From an uncultured Butyrivibrio sp. (GTDB lineage: Bacteria; Bacillota; Clostridia; Lachnospirales; Lachnospiraceae): DNA of 49,713 bases. Under the pieces are notes generated by a model. It saw nothing but the letters and a program-made list of their open reading frames with translations, was not told where the DNA came from and made no database searches. The position numbers and the translations under genes were made by a program. The stretch is from contig CAMORK010000012.1 in assembly GCA_946623755.1 (NCBI GenBank), positions 1 to 49,713 on the forward strand, written 5' to 3'. Of the stretch, positions 1 through 49,713 are shown piece after piece (positions within the stretch are counted from its first letter, which is position 1; each line of letters opens with the position of its first letter).

Positions 1-103
1 CAGCTTCCTTATATCTGACAAATTTCCTTCGCCACGCTCTGGCTTTATCTCTTATATCCTTTATCTGCTTGATATCTTCAAATTCTTCATCTGTGGTTCC
101 CAT
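1..103 (-). CDS. N-terminus of an unidentified protein, cut by the window edge
   Basis: A minus-strand reading frame begins with ATG at 103 and runs off the window; 34 residues are visible. A good ribosome site (AAGGGAG, about 7 bases upstream) supports the start. The visible part is charged and helical (many Glu, Asp, Lys and Arg, with a cluster around KARAWRRKF). I do not recognise the family. It lies downstream of lysS, beyond two intrinsic terminators on the same strand, so it probably has its own promoter or depends on read-through. Confidence 0.5.
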   Translation of the reverse strand, partial: MGTTDEEFEDIKQIKDIRDKARAWRRKFVRYKEA

Positions 104-171
104 CGTGATTCTCCCTTCAGGATTTTGTTTTGATGAGTCCTCGCAATTCTTTTCATGTCGTATAAACCACG

Positions 172-212
172 AAAAAAGAGCCATTCCTGAAATTTCTTTC
201 AAGAATGACTCT
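172..212 (-). terminator. intrinsic terminator, distal copy
   Basis: A 16-bp stem (177-192 with 197-212, G-U pairs at two positions) closes a TTTC loop. On the minus strand a run of six T follows. It stands only about 70 bases upstream of the start of the gene at 103, so it could act as an attenuator for that gene or simply as a second stop for lysS transcription. Confidence 0.75.
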
Positions 213-522
213 CAATATTTCTGTTATGTCATGAACCGAATTTCCTTATTACACCCGATGGAAACCTTTCTGACTGCTACACAAATGCTGTCAAAACTTC
301 CCATCACCCTCTTAAAAGCGCTTGAACACTGGGTTTTATTTGTCGATGCTTTTAAGTTGCGGCCTGTGCTATAGGTAATTCCTTAATCTTCCCGATAACC
401 CCTTATCGTTCCCGACAAGTAATGTTGTCATATTCCTTGTTGTACCTTGTTATCGGAGATTTAAGTGCTGTCACTTTGATGTCCGGTGCTACATCTCTGA
501 TCAAGCCTTTGGTTTATGACTC

Positions 523-573
523 AAAAAAGAGTCATTCTTGAATCTGATTTTTCAGATGCAAAAACGACTCTTT
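523..573 (-). terminator. lysS: lysS operon terminator, proximal copy
   Basis: A long hairpin (AAAGAGTC at one base, GACTCTTT at the other, with an inner CATCTG/CAGATT stem) is followed on the minus strand by six T. It lies about 130 bases after the lysS stop codon and is the first strong intrinsic terminator downstream of it. Confidence 0.8.
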
Positions 574-701
574 GTAGTCAATTTTTATCACAAGCTTGAA
601 CTTCACTCCTTGTTAAACCCGAAGGTTTCCTTTTCTGCTGCTACATTTTTGCTGTCAAAAGGATGGTTCATGCTTGTAAACCCGCATGGTTGCTTGGTTT
701 A

Positions 702-2270
702 TCACTTCATGCTTTTAAGTGTCGGGAACAGCAGCACGTCTCTGATAGTTGCACTATCAGTAAGCAGCATGCAAAGTCTGTCGATACCGTAGCCGATACC
801 ACCTGTAGGAGCCATACCAACTTCGAGGGCATTGAGGAAGTCCTCGTCTGTGTGCTCAGCCTCTTCGTCGCCGGCTGCTGCGTTGGCATCCTGAGCTGCG
901 AAACGCTCACGCTGATCGATAGGATCGTTTAGCTCTGAGTATGCGTTGCACATCTCCCATGTATTGATGAAGAGCTCGAAACGCTCAACCTTCTCAGGGT
1001 CAGATGGCTTCTTCTTGGTAAGAGGTGAAATAGCAAGAGGATGATCCATGATGAATGTAGGCTGGATCAGGTTCTTCTCGCAGTACTCCTCAAAGAAGAG
1101 GTTAATGATGTCGCCCTTGGTGTGACGATCTTCAAACTCGATGTGGTGCTCCTTGGCAAGAGCCTTAGCTTCCTCATCACTCTTAACTGTATCGAAGTCG
1201 ATGCCTGCGTACTTCTTGATAGCGTCGTTCATTGTAAGACGCTCGAAAGGCTTGCCGAGGTCAATCTCATTGTCGCCGTACTTGATAAGTGTTGTACCGC
1301 AGACTTTCTCAGCAAGGTAACGGAACATGGACTCTGTGAGTTCCATCATTCCCTCATAATCTGTATATGCCTGATAGAGCTCCATAAGTGTGAACTCAGG
1401 GTTATGTCTTGTATCTACACCCTCGTTTCTGAATACACGTCCGATCTCGTATACTCTCTCAAGACCGCCGACGATAAGTCTCTTAAGGTAAAGCTCAAGA
1501 GAGATACGAAGCTTACGCTCCTCGTCCAGGGCATTGTAGTGAGTGATGAAAGGTCTTGCAGCTGCTCCGCCTGCGTTCTCAACAAGCATAGGAGTCTCAA
1601 CTTCAAGGAAGTCACGCTCTGCAAGGAAGTTACGAATCTCACGAAGGATAGCACTTCTCTTCTTGAATGTTTCCTTAACCTCTTCGTTCATGATAAGGTC
1701 AACGTATCTCTGACGATATCTGATCTCTGTATCTGTAAGTCCATGGAACTTCTCAGGAAGCGGCATAAGAGACTTGGATAAAAGAGTCAGCTCTTTTACA
1801 TGAACTGAAATCTCACCGGTCTTGGTTCTGAAGGCAAAGCCCTTAACACCGATGATATCACCGATATCCATCTTCTTGAAATCAGCATAAGCCTCATCGC
1901 CAAGATCATTTCTTGAAACATAGAGCTGCATGCGGCCGTCTCTGTCCTGAAGGTTAGCAAAAGAAGCCTTACCCATTACACGCTTGCTCATCATACGGCC
2001 TGCGAGAGAAACAAGCTTATCTGCAGGAATATCTGACATAGGAACTACTACTGCCTTACCCTCTTCGTCAACGGGAGCAACAAACTCGAGAGCCTCGAAG
2101 TTGTCTCTTACCTGCTGTGTATGATGTGTCTGGTCGTACTTAACGATCTTGAAAGGATCTTTTCCCTGAGCCTGAAGCTCGGAGAGCTTATCTCTTCTTA
2201 CCTGGCGAAGACGTCCCACGTCCTCTGCAGGTGCATTTTGCTGGTTGTTCTGCTGATTATTCTCTGCCAC
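702..2270 (-). CDS. lysS: lysyl-tRNA synthetase, class II (LysRS)
   Basis: Charges tRNA-Lys with lysine in the cytoplasm. The 522 residues match class II LysRS in length and order. There is a short Gln/Asn-rich leader, an OB-fold anticodon-binding domain at about residues 60-170 (LAGRMMSKRVMGKASF), motif 2 around FRNEGVDTRHNPEFT, and motif 3 near the end (GIGYGIDRLCMLL). Translation starts at GTG; AGGAGG sits 7 bases upstream and decides this start. It follows greA by 87 bases with a hairpin between, probably in one transcriptional unit. Confidence 0.97.
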   Translation of the reverse strand: MAENNQQNNQQNAPAEDVGRLRQVRRDKLSELQAQGKDPFKIVKYDQTHHTQQVRDNFEALEFVAPVDEEGKAVVVPMSDIPADKLVSLAGRMMSKRVMGKASFANLQDRDGRMQLYVSRNDLGDEAYADFKKMDIGDIIGVKGFAFRTKTGEISVHVKELTLLSKSLMPLPEKFHGLTDTEIRYRQRYVDLIMNEEVKETFKKRSAILREIRNFLAERDFLEVETPMLVENAGGAAARPFITHYNALDEERKLRISLELYLKRLIVGGLERVYEIGRVFRNEGVDTRHNPEFTLMELYQAYTDYEGMMELTESMFRYLAEKVCGTTLIKYGDNEIDLGKPFERLTMNDAIKKYAGIDFDTVKSDEEAKALAKEHHIEFEDRHTKGDIINLFFEEYCEKNLIQPTFIMDHPLAISPLTKKKPSDPEKVERFELFINTWEMCNAYSELNDPIDQRERFAAQDANAAAGDEEAEHTDEDFLNALEVGMAPTGGIGYGIDRLCMLLTDSATIRDVLLFPTLKSMK

Positions 2271-2311
2271 CTTTTTTCCTCCTGAAATCTATATCTTTCA
2301 TATTGTACAAA

Positions 2312-2337
2312 GAGCCGACGAATACTATCGCCGGCTC
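2312..2337 (-). terminator. greA-lysS intercistronic hairpin, weak terminator
   Basis: GAGCCG (2312-2317) pairs with CGGCTC (2332-2337), extended by an inner CGA/TCG. On the minus strand only TTTGT follows, so it is likely a partial terminator or an mRNA-stabilising hairpin that tunes lysS relative to greA. Confidence 0.55.
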
Positions 2338-2357
2338 GTGTTATCTTTAGTCTCTTA

Positions 2358-2843
2358 TCAGACCTCTGATCTCTGAATGCCAAGTACCTTATACTTGAAG
2401 ACGCCAGCCTGTGTTTCTACAGCAACTGTCTGTCCCTTCTTGGCTCCGATGAGTGCCTTACCAACGGGTGACTCATTTGAGATCTTGCCCTTAAGGCTGT
2501 TTGCCTCTGATGAACCAACAATCTTGTATTCAATCTCCTCGTCGTACTCAAGATCTTTAAGCTTAACTGTGCATCCGATGCTGATCTTGTTAATGTCAAC
2601 ATCTGAATCATCTATAACCTCTGCGTTCTTGAGGATCTTCTCGATAACTTCAATTCTTGCTGCGATATCACGCTGCTCATCTTTAGCTGCGTCGTACTCG
2701 GCATTCTCAGAAAGGTCGCCCTGCTCTCTTGCTTCCTTAAGTTTCTCAGCAACCTCTTTGAGCTTGACTGTCTTGAGCTCGTGGAGCTCTTCCTCGTACT
2801 TGGCAAGTCCTTCTTTTGTTAAAATGTTCTTTTTAGCTTCCAT
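2358..2843 (-). CDS. greA: transcription elongation factor GreA
   Basis: Rescues backtracked RNA polymerase by stimulating transcript cleavage. The 161 residues give the usual GreA length. An N-terminal coiled coil (about residues 8-75) carries LSENAEYDAAKDEQ, which holds the acidic tip residues. It is followed by the FKBP-like domain with ISNESPVGKALIGAKKGQTV. It lies between the dihydrouridine synthase gene and lysS on the same strand; dus-greA-lysS order is common in Firmicutes. Confidence 0.96.
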   Translation of the reverse strand: MEAKKNILTKEGLAKYEEELHELKTVKLKEVAEKLKEAREQGDLSENAEYDAAKDEQRDIAARIEVIEKILKNAEVIDDSDVDINKISIGCTVKLKDLEYDEEIEYKIVGSSEANSLKGKISNESPVGKALIGAKKGQTVAVETQAGVFKYKVLGIQRSEV

Positions 2844-2929
2844 AACAATATGCCCTACCCTTCATAAAAAATATATCTGAAATTCAGTTAATTTCATTTT
2901 TTAACTTTGCTATTATACTGTGAATAAAT

Positions 2930-3922
2930 TTATGTGTCAACTGTGGGCGGAAGCATAATTTTAGCGCATGCCTGTTTAAGAGTATCCATGTCGGTCATCT
3001 GGTTTATCTCGTTCCTAAACCTCGCACTTCCGGGCATTCCATAGGTGTACCAGGATACGTGCTTACGCATCTCGCGGATTCCGATATATTCACCCTTGTA
3101 CTTCAGCTGCATATCGGCGTGCCTTATGACTGTGTCGTAGACTTCCTTCCTGCTTGGCCTCTCACAGGCTGCGCCTTCTTCAAAAAAGCTTTTGATCTCC
3201 CTGAAGATAAACGGATTACCCTGTGCAGCCCTTGCTACCATGACTCCGTCGCACCCTGTCTGCTCAAACATAGCCTTGGCGCTCTCTCCGTCAACCACAT
3301 CTCCGTTACCGATCACGGGGATCTTCACAGACTCTTTTACCTGCCTGATGATATCCCAGTCGGCCTTTCCTGAGTAGAACTGCTCTCTTGTCCTTCCGTG
3401 AACAGCCACAGCTGTTGCCCCACCTGCTTCTGCTGCCTGTGCACACTCAACGGCATTGACGCTGTTTTCGGTAAAGCCCTTTCTGATCTTGACTGTAACC
3501 GGCCTGTCAGAAACCTGCACAAGAGCCGACACTATTCTTTCAATAAGGGCCGGATCCTTCATAAGGGCAGAGCCTTCGCCGTTGCTTACAACTTTCGGTA
3601 CGGGGCATCCCATGTTAACGTCTAAGATGTCATAGGGCCTGTCCTTGATCATCTCAACAGCCTGCTGCATTATCTCGGGCTCTGAGCCAAAGAGCTGAAG
3701 CGAAACCGGATGCTCATCAGGATGAATCTCAAGCAGCATATTTGTGTTTCTGTTCTTATAAATAATAGCCTTGGCGCTGACCATCTCCATGCACACAAGG
3801 CCTGCTCCCATCTCGCTGCAGAGCACACGAAAAGGCAGGTCGGAAACACCTGCCATGGGTCCTAAAATTATGTTGTTATCAAGTGTTACGCTTCCTATTT
3901 GAAGCTTACCGTATCCTGCCAT
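2930..3922 (-). CDS. dusB: tRNA-dihydrouridine synthase (DusB-like)
   Basis: An FMN enzyme that reduces uridine to dihydrouridine in the tRNA D-loop. The 330-residue protein starts with the TIM-barrel sequence LGPMAGVSDLPFR. It contains the catalytic cysteine in DVNMGCPVPKVV, the KIRKGF and HGRTREQFYSG phosphate and substrate motifs, and GNGDV...GVMVARAAQGNPF for FMN binding. The C-terminal helical domain follows. It begins 13 bases after the DUF6145 gene, so the two are cotranscribed. The exact Dus subtype is inferred. Confidence 0.93.
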   Translation of the reverse strand: MAGYGKLQIGSVTLDNNIILGPMAGVSDLPFRVLCSEMGAGLVCMEMVSAKAIIYKNRNTNMLLEIHPDEHPVSLQLFGSEPEIMQQAVEMIKDRPYDILDVNMGCPVPKVVSNGEGSALMKDPALIERIVSALVQVSDRPVTVKIRKGFTENSVNAVECAQAAEAGGATAVAVHGRTREQFYSGKADWDIIRQVKESVKIPVIGNGDVVDGESAKAMFEQTGCDGVMVARAAQGNPFIFREIKSFFEEGAACERPSRKEVYDTVIRHADMQLKYKGEYIGIREMRKHVSWYTYGMPGSARFRNEINQMTDMDTLKQACAKIMLPPTVDT

Positions 3923-3935
3923 AAAGTCTTTCTAA

Positions 3936-4406
3936 TTAAAACGCGCCGTTTTCTTCTTCCTCATCCAATGCATCTGCAGCCTTCTCACCCAGCACATAAA
4001 TCTTATAGTAAATTCCCAGCGCCTCGAACAGGTCCTGTCTCTTTCTCCTGACCTCTCCAACCAAAAGCCCTGCTGTGATCTCATCGTAGGTGATATCCTC
4101 TTCATCAGCATTGGTCTCGATTGAAATGCTGCCATCCTCCTCAAAGACAATGGTAAAGATGCCGCCTGCCTCCTGGGTAAAGAGGACACTTATGATGTTG
4201 AGCTCCTTCTTGATGCTGTCGGGAATCTGCTTAAAAAGCGGGTTAAAGTAATACTTCCGCTCGTAAGCATTGGCTCCGCACAGAACTATCCTTCCGCCTG
4301 CTGCCTGCTCAAAGACGCGTCCCTTGTTGGTCTTTTGCATCTCATCTATATGGAGGTCTTCCTCAAACTCTTTGTTATATTCTTCTTCAAATTCCTTGGC
4401 ACTCAT
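3936..4406 (-). CDS. DUF6145 family protein
   Basis: A 156-residue cytoplasmic protein of unknown function. The block RIVLCGANAYERKYYFNPLFK, then a strand-rich part (SVLFTQEAGGIFTIVFEEDGSI) and a C-terminal helix ending KIYVLGE, match my memory of a Lachnospiraceae family called DUF6145. The N-terminus (about 30 residues) is an acidic extension. No catalytic motif is visible. It sits 12 bases after coaX and 13 bases before the dus gene, so it is cotranscribed with both. Confidence 0.75.
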   Translation of the reverse strand: MSAKEFEEEYNKEFEEDLHIDEMQKTNKGRVFEQAAGGRIVLCGANAYERKYYFNPLFKQIPDSIKKELNIISVLFTQEAGGIFTIVFEEDGSISIETNADEEDITYDEITAGLLVGEVRRKRQDLFEALGIYYKIYVLGEKAADALDEEEENGAF

Positions 4407-4418
4407 TAAATAAACTCC

Positions 4419-5234
4419 TTATTCGGGCTGATTCTGATCATCAAATTCCTTGTTCTGTGGCTTATTCCTACGGTTCTTTTCATAGAGGATCTGCAGGCCC
4501 CTTAATGTCAGTATGGGATCGTAGATATCGATCTCCTCCGTAAGCTCTGAAATAAGCCTTCCAAGGCCGCCCGTCGCCACTACCTTCATATCCTTAAGGC
4601 CTGACTCTCTCTTCATCTCTTCAATAATATATTTGGACTGGCCGATCTGTCCGTAGATAAGTCCCGCCTGCATACTGGAGATGGTCTCCCTGGCAAGGAT
4701 CGAATCAGGCTTTTTGATCTCGATCTCAGGGAGCTTGGCTGTTCCCTCCCAGAGGGCCTTGGCTGAAATCCTGATACCCGGTGATACAACGCCCGCAAAG
4801 AACTCACCCTTTTCATTGATAGGAACGTAGGTGGTTGCTGTACCGTAGTCAACCACCAGCACTGGTCCGCCGTAGATCTCATAGGCAGCAACTGCGTCAA
4901 CAATAAGGTCAGGTCCGATCTCCCTCGGATTATCTGTTGTGATCTTGATGCCGGTCTTGATTCCCGGGCCCACAATATAAGGCTTCCTGCCTATGTATTT
5001 AACGATGGCATTGACCAGAGCGTGCATGACCTGAGGAACAACGCTGGCGATCATAACGCCCTCTATCTGCTCCTTGTCAATGCCGTTATGGCCCATCATC
5101 TCCAGCATCTGAATTCCGTATTCATCCGAAGTGTGGTCGGTCTTGCTCATCATTCGGAACGAGCTCTTTAGCTCCTCTCCGTCAAAAACGCCAAAAGTAA
5201 TATTTGTATTTCCTACATCAACGACTAAGATCAT
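4419..5234 (-). CDS. coaX: type III pantothenate kinase
   Basis: Phosphorylates pantothenate in the first step of coenzyme A synthesis. The start ILVVDVGNTNITFGVF is the phosphate-binding motif of the ASKHA fold. VVDYGTATT and VSPGIRISAKAL are the other signature segments. I chose the ATG at 5234 over that at 5240 because AGGAGG is 8 bases from the former and only 2 from the latter, and family members begin MILV. The protein has 271 residues. birA is 15 bases upstream, a known pairing of cofactor genes. Confidence 0.95.
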   Translation of the reverse strand: MILVVDVGNTNITFGVFDGEELKSSFRMMSKTDHTSDEYGIQMLEMMGHNGIDKEQIEGVMIASVVPQVMHALVNAIVKYIGRKPYIVGPGIKTGIKITTDNPREIGPDLIVDAVAAYEIYGGPVLVVDYGTATTYVPINEKGEFFAGVVSPGIRISAKALWEGTAKLPEIEIKKPDSILARETISSMQAGLIYGQIGQSKYIIEEMKRESGLKDMKVVATGGLGRLISELTEEIDIYDPILTLRGLQILYEKNRRNKPQNKEFDDQNQPE

Positions 5235-5249
5235 ATCCATAGCCTCCTG

Positions 5250-6125
5250 TTATACATATCCGTAAAGTCCTCTGACAGAAACGTCGCCGGCAGTAACTTC
5301 GCGCACCTCTCCGTCATCCATTCTGACAATGAGTTCGCCCTTATCCGTTATTCCAAGAGCTTCTCCCTGCTCGTTGTCAGGTTTTGCAAATTTCTGTTCT
5401 ACTTCTTCTCTGCTTTTTACTTCCGCAGGTTTTTTAGTATCAAGGAGCATCACTCTTTGTCCCTTGTTCACCAGTCTCTTTTCATACTGGTCCTTAAGGA
5501 GCGATAAGTCCTGTGTCTTTTCAAACTTCTCGTAGTTCTCCTCAAACCTCTCCATAACCCGGGCCACCACAAGACTCCTGTCGATAGGCCGTCCGCATCC
5601 GGTCAAAAGAGATCCTGCCACATCCTTAATTTCTTCCGGAAAATGCGCCATATTGACGTTTATCCCGACTCCGATGACAACATCAGCTATTCCGCCCTCG
5701 GGAGCCATGTGAAGCTCTGTCAGTATTCCGCAGATCTTCCGATCCGCCAGGATAACGTCATTGGGCCATTTTATATTGCAGGTAAAAGAGCTCTCTGAAA
5801 TGCTCTCATTTATAGCCTGTTCTGCGCCTTCTGCCACCGACAGTCCCATAACCAGCGTGAGCATGGAAATGCTCTCTACGGGGACCTTAGGCCTCACAAT
5901 AAGGCTCATGGCAATATTGGCACCGGCAGGAGTCTCCCATGACCTGCCTCTTGAGCCGCGACCCGTTTCCTGTTTATCTGCCACCACCAGCATTCCGTGG
6001 GGCGCGCCCTCTTCTGCAAGTCGTCCTGCGTCGTCGTTGGTGGAACCTGTTACATCTTTGTACCAAATGTTGCAGGCTGCCCATTTCGTGTGCAGCTGCT
6101 CACTTATATGTTCTTTACTAAGCAT
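5250..6125 (-). CDS. birA: biotin-[acetyl-CoA-carboxylase] ligase, single-function
   Basis: Attaches biotin to carboxyl carrier proteins. The catalytic core is clear: STNDDAGRLA, the GRGSRGRSWETPAG biotinyl-adenylate loop, and KWPNDV. A short C-terminal domain ends EVTAGDVSVRGLYGYV. There is no N-terminal helix-turn-helix repressor domain (the core starts at about residue 20), so it should not regulate transcription. The start codon overlaps the argF stop (TAATG), indicating translational coupling. 291 residues. Confidence 0.92.
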   Translation of the reverse strand: MLSKEHISEQLHTKWAACNIWYKDVTGSTNDDAGRLAEEGAPHGMLVVADKQETGRGSRGRSWETPAGANIAMSLIVRPKVPVESISMLTLVMGLSVAEGAEQAINESISESSFTCNIKWPNDVILADRKICGILTELHMAPEGGIADVVIGVGINVNMAHFPEEIKDVAGSLLTGCGRPIDRSLVVARVMERFEENYEKFEKTQDLSLLKDQYEKRLVNKGQRVMLLDTKKPAEVKSREEVEQKFAKPDNEQGEALGITDKGELIVRMDDGEVREVTAGDVSVRGLYGYV

Positions 6126-7114
6126 TATTTCTTGAGTGTCGCATACATTACTGCCTTAATAGTATGCATGCGGTTCTCAGCCTCCTCAAATACAATAGAG
6201 CGCTCTGACTCAAATACTTCATCCGTAACTTCCATCTCATCAAGGCCATATTTCTTCTTGATGTCTTTTCCGATTCCTGTGTTAAGGTCGTGGAAGGATG
6301 GCAGGCAGTGCATAAATACGCATCCGTCTCCTGCATTCTTCATGATGTCCATAGTCACGCGGTAAGGCGATAAGGTCTGTATCCTCTCCTCCCATACGCT
6401 GTCGGGCTCGCCCATGGATACCCAGATGTCGGTGTAGATGACGTCTGCGCCATTGGTTCCCTCGATGGCGTCCTCAGAGAAATCGATCACTGCACCTGTC
6501 TGTGCTGCGATCTCCTGACATGTGTCAACAAGCTCTTTTGACGGGAAGTACTTCTTGTTGGATACTGCAGTGAAGTGCATTCCGAGCTTAGCGCACAGAA
6601 CCATCAGGGAGTTACCTGTGTTGTACCTTGCATCACCCATATAAACAAGGTGGATACCTTTAAGGTGACCAAAGTGCTCTTTTATCGTAAGAGCATCAGC
6701 AAGCATCTGTGTGGGGTGGAACTCATTGGTCAGGCCGTTCCATACCGGCACTTTGCTGTGCTTAGCTATTGTTTCAACTATTTCCTGCTCAAAGCCTCTG
6801 TACTCGATTCCGTCGTACATGCTTGCAAGAACACGCGCTGTATCTGCGATGCTCTCCTTCTTGCCGATCTGGGAATCTGTAGGGTTAAGATAGGTTGAAC
6901 CCATTCCGAGGTCGTGTGCAGCAACTTCAAAGGAACATCTTGTTCTGGTGCTGGTCTTCTCAAAAATAAGAGCTATGTTCCTGCCCTTAAGCTCGTCATG
7001 AAGAATACCGTTTTTCTTCTTGTCCTTGAGCTCTGCAGCCAGGTCAATGAGGTACTCTATCTCTTCAGTGGTAAAATCCAGCAGTTTCAGAAAATCTCTT
7101 CCGTATAAATTCAT
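6125..7114 (-). CDS. argF: ornithine carbamoyltransferase
   Basis: Makes citrulline from ornithine and carbamoyl phosphate. The 329 residues include the carbamoyl-phosphate motif STRTR, the HPTQ motif ([12 protein letters not shown]), [10 protein letters not shown] and the ornithine-loop HCLPSFHD. The ATG at 7114 has GGAGGAGGAG just upstream, and the protein begins [14 protein letters not shown], as in the family; the in-frame ATG at 7195 is rejected. First gene of the argF-birA-coaX run. A hairpin in its leader may control it. Confidence 0.95.
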
Positions 7115-7140
7115 GATGCTCCTCCTCCAAAAATAAAAAT

Positions 7141-7190
7141 AGTCCCTTGACTCCGTCCCTGGAGACCATTTTGGAGTCAAAAAGGGGACT
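7141..7190 (-). promoter_or_regulatory. argF leader hairpin, possible attenuator
   Basis: AGTCCC and TTGACTCC (7141-7154) pair with GGAGTCA and GGGACT (7173-7190) with a small bulge. On the minus strand the stem is followed by ATTTTTATTTTT, so it has the form of an intrinsic terminator placed 27 bases before the argF start codon. A regulatory attenuator, or a REP-like insertion that happens to sit in the leader, are both possible. Confidence 0.5.
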
Positions 7191-7247
7191 GCCAAACTAG
7201 CAATCCCCTACATTCTATCATATATGCTTTATTTCGTGCACCCCAAA

Positions 7248-8363
7248 TTACCAGAATACATGAGCTCCGATGACGATTCCCTCTCTTCCGTTTGCACGTC
7301 TGAAGTGAAGGGCTGATCCAACGGTTGTCTCTCCGTTGATTGCTGCCTGAGCTGCCTGATAATTGGAATCACTGATCTTGCCTGAGTTGTATACTCTTGC
7401 AACAGTTCCGTTAAGAGCAGGTGTGAACTGACCTGATGCATAGATTACACCGTAGATACTGCTCGGGTAACCACCTGACTTAACACGGTTCATAACTACC
7501 GCACCGACTGCAACCTTGCCTTCATAAGGCTGGTTACCTGCCTCACACTGGATAAGTGCTGCAAGGAGCTTGACCTCATCAGCATCTGCGCTGACTGCTC
7601 CGCGGTTCTTGGTAAGTGCCGCCTTCTTCTCAGCTTCTTCACGAAGCTTGATGGCTGCTATAGTCTCACCGGAGTCAATCTTGAAGGATGATGTAACATA
7701 ATCAGCCTGAACATATCCGGTCTCATCATTATAATCAACAGCTATCCATCCGTCGCCCGTGTCCTCGATAAGATCAACAAAGGTATTCTCTGCCAGAACT
7801 CCGACAACCTCTGCATCAGCAGAAGCTTCAGCTCTGATATTAAGAGCTGTGCCGTTGCTGGTAACTATCTGCTTACCAACGTCCTGAGCAAGTGCCTCAG
7901 CGTCTTCATCAAACAAAAGATACTCGTCCTTGGCCCAACCGATAAGATCGCCTGACTGAACCTTAGTCCAGCCGTCCTGCCTGTCTAAAATCTTACCTCC
8001 GCAGTCCTTGTAAAGAACTCCGACCTTATTGCTTTCTTCGTTGGGTTCTTCCCTGACATTCATCACCCGGCTGACATTGGCCATCACGAGATTTGATGTT
8101 TCGCTCTCTGAATCACTTTCGCTGCTGCTATCGGATGCTGACTTCTCTGCATTCTCTGCTGCCTTAACTTCCGGTGCGTCACTGTCAATTCCAAGTGGAG
8201 CGATGGGACTGATGATATTTGTAATTCCTGTAGCAAGTTCTAAATAGTTCGAAGTGCTTCTTGCCTCTACTGTTATACTCCGGGTAAAAGACATTACCAC
8301 AACCAGGCCAAGTGCAGCCACGATTTTAATGGTCCCGGAGAATAACTTTGATGTAGTATCCAT
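7248..8363 (-). CDS. exported SH3-domain cell wall hydrolase, SleB family
   Basis: A 371-residue envelope protein. Residues 10-33 form a signal or anchor helix (IKIVAALGLVVVMSF). Two bacterial SH3 domains follow (about 93-155, VMNVREEPNEESNKVG; and 165-225, ALNIRAEASADAEVVG), which bind peptidoglycan. The C-terminal 120 residues are a SleB/CwlJ-type hydrolase_2 domain with the catalytic-glutamate segment LIQCEAGNQPYEGKVAVG and a terminal GAHVFW. Probably a lytic transglycosylase acting in wall turnover; its domain is shared with the gene at 42140. A strong promoter lies at 8442-8470. Confidence 0.88.
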   Translation of the reverse strand: MDTTSKLFSGTIKIVAALGLVVVMSFTRSITVEARSTSNYLELATGITNIISPIAPLGIDSDAPEVKAAENAEKSASDSSSESDSESETSNLVMANVSRVMNVREEPNEESNKVGVLYKDCGGKILDRQDGWTKVQSGDLIGWAKDEYLLFDEDAEALAQDVGKQIVTSNGTALNIRAEASADAEVVGVLAENTFVDLIEDTGDGWIAVDYNDETGYVQADYVTSSFKIDSGETIAAIKLREEAEKKAALTKNRGAVSADADEVKLLAALIQCEAGNQPYEGKVAVGAVVMNRVKSGGYPSSIYGVIYASGQFTPALNGTVARVYNSGKISDSNYQAAQAAINGETTVGSALHFRRANGREGIVIGAHVFW

Positions 8364-8441
8364 ACAGATTGCTATCCTCTTTTTATTTAAATTTGTTACA
8401 AGTATATTGCAACATATTAAGATTTAAACAATTCGGAGGTA

Positions 8442-8470
8442 ATAATAGCAAAGATGGCGCAATTTGTCAA
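8442..8470 (-). promoter_or_regulatory. sigma-A promoter of the cell wall hydrolase gene
   Basis: On the minus strand TTGACA (8470-8465), a 17-base spacer, and TATTAT (8447-8442): a near-consensus promoter. The transcript would have a leader of about 70 bases before the start at 8363. It lies just downstream of proC, so the hydrolase gene is independently transcribed. Confidence 0.8.
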
Positions 8471-8505
8471 ATTTGTATTAAATTTTCGTCAAAAAAGTGT
8501 AAAGA

Positions 8506-9300
8506 TTACAGGCTTTTACTCTTGTCGATACATGCAGTCACAGCATCTATCACGGTTCCCCTAAAGCCTTCTTCCTCAAGAACTCTTACAGCCTCGATTG
8601 TAGTTCCTGCGGGTGAGCAAACCATGTCTTTTAGCTCGCCCGGATGCTTGCCTGTCTCCAGAACCATCTTGGCACTTCCAAGCACCGATTGGGCTGCAAA
8701 TTCATAGGCCTGCTTTCTTGACATTCCGCCTGCCACAGCAGCATCTGCCATAGCTTCGATGAATAAAAAGACATATGCCGGAGAAGATCCGCTCACACCT
8801 ACAACTACATCCATAAGTGACTCAGGTACTGTATATGCCTTACCAAAGCTCTCTAAAAGCTCTTTTACAAAGTGATAAGAGTTGTCATCCACAAGATCGT
8901 TCCTGCATACAGCAGAGCATCCCTCACCGACAAGGGCAGGTGTGTTTGGCATTACTCTGATGATCTTGGTGGGCTTTTCAAACTCATTCTCTATCCATGC
9001 AATGGTCTTGCCTGCTGCTATGCTGACAATTACCTTGTTCTCGTCGATGCTGTCCATGATGTCAGCGATAACAACCTTGAGATACTGAGGCTTAACTGCC
9101 AGAACGATGATGTCTGCCTCCTTGGCGACAGCTGCGTTGGAGTTTCTGGTCTGAATGCCATACTTATTGGCAACCTTAAGACAAGTCTCTTCAGTATTTG
9201 CAGAGCCTATGATCTCGTTAGGACCCATGAGGCCCTTCTGCAGGATACCTCCGATCATGGCCTTTGCCATATTTCCCAAACCGATAAATCCTATAGTCAT
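8506..9300 (-). CDS. proC: pyrroline-5-carboxylate reductase
   Basis: Last step of proline synthesis: NAD(P)H reduction of pyrroline-5-carboxylate. The 264 residues open with the Rossmann motif IGFIGLGNMAKAMIGG. The family signature near the C-terminus, PGELKDMVCSPAGTTIEAV, is intact. The middle has VRVMPNTPALVGEG and the VSGSSPAYVFLFIEAM dimer region. It follows the RNA methyltransferase by 2 bases, so the two are cotranscribed from the promoter at 10152-10180. Confidence 0.96.
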   Translation of the reverse strand: MTIGFIGLGNMAKAMIGGILQKGLMGPNEIIGSANTEETCLKVANKYGIQTRNSNAAVAKEADIIVLAVKPQYLKVVIADIMDSIDENKVIVSIAAGKTIAWIENEFEKPTKIIRVMPNTPALVGEGCSAVCRNDLVDDNSYHFVKELLESFGKAYTVPESLMDVVVGVSGSSPAYVFLFIEAMADAAVAGGMSRKQAYEFAAQSVLGSAKMVLETGKHPGELKDMVCSPAGTTIEAVRVLEEEGFRGTVIDAVTACIDKSKSL

Positions 9301-9302
9301 TT

Positions 9303-10118
9303 TTATCCCCTCCTCTGTCTTGAAGCTTCAAATGTTAGTATTGCTGACGATGTCGCAGCGTTCATGGATTCAACTTCGCCCTTCATTGGAATGAGGACAT
9401 AGTTTTCTGCCGCATCAGCAGTCTCTTTTGTCAGTCCGTTTCCTTCATTGCCTATAAGAAAAGCTGTTGGTTGTGTATAATCAAATTCGTCATAATTCTT
9501 GGTTCCTTTAAGATGGGCGGCATAGGTGTGTATACCCTTTGCCGACAGCTCTTTTACCATAGATGGAACATCTTCTACATATATAAATGGCATCCTGAAA
9601 ATGGAGCCCATTGTGGATCTGATCACCTTGGGATTATTGATGTCAGCACAGCCCTTGCTGAGAATGACGCCTGTGACACCTGCTCCCTCTCCTGAACGGA
9701 GCATGGTTCCGAGATTGCCAGGATCCTGGATGTTTTCAAGAACCAGAAGAAGTGGCGCGTTCTCTTTTCCCGAATCAAGCATCTCCTGATTGTAGCCCAC
9801 AAGAACCTCATCAAGATCGTAGTCATACTGCCTGATAACTGCGAGGACGCCCTGCGGAGTCTGAGTATCGCTCATCTTCTTCATAACTTCCTCAGAGACC
9901 TCTTCAGCGCCGTATCTCCAGAGAATCTCTTTATCCTCTTCACTTGCACCCAGGACGAACTTCTCAGTGACATAGACCTCAGCCACCTGAAGAACAGGAG
10001 CTTCCCTGAGCATCTTCATGCCTTCTATTACAAAGACGCCGTCCTCGCGACGGGCTTTGCTCTTTTCCACATAACTTACGACCTTCTTGACGCGGTCGTT
10101 AGATGTACTTGTGATCAT
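9303..10118 (-). CDS. TrmH/SpoU-family RNA 2'-O-methyltransferase
   Basis: A SAM-dependent methyltransferase for rRNA or tRNA ribose. The 271 residues show an N-terminal substrate-binding domain (VFVIEGMKMLREA), then the knotted SpoU core. The core motifs are LENIQDPGNLGTMLRSGEGAG (motif 1), FLIGNEGNGL (motif 2) and ESMNAATSSAILTFE (motif 3). The ATG at 10118 has AGAGG 7 bases upstream and is preferred over an in-frame ATG at 10166. The target nucleotide cannot be read from sequence. Confidence 0.9.
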   Translation of the reverse strand: MITSTSNDRVKKVVSYVEKSKARREDGVFVIEGMKMLREAPVLQVAEVYVTEKFVLGASEEDKEILWRYGAEEVSEEVMKKMSDTQTPQGVLAVIRQYDYDLDEVLVGYNQEMLDSGKENAPLLLVLENIQDPGNLGTMLRSGEGAGVTGVILSKGCADINNPKVIRSTMGSIFRMPFIYVEDVPSMVKELSAKGIHTYAAHLKGTKNYDEFDYTQPTAFLIGNEGNGLTKETADAAENYVLIPMKGEVESMNAATSSAILTFEASRQRRG

Positions 10119-10151
10119 GGTGATACCTCTTTTGAAACATTTGGGTAGTAT

Positions 10152-10180
10152 ATTATAGTATAACACAAAAACCGGGGCAA
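10152..10180 (-). promoter_or_regulatory. promoter of the methyltransferase-proC pair
   Basis: On the minus strand TTGCCC (10180-10175), a 17-base spacer and TATAAT (10157-10152). The -35 box lies inside the right half of the preceding sugar-operon terminator, so terminator and promoter overlap. Confidence 0.6.
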
Positions 10181-10194
10181 AAAACGCCCCGGTT
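10165..10194 (-). terminator. terminator of the sugar transporter operon
   Basis: AACCGGGGC (10170-10178) pairs perfectly with GCCCCGGTT (10186-10194). On the minus strand TTTTTG follows. It stands 32 bases after the mmsB stop. Confidence 0.85.
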
Positions 10195-10225
10195 CACATC
10201 CCCAATAGAAATACCTTATCTAAAA

Positions 10226-11416
10226 TCAGTTCTTTACAACGAGCTTTCCACCACGCTTAGATACTACATCGAAGATAACAGCTGCAAGAAGAACGATACC
10301 TTTTACAACCTTCTGCATGTTGGCATCAACGCCCATAAGTGACATACCAAGGTTGATAACACCCATAAGAACCGCACCAACGATAACGCCGGGAACTGTA
10401 CCGATTCCACCGTAAGCAGATGCTCCACCGATGAAGCAGGATCCGATAGCGTCCATCTCGTAGTTCTGGCCGTATGTAGGCTGAGCAGATGTAAGACGTG
10501 CGATTGTGATCATACCTGCAAGAGCTGCAAGGAATCCCATGTTTGTGTAAGCAAGGAAGTAAACCTTGTTTGTATCGATACCTGAAAGCTTTGTAGCCTT
10601 CTCGTTTCCACCAACTGCGTAGAAGTAACGTCCTACTGTTGTGTTGGATGTAATGTATCCGTAAACAAATACTACGATGAGAACCCAGATAAGAACTGAA
10701 GGAATACCTTTGTGCTGAGCAAGTCTGTAAGCGAATGCTATAAGAACTGCTGCAAGAACAACTGTCTTAACTGTGAATGTAACGATGTTCTCAAGCTCAT
10801 AGCCGGAGTTCTTTTTCTTGATGCGTCCTGAAACCTGAAGGATTACATAGATTGTTGCACCAATAATTCCTGCGAAGAGACATGTAAGGTTAAGTGATCC
10901 ACCACCGATGAAATCAGGGATGTAACAGTTAGCTCCACCGCCGAAGAGGTTTACGAAGCTTGTCTGATCCTTGATTGAAACTGTAAGACCGTTAAGTACT
11001 ACGTTTGAAAGTCCTCTGAAAACAAGCATTCCTGCAAGTGTTACGATGAAAGGAGGAATACGAACAAACGCGATCCAGAAGCCTTGGAATGCACCGATTG
11101 CTGTTCCGATAGCGATCATGATGATGATTGCAAGCCATACGGGAACACCAAGGTTCATCATAAGAGTTGCACCAACAGCACCAACGAAACATACTACTGA
11201 ACCAACTGACAGGTCGATGTTACCACCGGTCAGGATACAGAGCAGCATACCTGTTGCAAGAACAAATACGTATGCGTTCTGTGAAATAAGGTTACTGACA
11301 TTCATGGGAAGCAGGATTGCTCCGCCTGTCATAAATGAAAAGAAAGCTATAACTATTACAAGAACAAACACCATCGTGTTCTTTTTCAAAAATCCTAAAA
11401 CTTGATCTTTATTCAT
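10226..11416 (-). CDS. mmsB: multiple-monosaccharide ABC transporter permease (GguB/MmsB)
   Basis: Membrane channel of a CUT2-type sugar importer. The 396 residues are mostly hydrophobic, with about 10 membrane segments. The CUT2 signature is visible: [44 protein letters not shown] and [16 protein letters not shown] polar loop at about residues 200-215 ([13 protein letters not shown]) marks the longer GguB/MmsB subgroup rather than RbsC. The start overlaps the end of the ATPase gene by 8 bases, as in translational coupling. Confidence 0.92.
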
Positions 11417-12962
11417 GATTCTCCTCCTCGTTTCCGGATGACTGTAAGATATAAGCCATTATTTTTTCCTGGGTTGCGTCTTTTGCATCAAGCTCACCAA
11501 CCATTTTTCCTTCGTTCATAACATAAATTCTGTCGCACATACCGAGGATTTCAGGAAGCTCTGAAGAAATCATGATTACTGATTTTCCTTCAGCTACCAG
11601 CTGGTTAATAATGCAATAGATCTCGTACTTGGCACCTACATCGATACCTCTTGTAGGCTCGTCCAGAATAAGGATTTCAGGATTTGCAAACATCCATTTT
11701 GCCAAAAGAACCTTCTGCTGATTACCACCGCTAAGATTTCCTACGTTCTGTTCAACTGTAGGACATTTTGTCTTAAGTTTTTCCTTATACTCAACTGCTA
11801 CTGCGTATTCCTTGTGCTTATCAATAACATTTCTGTTACTTACTTCTTCAAGATTTGCCAAGGTTGTATTGATCTTTATGGGATTTGATAATATAAGTCC
11901 GTTTCCCTTTCTGTCTTCTGTAACATATGCAAGTCCATGCTTGATTGCAGCACTTACATTATTAAGATGAACTTCTTTTCCGTTTATGAAAATCTGACCA
12001 CTAATGTTTTCCCCATAGCTTTTCCCAAATACGCTCATGGCAAGCTCTGTTCTACCAGCGCCCATAAGACCTGAGATTCCGAGAACCTCGCCCTTTTTAA
12101 CATATATATTTACATCGTCAACGACTTTTCTTTCTTTATAAAGAGGATGATAAACATTCCAGTTCTTTATCTCCATCTTTACTTCTCCGATATGCGGCTC
12201 TCTCTTCGGGAATCTGTCTGAAAGCTCACGACCAACCATTCCCTTGATGATCCTTGCTTCGGAGAAATCGTCCACACCCTTTGTAAGAGTTTCGATAGTT
12301 GAACCGTCACGGATAACTGTGATCTTGTCGGCAACGTAAGAAACCTCGTTAAGTTTGTGTGAAATAATGATAGAGGTAAGTCCTCTCTCTGCCTTCAGCT
12401 TAAGAAGAAGATCAAGAAGTGCCTTTGAATCTGTCTCATTAAGTGAAGATGTGGGCTCGTCAAGGATAAGAAGTCTTGCATCCTTTGAAAGAGCCTTTGC
12501 AATTTCTACAAGCTGCTGTTTTCCTACACCGATGTCCTTGATAAGGGTCTGTGTACCCTCTTTAAGACCTACGATGTCCAGGTACTTTCTGGCAAGCTCA
12601 TTAGTCTCATTCCAATTGATCTTTATCTTCGTTCCTCTCTCGTTTCCAAGGAACATATTCTCTGCAATGGTCATGTAAGGTATAAGAGCAAGCTCCTGAT
12701 GGATAATAACTATACCTTTTGACTCACTGTCTTTAATCTGATTAAATTGACAAACCTCTCCGTCATAAACAATATCACCCTCGTAAGAGCCAAAGGGATA
12801 AACTCCGCTAAGGACGTTCATAAGGGTGGACTTTCCGGCACCATTCTCACCGACAAGTGCATGAATCTCGCCCTGCTCTACCTGAAGATTAACATTATCT
12901 AAGGCTTTTACACCCGGGAAGGTCTTGGTGATATTCTTCATTTCCAGTAATATCTGTGCCAC
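11409..12962 (-). CDS. mmsA: multiple-monosaccharide ABC transporter ATPase, two-domain (GguA/MmsA)
   Basis: Powers import through MmsB. Two fused nucleotide-binding domains span 517 residues. The first has Walker [10 protein letters not shown], signature around [14 protein letters not shown] and Walker [12 protein letters not shown]. The second has the usual degenerate Walker A of this class (GLMGAGRTE), LSGGNQQKV and [24 protein letters not shown] in the first domain is typical of the ChvE-linked type. It starts at GTG with AGGAGGG just upstream. An intercistronic hairpin separates it from chvE. Confidence 0.94.
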
Positions 12963-12999
12963 TATGCCCTCCTCCTATTCTCTGCATACATTTTAGGGC

Positions 13000-13035
13000 G
13001 AACATAAGGCGGGTCGTGTGTGGCCCGCCCATGTT
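13000..13035 (-). terminator. chvE-mmsA intercistronic hairpin
   Basis: GGCGGG (13008-13013) pairs with CCCGCC (13024-13029), extended by GAACAT/ATGTTC. No T run follows on the minus strand. Such hairpins after a binding-protein gene usually protect the upstream message and give more binding protein than transporter; that role is inferred here. Confidence 0.6.
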
Positions 13036-13075
13036 CAATTTGGGAAAACGTAATTGTTAAATTACCAAATTTAAA

Positions 13076-14230
13076 TTACTTGAGCTGATCCTCTGTGTAG
13101 TAACCGGAATCGATGAGGAGCTCTTTGTAGTTGTTAACGTCTGCGAATACAGGCTCGCAAAGGTATGAAGGAATGATACCTGTTCCGTTGTCATATGTCT
13201 TTGTATCGTTTACAGGAGCTTCTGTGCCCTTCATGATAGCATCAACCATCTCTACAGTCTTAGCTGCAAGAGTTCTTGTATCCTTGAAGATAGACATTGA
13301 CTGCTTTCCAGCGATCATGTTCTTAACGTTAGCAACGTCACAGTCCTGACCTGTGATGATTGGCCAATCACCTGTGTAGTTAGCTTCAAGAGAGTTTGTA
13401 ACACCAAGAGCTGTTGAGTCGTTTGAGCAAAGAACTGCATCAAGCTTTGTGCCATCAGCGTAGTTAGCTGAGATGATAGCATCCATTCTTGACTGAGCGT
13501 TCTCTGTTGCCCAGTTAGCTGTAGCAACCTTATCAAAGTCAACCTGACCTGACTTAACTACAAGCTTGCCCTCGTCGATGTAAGGCTTAAGAACGTCAAT
13601 AGCTCCGCCGTAGAAGAATCTGGCGTTGTTGTCACCAGGGTCACCAGTGAAGATTTCCATGTTGAAAGGACCTGCTGCATTCTTGAGGTCGAGCTGCTGC
13701 TCGATGTACTCGCCCTGCTTTGTTCCTACCATGTAGTTATCAAATGTTGCATAGTATGAAACAGCGTCTGAATTCATGATAAGACGGTCATAAGCGATAA
13801 CTTTGATGCCGGCTTCCTTAGCCTGTTCAAGTACTGTTCCAAGTGAATCGCCATCGATAGATGCGATAACGAGTACCTGTGCGCCGGATGAGATCATGTT
13901 CTCGATCTGTGAAACCTGAGTTGCGATGTCGTTTGAAGCATACTGAAGGTCAACTTCATATCCTGCTGCCTTGAGCTGCTCTTCCATGTTGGCACCGTCC
14001 TGGTTCCATCTCTGAAGATCCTTGGTTGGCATTGCTACACCAACTTTTCCGCCGCCGGCTGCTGCAGGTTCTGCTGCAGGCTCTGCTGCGGGCTCAGCTG
14101 CAGGTGCTTCTGTTGCTGCAGGCTCAGCTGCAGGAGTCTCAGTTGTTGTCTGTGCAGCCTGTCCACATCCTGCAAGGAGTGAAGCTGCCATAACAGCTGA
14201 AAGGATACCACTTAAAATCTTTTTCTTCAT
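13076..14230 (-). CDS. chvE: multiple-monosaccharide-binding lipoprotein ChvE
   Basis: Extracellular sugar-binding component of the MmsAB importer. The 384-residue protein has a lipoprotein signal with lipobox LLAGCG (Cys at about residue 22). A low-complexity Ala/Glu/Pro linker follows (repeated AAEPAAEPAA). The periplasmic-binding fold then begins VGVAMPTKDLQRWNQDG and continues with VIASIDGDSLGTVL, AYDRLIMNSDAVSYYATFDN and the hinge segment ITGQDCDVANVKNMIAGKQSMS. The ATG at 14230 has GGGAGG 9 bases upstream. It is first in the chvE-mmsA-mmsB unit, separated from the gene before it by a terminator. Confidence 0.93.
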   Translation of the reverse strand: MKKKILSGILSAVMAASLLAGCGQAAQTTTETPAAEPAATEAPAAEPAAEPAAEPAAAGGGKVGVAMPTKDLQRWNQDGANMEEQLKAAGYEVDLQYASNDIATQVSQIENMISSGAQVLVIASIDGDSLGTVLEQAKEAGIKVIAYDRLIMNSDAVSYYATFDNYMVGTKQGEYIEQQLDLKNAAGPFNMEIFTGDPGDNNARFFYGGAIDVLKPYIDEGKLVVKSGQVDFDKVATANWATENAQSRMDAIISANYADGTKLDAVLCSNDSTALGVTNSLEANYTGDWPIITGQDCDVANVKNMIAGKQSMSIFKDTRTLAAKTVEMVDAIMKGTEAPVNDTKTYDNGTGIIPSYLCEPVFADVNNYKELLIDSGYYTEDQLK

Positions 14231-14266
14231 TGCAATAATCCTCCCTATATGGTTTGAATAGTTTAC

Positions 14267-14282
14267 GCAGACCAAGGTCTGC
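14267..14282. promoter_or_regulatory. 16-bp palindrome in the chvE leader
   Basis: GCAGACCAAGGTCTGC is a perfect 16-bp palindrome 37 bases upstream of the chvE start codon. It may be an operator or a short mRNA hairpin. The DNA-binding protein is unknown; a LacI-type or other sugar regulator is possible. Confidence 0.4.
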
Positions 14283-14361
14283 TCTTTACAATAAACAATT
14301 TAGCATAGATACCATAGGAATAAATTGCGACATCAAGCATATTTTTAACTTGAAAGAAGAC

Positions 14362-14401
14362 AAAAAAATAACCGTGCTAGCATTATTTTGCTAACACGGT
14401 T
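14362..14401 (-). terminator. terminator between the binding-protein gene and chvE
   Basis: AACCGTGCTAGC (14370-14381) pairs with GCTAACACGGTT (14390-14401) with one mismatch. On the minus strand TATTTTTTTG follows. It ends the sensor-kinase-regulator-binding protein unit and implies a separate promoter for chvE in 14283-14361. Confidence 0.8.
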
Positions 14402-14445
14402 TTATCTGAAACAAAATTATGCTATAACGACACCAAATTGAAATT

Positions 14446-15501
14446 TTATCCCTTGACATTAAGGTAAACATCTTCCCGCAAATGGAATCCGCTGTTTATT
14501 ATGACCTCGTCGATGTTATCCCTTGTGACACCAATGGGCTCGATCTTCAGGTACGGGACCTTCTCACTTCCGTTTCTTAGTTCAGAAAGCCCCTCATCCA
14601 CAATCTCTTTTCCCTCAGCCAGGGCAACTGCTGCCTCGGCCGCCTTATGAGCCAGTTTCTCAATGGGCTTATACACTGTCATGATCTGAGTGCCCTCAAC
14701 GATCCTCTGGCAGGCTTCAAGATCCGCATCCTGTCCGCACACGAGTTTCTTGCCCGCAAGTCTCATTTCAGCAAGGGAAAAGACAACCCGGCTGGCCAGA
14801 TCATCATTGCCACACATGATACCGTCCGCTTCCTTGACAAGTTCCGGGTAGCTGTACACATAACCGCTTGCCAGTTCCGCCTTCCAGCCGTCGCAATAGT
14901 ACTCATCCAGTATCTCCACGCCGTTCTTTCTCATGACGTTCTTAAAGCCCTCTCTGACCATGGGAACGTTCTGATCCTTGGGAGATCCGTTAATCATAAG
15001 GACCTTGCCACCTGACAGTCCCGCCTTTACCATGGCTTCTCCCATGAGCTCACCGACTTTTTCATTGTCAAAAGACACATAGAGATCAACCCCTGCCCCG
15101 GGGATAGGCCTGTCGTAGGCGATAACCTTAATGCCTGCATCGTGGGCCTTTTTGATACTGTCTACCAGCGCCTCCGGATCAATGCAGATGATGGCTATGA
15201 CATCCACGTTCTTCTTAATAAAGTAGTCAATCTGCTTTTTTTGCTGCTCCACATCTCCGTTGGCGTTCTGAACGTTGACCTCCGCCCCCAGCTCCTTGGC
15301 GGAAGATACAAAGACGTCACGGTCCCTCTGCCACCTCTCAATGACGAAGGAATCAAAGCACATTCCTATCTCGATCTTGTCCGCCTCCACTGTGCCGTCA
15401 GCATTACCACTGCTGGCTGCTGCTCCGCATCCGGCTAGCATCATTCCCATAAGCACCGTGGCCAGCGCTCTCCCCAATAAACGCTTAACCCTTTTGTTCA
15501 T
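14446..15501 (-). CDS. sugar-binding lipoprotein, ChvE/XylF-like
   Basis: A second binding protein of the periplasmic-binding type I fold, 351 residues. It has a signal peptide with lipobox MLAGCG, then IGMCFDSFVIERWQRDRD, VIAIICIDPEALVDSI, AYDRPIPGAGVDLYVSFDN, and CGQDADLEACQRIVEGTQIMTVYKPI. This is close to ChvE in motif order. The start lies 17 bases inside the end of the response-regulator gene, with AAGGAG 8 bases upstream, so it is coupled to the regulatory genes. It may feed the sensor or share the transporter downstream. Confidence 0.88.
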   Translation of the reverse strand: MNKRVKRLLGRALATVLMGMMLAGCGAAASSGNADGTVEADKIEIGMCFDSFVIERWQRDRDVFVSSAKELGAEVNVQNANGDVEQQKKQIDYFIKKNVDVIAIICIDPEALVDSIKKAHDAGIKVIAYDRPIPGAGVDLYVSFDNEKVGELMGEAMVKAGLSGGKVLMINGSPKDQNVPMVREGFKNVMRKNGVEILDEYYCDGWKAELASGYVYSYPELVKEADGIMCGNDDLASRVVFSLAEMRLAGKKLVCGQDADLEACQRIVEGTQIMTVYKPIEKLAHKAAEAAVALAEGKEIVDEGLSELRNGSEKVPYLKIEPIGVTRDNIDEVIINSGFHLREDVYLNVKG

Positions 15502-17095
15502 ACAACTTCTCCTTGTACTCAGTAGGAGTTACCCCCACATTCTTCTTAAAGCTCCTGCTGAAATAGTTGGGATCCGTATATCCGCAGGAAATACAGATCT
15601 CCTTGATTGACAGATTGCTCTTCTCCAAAAGTTCTTTTGCCTTATCAATCCTGATGTTGGTCAGGTATTCTATAAAGTTGAGTCCACACTCTTCCTTGAA
15701 GACCTTGCTGAAATAGTAGGGCGAGATGTTTACCACCCTTGATACATCATCAAGCGATATGTCTTTGTCGAAGTGGTCCTCAATATACTTTCTTGCTGTC
15801 TTAATGATGTCGCCGGACCTCTCCTGGCGCTTGCTGACAACGTTTCTGCAGGCATTCATCACCTTGTCGGTAAACCACTCCCTGATGTCCTCCGGTGTCG
15901 CAAGCTCCATGATCTGCGGAAGATAGTCTCTTCTTCCCGAATACCTGTAGGTCTGACCACCATTCTGGTAAGCCAGATGCTCAGCGTACAGTGCAAACTC
16001 CAATGCCTTAAGTCTCATGGACATCAGATCCCCATCAGTAGCTCTCTGGCACATCCAGCTTGCGTACTTCTCAGTCATCACCTGAGCTTCGCCCAGATCG
16101 CCCTTGGAGATGGCTTCAAAAAGAGGCTTCTCCATGCTCTTAGGATAGTCTTCCTCATAGTCGCAGTTTATTACCAGGTCGTCCACGTGTGCAACAGAAC
16201 CTGTTGTAGCTATCAGAGCGTTGAGCGCTTCCCTGTAGGAATCCCCAAGCTCCCTTAAGGGTTTAACTCCGCCAATACCAATTCTGAAGCTGATGTCAGT
16301 CTTCTTGCGCAGGTATCTTGCAAGCTCCCTGGCCCTGTCAATGAGCTCTGTTCTCTCATTGTACTCAAGCTTGGGCTCTTCACACGGTATGAGCACAGCG
16401 ATCTTGTTGGCCATTACATTTCCGACTTTTGCTTTGAAAAGAGATTTCACTCCCTCACGGATTTCATGGTAACGACCGGAAATTTTAACCGAGCTTCCTA
16501 CCGCGTTTGTCATGTGGTTTCCGACCTGTGAATCTCCGCACACCAGCGCAAGCATGTATCCGTAATTCTCGTCTATGCCAAGGATAGTCCTGTAGCTCTC
16601 AATATCCTCATCGAAATGCTCCTGCAAAAGAATGTCATAGATAAGTCCGTTTTCGATGATGGGCTCGACGGTCTCAAGCTTCTCTTTTATAAGAAGATCG
16701 TTGCTTCGCTTTTCTCTCTCACCGTCAATCTGAGCCATAGCTCTTTTGAGCACGGACACAACCTTCATCTTTTCCATGGGTTTGGTTATGTATTCCATAA
16801 CTCCCAGGGCGATGGCCTCCTTGGCGTAGTCGAACTTGTCATAGGCGCTCATAACGATGAACACTGTATTTGGGCAAAAGACCTTCATCTCCTTGATGGC
16901 ATCTATTCCATTGATACCGGGCATATGAATATCAATCACCGCTATGTCGGGTCTGAAGTTCTCCGCCAGCTCGATCACGCTTCTTCCGCTCTTGGCGCAG
17001 GCAACTTCGCAGGTGTTTCCAAACTCTTTTTCTATTATGAATTTCATGGAATCAATGACGATACCCTCGTCATCACAAACCATCACTCTATACAT
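15485..17095 (-). CDS. response regulator, YesN/AraC type
   Basis: Transcription regulator of the sugar locus, 536 residues. The receiver domain (1-125) has DDE at 8-10, the phosphoacceptor Asp in DIAVIDIHMPG (about residue 55) and the conserved Lys in ITKPMEK. A variable middle domain follows. The C-terminal 100 residues are an AraC helix-turn-helix pair (SLDDVSRVVNISPYYFSKVFKEECG; YTDPNYFSRSFKKNVGVTPTEY). GGGAGG lies just upstream. It overlaps the kinase gene by 13 bases. It probably activates chvE-mmsAB. Confidence 0.93.
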   Translation of the reverse strand: MYRVMVCDDEGIVIDSMKFIIEKEFGNTCEVACAKSGRSVIELAENFRPDIAVIDIHMPGINGIDAIKEMKVFCPNTVFIVMSAYDKFDYAKEAIALGVMEYITKPMEKMKVVSVLKRAMAQIDGEREKRSNDLLIKEKLETVEPIIENGLIYDILLQEHFDEDIESYRTILGIDENYGYMLALVCGDSQVGNHMTNAVGSSVKISGRYHEIREGVKSLFKAKVGNVMANKIAVLIPCEEPKLEYNERTELIDRARELARYLRKKTDISFRIGIGGVKPLRELGDSYREALNALIATTGSVAHVDDLVINCDYEEDYPKSMEKPLFEAISKGDLGEAQVMTEKYASWMCQRATDGDLMSMRLKALEFALYAEHLAYQNGGQTYRYSGRRDYLPQIMELATPEDIREWFTDKVMNACRNVVSKRQERSGDIIKTARKYIEDHFDKDISLDDVSRVVNISPYYFSKVFKEECGLNFIEYLTNIRIDKAKELLEKSNLSIKEICISCGYTDPNYFSRSFKKNVGVTPTEYKEKLYEQKG

Positions 17096-18570
17096 TCTTC
17101 GCCTCCCATGGGAAGTGTTATTACAACTTCGCAGCCCTTGTTCTCGCCGTGACTGATGATATCAATGGCGTCGTCATAGCCCGCAAAGATCCTTACTCTT
17201 GATATTACGTTGTCCATACCGATTCCGTTGTTGTCGTAACTGTCCTCGATATGACTGAAGCTTCCTGTCAGCAGCTGGTTTATGGTCTCCTGACTGATAC
17301 CCTTGCCGTTGTCGCTGATGCTGATGCAGACGCTGTCATCCCTCCTGTACACTTTGAGGGTTATGCGCCCTGCTCCGGCCATCTCTCTTATACCGTGGTT
17401 AACCGCATTCTCAACGATAGGCTGCAGGATCATACTCGGCATTACAAGGTCAAGAAGCCTTTCGTCAACCTGCTTCTCATATCCGATATCTCCGGAAAAT
17501 CTGACATTCAGGATCTGGATATAGTTGTCTACCAGCGTCACTTCATCTCTGATGGTAACATCTCTCTTCTGACTCTGCACGTTATATCTGAAAAAGTCCG
17601 CTACGGTCTGAACATATTCGTAGGTTCTGTCAGCGCCTTCCATCATAGCCAGCTGAGCACCGGCATTTAAGGTGTTAAACAGGAAGTGCGGATTTATCTG
17701 AGCCTGCAGGTACTTGAGCTGTGCGTCCTTAAGATTGGCTTCCATGATAAGCTCTTTTTCCTGCATGTATCTCTCGTTGGCCATACTCTCTTTTAACTTC
17801 TCGATATAATCCTTGATGCTGACTACCATCTTGCTGAAGGCATTGATCACTATGCCGACTTCATCGTGGTACACTGCCTGAGGAAGATTGGCATCAAAGT
17901 TACCTCCGGAGACTTCATCCGCCGAGTCAGCCAGGTTCTTAAGCGGCATGATCATGGTCTTCACAAAGCTGGTGATAATAAGTACGTTTCCTATCATTAC
18001 CAGAGTCATCACGGTTACACCGACAATCTCAAATCGTCTGAAGGCCTTCAAAAGAGCCAGATAATTGCCGGAGTTTACCGCAAACAGCTCGATGTTAAGG
18101 CTGGTGATATATTCGTCAATATCCTCATAGAGCCTTGTACTGCTCTCGTAGTAGGTTCTGTATTTCTCGACGTTTCGGCCGCGCTTTGCCTCGATGGTCT
18201 GGGCAACTTCTTCAAGGTAGTTTTGGGACATGTAGCGAATATTGCGCTCCATGCGGCTGAAGGTCAGGTCTGTAACAGTATCATCAAGAGCCTGTGCAAG
18301 ATCCGAAAAGCTCTGGGCCGCGCGGTAATACTCCTCCAGAGACTCACTGGTCTTGGAGCTTAAGTATTCAGTCATTGAATCCTGTACCTTGGTCAGGGCC
18401 TGTGAGAGCCTGTTCAGTGAGAGGTTGTCCTGATATACCATCTCCATATCCTGAGACATGCTGTTGATTCCCAGTATCAAAAAGATATTTACCAGGAATA
18501 TGATCAGATTGGCAAAAACGCAGACGCTTATGATCTTAAACTGAAGGGGGCGGTTAAGGAATTTAGTCAT
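17083..18570 (-). CDS. LytS/YesM-family sensor histidine kinase
   Basis: A 495-residue membrane kinase. TM1 is at about 12-34. The extracellular part to about 185 is helical (coiled-coil-like). TM2 is followed by a HAMP region (PLKNLADSADEVSGGNFD). The His_kinase domain has the phosphoacceptor in LQAQINPHFLFNTLNAGAQLA, and the ATPase domain has PMILQPIVENAVNHGI and SISDNGKGIS. ATG at 18570 has AAGGAGG upstream; the ATG overlaps the end of the sensor gene. With the neighbouring genes it forms a three-part sugar-sensing system. Confidence 0.93.
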   Translation of the reverse strand: MTKFLNRPLQFKIISVCVFANLIIFLVNIFLILGINSMSQDMEMVYQDNLSLNRLSQALTKVQDSMTEYLSSKTSESLEEYYRAAQSFSDLAQALDDTVTDLTFSRMERNIRYMSQNYLEEVAQTIEAKRGRNVEKYRTYYESSTRLYEDIDEYITSLNIELFAVNSGNYLALLKAFRRFEIVGVTVMTLVMIGNVLIITSFVKTMIMPLKNLADSADEVSGGNFDANLPQAVYHDEVGIVINAFSKMVVSIKDYIEKLKESMANERYMQEKELIMEANLKDAQLKYLQAQINPHFLFNTLNAGAQLAMMEGADRTYEYVQTVADFFRYNVQSQKRDVTIRDEVTLVDNYIQILNVRFSGDIGYEKQVDERLLDLVMPSMILQPIVENAVNHGIREMAGAGRITLKVYRRDDSVCISISDNGKGISQETINQLLTGSFSHIEDSYDNNGIGMDNVISRVRIFAGYDDAIDIISHGENKGCEVVITLPMGGEECIE

Positions 18571-19648
18571 CACCTTCCTCCTTCTTGAACTGCTCCACGT
18601 TGTCCTGATTTATCAGGGTTACGTCTGCCAGGTAATATTCACTTATGTTCCCAAAATCATGGTAGTCAGTAAGAGCTGTGACACTGTACTCACCCATCTG
18701 GGCTGCATCGATGGAAATTGTGGCATATACACCGCCTCTTTCGATGGCACTCACTATGGCTTCTGAGTCATAATATCCCAGAATGCTCACCTCTCCTACC
18801 ATATTAAAATCAACTACAGCCTGATAAGTACAGACAGTGCTGAGCTCATTCAGGCACACAATTACATCAGGAATTTCTTCACCCAGGAAGATATCTCTGA
18901 TAGACTCCTCAACCGAGAAGCTGTTGGTATTATCTACAGCAACGATTGATACCAGGTACTCAGAATCTGTCACGTTATCCTGGTTTATGGTCTCCTGGAT
19001 CCCTGAAATGATGATGTTCTGACCGGTATCCTTGGTATCAGCGTTAGCAAGCACCGTGATCTTGATCTGGCTTCTCTCCTCGATGGTCTCGGATTCTATA
19101 AGCTCCTCGCGCCGTTTCTCCTTGATGATATCAATGATCTGGCCGCCGTACATCTTGCCGATACTGTAGCTGCCGACACCGATAAAGCTTAGCCTGTCCG
19201 ATCTTGTACAGTCTCCATAGAGGGTAACCACAGGAATCCCTGCATCCACTGCCTTATTGATGACATGTGACATCTCAAGAGTTTCGTTGGCATAGACTAT
19301 TATTCCGTCAACTTTTGAAGCAATGGCAATCTCCATGAGTTCCTCCACGGAATAGTCCTTACTGAACTGTTCCCCGAACAGATCAACATAGATATTGCTT
19401 TCCTTGCCCTTTTCAAAGGCTCCCTTGTATACCGACTGCCAGAAATCCGATTTATAGTTGTCTGTTATCATGACAAAATATTTGTCGTAAACATTGGATT
19501 CTGCCTGAGAAACCAGGTCTGATCTGTAGAATTTAAAAAACAGGGTTCCCGCAACCAGGGTAACAAGCATGAATATAAGGGTCAATACAAGCAGCAGGTA
19601 CTGCCTTACTATTTTTTTCTCATAACTGACTTCGTTTTGATTTTTCAT
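18563..19648 (-). CDS. membrane-anchored sugar-binding sensor protein
   Basis: A periplasmic-binding type I fold held on the membrane by one N-terminal helix (about residues 17-37), with no lipobox; 361 residues. The fold shows DNYKSDFWQSVYKGAFEKG, DGIIVYANETLEMSHVINKA, and DVIVCLNELSTVCTYQAVVDF. This is the architecture of XylFII-type sensors, which bind sugar outside the cell and signal through a LytS-type kinase and an AraC-type regulator. Both partners follow immediately with overlapping ends. The ligand is not readable; a pentose or other monosaccharide is likely from the transporter type. Confidence 0.85.
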   Translation of the reverse strand: MKNQNEVSYEKKIVRQYLLLVLTLIFMLVTLVAGTLFFKFYRSDLVSQAESNVYDKYFVMITDNYKSDFWQSVYKGAFEKGKESNIYVDLFGEQFSKDYSVEELMEIAIASKVDGIIVYANETLEMSHVINKAVDAGIPVVTLYGDCTRSDRLSFIGVGSYSIGKMYGGQIIDIIKEKRREELIESETIEERSQIKITVLANADTKDTGQNIIISGIQETINQDNVTDSEYLVSIVAVDNTNSFSVEESIRDIFLGEEIPDVIVCLNELSTVCTYQAVVDFNMVGEVSILGYYDSEAIVSAIERGGVYATISIDAAQMGEYSVTALTDYHDFGNISEYYLADVTLINQDNVEQFKKEEGDD

Positions 19649-19682
19649 AAGCAGATTTTAGCAGATGCGCACAAATAGAAAA

Positions 19683-19728
19683 AGTGGACTTTTTTGTTTT
19701 GTCCTACACAAACACAAAAAAGTCCACT
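19683..19728 (-). terminator. pfkA terminator
   Basis: AGTGGACTTTTTTGT (19683-19697) pairs with ACAAAAAAGTCCACT (19714-19728). On the minus strand TTTTTCT follows. It lies 17 bases after the pfkA stop and separates pfkA from the sugar-sensing operon. Confidence 0.85.
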
Positions 19729-19744
19729 ATAAGTTCAATTTATA

Positions 19745-20713
19745 TCAGATTGTTCTTGCGATCTCGTACATGTACTCGTTGATGTTCTTGGTCATTGCAA
19801 GAGCCTCATCGATATCGTAATCAACAAACTGTCCGTTTCTGTATCCAACTACTCTGTTGGTCTTGCCTGCTGCAAGGATATCTGCTGCGTAGCATCCCAT
19901 CATTGAAGCATATACACGGTCCTTACATGTAGGGCTGCCACCACGCTGCATGTAACCAAGGATTGAAGCTCTTGTCTCAAGTCCTGTTGCAGCTTCGATA
20001 CGACGTGCCATTGATGTTGAGTGGCCGATACCCTCTGCATTAACGATGATGTGATGAGTCTTGCCCTTTTTACGGTTATCGATGATGTTATCGATAATGC
20101 GCTGCTCGTTGTAATCATATTTCTCAGGAAGAAGAATGTCATCTGCACCGTTGGCAATTGAGCACCACAGTGCGATGTATCCTGCGTGTCGTCCCATAAC
20201 CTCTACGATTGAAACTCGCTCGTGGGATGATGATGTATCACGGATCTTGTCTATAGCGTCCATTGCTGTATTGATAGCTGTATCAAATCCGATTGTATAG
20301 TCTGTACAAGCAATATCAAGGTCGATGGTTCCGGGAATACCTACTGTATTGATGCCCTGAGCTGAAAGCTTCTGAGCTCCGCGGTAAGATCCGTCTCCTC
20401 CGATAACTACCATTCCGTCAATGCCGTGCTTACGGCAGATTTCTGCGCCCTTAGCCTGGCCTTCCGGTGTTGTGAACTCCATGCAACGAGCTGTTCCAAG
20501 AATTGTACCACCTCTCTGGATGATATCTGAAACGCTGCGTCTGTCCATCTCAATGATCTCTTCATTTAAAAGACCCTGGTAGCCCTTCTTGATTCCAACA
20601 ACCTTAAGTCCGTTGGCGAGAGACTTACGAACAACCGCACGAATCGCTGCGTTCATTCCCGGTGCGTCGCCACCGCTTGTAAGTACACCGATAGTCTTGA
20701 TCTGCTTAGCCAT
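19745..20713 (-). CDS. pfkA: ATP-dependent 6-phosphofructokinase
   Basis: Commits fructose-6-phosphate to glycolysis. The 322 residues carry GVLTSGGDAPGMNAAIR, the GGDGS motif (Gly after GGDG points to ATP rather than pyrophosphate), DTSSSHERVSIVEVMGR, and the C-terminal LGYMQRGGSPT. The catalytic loop reads PGTIDLDIACTDYTIGFDTA: both Asp are present, but Leu replaces the common Asn between them. It is transcribed alone, divergently from dnaE. Confidence 0.96.
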   Translation of the reverse strand: MAKQIKTIGVLTSGGDAPGMNAAIRAVVRKSLANGLKVVGIKKGYQGLLNEEIIEMDRRSVSDIIQRGGTILGTARCMEFTTPEGQAKGAEICRKHGIDGMVVIGGDGSYRGAQKLSAQGINTVGIPGTIDLDIACTDYTIGFDTAINTAMDAIDKIRDTSSSHERVSIVEVMGRHAGYIALWCSIANGADDILLPEKYDYNEQRIIDNIIDNRKKGKTHHIIVNAEGIGHSTSMARRIEAATGLETRASILGYMQRGGSPTCKDRVYASMMGCYAADILAAGKTNRVVGYRNGQFVDYDIDEALAMTKNINEYMYEIARTI

Positions 20714-20835
20714 AATTATATCCTCTGTATTTCCTCTGCAAAATTAAAATCGTTACATTATTAACGTTTCCTAATCTATTATACTACCGCAGCGTCAAAA
20801 ATTCTGCAATGGAAATGTTTCCGATTTAGTTATTT

Positions 20836-20865
20836 TTAACATTTTTGTGGAGAAAATGTTATAAT
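20836..20865 (+). promoter_or_regulatory. dnaE: dnaE promoter
   Basis: TTAACA (20836-20841), an 18-base spacer and TATAAT (20860-20865) lie 28 bases before the dnaE start codon. GGGGGAG at 20880 is the ribosome site. Confidence 0.75.
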
Positions 20866-20893
20866 TTCACTATCACTTTGGGGGAGATTTACA

Positions 20894-23800
20894 ATGTCAT
20901 TTACGCATCTGCACGTCCATACAGAATACTCTCTTTTGGACGGTTCCAATAAGATAAAAGAATATGTGAAGCGCCTTAAAGATCTTGGCATGAATGCAGG
21001 AGCCATTACAGATCACGGCGTTATGTACGGAGTAATAGACTTTTACAAGGCATGCAAGGAAGCAGGCATTAACCCTGTTCTTGGATGCGAAGTTTATGTT
21101 GCTCCCGGTTCACGTTTTGATAAGGAGACTTCAGTAACCGACGACAGATATTACCATCTGGTACTTCTGGCTGAGAACAATGTTGGTTACGCCAATCTCT
21201 CTCACATCGTAAGCCGCGGATTTACCGAAGGTTACTATTATAAACCACGTGTCGATATGGAAATCCTCGAGCAGTACCACGAGGGTATTATCGCCCTTTC
21301 CGCCTGTCTTGCCGGTGAGATTCCAAGGAACATTCTGAAGGGAACTCCGGAAAAAGCCAAGGAAGCCGCCATCCGTCTTGATAACATCTTCGGACACGGC
21401 AATTTCTTTTTGGAGCTACAGGATCACGGAATCCCGGAACAACGCCAGGTTAACAATGTCCTGCTTGCGCTGTCCCAGCAGCTTGATATACCGCTTGTCG
21501 CCACCAACGACTGTCACTACACTTACGCCGAGGACGCTGAGGCACATGACCTGCTCCTTTGCATCCAGACCGGCAAAAAGGTTTCAGATGAAGACCGCAT
21601 GCGCTATGAAGGCGGTCAGTACTACGTCAAGAGCGAAGAGGAGATGAGAGCTCTTTTCCCATATGCTCTTGAATCTATTGATAATACGCAGAAGATTGCA
21701 GACAGATGCCACGTCGAGATCGAGTTCGGCGTCACTAAGCTCCCTCACTACGAGGTTCCCGAGGGGTATGATTCCTGGACTTACCTCAACAAGCTCTGTC
21801 TTGATGGTCTGCACGAGAGATATCCCGACGATGACGGCAGGTTGAAAGAGCGCCTTGACTACGAGCTCTCTGTCATCAACCGCATGGGATATGTCGATTA
21901 CTTCCTTATTGTATGGGACTACATCAACTACTGCAGGGAGAACGGAATCGCTGTAGGCCCCGGAAGAGGTTCTGCTGCCGGAAGCATCGTCTCCTACTGC
22001 ATGCACATCACAAACATTGATCCCATCAAGTACGATCTTCTTTTTGAGAGGTTCTTAAATCCCGAGCGTGTATCCATGCCCGATATCGACGTGGATTTCG
22101 AGTACGAGAGAAGGCAGGATGTTATTGACTATGTAACTGAGAAGTACGGTGCAGACAAGGTTGTTCAGATCATCACCTTCGGTACTCTTGCTGCCAAAGG
22201 TGTTATCAGGGACGTCGCCAGGGTCATGGATCTGCCTTACAGTTTTGGCGACCAGATATCCAAGATGATCCCCAACGAGCTGAACATCACTCTGGATCTG
22301 GCTCTTAAGATGAATCCAGAGCTGCGCACCCAGTACGAGTCTGACCCGACCGTGCACAAACTCATCGACATGTGCAAGAAGCTTGAAGGTCTTCCCAGGC
22401 ACACATCGATCCACGCAGCCGGAGTAGTTATCTGTCAGGCTCCTGCTGAGGACCTGGTTCCGTTGTCGCGCTCGGCTGAAGGAAACATAACCACCCAGTT
22501 TACCATGACTACTATTGAAGAGCTGGGACTTCTTAAGATGGACTTTTTGGGTCTTCGCACACTGACTGTCATCAAGGACGCCACGAACTTCGCCAACAGA
22601 TCCCTTGGGGCAAAGCCGGGCGATGCCAATTACATTAATATAGATGAGATTGATTACAATGACCCTGCTGTTCTTGCATCCATAGGTTCCGGCCACTGCG
22701 ACGGCGTGTTCCAGCTGGAGTCTGCGGGAATGCAGTCTTTCATGAAGGAATTAAAGCCTCAGTCCCTTGAGGATATCATCGCGGGAGTTTCATTGTACCG
22801 CCCGGGTCCGATGGACTTTATTCCAAAATATATCGCAGGTAAAAATGATGCCGGCGCCATCAGCTACGCCACTCCAGAACTCGAGCCGATCTTAAAGCCC
22901 ACCTACGGCTGCATTGTCTATCAGGAGCAGGTTATGCAGATCGTTCAGCAGCTGGGCGGATATACTCTGGGCCGTGCGGATCTGGTTCGCCGTGCCATGA
23001 GTAAGAAAAAGCAGCATGTAATGGAGGTAGAGCGTGAGAACTTCGTAAACGGCAACGAGGCTGAGGGCGTTCCGGGCTGTGCATCCAAGGGGATTCCCGC
23101 AGATGTTGCCAACAGTATCTACGACTCCATGATGGACTTTGCCAAGTACGCCTTCAACAAATCCCACGCTGCCTGCTACGCAGTTGTTGCCCTTCAGACA
23201 GCATGGCTTAAATACTACTACCCCGTTGAGTTCATGGCGGCTCTCATGACTTCTGTCATTGATAATCCCGGCAAAGTTTCCGGCTATATCATGAGCTGCA
23301 GAAATATGCATATATCTCTTTTACCACCTGATATAAATCAGGGCTATGACGGATTCTCCGTGGCTGAAGTTGACGCTTCCGATGGCGATAAGCCTATTCC
23401 CGGCTCTGTACAGACCTGCGCTCCCGGAAGAAAGAAGGCTATTCTGTACGCGCTTACTGCGATCAAAGGTGTCGGAAGGCCCGTCATAGCTGCGATTGTC
23501 CGTGAGAGGACTGCACGCGGCCCTTTCAAGGATCTCAACGATTTCCTGACCAGGATGGACGCTTCCGATACAGATGTAAACAAACGCGCTGTGGAGAACT
23601 TCATCAAGGCCGGTGCTCTTGACTGCTTCCCCGGCACCCGCAAACAGAAGATGCACGTATACGGCCAGATCATGGACAAGCTCCACAACTCAGGCAAAAA
23701 CTCCATGGCAGGACAGATGTCGCTCTTTGACATCGCCGGCGAAGAGAACAAGAGTCAGTATCAGATCCCGATGCCGGATGTAGGCGAATTTGACAAGGAG

Positions 23801-24433
23801 CTGATGCTTGAATTTGAAAAAGAGGTTCTCGGCTTTTATGTCAGTGGTCATCCCCTTGAGGAATACGCCGACATGTGGAGAAAAAAGATAACCAATACCA
23901 CTACGGACTTCTATCTCGACGAGGAGACCGGAGTTCCTGTGGTTCACGACGGTGCAAGGGCTACTATTGGAGGACTCATTGCGGAGAAAAAGATCAAGTA
24001 CACCAAAAAAGATCAGGTTATGGCCTTCATCACTCTCGAAGACATGGTGGGAACAACGGAGGTCATCGTCTTCCCCAAGGCCTATGAAGCAAACGCTCCG
24101 AGGCTCAACGAGGATGCCAAGGTATTCATCGAAGGTCGTGTATCTGTGGAAGATGAAAGAGATGCCAAGCTCATTGCGGACAAGATAATCTCTTTTGACG
24201 AGGTTCCAAAGACAGTATGGATAAGGTTTGCGGACAAGGACAGCTACGACGCTGCTTCTGCGGATTTAAGCGAACTGATCAAGGCAAGTGACGGTAATGA
24301 TGAAGTCGCTATTTACTTATCTTCTACCAAGCAGATCAAAAAACTCGGCAGAGCATTTGCAATAAAAGCAGATAAAGTGATGATGGAATCTCTGGAAAAG
24401 AGATTTGGAAAAGAGAACGTGCAGATCAGGTGA
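20894..24433 (+). CDS. dnaE: DNA polymerase III alpha subunit DnaE
   Basis: Replicative polymerase of the C family, 1179 residues. The N-terminal PHP domain begins FTHLHVHTEYSLLDG and continues with ITDHGVMYG. The palm carries GPGRGSAAGSIVSYC and the catalytic acids in MPDIDVDFEYERR (D397, D399). The fingers have YRPGPMDFIPKYI. A helix-hairpin-helix region lies near residue 860 (LTAIKGVGRPVIAAI). A C-terminal OB domain follows from about 1010. There is no exonuclease domain, so this is DnaE, not PolC. Monocistronic. Confidence 0.97.
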   Translation: MSFTHLHVHTEYSLLDGSNKIKEYVKRLKDLGMNAGAITDHGVMYGVIDFYKACKEAGINPVLGCEVYVAPGSRFDKETSVTDDRYYHLVLLAENNVGYANLSHIVSRGFTEGYYYKPRVDMEILEQYHEGIIALSACLAGEIPRNILKGTPEKAKEAAIRLDNIFGHGNFFLELQDHGIPEQRQVNNVLLALSQQLDIPLVATNDCHYTYAEDAEAHDLLLCIQTGKKVSDEDRMRYEGGQYYVKSEEEMRALFPYALESIDNTQKIADRCHVEIEFGVTKLPHYEVPEGYDSWTYLNKLCLDGLHERYPDDDGRLKERLDYELSVINRMGYVDYFLIVWDYINYCRENGIAVGPGRGSAAGSIVSYCMHITNIDPIKYDLLFERFLNPERVSMPDIDVDFEYERRQDVIDYVTEKYGADKVVQIITFGTLAAKGVIRDVARVMDLPYSFGDQISKMIPNELNITLDLALKMNPELRTQYESDPTVHKLIDMCKKLEGLPRHTSIHAAGVVICQAPAEDLVPLSRSAEGNITTQFTMTTIEELGLLKMDFLGLRTLTVIKDATNFANRSLGAKPGDANYINIDEIDYNDPAVLASIGSGHCDGVFQLESAGMQSFMKELKPQSLEDIIAGVSLYRPGPMDFIPKYIAGKNDAGAISYATPELEPILKPTYGCIVYQEQVMQIVQQLGGYTLGRADLVRRAMSKKKQHVMEVERENFVNGNEAEGVPGCASKGIPADVANSIYDSMMDFAKYAFNKSHAACYAVVALQTAWLKYYYPVEFMAALMTSVIDNPGKVSGYIMSCRNMHISLLPPDINQGYDGFSVAEVDASDGDKPIPGSVQTCAPGRKKAILYALTAIKGVGRPVIAAIVRERTARGPFKDLNDFLTRMDASDTDVNKRAVENFIKAGALDCFPGTRKQKMHVYGQIMDKLHNSGKNSMAGQMSLFDIAGEENKSQYQIPMPDVGEFDKELMLEFEKEVLGFYVSGHPLEEYADMWRKKITNTTTDFYLDEETGVPVVHDGARATIGGLIAEKKIKYTKKDQVMAFITLEDMVGTTEVIVFPKAYEANAPRLNEDAKVFIEGRVSVEDERDAKLIADKIISFDEVPKTVWIRFADKDSYDAASADLSELIKASDGNDEVAIYLSSTKQIKKLGRAFAIKADKVMMESLEKRFGKENVQIR

Positions 24434-24443
24434 TCTGCACGTT
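24416..24443 (+). terminator. dnaE terminator, overlapping the stop codon
   Basis: AACGTGCAGATCA and TGATCTGCACGTT form a perfect 13-bp stem around a GG centre, followed by TATTTTG. The dnaE stop codon is the first three bases of the right arm. Confidence 0.75.
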
Positions 24444-24472
24444 TATTTTGTTGCATCTGTCTGGTGGTACCT

Positions 24473-24569
24473 GTTGGTGCGAATGTGTGAAGTGCCTTTT
24501 GAGCATGTTGGTGCTAATGTGTGAAGTACCTTTTGAGCATGTTGGTGCTAATGTGTGAAGTACCTTTTA
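24473..24569. repeat. 34-bp tandem repeat, three copies
   Basis: Copies begin at 24473, 24507 and 24541. The unit begins GTTGGTGCTAATGTGTGAAG and ends CCTTTTGAGCAT. Copies 2 and 3 are nearly identical for their first 29 bases; copy 1 has two changes. The rest of this gene-free stretch (24570-24906) holds several scattered CGGACTG and GCCGATT motifs, but I see no gene or clear RNA in it. Confidence 0.85.
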
Positions 24570-24906
24570 TGCTTAATGTCGGACTGAAAATGATAGCTCG
24601 AGTACTTAAGCCGATTTTTTCAGTGCTTTAGGAAGGATTCGAAGTGTAAGTTTACCAGAGAATCGGACTGTGATGCTTATAACTTTTGTTTGGTCCGCCT
24701 TTTTGGCTGATAATCAGATGCAAATGCAATAAAAACAACTGTTTTGTCGGCTTGTAATGTTGATAGGGTGATGTTAGGCCGATTATTATGTTTTAACCGA
24801 GTTTGAAATAGTTATTTTTCAATGAAAAGGTCGTACCAAATAAGACAATCTGATTTCTCTGAGCCGACATCCATGGAATTCAATAATATTGATGATTCTG
24901 ATCAAT

Positions 24907-24954
24907 CAAAAAAAGAAGATACATCCGATGAATACTCATCAAATGTATCTTCTT
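24907..24954 (-). terminator. metK terminator
   Basis: AAGAAGATACAT (24913-24924) pairs with ATGTATCTTCTT (24943-24954), with an inner GATGA/TCATC stem. On the minus strand seven T follow. It lies 25 bases after the metK stop. Confidence 0.85.
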
Positions 24955-24979
24955 CATAAATGTCTTTTAACTGATAGGA

Positions 24980-26170
24980 TTACTGAACGGCTGCCTTAAG
25001 CTCTTCAACCTTATCAAGCTTCTCCCAGGGAAGGTTAAGGTCGTTGCGGCCGAAGTGTCCGTAAGCTGCTGTCTGCTTGTAGATAGGACGACGAAGGTCA
25101 AGCATCTTGATGATTCCTGCAGGGCGAAGGTCGAATACCTTACGAACTGCCTCTGTAAGCTTCTCATCAGAAACCTTACCTGTTCCGAATGTGTCTACAA
25201 GGATTGATGTAGGCTGTGCTACACCGATAGCATATGAGAGCTGGATCTCAGCCTTATCTGCAAGGCCTGCTGCTACGATATTCTTAGCAACGTATCTTGC
25301 TGCGTAAGCACCTGAACGGTCAACCTTTGTGCAGTCCTTACCTGAGAAAGCTCCGCCGCCGTGACGAGCTGCTCCGCCGTAAGTATCAACGATGATCTTA
25401 CGTCCTGTAAGTCCGGCATCACCCTGAGGTCCTCCGATTACGAAACGGCCTGTAGGATTGATGTAGATCTTGGTGTTAGCATCAACCAGGGAAGCATCAA
25501 CGATCGGATCGATAACCTGCTTTCTGATGTCCTCGTGGATCTGCTCCTGTGTAACCTTCTCATCATGCTGGGTTGAGATAACGATGGCCTCAAGTCTCTT
25601 AACCTTGCCATTCTCATCATACTCAACTGAAACCTGGCTCTTGCCGTCAGCACGAAGATAAGGAAGTGTTCCGTTCTTTCTGACTTCTGTAAGTCTCTTT
25701 GTGAGCTTGTGAGCAAGGCTGATAGCGTAAGGCATATACTCCTCAGTCTCGTTTGTGGCATAGCCGAACATCATACCCTGATCTCCGGCACCGATTGCCT
25801 CAAGCTGCTCATCTGTCATCTGATTCTCTTTAGCCTCAAGAGCCTTATCAACACCCATAGCGATATCAGCTGACTGCTGATCAAGTGCTACAAGTACAGC
25901 ACATGTGTTGCCGTCAAAGCCCTTCTCTGAAGAATCATAGCCGATCTCGCAAACTGTCTCTCTTGCGATCTTAGCATAGTCAACTACTGCCTTGGTTGTG
26001 ATCTCACCTGTGATGAGGATGAATCCTGTGCATGCTGCTGTCTCGCAGGCAACACGGCTCATAGGATCCTGTGCCATGCAGGCATCAAGAATTGCGTCTG
26101 AAATGTTATCGCAGATTTTGTCGGGATGTCCCTCTGTTACTGACTCGGATGTAAAAATAAATTTATCCAT
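24980..26170 (-). CDS. metK: S-adenosylmethionine synthetase
   Basis: Makes SAM from methionine and ATP. The 396 residues begin [21 protein letters not shown] and carry [12 protein letters not shown] (signature 1) and [16 protein letters not shown] (signature 2). The ATG at 26170 has AAAGGAAAAAG upstream and matches the family; an in-frame ATG at 26257 falls in the leader just after the riboswitch terminator and is rejected. Regulated by the SAM-I riboswitch upstream. Confidence 0.97.
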
Positions 26171-26257
26171 TCTTTTTCCTTTCTTGCGCTTCGCGCCGCT
26201 CTGAATTGCGTTATGGCAGACTCGAAATTGCTTCTCAATTCCTCTTCCCCATAACAC

Positions 26258-26289
26258 AAAAAACCGCTTGTTGCGTGCACAAACAAGCG
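26258..26289 (-). terminator. SAM riboswitch expression-platform terminator
   Basis: CCGCTTGTT (26264-26272) pairs with AACAAGCGG (26281-26289). On the minus strand it is followed by TTTTTT. It lies between the riboswitch aptamer and metK, so SAM binding should favour this stop. Confidence 0.9.
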
Positions 26290-26308
26290 GAACTGATTAG
26301 TTTCAGAT

Positions 26309-26450
26309 CCTCTTATTGCTCGTTGTATCTCGGCCATGTTGCGACTCGGCCTCGAAAGTTGCACGCTCAGGTTGGCACCTTCCTGATCTTAAGTCAAGGG
26401 GTTGCCGTGGCTTCACAGGTCCTATGTACCTCCACCACTCTGAATAAGAG
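26309..26450 (-). promoter_or_regulatory. SAM-I (S-box) riboswitch upstream of metK
   Basis: On the minus strand CTCTTAT (26450-26444) and ATAAGAG (26316-26310) make the P1 stem. Inside are the conserved S-box blocks: AGAGTGGTGGAGG, CCACGGCAACCCCTTGA, AGGAAGGTGCCAACC, and the P4 stem GAGGCCGAG. Binding of SAM sequesters the antiterminator and lets the terminator at 26258-26289 form; this is the standard feedback loop on SAM synthetase. Confidence 0.96.
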
Positions 26451-26567
26451 AACATTTAAAAATATTTAGTTACTCGGACACCGATATTTTGTGTCCGTTA
26501 AGCAATAATACATTAATGCATGGATAAAATCAATAGTATAAAATGAAATATTTTATTAACAGGTGAT

Positions 26568-26592
26568 AAAGTCGCTTGTGGGCGTAGAAAAA
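26568..26592. repeat. left inverted repeat of the nuclease-like cassette
   Basis: Its reverse complement, TTTTCTACGCCCACA followed by AGCGACTTT, matches the copies at 27714 and 27787 at 22 of 24 positions and the copy at 27641 at 20 of 24. The orientation is inverted, so the repeats face each other across the gene at 26834. TGATA lies just outside this end and also three bases beyond the first right copy, which may or may not be a target duplication. Confidence 0.7.
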
Positions 26593-26685
26593 TAAATATG
26601 CCTGCTTTATTATTTCATTTCTTAAATAGTAATATTTGTAATAGCGCTAATTTCTTAAGATTTGTTTAAGATTGGTCCAAATCTA

Positions 26686-26714
26686 TTTACATGTATATTC
26701 TCATTTGATATATT
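26686..26714 (+). promoter_or_regulatory. promoter of the nuclease-like gene
   Basis: TTTACA (26686-26691), a 17-base spacer and TATATT (26709-26714). The leader of about 110 bases holds a small hairpin, CCTGC/GCAGG at 26768-26781. A TCTTAAGA palindrome lies upstream at 26653-26660. The rest of 26451-26833 shows no gene. Confidence 0.55.
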
Positions 26715-26833
26715 CTGTTGCAGCGTTTCATCGAAAGCATTCTGCTCAGATGGCGCCCGAGTGTCTACCTGCTGTCGCAGGAACATTTCAACCAGTAAGT
26801 AAGAAACAGTATTTAAAGAAAGGAACTGAATAA

Positions 26834-27625
26834 TTGGACCAGACTACTTATTTTATTGACCGAAAGAAAAAACTTGAAGAAGAGATCAAGAGAGTTGAAA
26901 AGAAGTTATCTTCAATGCCCGAAGAGACTTTGGTCTATCACAAGCAGATAAAAAATGATAAGACATATGTCACTTTTTTCAAGCAATCCTTCATCAATGG
27001 AGAAAGAATACGAACTCTTCTTCCCAAAAAGAAAAACATGCGAGAGGCAAAGTTGCTAGCACAAAAAATGTATTTGTCACGTGCTCTTAATGACAAGAAA
27101 AACGAGTTAAAGTGCATAGATTTCTATTTAAAACATAGAAAGAATGAAAACTACTCCGATATGTTCAGGACAGAATCTCCATATCGAGAATTGCTAGTGG
27201 TCCAAAACTCTATCGCCAACGAATGGGAATATGCTCCATATGAGAAGAGTACAGATCATCCGGAGCATTTGATTCATCCGGCTCCAAAAGGAGAAATGGT
27301 TCGTTCCAAATCTGAGGCAGATATAGCTCAATCTCTATTCTCTCATAATATACCTTATAGGTATGAAGAAATACACGATATCTATGGCTCCCGTATAGCA
27401 ACCGACTTTACTATCTTGAATCCCAGGACAAATGAGATCATTCTCTGGGAACACTTTGGCCGCTGTGACGATCCCGGGTATCAAAGCACCGTCGATTATA
27501 AGATGTATCGGTACATTCGTGCAGGTTACCTTCCCGGACGCACTATGATCATAACCTATGAAGATAGTAAGCATCCATTTGTCTTTTTAGACGCTGAAGA
27601 GATAGTTCAAAAATATTTCCTCTAA
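26834..27625 (+). CDS. PD-(D/E)XK nuclease-like protein of unknown function
   Basis: A 263-residue protein with a TTG start (AAAGGA 11 bases upstream). Residues 8-110 are basic and helical, with heptad-like Glu/Lys stretches suggesting a coiled coil or nucleic-acid binding. Residues 155-260 look like a PD-(D/E)XK fold: E161 in RSKSEADIA, D191 in IATDFTILN, then E206-H207 in LWEHFG, where His stands in the place of the usual Lys; K223 could substitute. I recall related uncharacterised clostridial proteins with a WEHFG motif. The gene is visibly AT-richer than its neighbours and lies between inverted repeats, which suggests transfer. Its substrate and role are unknown. Confidence 0.72.
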   Translation: MDQTTYFIDRKKKLEEEIKRVEKKLSSMPEETLVYHKQIKNDKTYVTFFKQSFINGERIRTLLPKKKNMREAKLLAQKMYLSRALNDKKNELKCIDFYLKHRKNENYSDMFRTESPYRELLVVQNSIANEWEYAPYEKSTDHPEHLIHPAPKGEMVRSKSEADIAQSLFSHNIPYRYEEIHDIYGSRIATDFTILNPRTNEIILWEHFGRCDDPGYQSTVDYKMYRYIRAGYLPGRTMIITYEDSKHPFVFLDAEEIVQKYFL

Positions 27626-27640
27626 ATAGACCAATGACTA

Positions 27641-27859
27641 TTTTCTACGCCCATAGGGCACTTTTTCTGATATATGGATAAAGAAATCTAAGCTTTTAAT
27701 GGAAACAGGCGAATTTTCTACGCCCACAGGCTACTTTTTAGCGTATAGGTAGAAAAAACCCCTTGTGCAAATTTTTATCGTCTTGGCTTTCTACGCCCAC
27801 AGGCTACTTTTTAGCGTATAGGTAGAAAAGACACCCTTGCGCAAGCTTCAACTCAGCCT
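27641..27859 (+). repeat. 73-bp tandem repeat, three copies, right border of the cassette
   Basis: Copies start at 27641, 27714 and 27787, exactly 73 bases apart. Each begins TTTTCTACGCCCA (copy 3 has C for the first T). Copies 2 and 3 are identical over the next 28 bases, including GCTACTTTTTAGCG, and end this part with GTAGAAAA, which pairs with the first eight bases. The second half of each unit is more diverged (CCTTGTGCAA versus CCTTGCGCAA). Copy 1 is the most decayed. Confidence 0.8.
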
Positions 27860-27861
27860 AG

Positions 27862-27937
27862 CGCAGATGACGAAGCCCATCGCGGATGATGAAGCCCATC
27901 GCGGATGATGAAGCCCAGCGCCGGTGATGAAGCCTAG
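27862..27937. repeat. 19-bp tandem repeat, four copies
   Basis: Units start at 27862, 27881, 27900 and 27919, with consensus CGCGGATGATGAAGCCCAT. The first three are nearly identical; the fourth has five changes. Directly adjacent to the 73-bp repeats. Confidence 0.85.
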
Positions 27938-27961
27938 CGGCCCCGCGATACTCAAAAGGCA

Positions 27962-27996
27962 AAAAGAAAGCCCCGCGGGGCCAAGGCTCCGCGGGG
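27962..27996 (-). terminator. tex terminator
   Basis: CCCCGCGG (27971-27978) pairs with CCGCGGGG (27989-27996). On the minus strand CTTTCTTTTTG follows. It stands about 180 bases after the tex stop; the 37-bp repeats lie between. Confidence 0.7.
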
Positions 27997-28021
27997 AAAA
28001 CTTGCATAAAGGGTTTATTGA

Positions 28022-28132
28022 CAGCCGTATAGTCGCAACAAATCATGGGCTGTATCATCAGCCGTATAGTCGCAACAAATCATGAACTGTATCATCAGCC
28101 GCATAGTCGCAACAAATCATTATCTATATCCA
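28022..28132. repeat. 37-bp tandem repeat, three copies
   Basis: Copies start at 28022, 28059 and 28096. The unit begins CAGCCGTATAGTCGCAACAA and ends CTGTATCAT; the third copy decays at its end. GGCTG at the end of one unit and CAGCC at the start of the next can pair over TATCAT. There are no spacers, so this is not a CRISPR array. It lies in the 3' untranslated region of tex. Confidence 0.85.
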
Positions 28133-28177
28133 TAATCTTACAATCACTGCCAAAGCCCAACCTCACTTACCGAGTCA

Positions 28178-31060
28178 TCAGTCGTTGGCGTTGCCCTTGA
28201 AGATTACGATACCTTTCTTCTTGAACTTCTTGGGTGCTGCATCGCCGGCAGAAGCTGCGGAATCAGCGGATGCTGAAGGCGCGGGTCTTCTTGCAGATGA
28301 GGTTGCCGGAGCATCACCGGATGCAGGAGCGGGTCTTCTGGCTGATGATGTTGCAGGCGCATCGCCTGATGCAGATGCCTGTCTTCTAGCTGATGAAGTT
28401 GCAGCGCCTGTGCTCTTTGCGGCAGCGCCTTCACCGGCAGGAGCAGCCTTCTTGGCAGGAGCCGTTCTCTTGATTCCGGCTTCCTTGGCGAGCTGATCTA
28501 CAACTGAAACCTTCTTGGCTGCAACTTTTGCAGCATCTCCGCTTCCTGTGGACTTGCCGGATCCCGAAGCCCCTGAAGCGCCACCGGACTTGCCGGCTCC
28601 GCCCTTACCTCTCTCGACAGCCTTGGCTGCTGCCTCAGCAGCTACCTTGGCGGGATCCTGGATCTTCATGGTAAGGGATATCCTCTTCTTATCAAGTTCA
28701 ACATCAAGAACCTGAACGTCTACGATATCACCTACGCTGACAGCTTCAAGCGGATGCTTGATAAACTTGTCTGTAATGTGTGATATATGCACAAGGCCGT
28801 CCTGGTGAACACCTATATCTACAAAACAACCAAAGTCTATTACATTTCTTACTGTTCCCTTGAGAACCATACCGGGCTTTAAGTCCTTCATCTCAAGGAC
28901 ATCACTTCTTAAGATCGGAGCAGGCATGCTCTCACGAGGGTCTCTTGAAGGCTTCTCAAGCTCAGAGAGAATATCTGTAAGAGTGATCTCACCGATTCCA
29001 AGCTCCTCGGCAAGCTTCTTTTTATCTGACTCGGAAACTTTCTTTGAAAGACTTCCAGCTCCTGATGCAGCACCGGTCTGAGCTCCGCTTGTCGAAGCGC
29101 CGTTACCGTTCTGTGCCTTCTGACCTTTGCCGCCCTTTGCGTCATTAGAATCCTCAACAACAGCAAGATTGCTTCCTGCAAGGGCTGCAGCCAGTGCTGC
29201 TCCCATAGCTGTAGAAGTATTTCTTATAACAACCTGCTTGGGCTTCTTCTGTGGACGCGGCTTGTCCTCCGCCTTGGCAGCGGGCTTCTCAAGTGCAGCT
29301 TTAGCTGCGTTCTTCTGAGCAGCTCTTACATCATCAAATGTAATGCCAAGTTTCTCCATAAGCTTCAAAGTAGCCTCATAGGACTCAGGATGGACGCTTG
29401 TTGCATCGAGAGGATTCTCTCCGTCAGCGATCCTTAAAAATCCCGCGCACTGCTCATAAGCTTTTGGTCCAAGCTTTGGTACGTTCAAAAGGTCTGCTCT
29501 GCTCTCGAATTTACCGTGCTCTTCTCTGTAGTCGACGATATTCTTGGCAATAACCTTACTGATACCTGAAATATACTGAAGGAGAGGTGCTGAAGCAGTA
29601 TTAAGATCAACACCGACCTTGTTAACGCAGTCTTCTACTACGCCTTCAAGGGTTTCTCCAAGCTTTTTCTGGTTCATGTCGTGCTGGTACTGACCAACAC
29701 CAATGGACTTAGGATCTATCTTAACCAGCTCGGCAAGCGGATCCTGAAGTCTTCTTGCGATAGAAGCTGCACTCCTTTGTCCCACATCAAACTGAGGGAA
29801 CTCTTCTGTGGCCAGCTTACTTGCAGAATAAACAGAAGCTCCTGCCTCATTGACAATGACATACTGAAGAGGTCTGTCAAGCTCATGGATAAGCTCAACG
29901 ATAACCTGCTCAGACTCACGTGAAGCAGTACCGTTTCCAACAGAAATAAGATCAACATCATACTTATCGATAAGCTTCTTAAGATCAGCCTTGGCTTCCT
30001 CAACCTTAAACTGCGGAGCTGTAGGATAGATGACCTTGGTATCAAGAACCTTACCTGTTGGGTCTACGACAGCAAGCTTACAGCCTGTTCTGAAGGCAGG
30101 ATCCCAACCAAGGACAGTCTTGCCTGCAATGGGAGGTGCCATAAGGAGCTGAGTGAGGTTCTTGCCAAAAACAGTTATGGCGCCATCCTCAGCCTTCTCT
30201 GTAAGCTCGTTTCTGATATCTCTTTCAATTGCGGGAGCTATGAGTCTCTCATAAGCATCCTGGTTGATCTCCTCGATAACAGGAGTTGTGATCGGGTTCT
30301 CATTCTTTAACATCTTCTTGTTAAGGAACTGAAGGATCTGCTCCTCGGGAGCTACGATCTTAACCACAAGGAACTTCTCTGCCTCTCCTCTGTTAAGCGC
30401 CAGAACTCTGTGTCCAAGCACCTTGCTGATGGGTTCCTCATAGTCATAGTACATCTCATAAACGGACTGGGCTTTCTCATCCTTGGCTTTACTGGTGAGC
30501 ACACCCTTCTCCATGGTTGCCTCACGGATATATGTACGGAAATCAGCGTTGTCAGACACATCCTCAGCAATGATGTCCATAGCGCCCTGAAGGGCGTCCG
30601 CTGCGTTCTCTACACCTTTTTCTGCATCGACAAATGCTGCTGCCTCGTCAAGGAGCGGCTTTTCTGTTTCCTGAGCAAGCAGTATCTCTGCCAATGGCTC
30701 AAGGCCTTTCTCTCTTGCCACAGAAGCTCTTGTCTTTCTCTTTGGTCTGTAAGGAAGATAAAGATCCTCTATAGCCACCATTGTCTCAGCCGCAACAATC
30801 TTGGCTCTGAGCTCATCTGTCATCTTGCCCTGCTCTTCAATTGATGCAAGAACCTGCTCTCTTCTCTCCTCAAGGCCTCTCAGATATTTGAGTCTCTCAT
30901 CGAGATTACGGAGCTGTTCGTCATTGAGCGATCCGGTGACTTCCTTTCTGTATCGGGAAATGAAAGGAATAGTGTTGCCCTCGTCAATAAGTTTGACTGC
31001 TGCCTCAACCTGCCATTTCTCAACATTTAGTTCTTCTTTGATCTTTAAAACAATGTCCAT
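28178..31060 (-). CDS. tex: Tex-family RNA-binding transcription accessory protein
   Basis: A nucleic-acid-binding protein of the Tex/Spt6 type, 960 residues; typical Tex has about 720-780. In order: helical N-terminal region with KWQVEAAVKLIDEGNTIPFISRYRKE; YqgF-like domain (about 315-440, VLGWDPAFRTGCKLAVVD); helix-hairpin-helix region (about 490-570); an extra 110-residue Ala/Lys/Gly-rich insert; an S1 domain (about 720-790, LKGTVRNVIDFGCFVDIG). A low-complexity tail with three ATSSARR-containing repeats and a basic KKFKKKG follows. ATG at 31060 has GGAGAGG upstream and begins MDIVLKIKEELN. The insert and tail make it unusually long. Confidence 0.93.
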   Translation of the reverse strand: MDIVLKIKEELNVEKWQVEAAVKLIDEGNTIPFISRYRKEVTGSLNDEQLRNLDERLKYLRGLEERREQVLASIEEQGKMTDELRAKIVAAETMVAIEDLYLPYRPKRKTRASVAREKGLEPLAEILLAQETEKPLLDEAAAFVDAEKGVENAADALQGAMDIIAEDVSDNADFRTYIREATMEKGVLTSKAKDEKAQSVYEMYYDYEEPISKVLGHRVLALNRGEAEKFLVVKIVAPEEQILQFLNKKMLKNENPITTPVIEEINQDAYERLIAPAIERDIRNELTEKAEDGAITVFGKNLTQLLMAPPIAGKTVLGWDPAFRTGCKLAVVDPTGKVLDTKVIYPTAPQFKVEEAKADLKKLIDKYDVDLISVGNGTASRESEQVIVELIHELDRPLQYVIVNEAGASVYSASKLATEEFPQFDVGQRSAASIARRLQDPLAELVKIDPKSIGVGQYQHDMNQKKLGETLEGVVEDCVNKVGVDLNTASAPLLQYISGISKVIAKNIVDYREEHGKFESRADLLNVPKLGPKAYEQCAGFLRIADGENPLDATSVHPESYEATLKLMEKLGITFDDVRAAQKNAAKAALEKPAAKAEDKPRPQKKPKQVVIRNTSTAMGAALAAALAGSNLAVVEDSNDAKGGKGQKAQNGNGASTSGAQTGAASGAGSLSKKVSESDKKKLAEELGIGEITLTDILSELEKPSRDPRESMPAPILRSDVLEMKDLKPGMVLKGTVRNVIDFGCFVDIGVHQDGLVHISHITDKFIKHPLEAVSVGDIVDVQVLDVELDKKRISLTMKIQDPAKVAAEAAAKAVERGKGGAGKSGGASGASGSGKSTGSGDAAKVAAKKVSVVDQLAKEAGIKRTAPAKKAAPAGEGAAAKSTGAATSSARRQASASGDAPATSSARRPAPASGDAPATSSARRPAPSASADSAASAGDAAPKKFKKKGIVIFKGNAND

Positions 31061-31151
31061 AAAATCCTCTCCAAACCTGTTTTGCTTTGAAACGCGCATA
31101 AATACTGTAAGAAATTTAACTTAATTTTTCATAAACAATGCGCACTCCCAT

Positions 31152-31181
31152 ATTATACCAAGCATTTCGGACACTTTTCAA
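31152..31181 (-). promoter_or_regulatory. tex: tex promoter
   Basis: On the minus strand TTGAAA (31181-31176), an 18-base spacer and TATAAT (31157-31152), about 90 bases before the tex start. Confidence 0.75.
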
Positions 31182-31204
31182 GACTCCCGGACAGCCCTCA
31201 AACA

Positions 31205-31233
31205 TTGAAAAAAACGCGCTTTTAGTGTAGTAT
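31205..31233 (+). promoter_or_regulatory. promoter of the plus-strand run 31271-34923
   Basis: TTGAAA (31205-31210), a 17-base spacer and TAGTAT (31228-31233), followed by a short leader with GAGG before the ATG at 31271. It diverges from the tex promoter. Confidence 0.65.
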
Positions 31234-31270
31234 CTATAGTAAGAATGAGGTTTTGTGAGGAAAAGTTTTG

Positions 31271-31618
31271 ATGGGAAATGACGGGCATTTAGCTTTAGCA
31301 GGTACTGCTTTGGTAATGGGGCTGGCTTCCATCCCCCTTTGTTTGTTTTTGAACTTAGGTGTGGTGATCGGAGGAATAGCCATTGTTCTCGCAATCCTGA
31401 GTAAGGGGACTTTAGAAAAGCTCCTCCCTCAGGCCAAAAAAGCCATCATCTACGGTACGATCGGAATCATAGTTGGGTATAGTGTATTCGCCTATGACCT
31501 TCACGCTGTCCTCACCGATCCCGAGTACAGAGCACAGCTAAATGCAGTTTCAGAGCAGATGAACGGCGTAAGCTTTGACGACATGCTCAAGGAATTAGGA
31601 GTCCAGTTGGGCAACTAA
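31271..31618 (+). CDS. small membrane protein
   Basis: 115 residues. Two to three membrane helices are visible: about 7-28 (LAGTALVMGLASIPLCLFLNLG), 30-45 and 60-78. A polar C-terminal tail of about 35 residues includes LTDPEYRAQLNAVSEQMNG. The layout resembles DUF4190-type membrane proteins, but I do not assign it. Start at ATG 31271, not the TTG just before it; GAGG is 10 bases upstream. First of four closely spaced plus-strand genes. Confidence 0.7.
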   Translation: MGNDGHLALAGTALVMGLASIPLCLFLNLGVVIGGIAIVLAILSKGTLEKLLPQAKKAIIYGTIGIIVGYSVFAYDLHAVLTDPEYRAQLNAVSEQMNGVSFDDMLKELGVQLGN

Positions 31619-31649
31619 GATCCGGTCAACGCATGGAAGAGAGGTGCCT

Positions 31650-32177
31650 ATGGGTATCGGTGCAATAAGTGGATACGGAGCATATAACAGTTCATATGCA
31701 ATAGGCATGTCAGCCGGCGGTTATGCTGCAGCATCAACTGCAGTCGCAGCAGGCGAAGCCCCCAAGGCCATATTAAATCCCGGACAATCCACCAAAGCCA
31801 ATCCGGGCAAAAGAGTTTCTCCCGCAGAATGTGAAACCTGCAAGAACCGCAAGTATCAGGACGGTTCCGACGAGATGGTTTCTTTTAAAACTGCGCAGCA
31901 TATAAGCCCACAAGCAGCAGCATCCCGAGTTCGCGGTCATGAAGCAGAGCATGTGAGCAACGCCTACAAGGACGCAGCCATGAACAACGGCAAGGTCCTA
32001 CAGGCTTCAGTTTCAATCAGAACAGCAGTGTGTCCGGAATGCGGACGCACATACGTGGCAGGCGGAGAGACCTGCACCAAGATTGCATACAGCAATGAAG
32101 AGAATCCGTATGTTCAGGCGAGAAAAGACCTCAACAAGCAGGGCTTATTGGGCGCGAATGTTAACCTCGCCGGTTGA
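31650..32177 (+). CDS. SprA-related HExxH protein with two CxxC pairs
   Basis: 175 residues. After a Gly/Ala-rich start, C61xxC64 (ECETCKNRKYQDGSDE) leads into HISPQAAASRVRGHEAEHV. H97-E98-xx-H101 forms a zincin-type motif. Then C128xxC131 (AVCPECGRTYVAGGE) ends with E140, a plausible third metal ligand. The order HExxH then YVAGGE fits the SprA-related family of putative metalloproteases. Four cysteines could bind a second zinc. No signal peptide or membrane helix is seen. AGAGAGG lies 5 bases before the ATG at 31650. Substrate unknown. Confidence 0.75.
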   Translation: MGIGAISGYGAYNSSYAIGMSAGGYAAASTAVAAGEAPKAILNPGQSTKANPGKRVSPAECETCKNRKYQDGSDEMVSFKTAQHISPQAAASRVRGHEAEHVSNAYKDAAMNNGKVLQASVSIRTAVCPECGRTYVAGGETCTKIAYSNEENPYVQARKDLNKQGLLGANVNLAG

Positions 32178-32219
32178 TCACATGGAGGAGATATCTAGCA
32201 GTGGGGAGCATTTACTTTA

Positions 32220-32960
32220 ATGAACTACTTGTCATCAGCGCAGCTTAAAGCTATCGCAAAAGAAAAGTCACTTGGAAAATACGGAACACTGATCGGCGCA
32301 AATCTGACCATCCTGGCCATTCAGCTGCTGGTCTCCGGCTTCTCGGCTCCATCAGGCACGAGAAGTATTCTTTTAATAATCATCTACAATTTAATTACCA
32401 TTATCATAAATATTCTCCTGGGTGTACTTGTGTCCGGAAGAGCATATCTGTACATGAATCTTTTGTATTCACAGCCTGTGGCAACCTCAGACATTTTCTT
32501 CGGTCTGCGCCAACAGCCACAGAAAGCGGTAACCATCCAGGCTCTATTTGTTATTGTTGATTTCGTGGCAAGCATTCCTGCACAGGTCTTCATGACCAGA
32601 TATATTGCAACCAGATCTTCAAGCGACATGACTGCTTCCGTTTTTCTTCTGGGGATAGGACTTATAGTCAATATCATTGTGAATCTTATCTATTCCCAGT
32701 CATTTTTTATTCTCCACGACTTCCCTGACAGGTCGGCAAAAGAGATCTTAGCTACCAGCAGGCGACTGATGAAAGGCAACATCTTCAGGCTCTTTTACCT
32801 GAATGTAACCTTCATTCCGCTGTATCTGCTCGGCATTATCACCATGTTTATTCCGCTGCTTTGGATCGGCGTTTACAGAAATGCTGCGAACTGCGCATTT
32901 TATCAGGATCTGATTGCCAAGGCTGCAGGTCACGAAAATTTGACTAACGAGGAAAGGTAA
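32220..32960 (+). CDS. DUF975 family membrane protein
   Basis: A 246-residue integral membrane protein with about five or six helices (e.g. 23-42, 48-75, 105-125, 143-165, 200-225). It starts YLSSAQLKAIAKEKSLGKYG and ends in a region with RNAANCAFYQDLIAKA, both typical of DUF975 proteins. Function unknown. GGGGAG sits 11 bases upstream. The GH2 gene starts 7 bases after its stop, so they are probably cotranslated. Confidence 0.8.
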   Translation: MNYLSSAQLKAIAKEKSLGKYGTLIGANLTILAIQLLVSGFSAPSGTRSILLIIIYNLITIIINILLGVLVSGRAYLYMNLLYSQPVATSDIFFGLRQQPQKAVTIQALFVIVDFVASIPAQVFMTRYIATRSSSDMTASVFLLGIGLIVNIIVNLIYSQSFFILHDFPDRSAKEILATSRRLMKGNIFRLFYLNVTFIPLYLLGIITMFIPLLWIGVYRNAANCAFYQDLIAKAAGHENLTNEER

Positions 32961-32967
32961 TTTATAT

Positions 32968-34923
32968 ATGGACCTCATTGATGCACTCAGAAGTATCGAT
33001 AAGCCACACGAAGACGACGTTTTGAACAGGCTCTTTACCCCATGGGGCGAAAACCTTGATAAAGATCATGTACTTCAGGAATATCCAAGACCACAATTTG
33101 TAAGAGACAGCTACATCAACTTAAACGGCTATTGGGATTACTGCATCGTACCCATGCCATCCGGATCTGAAAGCAAGAATCCGTGCAACTCATCAGAAGT
33201 CCGATTTCCATCACAGATGGACGGTCAGATACTTGTACCCTTCTCACCTGAGTCGATGCTCTCGGGAGTTGAAAGGCGTCTTGAGCCGGACCAGTATCTC
33301 TGGTACAAAAGAGCTCTTCCCACCATCACAAGAAAAGAAGAAGACTCCAGGATCCTGCTTCACTTCGGAGCTGTTGATCAGTTCGCGGATGTCTTTGTAA
33401 ACGATATACTTGTGGCAAGTCACAGCGGAGGCTATCTGCCTTTTACCATCGATATTACCGACAGGCTCTGTCTCTCATCTGACAAAAGAGCTTTCGAAAA
33501 CAATACACTGACAGTAAGAGTTACCGATACCAGCGACTCCTCGTATCATTCAAGAGGCAAGCAGACTCTGCGCCGAGGCGGAATGTACTACACCTGTCAA
33601 AGCGGAATCTGGCAGACTGTCTGGATGGAGGAAGTTCCGGCCACCTACATAAGAGAAGTCCGCATCCGACCGGAAAGCGACTTAAAGACACTTTCCATCG
33701 AAGTTTCAACTAATCTTCCGGGCAAGGTATCTGTTAAATTCCCGGGACATGAAATGATAAAATCAGCAGAGTCCTCAGGTTCTTTTGAACCCATGATCGC
33801 AGAAGATTTGTCTTTTGCCTCGGACACATGTCCCTGCGCAGAGACAAACGGTCAGGCTCCTGCGCCGAGTTACTATCACTTTACATTTACAATAGACGAC
33901 GCGCACCTCTGGAGTCCCGAGGGTCCATACCTCTATCCGCTTCACATCAGCACAGAGAACGACCACGTAACTTCATACTTTGCAATGAGAAGCTTTACTG
34001 TTGAACCTGACAGCGAAGGTACACCGAGATTCTGCTTAAATCACAAGCCATACTTCCTCATGGGAGTACTTGACCAGGGCTACTGGCCGGACGGTCTCTA
34101 CACCGCACCTGCAGACGAAGCCCTCATATTCGATATCAAAGAAATGAAGCGCCTGCACTTCAATATGATGCGCAAGCACATCAAGGTGGAATCTGCGCGC
34201 TGGTACTACCACTGCGACAGACTCGGAATGATAGTCTGGCAGGATATGGTCAGCGGAGGTTCAAGCTACGCCAAGCCGGTTGTATCCTATCTTCCCACCG
34301 CCTTTCCTAAGATCTTTGGCCGTATGAGCGACGGTCCTTCACATTACAAGACCTTCTCAAGAGGCTCTGCTGAGGGACGCAGCGAGTGGCTTCAGGAGAT
34401 GAAGGGCACTATCAGTCATCTCTACAATGTACCAAGCATAGCAACATGGGTTCTGTTCAACGAGGGCTGGGGACAGTTCAACGCCGCCAGTGCAACAATC
34501 ATGGCAAAAGAGCTTGATGACTCCCGTCCGATCGACCAGGCCAGCGGATGGTTTGACGAGGGAAGCGGCAACTTCAGAAGTGTCCACAACTACTTCAGGC
34601 CTCTTGATGTGGAAAAAGAAAAACAGAGAGCTTTTGTCATCTCGGAATACGGCGGACTTGCCTGCCACATCGACGGTCATAGCAGCGTTGACAGAATTTA
34701 CGGCTATAAAAAATACGACTCCCTCGATACTCTCGGAGTCGCATATTACAACCTGATAAATGCAAGTATGAAGCCCCTTATTCCAAAGGGTCTTTGCGGA
34801 GCTGTCTACACACAGGTCAGCGATGTCGAGGAAGAGGTAAACGGCCTTATGACCTACGACCGCAGGATCACCAAGATAAATCCCGATCTTGACCCGCATA
34901 TGACAACTCATATCAACGAATAA
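32968..34923 (+). CDS. glycoside hydrolase family 2 beta-glycosidase
   Basis: A 651-residue cytoplasmic enzyme (no signal peptide). The N-terminal sugar-binding jelly roll covers about 45-215 (RDSYINLNGYWDY, LHFGAVDQFADVFVN, QSGIWQTVWMEEVP). An immunoglobulin-like domain follows to about 345. The TIM barrel has LNHKPYFLMGVLDQGYWPDG. The acid/base is E499 (LFNEGWGQFN) and the nucleophile is E560 (VISEYGG). Family 2 includes beta-galactosidase, glucuronidase and mannosidase; the specificity is not clear here. It lies last in the plus-strand run and may process oligosaccharides taken up by the cell. Confidence 0.92.
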   Translation: MDLIDALRSIDKPHEDDVLNRLFTPWGENLDKDHVLQEYPRPQFVRDSYINLNGYWDYCIVPMPSGSESKNPCNSSEVRFPSQMDGQILVPFSPESMLSGVERRLEPDQYLWYKRALPTITRKEEDSRILLHFGAVDQFADVFVNDILVASHSGGYLPFTIDITDRLCLSSDKRAFENNTLTVRVTDTSDSSYHSRGKQTLRRGGMYYTCQSGIWQTVWMEEVPATYIREVRIRPESDLKTLSIEVSTNLPGKVSVKFPGHEMIKSAESSGSFEPMIAEDLSFASDTCPCAETNGQAPAPSYYHFTFTIDDAHLWSPEGPYLYPLHISTENDHVTSYFAMRSFTVEPDSEGTPRFCLNHKPYFLMGVLDQGYWPDGLYTAPADEALIFDIKEMKRLHFNMMRKHIKVESARWYYHCDRLGMIVWQDMVSGGSSYAKPVVSYLPTAFPKIFGRMSDGPSHYKTFSRGSAEGRSEWLQEMKGTISHLYNVPSIATWVLFNEGWGQFNAASATIMAKELDDSRPIDQASGWFDEGSGNFRSVHNYFRPLDVEKEKQRAFVISEYGGLACHIDGHSSVDRIYGYKKYDSLDTLGVAYYNLINASMKPLIPKGLCGAVYTQVSDVEEEVNGLMTYDRRITKINPDLDPHMTTHINE

Positions 34924-34949
34924 AAAACGGAAACGCCGAGGCGTTTCCG
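34922..34949 (-). terminator. MATE gene terminator, between convergent genes
   Basis: CGGAAACGC (34928-34936) pairs with GCGTTTCCG (34941-34949) around a CGAG loop. On the minus strand six T follow, so it serves the minus-strand MATE gene; it sits just after the stop of the plus-strand GH2 gene and may help stop both. Confidence 0.8.
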
Positions 34950-34955
34950 AAATAC

Positions 34956-36323
34956 TTAATACACTTCCACCTGTCCTCTGAAGATCCGATCCAGCTTGTT
35001 TCTGACAGAAATATAAGCCGGTATCAGGAACGCATCTGCAAGAACCCAGGCGATAGGACTTGCAAAGCACAGAGCAGGGAACCCGAATATCGGAACAAGA
35101 ACCAGTGCAACAATAGTTCTTCCGATCATCTCCATAACTCCCGCCAGTACTGCAAAGAGAGAGAATCCCATTCCCTGGATGAGGAACCTGACAATGTTTA
35201 CCAGAGCCAGCGGAATGTAAAACGCACTGTTTATTATCAGGTAGAGGTGTGCATTATCAAGACATGCCACATCTCCCGAATCAAGGAATATCATTGCAAA
35301 AGTCCTGCCGAAGAAATACAGGACAACAAAAGCTATCAGTGAATACGCAACACCAAGCTTGATTGCAGCTGTGAGGCCCTGCTGAAGGTGGTCGAGCTTT
35401 TTGGCTCCCACGTTCTGGCCGCCGTAGGTTGCCATGGTTGAACCAAGCGCATCAAACGGAATACAGAAGAACATTCCTACCTTGCTGGCTGTTGTAACCG
35501 CTGCTGCTGCATCCACGCCAAGTCCGTTGATTGCTGTCTGCAGGATAACACTTCCGATGGCTGTTATGGAATACTGAAGTCCCATGGGAAGTCCCATGTT
35601 GAGCAGGATAAAGAAATGTGATCCGTCAAGTGTCCAGTCTTCCTTTGAAAGATGAAGAATCTCAATCTTTCTGATGATAAAGACAAGACACATGATCCCT
35701 GCAAGTGCCTGGGATATAACAGTAGCAAGTGCCGCTCCGGCGATGCCCATATTAAGCGGTATGATGAACAACAGATCAAGACCGATGTTTACAACAGATG
35801 CAATAATAAGAAACTGCACCGGATGCCTGGAATCCCCAAGGGCCCTGATTATTCCGGAGAGCAGATTGTACATGTATGTAACAGGTATTCCCAGGAATAT
35901 CACCAGTATATATTCATAGGCATATTCAAGGACATCTTCCGGTGTATGCATGGCTATCAGGATCTGTCTGCAGAATATACTGACAAAGAATGTCATTACA
36001 GCAGCCAGTACAGCGCATAAAATTATGGCATGGGAGACAAACCTGCGCATGCTCTTTAGGTCTTTTGCCCCGAATCGCTGGGCCACAGGGATGGCAAAAC
36101 CGTTGCATACCCCCATGCAAAAGCCCATGATAAGGAAATTGATGGCTCCGGTAGTACCTACCCCGGTATAAGCCTCTTTTCCCAAAAACCATGATACGAT
36201 AGCCGTGTCTATGATATTATAAAGCTGCTGGAACAGCATTCCCCAAAAGAGCGACAGGGCAAATCCAAAGATAAGGCCCATGGGATTGCCGACTGTAAGG
36301 TCCCTGGTATTGGTTTTTTTCAT
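34956..36323 (-). CDS. MATE family multidrug/cation antiporter
   Basis: A 455-residue exporter with 12 membrane helices in two halves. It begins KKTNTRDLTVGNPMGLIFGFALSLFWGMLFQQLYNIIDTAIVSWFLG, as in the MATE/DinF group, and repeats the pattern in the second half (FILLNMGLPMGLQYSITAIGSVILQ). It probably uses a sodium or proton gradient to expel small cationic compounds. I prefer ATG 36323 (GGATCGGA just upstream) over ATG 36341. A regulated promoter with a palindromic spacer lies upstream. Confidence 0.9.
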   Translation of the reverse strand: MKKTNTRDLTVGNPMGLIFGFALSLFWGMLFQQLYNIIDTAIVSWFLGKEAYTGVGTTGAINFLIMGFCMGVCNGFAIPVAQRFGAKDLKSMRRFVSHAIILCAVLAAVMTFFVSIFCRQILIAMHTPEDVLEYAYEYILVIFLGIPVTYMYNLLSGIIRALGDSRHPVQFLIIASVVNIGLDLLFIIPLNMGIAGAALATVISQALAGIMCLVFIIRKIEILHLSKEDWTLDGSHFFILLNMGLPMGLQYSITAIGSVILQTAINGLGVDAAAAVTTASKVGMFFCIPFDALGSTMATYGGQNVGAKKLDHLQQGLTAAIKLGVAYSLIAFVVLYFFGRTFAMIFLDSGDVACLDNAHLYLIINSAFYIPLALVNIVRFLIQGMGFSLFAVLAGVMEMIGRTIVALVLVPIFGFPALCFASPIAWVLADAFLIPAYISVRNKLDRIFRGQVEVY

Positions 36324-36385
36324 ATATATCCGATCCGCCATAAAAATATGGCAAACAAAAATTAACGTGTTACCGACAAGGCTAT

Positions 36386-36414
36386 ATAATACAATCCTAT
36401 TATAGGAAATTCAA
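36386..36414 (-). promoter_or_regulatory. MATE promoter with palindromic spacer
   Basis: On the minus strand TTGAAT (36414-36409), a 17-base spacer and TATTAT (36391-36386). The spacer holds CCTATAATAGG, a near-perfect inverted repeat between the -35 and -10 boxes, where a repressor or activator could act. Confidence 0.65.
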
Positions 36415-36422
36415 TCATCATT

Positions 36423-36451
36423 TTGCACATAATATATCAATTCGCTACAAT
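36423..36451 (+). promoter_or_regulatory. arcC: arcC promoter
   Basis: TTGCAC (36423-36428), a 17-base spacer and TACAAT (36446-36451). AGGAGGAG at about 36473 is the ribosome site of the gene at 36484. Confidence 0.7.
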
Positions 36452-36483
36452 GTTTTTATCTAAATAGCGCATAGGAGGAGAAA

Positions 36484-37422
36484 ATGGATAACATCAAAGC
36501 AGTAGTTTCACTTGGTCATGAGGCACTGGGCGTAACAACGGGCGAGCAGCTCACAGCCACCAAGATTACAGCAAAGGCGCTGGCTGATCTTGTAGAAGCC
36601 GGATATCAGCTTATCATCACTCACAGCAACGGCCCTCAGGTCAGCATGATACATAAGGCAATGACAGAGCTTCACAGGATCTATATCGACTACACCCCTG
36701 CACCAATGTGTGTTTGTAACGCCATGAGCCAGGGATATGTCGGATATGATATTCAGAATTCATTTAAGACAGAGCTGATGGGCCGAGGTATTTCAACACC
36801 TGTCAGCACGATCCTCACACAGGTTACTGTTGATCCTTACGACGAAGCCTTCTATGCACCAACCAAGGCCATAGGCAGGAACATGTCCAAGGAAGATGCA
36901 GATATTGAGATCAAGAAGGGTAACTTTGTAAGAGAAGAAGCAGGCAACGGATATCGAAGGATCATCGCTGCTCCCAAGCCGATCGACATCGTTGAGATAG
37001 ATGCGATAAGAGCTCTCGTTGACGCAGGCCAGGAAGTAATCTGCTGCGGAGGCGGCGGAATTCCTGTAATCCAGCAGGGTCACGTACTTAAGGGAGCATC
37101 TGCGGTTATTGAGAAGGACGCCATCGCAGGCAAACTTGCAGCTGATCTCAAGTCAGACAGGCTCATCATCCTGACTTCCGTTCCTTATGTTTATAAGAAT
37201 TTTGAAACACCTGAAGAGGAGCCCATCACCAAGATGAACATTGCTCAGGCAAAAGAGTACATCGCTGCCAGAGAGTTCGGAGAAGTAGATATGCTTCCAA
37301 AGGTTGAAGCAGCCATTGAGTTCCTTGAGTCCAACCACAACGGCTCAGTACTTATCACATCGCTCAGTACCGTTGCAGATGCGCTTAAAGGTAAGGCTGG
37401 AACATTTATTACATTTGAGTAA
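36484..37422 (+). CDS. arcC: carbamate kinase
   Basis: Makes ATP from carbamoyl phosphate and ADP (or the reverse). The 312 residues fit the amino-acid-kinase fold. Visible motifs are YQLIITHSNGPQVS near the N-terminus, KPIDIVEIDAIRALVDAGQEVICCGGGGIPV, and EKDAIAGKLAADLKSDRLIILTSVP. It is not beside arcA or argF here, so it stands alone; possible roles are arginine fermentation, or purine/allantoin breakdown. AGGAGG gives a clear start. Confidence 0.93.
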   Translation: MDNIKAVVSLGHEALGVTTGEQLTATKITAKALADLVEAGYQLIITHSNGPQVSMIHKAMTELHRIYIDYTPAPMCVCNAMSQGYVGYDIQNSFKTELMGRGISTPVSTILTQVTVDPYDEAFYAPTKAIGRNMSKEDADIEIKKGNFVREEAGNGYRRIIAAPKPIDIVEIDAIRALVDAGQEVICCGGGGIPVIQQGHVLKGASAVIEKDAIAGKLAADLKSDRLIILTSVPYVYKNFETPEEEPITKMNIAQAKEYIAAREFGEVDMLPKVEAAIEFLESNHNGSVLITSLSTVADALKGKAGTFITFE

Positions 37423-37426
37423 GTGT

Positions 37427-37485
37427 AAAGGGAGTCAGGGGACGGTTCTGTTGACTCCAACAGAACCGCCCCCCTGACTCCCTTT
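37427..37485. repeat. REP-like palindrome and bidirectional terminator
   Basis: AAAGGGAGTCAGGGG (37427-37441) pairs perfectly with CCCCTGACTCCCTTT (37471-37485). An inner 10-bp stem CGGTTCTGTT/AACAGAACCG surrounds a GACTCC loop. It sits 5 bases after the arcC stop and 5 before the clpX stop on the other strand. The GGGGACGGTTCT wording resembles REP elements I know from other bacteria, which are moved by RAYT-type transposases. Confidence 0.75.
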
Positions 37486-37490
37486 CAAGG

Positions 37491-39047
37491 TTAAACCTCT
37501 TTAGCCTCTTTCGTATTTAGCTGCGGAATCTTAGGCACGCTGTCACCCCTGATCTCAATGATCGGTGAAGCCTTGCCTTCTATATAATCTCTTGTAATGG
37601 TCACACGGCCAATATTTTCATCCTTTGGAATCTCATACATGATATCCAGCATAAACTCCTCAATGATGGCACGAAGAGCTCTGGCTCCGGTCTCCTTCTC
37701 CATGGCCTTCTCGGCAATGGCTTCAAGAGCAGAGTCATCAAACCTAAGATCCACTTCATCCAGTGCCAGGAGCTTCTGGTACTGCTTGAGGATAGCATTC
37801 TTGGGTTCCTTGAGAATCTTGACCAGCATATCCTTATCAAGAGCACGCAAAGTACAGATGATAGGAAGTCTTCCGAGGAACTCCGGTATCATGCCAAACT
37901 TCTTAAGATCATCAATGGTAACTTTAGTGAGAATATCGGGATCATTCTCGTATTTATCCTTAAGGTCTGCATCAAATCCGATTGAAGTCTGCTTGTTGAG
38001 TCTCTGGGCAATGATCTCTTCTAGATCAGGGAAAGCTCCGCCACAGATAAAGAGGATGTTCCTGGTGTTGACTGTTGCCAGAGGAACCATGGCATTTTTG
38101 CTGCCCGCGCCCACAGGAACTTCAACATTTGAGCCCTCCAGAAGTTTTAACATACCCTGCTGGACCGACTCTCCGCTGACATCACGGGATGTGGTGTTTT
38201 TCTTTTTGGCAATCTTGTCTATCTCGTCGATGAAGATGATACCGTGCTCGGTCTTCTCCACATCGTTGCCGGCTGCAGCCAGGAGCTTGCTCACTACGCT
38301 CTCTATATCATCACCGATATACCCCGCCTCTGTAAGGGATGTCGCATCCGCAATTGCAAGCGGCACATCAAGAAGTCTTGCAAGAGTCTTGACCAGATAT
38401 GTCTTACCGCTTCCTGTAGGACCAAGGAGCAGAATATTAGACTTCTCAATCTCAATCTCATCCATGGTGTCTGTTGCAACTCTCTTGTAGTGGTTGTAAA
38501 CAGCAACACTCATGACCTTCTTGGCCTGATCCTGTCCGATTACATACTCATCGAGCTTGGCCTTAATCTTGTGAGGTGCAGGAATATCCTTGATATTTAT
38601 TACAGGCTTGTCTGCCTTCTCTCTCTTTTTCTTGATCTTCTGTGAATTGGGGATTCCGCCTCCAAGATTGGAATCTCCATTATTAAACCCGTCCATGTTA
38701 AAGAACCCGAAGTTTGGGAATCCTCCTGAATGCTTGTTAAGCTCGTTCATGAGGTTCGGGTTGTTTAAAAGATTGTTGTAATCAAACTGACTGACAGCAT
38801 CCATGGTCTTGTGCATGCAGTCATCGCAAATGCTTATATTGTTTGGTAGATGGAACATCTTGCCGGCCTTGCTCTCAGGTCTTCGGCACACAAAGCATAC
38901 ATCCTCATACTGGGACTGCTCTTTGCCTTCTTCATCTGTACTCTTGGCGGAACTTTCCTGTCCTCCCTCTACCACGTCTCCTTCAAGTTTCTCTCCGTCT
39001 TCATTAACTTCTCTGAAGTCCAGATCGTCATTTCTGTTATCTGTCAT
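37491..39047 (-). CDS. clpX: ClpX ATPase with extended N-terminus
   Basis: AAA+ unfoldase of the ClpXP protease. The 518 residues exceed the usual ~420. An acidic extension (about 1-47) precedes the zinc-binding domain (CFVC...ICDDC), followed by a Gly/Asn/Phe-rich linker (about 95-135, GGFPNFGFFNMDGFNNGDSN). Walker A is LLGPTGSGKT, Walker B IIFIDEIDKI, the pore loop GYIGDD, and the ClpP-binding loop SIGFDADL is intact. The ATG at 39047 has AAAGGA 7 bases upstream. It follows the 850-residue protein gene and is not next to clpP; another ClpX elsewhere cannot be excluded. Confidence 0.93.
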   Translation of the reverse strand: MTDNRNDDLDFREVNEDGEKLEGDVVEGGQESSAKSTDEEGKEQSQYEDVCFVCRRPESKAGKMFHLPNNISICDDCMHKTMDAVSQFDYNNLLNNPNLMNELNKHSGGFPNFGFFNMDGFNNGDSNLGGGIPNSQKIKKKREKADKPVINIKDIPAPHKIKAKLDEYVIGQDQAKKVMSVAVYNHYKRVATDTMDEIEIEKSNILLLGPTGSGKTYLVKTLARLLDVPLAIADATSLTEAGYIGDDIESVVSKLLAAAGNDVEKTEHGIIFIDEIDKIAKKKNTTSRDVSGESVQQGMLKLLEGSNVEVPVGAGSKNAMVPLATVNTRNILFICGGAFPDLEEIIAQRLNKQTSIGFDADLKDKYENDPDILTKVTIDDLKKFGMIPEFLGRLPIICTLRALDKDMLVKILKEPKNAILKQYQKLLALDEVDLRFDDSALEAIAEKAMEKETGARALRAIIEEFMLDIMYEIPKDENIGRVTITRDYIEGKASPIIEIRGDSVPKIPQLNTKEAKEV

Positions 39048-39058
39048 TGTATATCCTT

Positions 39059-41611
39059 TCATTTTATATAAGTGATGAAATGATAGCCGTTTTCAGAAAA
39101 GAGCTTGTCCGTATCGTTCATTCCATACTTATAAACCTGGCCTGTCTGCGGATTCATAAGAACCGTATTAAGGTCATTGAAGCCGATCACCAGCATTGAT
39201 GATCCGTCGTTTAACATTGCCAGAACCGGTATGTCCTGATTGACATAGTATAACATAGCTGACAAAGGACAGCCATCCAGTTCAAGTATCTGCGCTTCCG
39301 GAAGTGAGCTCTTTAGAATGCTCACAACGCTTTCGCCCTCATCCAGAAGATCCTGGACGTTTCTGTTTATGCCCTCATATCTGAGCATAAGGTCTATGCA
39401 CACAGCTGTCGAGCTCATCTCATCCATTCCTTCATAGCTCTCTGCTGTTCTTGTGATAGTCATATTCTGATTGGAGCGAAGAAGATTACCCTTAAGCCAT
39501 ACATAATCGTTGTCATCACCAATAACCACACCCGGCGCATCATTGGCCAGTTTGACCGCATCCGCAGGATTGGTATAAATAGCCCTTATTCCGTCCATAC
39601 CATAAACATAGTAGAAAGGCTTCTCCTTGGTATCTCTCTCGATATCAGGCTTAACGTTTCTGCTGCCCTCAAACAGCGTCTGGTTCGGTGTAAGAACTCT
39701 GAGCTGCTTGGATTTGATGTCACTCTTGGTTGTTATCTGAACAATCTTCTCAAAAACATCAACGGAAACCACTGTTACAAGGTTGTTGCCTTCCTCAGCC
39801 TTCAGAGTACTCATGATCTGATCATCATAGGTAGAGATATAATTTTCTCCTGCCTCATCCTTTACAACTCTGGTCAGCTTTATCTGTGTATCTCCAATTG
39901 ACACGCCTGTCACATAAATACCGCTCGGATGGTAGTTTTCGAGGATGTTTCCATCCAGATCACCAATCCTTATGTTGTACATTGCATACAGAGGATTGCC
40001 TATCGTATCAACTCCGATATCCGATGTGTGACACAATCCGTAAACGAGATCCTCGCCCATAAATCCCAAGAGAATAATATAGTCACCAGGATCGGCCTTT
40101 ATCTCTGACTCAACCCTGTTGCTGAGATTCATAAGCTTAAGGCTCTGAAGATTGTTCTGCCATGCGATGGTGCTCTCTGATCTTGAAATCTTGTACTCAC
40201 CTGCACCGATATTATCAACCACAAGACTGGCTGTCTTGGTATTAAGGTCAACAGCGTAAATATTCTGATCCAGCATTGCGTAAAAGATATCTGCGCTGCT
40301 GGCGTAGGCTATGTTTCCGACATAGTTGCAGAGGATCTCAGCTGACTGAACACTTTCCACAAAAGCCTGCTCTTCCACCGCATTGATTGCTGAGTTGTAG
40401 TCATAGACTGCAATTCCAACAGCTCCCTCATGTATTCCGCGGTTCATGTAGCCCGCAACCGCAAACCTGACGTTTCCTGCCTCGTCCACTTTCAGGATCT
40501 TAATGGAATGATCCGGCCATCTCGTTCTTGGATCGTCATTATCTGTATCATAAAAGCCAAAGAGATATGCAAGCTTACTCTCTGAATTGTTGAACATATA
40601 GAGCCTGTTCTCGCTGACAAAAGCAAATGCGCTTCCGCCGCTGCTCTCCACCAGCTGAAGATCGGGGTCTGAAATGTTCAGAGCAATGGTGTTTGTACCG
40701 ATCGCATAAGAACCTGAATCAAACAGATAGTTCATGGTCCTCTCAAAATTAAGAAGATACAATCTGTCTGTGGTGTATCTGACTCTGTAGCATTCCGTTA
40801 CGTTGTAGAGTCTGCTGGCCGTACCATCCTTGATCGTCACTCTGTACATCAGCTCATAGACACCTGTCTGTCCGTGCAGATCCTTAACAAACACTTCAGG
40901 TTCAGTGTGCCCTGTGACATTCATATCGCCCCAGGTAACCTGGTTGAAACTGCTGTGGATATTGACCCTGTTAAAAGTGGTATTGTCGCCGTCACTGTTT
41001 GACTCTAAGTATTTGGTATACTCCTGAGCCTCGGTCTTGCTGAATGTCGCTTCGCTGAATCCCAGGACAAAATCCAGTTCATCATTCATGTGGTACATGG
41101 AATCATCCTCTGTCCACACGAATCTTGTGTAGTATCTGGCTCTTCCGATGTCAGTGTCCATCAGAATTACCAGCATATACTCCTGATCGGCATTTATTAG
41201 GTCTTTTAAGACAAAAGACCCTTCGATATTATCAGCACTTTCCCTGTAATCGGTAATCTCCGTATTCTCTACAAGGCTCTTGCCGTCTATACTCCTGACT
41301 TCGAAGCCTATATTCCAGGCCTTGCTTCCATATGTATTGATCCTGTAATGTACATCTCTGCCTGCCCCTATCGGAAGTATCGTTCCTCGAAGGTAGCTTA
41401 AGTCTATCTCTGAAGTGTATCCGTGAAGAGGGTTGATCTCTTTGTCACCGCTCACAAGTGTAACGATTGGAAGCGTTGCCTCCGACATTGGCGCAGACAT
41501 GTCTGCGTTATCCCCGTTGGAGAAATGACTTACAACGATCATCGCTATGACAAGAACTACTATAAAGTAGATTGTTTTTAATATTGTTAGTCTAATTGAT
41601 TTATCTCGCAT
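39059..41611 (-). CDS. large exported protein with a decayed C39-like domain
   Basis: 850 residues. One N-terminal membrane helix (about 10-27) anchors it outside the cell. Residues 70-290 are strand-rich; 290-590 contain repeated short blocks (FAFVSENRLYMFN, IFYAMLDQNIYAVDLNT, LVYGLCHTSD) that look like a beta-propeller. The last 120 residues resemble a peptidase C39-like fold: C738 in STAVCIDLMLRYEGI fits the catalytic position, but the usual His is Ser in GSSMLVIGFNDLNTVLMNPQTG, so it is probably inactive. Function unknown. It precedes clpX on the same strand. Confidence 0.7.
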   Translation of the reverse strand: MRDKSIRLTILKTIYFIVVLVIAMIVVSHFSNGDNADMSAPMSEATLPIVTLVSGDKEINPLHGYTSEIDLSYLRGTILPIGAGRDVHYRINTYGSKAWNIGFEVRSIDGKSLVENTEITDYRESADNIEGSFVLKDLINADQEYMLVILMDTDIGRARYYTRFVWTEDDSMYHMNDELDFVLGFSEATFSKTEAQEYTKYLESNSDGDNTTFNRVNIHSSFNQVTWGDMNVTGHTEPEVFVKDLHGQTGVYELMYRVTIKDGTASRLYNVTECYRVRYTTDRLYLLNFERTMNYLFDSGSYAIGTNTIALNISDPDLQLVESSGGSAFAFVSENRLYMFNNSESKLAYLFGFYDTDNDDPRTRWPDHSIKILKVDEAGNVRFAVAGYMNRGIHEGAVGIAVYDYNSAINAVEEQAFVESVQSAEILCNYVGNIAYASSADIFYAMLDQNIYAVDLNTKTASLVVDNIGAGEYKISRSESTIAWQNNLQSLKLMNLSNRVESEIKADPGDYIILLGFMGEDLVYGLCHTSDIGVDTIGNPLYAMYNIRIGDLDGNILENYHPSGIYVTGVSIGDTQIKLTRVVKDEAGENYISTYDDQIMSTLKAEEGNNLVTVVSVDVFEKIVQITTKSDIKSKQLRVLTPNQTLFEGSRNVKPDIERDTKEKPFYYVYGMDGIRAIYTNPADAVKLANDAPGVVIGDDNDYVWLKGNLLRSNQNMTITRTAESYEGMDEMSSTAVCIDLMLRYEGINRNVQDLLDEGESVVSILKSSLPEAQILELDGCPLSAMLYYVNQDIPVLAMLNDGSSMLVIGFNDLNTVLMNPQTGQVYKYGMNDTDKLFSENGYHFITYIK

Positions 41612-41648
41612 AATTGACTTTCAATTTTCGCTAGAGTATTATTTTTGT

Positions 41649-42146
41649 ATGAATAATTTAACGCTATTTCGCAGGCGCTTCATCCCTGATGAATGCGTCG
41701 AACTGAAGGATGATATTATTCTTAAACGTACCGATTCCATGATAGTGACAAAATGGCATGTAATCAAGGAACGGCGCGATTTTTCTGACGGCTATTCCTG
41801 TTTCTATCTTGATAGAGGCTACAGGATAAGCAAGTTCCTAAAGAGTAACGGAGATCTTCTGTTCTGGTACTTCGACATAGTCGACTATGATATGGACTCC
41901 ACCAATAATACTCTTCACATCATTGATCTTCTGGCCGATGTAGTTGTATATCCCAATGGCAAGCTCAGGGTCGTTGACCTCGACGAGCTCTCTGAGGCTT
42001 TTGAAAAGCATCTCATCGATGAGACTCTTCTTAAAAAGAGCCTGCTCTCCCTGAACAGGCTCCTGAATGAAATCTATACAGATGGTATAGAGCCACTTGC
42101 GGCCCCTATTGAAGATCTTATTAAAGCTGATGGCAGTGATCAGTAG
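41649..42146 (+). CDS. DUF402 domain protein
   Basis: 165 residues. The core SNGDLLFWYFDIVDYD...DLLADVVVYPNGKLRVVDLDELSEAFEK matches DUF402 proteins, a fold that in some members hydrolyses nucleoside di- or triphosphates using a cluster of acidic residues and metal. The function of this member is unknown. No strong ribosome site is visible before the ATG. Its last seven bases overlap the end of the convergent hydrolase gene. Confidence 0.8.
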   Translation: MNNLTLFRRRFIPDECVELKDDIILKRTDSMIVTKWHVIKERRDFSDGYSCFYLDRGYRISKFLKSNGDLLFWYFDIVDYDMDSTNNTLHIIDLLADVVVYPNGKLRVVDLDELSEAFEKHLIDETLLKKSLLSLNRLLNEIYTDGIEPLAAPIEDLIKADGSDQ

Positions 42147-43339
42147 AACACATGCCCACCAATGTTGATTCCCGAAAGTCCCGGCACCGGCGTTCTGAAA
42201 TAGACGCAGTTGCCAACATTCGAATAACCTTTCATAGCTTCGTCGGCGGCCTTATAACAGTCTGCCGACGCTTTCCCGTCTGCCAGTGCCAGCGCAAGTC
42301 TTCCGCTGGATGCCGGCGAAAACTGTTTGTTCTGATAAATTACTCCCACCACCGTATCCGGATAGACGGATGATAATACTCTGTTGATTACAACCGCTCC
42401 AACGGCAAGCTTACCGTCATACGGCTCTGACCCAGCCTCGCAATAAATAAGGTTTGCCAGAAGGTATCTGTCTCCCTCAGCAAAAGTAACCTCAGAAATA
42501 TTCCTCCAGGTAGAATTTCTGGCCAGTTTGGACATCCTCATCTCTTCTGCAAGCTTAGCTTCCAGCTTCTTGATGTCCGCTTCCTGCGCTTTGATCTGAT
42601 CTTCCAGAGCCTGAGCCTTGGACTCGGCATCTGAAATATCGTTGGCATACTGCTTGATAGATCCGGAAGTCTGACTTACCAGACCTGAAACTCTGCTTTG
42701 TTCCGCCTGTTCTTTTACTTTGTAATCCTCAAGCTGCTCTCTCTCTTCCTCCAGGGCAGCTTCTTTTTCTTCTATGAGCTGCCTTGTCTCAACATATTCG
42801 TTGAACATCCTTCTGTCGTAAGCCGAGAGCTGTTCTATATAGTTGTTCTTGTTGAGGAAATCCGCGAAATTGCTGGAACCAAAAATCATTCCCAAAAGCA
42901 CATTGTCCTGCTTCTCATACATAAACTGTATGCGCTTTTTCATGGAAGCATACTGGTTCTCTTCCGTGTCTCTTGCAGCTTCAAGCTCAGCAAGAGTATT
43001 CTCTATCTCGGTTTCCTTATCACCAATCTGCTCTTCCAAAGATTCAAGGTTATTGCTCACCTCGGTAAGCTGGTTATTCAGGTTGTTGAGCTGCCCCTGA
43101 AGCGAGGATTTCTCCTCATTCATCTCAGCAATATCATCCTTGGTATCATCCAGCTCGCCCTGAGTCTGTTCCTTGACTTTCTTGGCATTTTCCAACTGCT
43201 GTTTTGTTGATTCGGTGGCATTTGCCACAACAGGCATACTGACAAACAGCGTAACCGCTGCACACAAAAGTGCTATAGCCTTCAAAAGAGCTCTGTGTAT
43301 GTAATTGTCTTTTGCAAAATAGCTCTTCACGTGATCCAT
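42140..43339 (-). CDS. exported coiled-coil cell wall hydrolase, SleB family
   Basis: 399 residues. A signal peptide ends near residue 41 (VSMPVVANATES). A long coiled coil (about 45-265) is rich in Glu, Gln and Lys, like the PcsB/CwlO type that FtsEX controls. The C-terminal 120 residues are a SleB hydrolase_2 domain with LANLIYCEAGSEPYDGKLAVGAVVINRV and GINIGGHVFY. It probably cleaves peptidoglycan during growth or division. It begins 6 bases after the dCMP deaminase gene. No clear ribosome site is seen, so the exact start is uncertain. Confidence 0.88.
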   Translation of the reverse strand: MDHVKSYFAKDNYIHRALLKAIALLCAAVTLFVSMPVVANATESTKQQLENAKKVKEQTQGELDDTKDDIAEMNEEKSSLQGQLNNLNNQLTEVSNNLESLEEQIGDKETEIENTLAELEAARDTEENQYASMKKRIQFMYEKQDNVLLGMIFGSSNFADFLNKNNYIEQLSAYDRRMFNEYVETRQLIEEKEAALEEEREQLEDYKVKEQAEQSRVSGLVSQTSGSIKQYANDISDAESKAQALEDQIKAQEADIKKLEAKLAEEMRMSKLARNSTWRNISEVTFAEGDRYLLANLIYCEAGSEPYDGKLAVGAVVINRVLSSVYPDTVVGVIYQNKQFSPASSGRLALALADGKASADCYKAADEAMKGYSNVGNCVYFRTPVPGLSGINIGGHVFY

Positions 43340-43345
43340 GGTGTA

Positions 43346-43828
43346 TTAAATAGTAATCTTGATGGCCCTTCCGCTTCTGGTGTACTGATAATATCTGACT
43401 CCCGCAGCATCGAACATCTTCTTGGATGCTATTGTTGAGGGTGTCTGACTGTATTTATCATCGTCATATACGACTGTTTTTATGCCGGACTGAATTATGG
43501 CCTTGGCACATTCATTACACGGGAAAAGAGATACGTATATCTTGGCGCCTACAAGACTGCCGCCACGGTAATTCAATATGGCGTTGAGTTCGCTGTGAGT
43601 AACGTAAGGATACTTGGTACCCAGCTCGTCATCACTTTCTCTCTCCCAGGGAAATTCCTCATCAGAACACCCCTTTGGAAAGCCGTTATATCCCATAGAA
43701 AGAATGTTGTTATCCTCACTGACTATGCAGCTCCCAACCTGAGTGTTGGGATCCTTGGAACGCATTGCCGCCAGTTTGGCAACACCCATGAAATATTCAT
43801 CCCAGGAAATGTAGTCTTCACGCTTCAT
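43346..43828 (-). CDS. dCMP deaminase (ComEB-like)
   Basis: Zinc-dependent deamination of dCMP to dUMP. The 160 residues include the zinc and catalytic motif THSELNAIL (HSE for the common HAE), and the second zinc motif PCNECAKAIIQSG. AAMRSKDPNTQVGSCIVSED and GYNGFPKGC are typical. ATG at 43828 has GGGGGAG upstream and begins MKREDYISWDEYF; an in-frame ATG at 43846 is less likely. Follows upp after a hairpin-rich gap. Confidence 0.92.
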   Translation of the reverse strand: MKREDYISWDEYFMGVAKLAAMRSKDPNTQVGSCIVSEDNNILSMGYNGFPKGCSDEEFPWERESDDELGTKYPYVTHSELNAILNYRGGSLVGAKIYVSLFPCNECAKAIIQSGIKTVVYDDDKYSQTPSTIASKKMFDAAGVRYYQYTRSGRAIKITI

Positions 43829-43861
43829 ATGTTCTCCCCCTCGCATATGTATGTGATGACG

Positions 43862-43998
43862 CGATCACGTATTGCTCCGCTTCGCTCTCGCAATCCTACG
43901 CACATGCGGAATCCGCACTATCGTGCTACTTCCTTATGTACGTTCGGTCTTCAAACTTGAATTTTTTCTCGTGCGAGCACGAAAAATTCAAGTTTGAA
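43862..43998. other. hairpin cluster between upp and the dCMP deaminase gene
   Basis: CGATCACG and ATTGC/GCAAT pairs occur near 43862-43900, TGCGGAATCCGCA at about 43915-43927, and a long hairpin at 43950-43998 whose arms are TTCAAACTTGAATTTTT and GAAAAATTCAAGTTTGAA. Read on the minus strand the last one could terminate upp transcription, although no T run follows the stem. Confidence 0.5.
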
Positions 43999-44010
43999 TC
44001 CCTATATCGC

Positions 44011-44640
44011 TCACTTGGTTCCGAAAATTCTGTCTCCCGCATCTCCAAGTCCCGGAACAATGTATCCGTGCTCGTTAAGATGCTCGTCAAGTGCTCCAAC
44101 GTAAATGTCTACATCAGGATGTGCTTCCTGCATAGCCTTAAGTCCCTCAGGTGCTGCAATGATGCACATGAAATGAATGTGCTTGCATCCTCTGTCCTTG
44201 AGCATCTGGATAGCTGCAACTGAAGATCCGCCTGTTGCCAGCATAGGGTCAACAACGAAGATCTCTCTCTCAGAAACATCTGCAGGCATTTTGCAGTAAT
44301 ACTCAACAGGCTTAAGTGTCTCAGGATCTCTGTAAAGACCGATGTGACCAACCTTGGCTGTAGGAATAAGTGTAAGCATTCCGTCAACCATTCCAAGACC
44401 TGCACGAAGGATCGGAACTACGCAGAGCTTTCTTCCCTTAAGTTCCTTGACTGTTGTCTTGCATATAGGTGTCTCAATTTCAACATCCTGGAGCTTAAGA
44501 TCTCTTGTTGCCTCATAGCAGATCAGCATAGCGATCTCACTGATAGTCTCTCTGAAATCTCTTGTTCCTGTTGTTGTTCTTCTGATAAATCCAATTTTGT
44601 GCTGGATCAAAGGATGATCCATAATTACTACTTTGCTCAT
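44011..44640 (-). CDS. upp: uracil phosphoribosyltransferase
   Basis: Pyrimidine salvage: uracil plus PRPP to UMP. The 209 residues have [22 protein letters not shown] near the start, [14 protein letters not shown], the PRPP loop [12 protein letters not shown], and the C-terminal uracil-binding [30 protein letters not shown]. Cotranscribed with rpiB (22 bases) upstream. It fits beside the dCMP deaminase gene in a nucleotide group. Confidence 0.97.
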
Positions 44641-44662
44641 ACGTACCCTCCTGATTTATGTA

Positions 44663-45091
44663 TTATTTTTCAATCTTGGATATTCTTCTTGCATGCTTCT
44701 CAAGCCCTGAAAAAGGAGTATCCAGGAAAACATCTACGATTTCATTACCAAGGAGCTCTCCTGTCATTCCGCCGCCCATGGCAAGGACGTTGGCATCGTT
44801 GTGTTCTCTTGTAAGTCTTGCTGTTGTTGTCTCGCTGCAAAGTGCGCATCTGATTCCCGGAACTTTGTTGGCTACGATTGAAATACCAATACCTGTTGTG
44901 CAGATAACAATACCTTTCTCGCACTCACCTGCTGCAACAGCTTCAGCTGCAGCCCTTCCAAAGTCAGGATAGTCACAGGAATTCTTGTCGTATGTTCCAA
45001 AATCCTTAACCTCAAATCCTCTCTCAGCCAGATGCTTCTTGACTGATTCCTTAAGATCAAATCCGCCGTGATCACTAGCAATTGCTATCAT
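44663..45091 (-). CDS. rpiB: ribose-5-phosphate isomerase B
   Basis: Interconverts ribose-5-phosphate and ribulose-5-phosphate. The 142 residues start MIAIASDHGGFDLKESVKKHL and contain DYPDFGRAAAEAVAAGECEKGIVICTTGIGISIVANKVPGIRCAL (phosphate loop), and end with a helix of FLDTPFSGLEKHARRISKIE. Follows sua5 by 43 bases and supplies the pentose precursor for PRPP used by Upp. Confidence 0.95.
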   Translation of the reverse strand: MIAIASDHGGFDLKESVKKHLAERGFEVKDFGTYDKNSCDYPDFGRAAAEAVAAGECEKGIVICTTGIGISIVANKVPGIRCALCSETTTARLTREHNDANVLAMGGGMTGELLGNEIVDVFLDTPFSGLEKHARRISKIEK

Positions 45092-45134
45092 TGTATGTTC
45101 ATTCCTTCCTTAAAGTGAATTCTTATAATGCAAT

Positions 45135-46199
45135 TTATTCCTTTAGTATTATAACATTATGGCCTGCTGCCTTCAAAAGCCTGTTCATTATTGCCTGTCC
45201 GATTCCGCTTTCGTCAAAAGACTCTGAAAACATAACATCAATATTCTCATCGTCGAATTCTCTGAGCACTTTAAAAAGCTCATGCGCAATAGAGGATTCA
45301 TCTTCCCTGTTACCTACGCTCTTTATGACATCAGCGCTGTAAAAGTCTCTGGTTGCATCTGTTCCGATGATTCCAACTCTTTTGCCCTCTTCCATGGCCT
45401 CTTTTGCTCTGGCATTTATATAGTCCACAACAGATTTCTGGTTGCCCTGGATAATAGTAAGGCTTCCCTTTGGAGCGTAATGTCTGTACTTCATTCCCGG
45501 AGCCTTGGGCTTCTGGGTGGAGGTTGCATCGATTATGGTCCTGTCTATTGTAACCCGGCCCAAAACCTCTTTTAACATATCCTGAGTGATGTAGCCAGGA
45601 CGAAGTATCATGGGCTCTTCTGATGTCAGATCCACGATGGTGGATTCAAGTCCAATGCCAACCTGACCTCCGTCGATTATCATCTCAATCTTGCCTGAGA
45701 GGTCCTCCACGCAGTATTTTGCCAGCGTAGGGCTGGGGCGACCTGAAGTATTGGCGCTGGGCGCAGCAATATATCCGCCCGACTGCCTTATGAGTTCAAG
45801 CGCGATCTCATTATTGGGCATGCGGATTGCAACTGTATCAAGGCCTCCTGTTGTCTCATGAGGTACCTTGTCATTCTTGTTCATTATCATAGTGAGAGGT
45901 CCGGGCCAAAAAGCTTCAGCGAGCCTGTATGCTGCCTCGGGAACCTCATCCACTATGGCCTCCACATCCTCCATGGATGCGACATGTACTATAAGCGGAT
46001 TGTCCGAGGGACGACCCTTGGCTGCGTATATCTTTCTGGATGACTCAGGGTTTAAAGCATCTCCTCCAAGGCCGTAAACAGTCTCGGTGGGGAAAGCCAC
46101 CAGTCCGCCCTCTCTTATTATGCTGCCGGCCTTTGTCAGTATCTCTTTTGCCGCAGCATCAATATTGTGTTCATCTATCTTATAAAGCTCTGTGTTCAT
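45135..46199 (-). CDS. sua5: L-threonylcarbamoyladenylate synthase (Sua5)
   Basis: First step of the t6A tRNA modification. The 354 residues include the YrdC-like domain with GGLVAFPTETVYGLGGDA, KIYAAKGRPSDNPLIVHV, WPGPLTMI, IAAPSANTSGRPSPT and ESTIVDLTSEEPMILRPG. A second Sua5 domain (about 230-354) follows the PGMKYRHYAPKG linker. This is the long, two-domain form. The start is 8 bases after the GH18 gene. Confidence 0.95.
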   Translation of the reverse strand: MNTELYKIDEHNIDAAAKEILTKAGSIIREGGLVAFPTETVYGLGGDALNPESSRKIYAAKGRPSDNPLIVHVASMEDVEAIVDEVPEAAYRLAEAFWPGPLTMIMNKNDKVPHETTGGLDTVAIRMPNNEIALELIRQSGGYIAAPSANTSGRPSPTLAKYCVEDLSGKIEMIIDGGQVGIGLESTIVDLTSEEPMILRPGYITQDMLKEVLGRVTIDRTIIDATSTQKPKAPGMKYRHYAPKGSLTIIQGNQKSVVDYINARAKEAMEEGKRVGIIGTDATRDFYSADVIKSVGNREDESSIAHELFKVLREFDDENIDVMFSESFDESGIGQAIMNRLLKAAGHNVIILKE

Positions 46200-46207
46200 A
46201 ATTCTTG

Positions 46208-47908
46208 TCAGCCACCTATATAATCAGCAATGAGATCCCAGATTTCGGGAGATTCCATTCCCAAAGACCACTCTGCAATACCGGCGATATTATTGGCTCT
46301 CATAGAATCAATTTTCTGTCCGATGGACGTCTCATCCTCCATCCAGATCTGAACCAGGGTTCCGCCATCTGTGTACTCACCGTAGTTCTGACCGGCCTCA
46401 GCATTCCACTGCATATCAATGTTGTGGTTTGCAATGAATTCCTTGGCTGTCTTCATCGAAACGGCCTCACTGGATACCTTGCCGTCAGTTGTGCGCCATA
46501 TTCTTGTATAGAAAGGAATAGCATTGATCACTTTGTTAGCAGGAACATCCTCAAGGGTCTTGATGATACCGTTCTCAACGTACCCAAGAGAAGCAACTGA
46601 GCCTGCCTCCTGAGAGCCGCCGTAGTGCTCATCATAGCCCATGACTATAACGTAATCAGCAAAAACTCCCTGTTCCTCAAGATCGTAGTGATCGTTAAAA
46701 TTCATAGGTACATAGTTATCAACAGAAAAGACAAGTCCCGCCTTTCTGCATGCGATGGACAACTCTCTCATAAACTGCACAAAGGACTGCCCATCCTCTG
46801 TCGCAATAAGCTCAAAGTCAAGGTTGATGCCGTCTGCTCCGACTGCCTCTGTCTCCTCAACCGCCCTGCTTATGATGGCAGCTCTGCTGGTTGCATGGGA
46901 TAAAAACTCATGGGATGATACTTCGCTTCCTCCGGTGAAGTTATCAAGAAGCACCCAAACATCCATGCCCTTGTCATGAGCAGTATTGACATAAGAAGAT
47001 GATGCAAAACTCCTGATGGTTCCGTCATTGCCTGTTACAGCAAGCCATGTCGGGCAAAGAACATTAAGGCTCCTGGCGCCTGATATCACATCCGTGATGG
47101 TGTCATTACCGCCAACGCCTCCTATGTTGTGGAAGCCCACATTAACCATGCCCTCCTTGGAGATGCCTGTAAATTCAGGCTCTGTATAATCCTCAACAGG
47201 GATAGGGCTCCTTGTTGTAACATCCTTAAGTCTCTTATTCTCCACATATCCTATGAAGGAATCAGTGCTCTTAACCTTGGACCAGTTCTCGAGTTCTTCA
47301 AGAACAATTACGCTGTCACCCTTTTTAACCTCTTTGAGAATCTCACTCTTGACTCCGCCTCTTAAGCGAATCTGAGTGTTCTTGGATATTGTTGCTACCT
47401 GTTCATCCTCCCAGGCTGTGGTGAGCTGCATGTGATTTGGGTTATCAAATCCTTCATAATAGAAGTTGGTATATTTCCTGACATATTCAAGAGCAACATA
47501 GAGTGTATCGCCCTCGAGGCGGGATATTGTATAACTCTCCTGTGCTCCGCCGCCCTCGGTATCAGACCAGGTGTCAGTACCGATGACATTTGTTATAACA
47601 GCAGTCGGTGTTGTATAGAGAAGTGTTCCATCCTCGATTCCGTAATAGAATCTGTCGTTGAGATACTTCTGTACAGATGCAAAGTCCATGTAGTAGTATC
47701 CGTCAAAGAGCTTTGCATGCTCTTCAATACGTTCATTGCCTAAAATTATAGGCACGTCGTTTTCTCCCTCTACTCCGAAGTACTCTTCAAGATCAGCCGT
47801 CTCATTACTGTAAGAATACTTCTTAAGAAACTCCTGCCCAACATAAATACCTGCAAAAATAAAAATAAGGACGATTATAATAATCGCCGGAATTACCTTT
47901 TTCTTCAT
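46208..47908 (-). CDS. exported GH18 family protein with SH3 domain
   Basis: 566 residues. An N-terminal membrane helix (about 5-24) is followed by a copper-amine-oxidase-like stalk domain (about 50-180), a bacterial SH3 domain (about 180-235, TQIRLRGGVKSEILKEV), and a GH18 barrel from about 250. The catalytic motif is ADGINLDFELI with E366 as the general acid. Like YaaH/YdhD-type proteins it probably cuts N-acetylglucosamine bonds in peptidoglycan, or only binds it. AAAGGAG lies 10 bases upstream of the start. First gene of the sua5-rpiB-upp run. Confidence 0.9.
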   Translation of the reverse strand: MKKKVIPAIIIIVLIFIFAGIYVGQEFLKKYSYSNETADLEEYFGVEGENDVPIILGNERIEEHAKLFDGYYYMDFASVQKYLNDRFYYGIEDGTLLYTTPTAVITNVIGTDTWSDTEGGGAQESYTISRLEGDTLYVALEYVRKYTNFYYEGFDNPNHMQLTTAWEDEQVATISKNTQIRLRGGVKSEILKEVKKGDSVIVLEELENWSKVKSTDSFIGYVENKRLKDVTTRSPIPVEDYTEPEFTGISKEGMVNVGFHNIGGVGGNDTITDVISGARSLNVLCPTWLAVTGNDGTIRSFASSSYVNTAHDKGMDVWVLLDNFTGGSEVSSHEFLSHATSRAAIISRAVEETEAVGADGINLDFELIATEDGQSFVQFMRELSIACRKAGLVFSVDNYVPMNFNDHYDLEEQGVFADYVIVMGYDEHYGGSQEAGSVASLGYVENGIIKTLEDVPANKVINAIPFYTRIWRTTDGKVSSEAVSMKTAKEFIANHNIDMQWNAEAGQNYGEYTDGGTLVQIWMEDETSIGQKIDSMRANNIAGIAEWSLGMESPEIWDLIADYIGG

Positions 47909-47935
47909 ATCCTAGCTCCTTTACAATCGCCCTAT

Positions 47936-47964
47936 ATTATAACAGACTATTAAGTTTACGTCAT
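47936..47964 (-). promoter_or_regulatory. promoter of the GH18-sua5-rpiB-upp run
   Basis: On the minus strand ATGACG (47964-47959), a 17-base spacer and TATAAT (47941-47936) with an upstream TG (extended -10). About 20 bases later comes AAAGGAG of the GH18 gene. Confidence 0.65.
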
Positions 47965-48225
47965 TAATGAAAGTACTCACGCTTTGTGAACAATCTGTAT
48001 TTATTCGTACCTTGTGTGCATGGTGGGGTCCAGACCTGAAAGGTTGATTGTTATTATGGACTTTCATTTTGTCTAACTGATACCGGTTCTCCAAAAGGTC
48101 ATAAATCGTGATAAATTCCACAAGTGGTCATTTCCAATAACAGTTTTTCATTGACATATTTTAATATTTAAAGGCGCCCAACCACAAATCCTTCCGTCGT
48201 ATATTTTGACTCGTACAAAATATGG

Positions 48226-48418
48226 TATAATTTAAGTAGAAAAATAGATTGTCGTTATATCTAAAATCGTTGTTTGGTCTTAGGGGAATCATAGTTGAAA
48301 CTGCTAAGACATCTTACCCTAAGGTAAGACAATAGAAAGAATAGAAGTTCAAAATTTCCCTATCACGCCTCCTTCCCGGACTTAAGTCTTGGCGGAGCGC
48401 CTTACAAAAAACAATGAT
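48226..48418 (+). ncRNA. candidate structured RNA upstream of mecA
   Basis: Part of the gene-free stretch 47965-48591. An extended -10 box (TGGTATAAT, TATAAT at 48226-48231) precedes a region with a long-range stem: ATCGTTGTTT (48266-48275) pairs with AAACAATGAT (48409-48418). Inside are GTCTTAG/CTAAGAC (48277-48310), CTTACC/GGTAAG (48313-48328) and GGCG/CGCC (48391-48401). The last GGCG can instead pair with CGCC at 48366, so two folds compete. It matches no RNA class I know. Confidence 0.45.
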
Positions 48419-48424
48419 AACAGC

Positions 48425-48482
48425 TAAATCTTAAGATTTACCGTCGAAATTTCTTAAGATTTTTTGTAGAATTCTTAAGATT
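48425..48482. promoter_or_regulatory. three phased TCTTAAGA palindromes
   Basis: TCTTAAGA cores lie at 48429-48436, 48452-48459 and 48473-48480, with centres 23 and 21 bases apart, about two helical turns. The first is part of a perfect 16-bp palindrome, TAAATCTTAAGATTTA. All end just upstream (about 45 bases) of the mecA -35 box. This looks like a cooperative operator. Confidence 0.55.
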
Positions 48483-48526
48483 TTATGTAGATAGAATGTT
48501 TTTAGCGGAAAATGACGATATATCTA

Positions 48527-48555
48527 TTGACATAGTATATTTCAGCACTTAATAT
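48527..48555 (+). promoter_or_regulatory. mecA promoter
   Basis: Consensus TTGACA (48527-48532), a 17-base spacer and TAATAT (48550-48555). The AGGAGAGGAGG ribosome site follows at about 48571. Confidence 0.85.
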
Positions 48556-48591
48556 CTATGTATTCCAAAGTCAGGAGAGGAGGTATGCATC

Positions 48592-49392
48592 ATGAAGATT
48601 GAAAAAGTCAATGATCACCAGATTAGATGTACACTTACCAGAGATGACCTTGCGAAGAGAGACCTCAAAATTACAGAGCTTGCATATGGAACGGACAAGG
48701 CTAAAGAGCTTTTCCAGGACATGATGCAGCAGGCTAATATAGAGTTTGGATTTGACGCCGAAGATACTCCTATTATGATCGAGGCTATTCCCATCAACTC
48801 AGAATGTATTGTCCTTATCATCACCAAGGTGGAGGATCCGGATGAACTTGATACCAGGTTCTCCAACTTCGCTCCTTCCGTTCATGAAGAGGACGAGGAT
48901 GAAGAATACGAGGATGAGGAATACGATTACGATGAGGATGACGAGGACAATGAAGAAGATGTCATGGGTCTTTTCAAGAGACTTCAGCACAGCAACATGA
49001 ACGACTTCATCGACAGCCCATTCCAGGGTTCACAGTCAGACTCCAAAAAGGTCAAAGAGAAAACACAGGGCCCCAAGAAAAAAGGCCTTCCAGGCAGAAA
49101 GGGATCAAGAATCTTCTCATTCAACTCCCTTCACGAGGTTACTAAATTCGCAGCAATAGTTAATCGCAAGTTCTGTGGAGTAAATACTCTCTACAAGAAC
49201 GAAGCTAAGGGTAAGTACTACCTGATACTTCATCAGGGTGATATTGATAATGCAATATTTGCAAACATCTGCTCTCTTCTTACCGAGTACGGTCAGACAG
49301 AGATCGGCAACACAGCAGATGAGCATTATTTAGCAGAGCACTACACTGTAGTTATCAAGGATAACGCAGTTCAGACGCTTTCCAAAATTTAA
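48592..49392 (+). CDS. mecA: MecA-family Clp adaptor protein
   Basis: Adaptor that delivers substrates to ClpC and helps assemble it. The 266 residues begin MKIEKVNDHQIRCTLTRDDL, typical of the MecA N-terminal substrate-binding domain (1-90). A strongly acidic linker (about 97-123, almost all Glu, Asp and Tyr) and a basic Lys-rich stretch follow, then the C-terminal Clp-binding domain (about 175-266, FNSLHEVTKFAAIVNRKFCG; EYGQTEIGNTADEHYLAEHY). It is transcribed alone from a strong promoter with phased palindromes upstream. The acidic linker is longer than I expect for Bacillus MecA. Confidence 0.9.
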   Translation: MKIEKVNDHQIRCTLTRDDLAKRDLKITELAYGTDKAKELFQDMMQQANIEFGFDAEDTPIMIEAIPINSECIVLIITKVEDPDELDTRFSNFAPSVHEEDEDEEYEDEEYDYDEDDEDNEEDVMGLFKRLQHSNMNDFIDSPFQGSQSDSKKVKEKTQGPKKKGLPGRKGSRIFSFNSLHEVTKFAAIVNRKFCGVNTLYKNEAKGKYYLILHQGDIDNAIFANICSLLTEYGQTEIGNTADEHYLAEHYTVVIKDNAVQTLSKI

Positions 49393-49403
49393 CAAACAAA
49401 ACG

Positions 49404-49486
49404 GTCCCCCGCTTTTATAAAACCTTTCTCCTCAATGCTGGTCGCTTAACTTCGTCGAAAGGTTTTATAAAAGCGGGGGACTTTTT
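49404..49486 (+). terminator. mecA terminator, 24-bp perfect stem with 30-base loop
   Basis: GTCCCCCGCTTTTATAAAAC plus CTTT (49404-49427) pairs without mismatch with 49458-49481. The loop is 30 bases. TTTTT follows. Stem and loop are much larger than those of the other terminators here. Confidence 0.8.
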
Positions 49487-49502
49487 AGTTATTTAGAAAT
49501 AT

Positions 49503-49534
49503 AAAAAAGGCTGTGAGACTTATCTCACAGCCTT
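49503..49534 (-). terminator. terminator of the gene at the right edge
   Basis: AAGGCTGTGAGA (49507-49518) pairs with TCTCACAGCCTT (49523-49534). On the minus strand a T run follows. It ends the nifJ-like gene. Confidence 0.85.
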
Positions 49535-49570
49535 AATTATTTTAATTAGGATCAGCCTTTAATTCAGCGA

Positions 49571-49711
49571 TCAATCTTTGCCGTAAAGAGTAACAAGCTT
49601 TTCAAGATAAGCTCTGTGCTCCTTAGCATGCTCTGCTGCTGCTGCATTGAGCTTAGCAGCTCTCTCAGGATTCTTGAGCTTAAGTGAAAGGTATCTAACC
49701 TCACCATCAAG
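49571..49711 (-). CDS. nifJ: C-terminus of a probable pyruvate:ferredoxin oxidoreductase
   Basis: Only the last 46 codons are in the window: a helical, charged end with VRYLSLKLKNPERAAKLNAA and ending YLEKLVTLYGKD. This resembles the tail of clostridial NifJ/PFOR proteins, which oxidise pyruvate to acetyl-CoA with ferredoxin. The assignment is from memory of that tail; no catalytic part is visible. The frame is open to the window edge. Confidence 0.5.
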   Translation of the reverse strand, partial: LDGEVRYLSLKLKNPERAAKLNAAAAEHAKEHRAYLEKLVTLYGKD

Positions 49712-49713
49712 GA

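Follow-up and report, generated by a model that had tools for sequence, protein, structure and literature searches.

A PD-(D/E)XK-like nuclease gene and its neighbouring arrays of interrupted palindromes: a candidate gene-plus-repeat system

Introduction

Dispersed palindromes of the REP type are tied to HuH tyrosine enzymes (PMC6006769), and a REPtron is defined by an HuH-Y1 enzyme together with its own dispersed REPs (PMC6006769; PMC8266576; PMC3116915), as described in the portions of these articles available to us. We report here on a locus of similar layout, in which the enzyme is PD-(D/E)XK-like. The DNA analysed is a stretch of 49,713 nucleotides, hereafter called the window; it forms contig C12 of a genome (G000) of 2.3 Mb and 60% completeness. 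An earlier reading of the window, made from its letters only (the original prediction), had described a nuclease gene bordered by facing repeats as a candidate mobile or selfish cassette.

Results

A nuclease-fold gene under purifying selection

The gene lies next to metK, which has a SAM riboswitch, and on the other side is a gene with an S1-like match below cut-off. Coordinates of the features of this region are collected in Table 1. The TTG-started open reading frame first proposed was confirmed, and the orthologue in a sister genome has this TTG as well. The protein begins with a helix, three strands and a long helix, followed by a C-terminal restriction-endonuclease-like domain. This domain aligns with endonuclease folds, in support of the predicted nuclease-like character, and the residues that had been singled out (E161, D191, E206-H207) are invariant in 28 of 28 aligned homologues. 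As also predicted, no transposase family was recognised in the window protein; no HuH/Y1 family was present among the Pfam and NCBIfam matches listed for 28 family members (25 of 29 Pfam families). The nuclease-fold gene is under purifying selection, with a dN/dS of 0.07 against the G584 orthologue, at a dS (2.8) which is saturated.

The C-terminal nuclease domain (residues 138-260) matches the end of the PDC-S68 profile, positions 1090-1217 of 1221, at 1.8e-22. It also matches under genes annotated as AAA ATPase, RecQ or RecD-like helicase in unrelated bacteria (plasmid records H4-H11). Carriage on other replicons was considered and set aside: the window protein gave just three partial, weak matches in phage records, one viral contig had a partial match, and the homologue of genome G143 led to nine plasmid records, eight of them annotated as helicase or AAA ATPase and one unannotated.

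Table 1. Positions of the nuclease gene, its repeats and neighbouring features in the window
Feature	Position	Strand	Remarks
Half copy, inverted and on the left, of the 43-bp array unit	26568..26591	-	22 of 24 bases identical to 27714-27737
Promoter-like TTTACA-17-TATATT upstream of the nuclease gene	26686..26714	+	aligns in two copies of G584
PD-(D/E)XK-like nuclease gene	26834..27625	+	263 aa, TTG start; ORF, alignment and fold evidence
Array unit 1, right arm degenerate	27641..27683	+	
Array unit 2, inverted arms TTTTCTAC / GTAGAAAA	27714..27756	+	
Array unit 3, core 73 bp from the unit 2 core	27788..27829	+	
Segment missing from sister genome G611	26537..27962	.	approximate borders, by alignment

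Repeats at the window locus

Three direct copies of the repeat were found to the right of the gene, as announced, at steps of 73-74 bp (73 bp between the TTTCTACGCCCA cores). The inverted copy described on the left does match, but it amounts to half of a unit only. The two facing copies are not the borders of a cassette. The segment absent from G611 is wider than the interval between them. The pentanucleotide TGATA, proposed as a target duplication, fails as well: its copies start at 26564 and 27668, and the right one sits within the first right-hand unit instead of flanking the outer end. Aligned by eye, the array unit of this genome is about 43 bp long and reads TTTTCTAC-GCCCANAGG-CACTTTTT-NNN-ATATAN-GTAGAAAA, with GTAG at its ends.

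Where the gene was said to have a promoter of its own, a promoter-like site is present, which aligns in two G584 copies; the region holds 7 promoter-like sites, where 4.9 are expected from shuffles. The leader of the gene (26633-26834) is conserved in the two G584 copies; the conserved parts include the promoter-like site and CCTGC-NNNN-GCAGG, then AACATTTC. Two more direct-repeat arrays, at 27855-27949 (19 nt, four times) and 28011-28121 (37 nt, three times), separate the palindrome array from the gene that follows. In the window, Rfam recognised two RNAs only: the SAM riboswitch and, at 43860-44011 on the minus strand, a Clostridiales-1 sRNA (95.7 bits).

Association of the gene with palindromes and short repeats

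Homologues were found in 99 of the 299 genomes of the family. Out of 304 loci in a public collection of genomes, the best 80, mostly labelled as Lachnospiraceae, were analysed with flanks of up to 6 kb; the sample includes L112 and L140, in which the matched frame has an early stop and the downstream windows cover coding DNA. Palindromes or short repeats lie within 600 bp of the gene, on at least one side, at 53 of the 80 loci, so that the proposed check for repeats flanking the homologues gave a positive answer. Interrupted palindromes of 32-36 bp with GGG/CCC ends are present at 37 loci. The 27 loci that gave no palindrome or repeat signal count against the model. The original prediction was that the protein recognises or cuts the repeats, or lives in a small element mobilised by them. 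Of this, a link between gene and repeats across genomes was upheld, and facing copies as the ends of a cassette were not.

Segments of 600 bp, at least 40% ORF-free, were compared according to whether they adjoined the gene or were at a distance of over 1.5 kb from it. A palindrome or short-range repeat was scored in 43 of 76 gene-adjacent segments versus 10 of 99 distant ones (Fisher p 2e-11), and a 32-36-bp palindrome in 31 of 76 versus 5 of 99 (Fisher p 6e-9), both p-values being optimistic because several loci are orthologous. Palindromes with six-base arms and GGG/CCC ends occurred at 0.61 per 600 bp upstream (75 segments) and 0.90 downstream (72), compared to 0.038 in the 832 segments at 1.8-6 kb. 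None of thirteen other end triplets rose as much as GGG near the genes. The nearest, TGG, which overlaps the GGG class, reached 0.33 upstream and 0.83 downstream versus 0.070 at a distance, and CCC reached 0.24 and 0.14 versus 0.029. In non-ORF DNA, palindromes numbered 1.35 per kb near the gene versus 0.35, and the repeat-density profile had a small contrast. No neighbour gene (ORFs of at least 110 aa within 4 kb) was common to more than 10 of the 80 loci, the largest cluster being response-regulator-like by eye.

Architecture and spacing of the sites

Most near-gene palindromes (85 of 102) are 33-35 bp long. In the 94 sites collected at 37 loci, positions 4-6 all pair, which was the search condition, whereas the paired fraction is only 0.27-0.39 at positions 7-12. 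AT makes up 72% of the central 10 bp, versus 44% of the arms. As pairing stops beyond the six-base arms, the sites are not read as RNA hairpins; they look like a pair of half-sites for a protein. The possibility that they are RNA was also tried with Rfam on seven element loci, and dropped: five matches were returned, all below gathering scores, the best being Cyano-2 (26 bits versus 40 required, E 0.0044), which overlaps an element of G280.

The arms share one hexamer in most of 40 loci, and a few loci mix two. The hexamer differs by locus (GGGTAT, GGGCAT, GGGTCT, GGGCAA, GGGCGT, GGGTAC). Protein identity and arm similarity were weakly correlated over these 40 loci (r 0.115; 185 of 2000 permutations as high).

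Start-to-start gaps between neighbouring sites near the gene, when in the 30-100 bp range, are restricted to 40-42, 51-53, 60-63, 68-73 and 80-83 bp; those outside this range are 11, 14, and 103 bp upward. Over 61 pooled values, a resultant of 0.823 was obtained at a 10.0-bp period, which none of 2000 uniform draws reached. In genome G221, where 19 stretches including the gene locus were collected with at most 2 mismatches, 37 gaps were measured; 29 of them are either 51-54 or 80-82 bp long, and the sites thereby form three-site units. Spacers are unrelated in the five units aligned, meaning that recent copying is not seen in G221. In G280, which belongs to another genus, the same 51- and 81-bp steps make up a 209-bp unit present in four full copies: one adjoins the gene, and the other three, 74-80% identical to that copy, are at unlinked places. 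The three-site unit of G280 (L143, L145, L146, L147) has a conserved tail, approximately GATACGGGAGGGGGGAAT, beyond its third site. The orientation of the two arrays is the same in G584 and G143, and opposite in G221.

Dispersed copies and presence of the gene

Exact copies of TTTCTACGCCCA number 32 in the window genome, 4 of them at the gene locus, versus 0 for the reversed control; the repeat association at the window locus holds as more than chance. At 14 dispersed loci of this genome (at most 2 mismatches, at most 160 bp between neighbours), 28 gaps were measured: sixteen of 73 bp, seven of 63 and two of 53, the rest being 14, 59 and 71. Copy centres fell within open frames of at least 120 codons in 4 of 28 cases in G000, where such frames make up 0.29 of the sampled DNA, and in 6 of 21 cases in G221 (0.51 of the sampled DNA). 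Sites therefore lean to intergenic DNA, although not strictly. It had been stated that repeats occurring at many loci without the gene, and with no link in size or orientation, would make the association a matter of chance. Copies are indeed scattered over the genome, yet their unit size and spacing are strict, so that a dispersed-repeat system fits better than chance.

Within the genus, copies of the window repeat number 32 in G000, 18 in G584 and 3 in G611; each of the other 38 genomes has no more than 2, a value that the reversed control also reaches there. Only G000 and G584, among these 41 genomes, have a listed homologue with 60% identity or more. In G584, the 18 dispersed copies that were counted belong to the window type, and its two close genes adjoin other arrays, TTTCTATACC and CTTTTACCTGTC; the dispersed units of this genome are a mixture, so that array and gene do not match strictly. 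The 3 window-type copies of G611 (64% complete) are found without a close gene. One array is common to G611 and G584 at corresponding places, with the same spacing. Four other homologues are present in the window genome: L011 has a 43-bp array, L012 single 12-mer pairs only, and L013 and L010 (the latter with 254 bp of downstream DNA only) no repeat.

Repeats found beside the gene are also dispersed in G221 and G280, in addition to G000; in G143, all five class-pattern matches are at the gene, with none elsewhere in the genome. The GGGTCT class was predicted from the gene locus of G221. Of 299 genomes, G221 itself holds 35 copies and G288 holds 6, and none of the 297 others exceeds 2. Both G221 and G288 carry the nuclease gene. 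Since the reversed control reaches 5 in one genome, only the value of 35 stands out, and the 6 copies of G288 are weak when taken alone. All four genomes with at least 5 copies of the GGGYAT class carry the gene (chance 0.0115), and the class as a whole is not significantly commoner with the gene (47 copies in 99 genomes versus 51 in 200; permutation p 0.075, rank test p 0.76). The pattern GGGCATAN{8,38}TATGCCC gave two outliers, G086 and G280, both gene-carrying. A single hexamer cannot represent all classes.

Gene versions and an empty site next to metK

Between metK and the next gene, the nuclease gene is found in G000, G584 and G590, in versions 100, 71 and 55% identical to that of the window. 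The accompanying arrays differ in sequence and have a period of 72-73 bp, with 3 right-hand units in G000, 5 + 6 units in G584 and 4 in G590. Array and protein thus differ together at this site in three species, which was one of the checks suggested at the outset. A paralogue located elsewhere in G584 (61%) has a fourth array type, of 5 units at 74 bp. Homologues of G602 (50%) and G586 (49%) are on the other side of metK.

Another suggested check, that for empty sites, was answered by sister genome G611, which lacks the gene where G584 has an arrays-gene-arrays module of exactly 2,034 bp. Presence and absence are clean between these sister species: the left flanks are 96% identical over 1,676 bp up to the junction, and the right flanks 98% over 56 bp, then 80% over 282 bp and 92% over 2,478 bp. 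G611 matches the window in three blocks (24980-26536, 27963-28026 and 28176-30598), and 75 bp peculiar to G611 separate the first block from the second. The difference is either a gain in G584 or a loss in G611. No target duplication or terminal inverted repeat was seen by eye in this comparison of one G584 module with the empty site.

At other orthologous loci, for example L074/L080/L104/L108, the gene remains at one site. Comparison of L082 (5435-8361) with L109 (3853-5201) revealed flanks 93-95% identical around a nuclease gene of 73.6% DNA identity, inverted relative to the flanks; this arrangement reads as turnover at one locus.

Discussion

We estimate at roughly 55% the probability that the PD-(D/E)XK-like nuclease and its own interrupted palindromic sites, arrayed beside the gene and, in genomes with a full count, also dispersed over the chromosome, constitute a gene-plus-repeat system. 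Cognate recognition of the arrays by the nuclease, considered by itself, appears to us more probable than the model as a whole. According to this model, the nuclease would dimerise, and each N-terminal part would bind one half-site, for which the six-base arms GGGTCT and GGGCAT are examples and which in the window genome is TTTTCTAC. The nuclease domains would act on the AT-rich centre of the ∼21 bp gap. Several dimers could bind next to one another, all facing the same side of the helix, and this would fix the spacing to 10-bp steps. Cleavage or nicking would then lead repair to copy the arrays to new places. The nuclease would in this way disseminate its arrays, which would spread as REPs are thought to do with RAYT, and the gene-and-array module would be gained or lost as a unit. 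Besides the 27 loci that gave no signal, several results count against this model: the absence of repeats at two of the four other homologues of the window genome, the weak correlation of protein identity with arm similarity, the lack of a significant excess of the GGGYAT class in gene-carrying genomes, the mixed arrays of G584, the window-type copies kept by G611, the unrelated spacers of G221, and the failure to see by eye a target duplication or terminal repeat at the G584 module.

A first rival explanation, which we consider unlikely, is that of a domesticated site-specific DNA-binding protein, for which the arrays would be chromosomal binding stations, acting in regulation or chromosome organisation, that persist because they are bound and do not spread. 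Half-sites and spacing kept among unrelated spacers in G221 are what maintained binding sites would give, and the array common to G584 and G611 at corresponding places, as well as the purifying selection on the gene, go in the same direction. Binding stations account poorly, however, for catalytic-type residues invariant in 28 aligned homologues, for a module present at the metK site in some genomes and absent in others, and for the 74-80% similarity between full 209-bp units that lie at unlinked places in G280. A small transposon, or an element of homing type, with a TnsA-like or EDxHD-like nuclease and multi-site ends, whose remnants or non-autonomous relatives would be the dispersed arrays, is improbable to a somewhat greater degree: the G584 module has neither target duplication nor terminal inverted repeat by eye, the two arrays are oriented alike in G584 and G143 but oppositely in G221, neighbour genes are not shared beyond 10 of 80 loci, and L074/L080/L104/L108 keep the gene in place.

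Arrays might also be spread by another enzyme, a RAYT or an insertion sequence encoded elsewhere, the nuclease gene merely sharing repeat-rich intergenic islands with them. The unit ends of the window genome do carry GTAG, the tetranucleotide of canonical REPs in the available part of PMC6006769, 27 of 80 loci are devoid of arrays, and most dispersed copies in G584 belong to other types than those adjoining its two close genes. But at one and the same site a different gene version goes with a different array type, only 3 GGG-type sites out of 94 have GTAG close to an end, and distant segments rarely carry such sites, so that we hold this explanation for very unlikely. Finally, a chance association in AT-rich, repeat-prone intergenic DNA could invoke the two unrelated tandem repeats that adjoin the window array and the signal in 10 of 99 distant segments; it is scarcely credible in view of the enrichment, the sharp length and spacing, and the genome-specific dispersal of a predicted class.

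Returning to the gene-plus-repeat system, we tentatively propose, at somewhat less than even odds, that it represents a new class, in which dimers of a PD-(D/E)XK nuclease on helically phased palindrome arrays would copy these arrays by double-strand cutting, half-site specificity changing as the gene diverges. Part of this proposal, and put forward just as tentatively, is that the gene family may be widespread in Lachnospiraceae-type gut bacteria. An earlier report of a nuclease-plus-array pairing was not found among the matches listed in the open-access literature, in the parts of the texts that these matches covered. If the model is true, REP-type systems would have had a second, independent origin on an unrelated, restriction-endonuclease-like protein. 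It would also provide a natural set of compact nucleases, the six-base half-sites of which could perhaps be read from the DNA beside each gene, and the coexistence of a many-copy target with its own nuclease would become testable.

Comparison with known systems

Like the PDC-S68 candidate defence protein and AAA, RecQ or RecD-like proteins (eight annotated plasmid records), the product described here has the C-terminal nuclease domain; unlike PDC-S68, whose model spans 1,221 positions, it has 263 aa, and a full-length match was not obtained. It differs from TnsA of Tn7-like transposons in that ORF clustering gave no neighbour gene common to more than 10 of 80 loci and no target duplication was seen, and from the EDxHD homing endonuclease I-Bth0305I and Vsr in that its candidate sites persist in tens of copies and that the surroundings of the gene show no obvious intron or intein.

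The REPtron, in the accessible text of the articles cited, is the closest in layout: in both cases a single gene (TnpAREP/RAYT in the REPtron) has neighbouring copies of a palindromic repeat (REP, BIME or REPIN in the REPtron) of which further copies are scattered over the genome, and the type of repeat may vary with the gene. In our material, gene-adjacent arrays differ between paralogues and between orthologues, with a weak overall protein-arm correlation and mixed dispersed copies in G584. As far as these texts describe the REPtron, the two differ in the enzyme, which is PD-(D/E)XK-like here and not an HuH tyrosine protein, and in the sites, which are interrupted palindromes with six-base arms ∼21 bp apart, inner arms unpaired, in 10-bp-stepped arrays. 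Compared to the GTAG hairpin of the REPtron, positions 7-12 of the arms are unpaired and GTAG near an end is confined to the 3 GGG-type sites mentioned, although the unit of the window genome ends in it. As the layout is alike, and the enzyme and site type are not, the system would work like a REPtron without being one: it can be called new by its enzyme and site architecture or, if more weight is given to layout, a variant.
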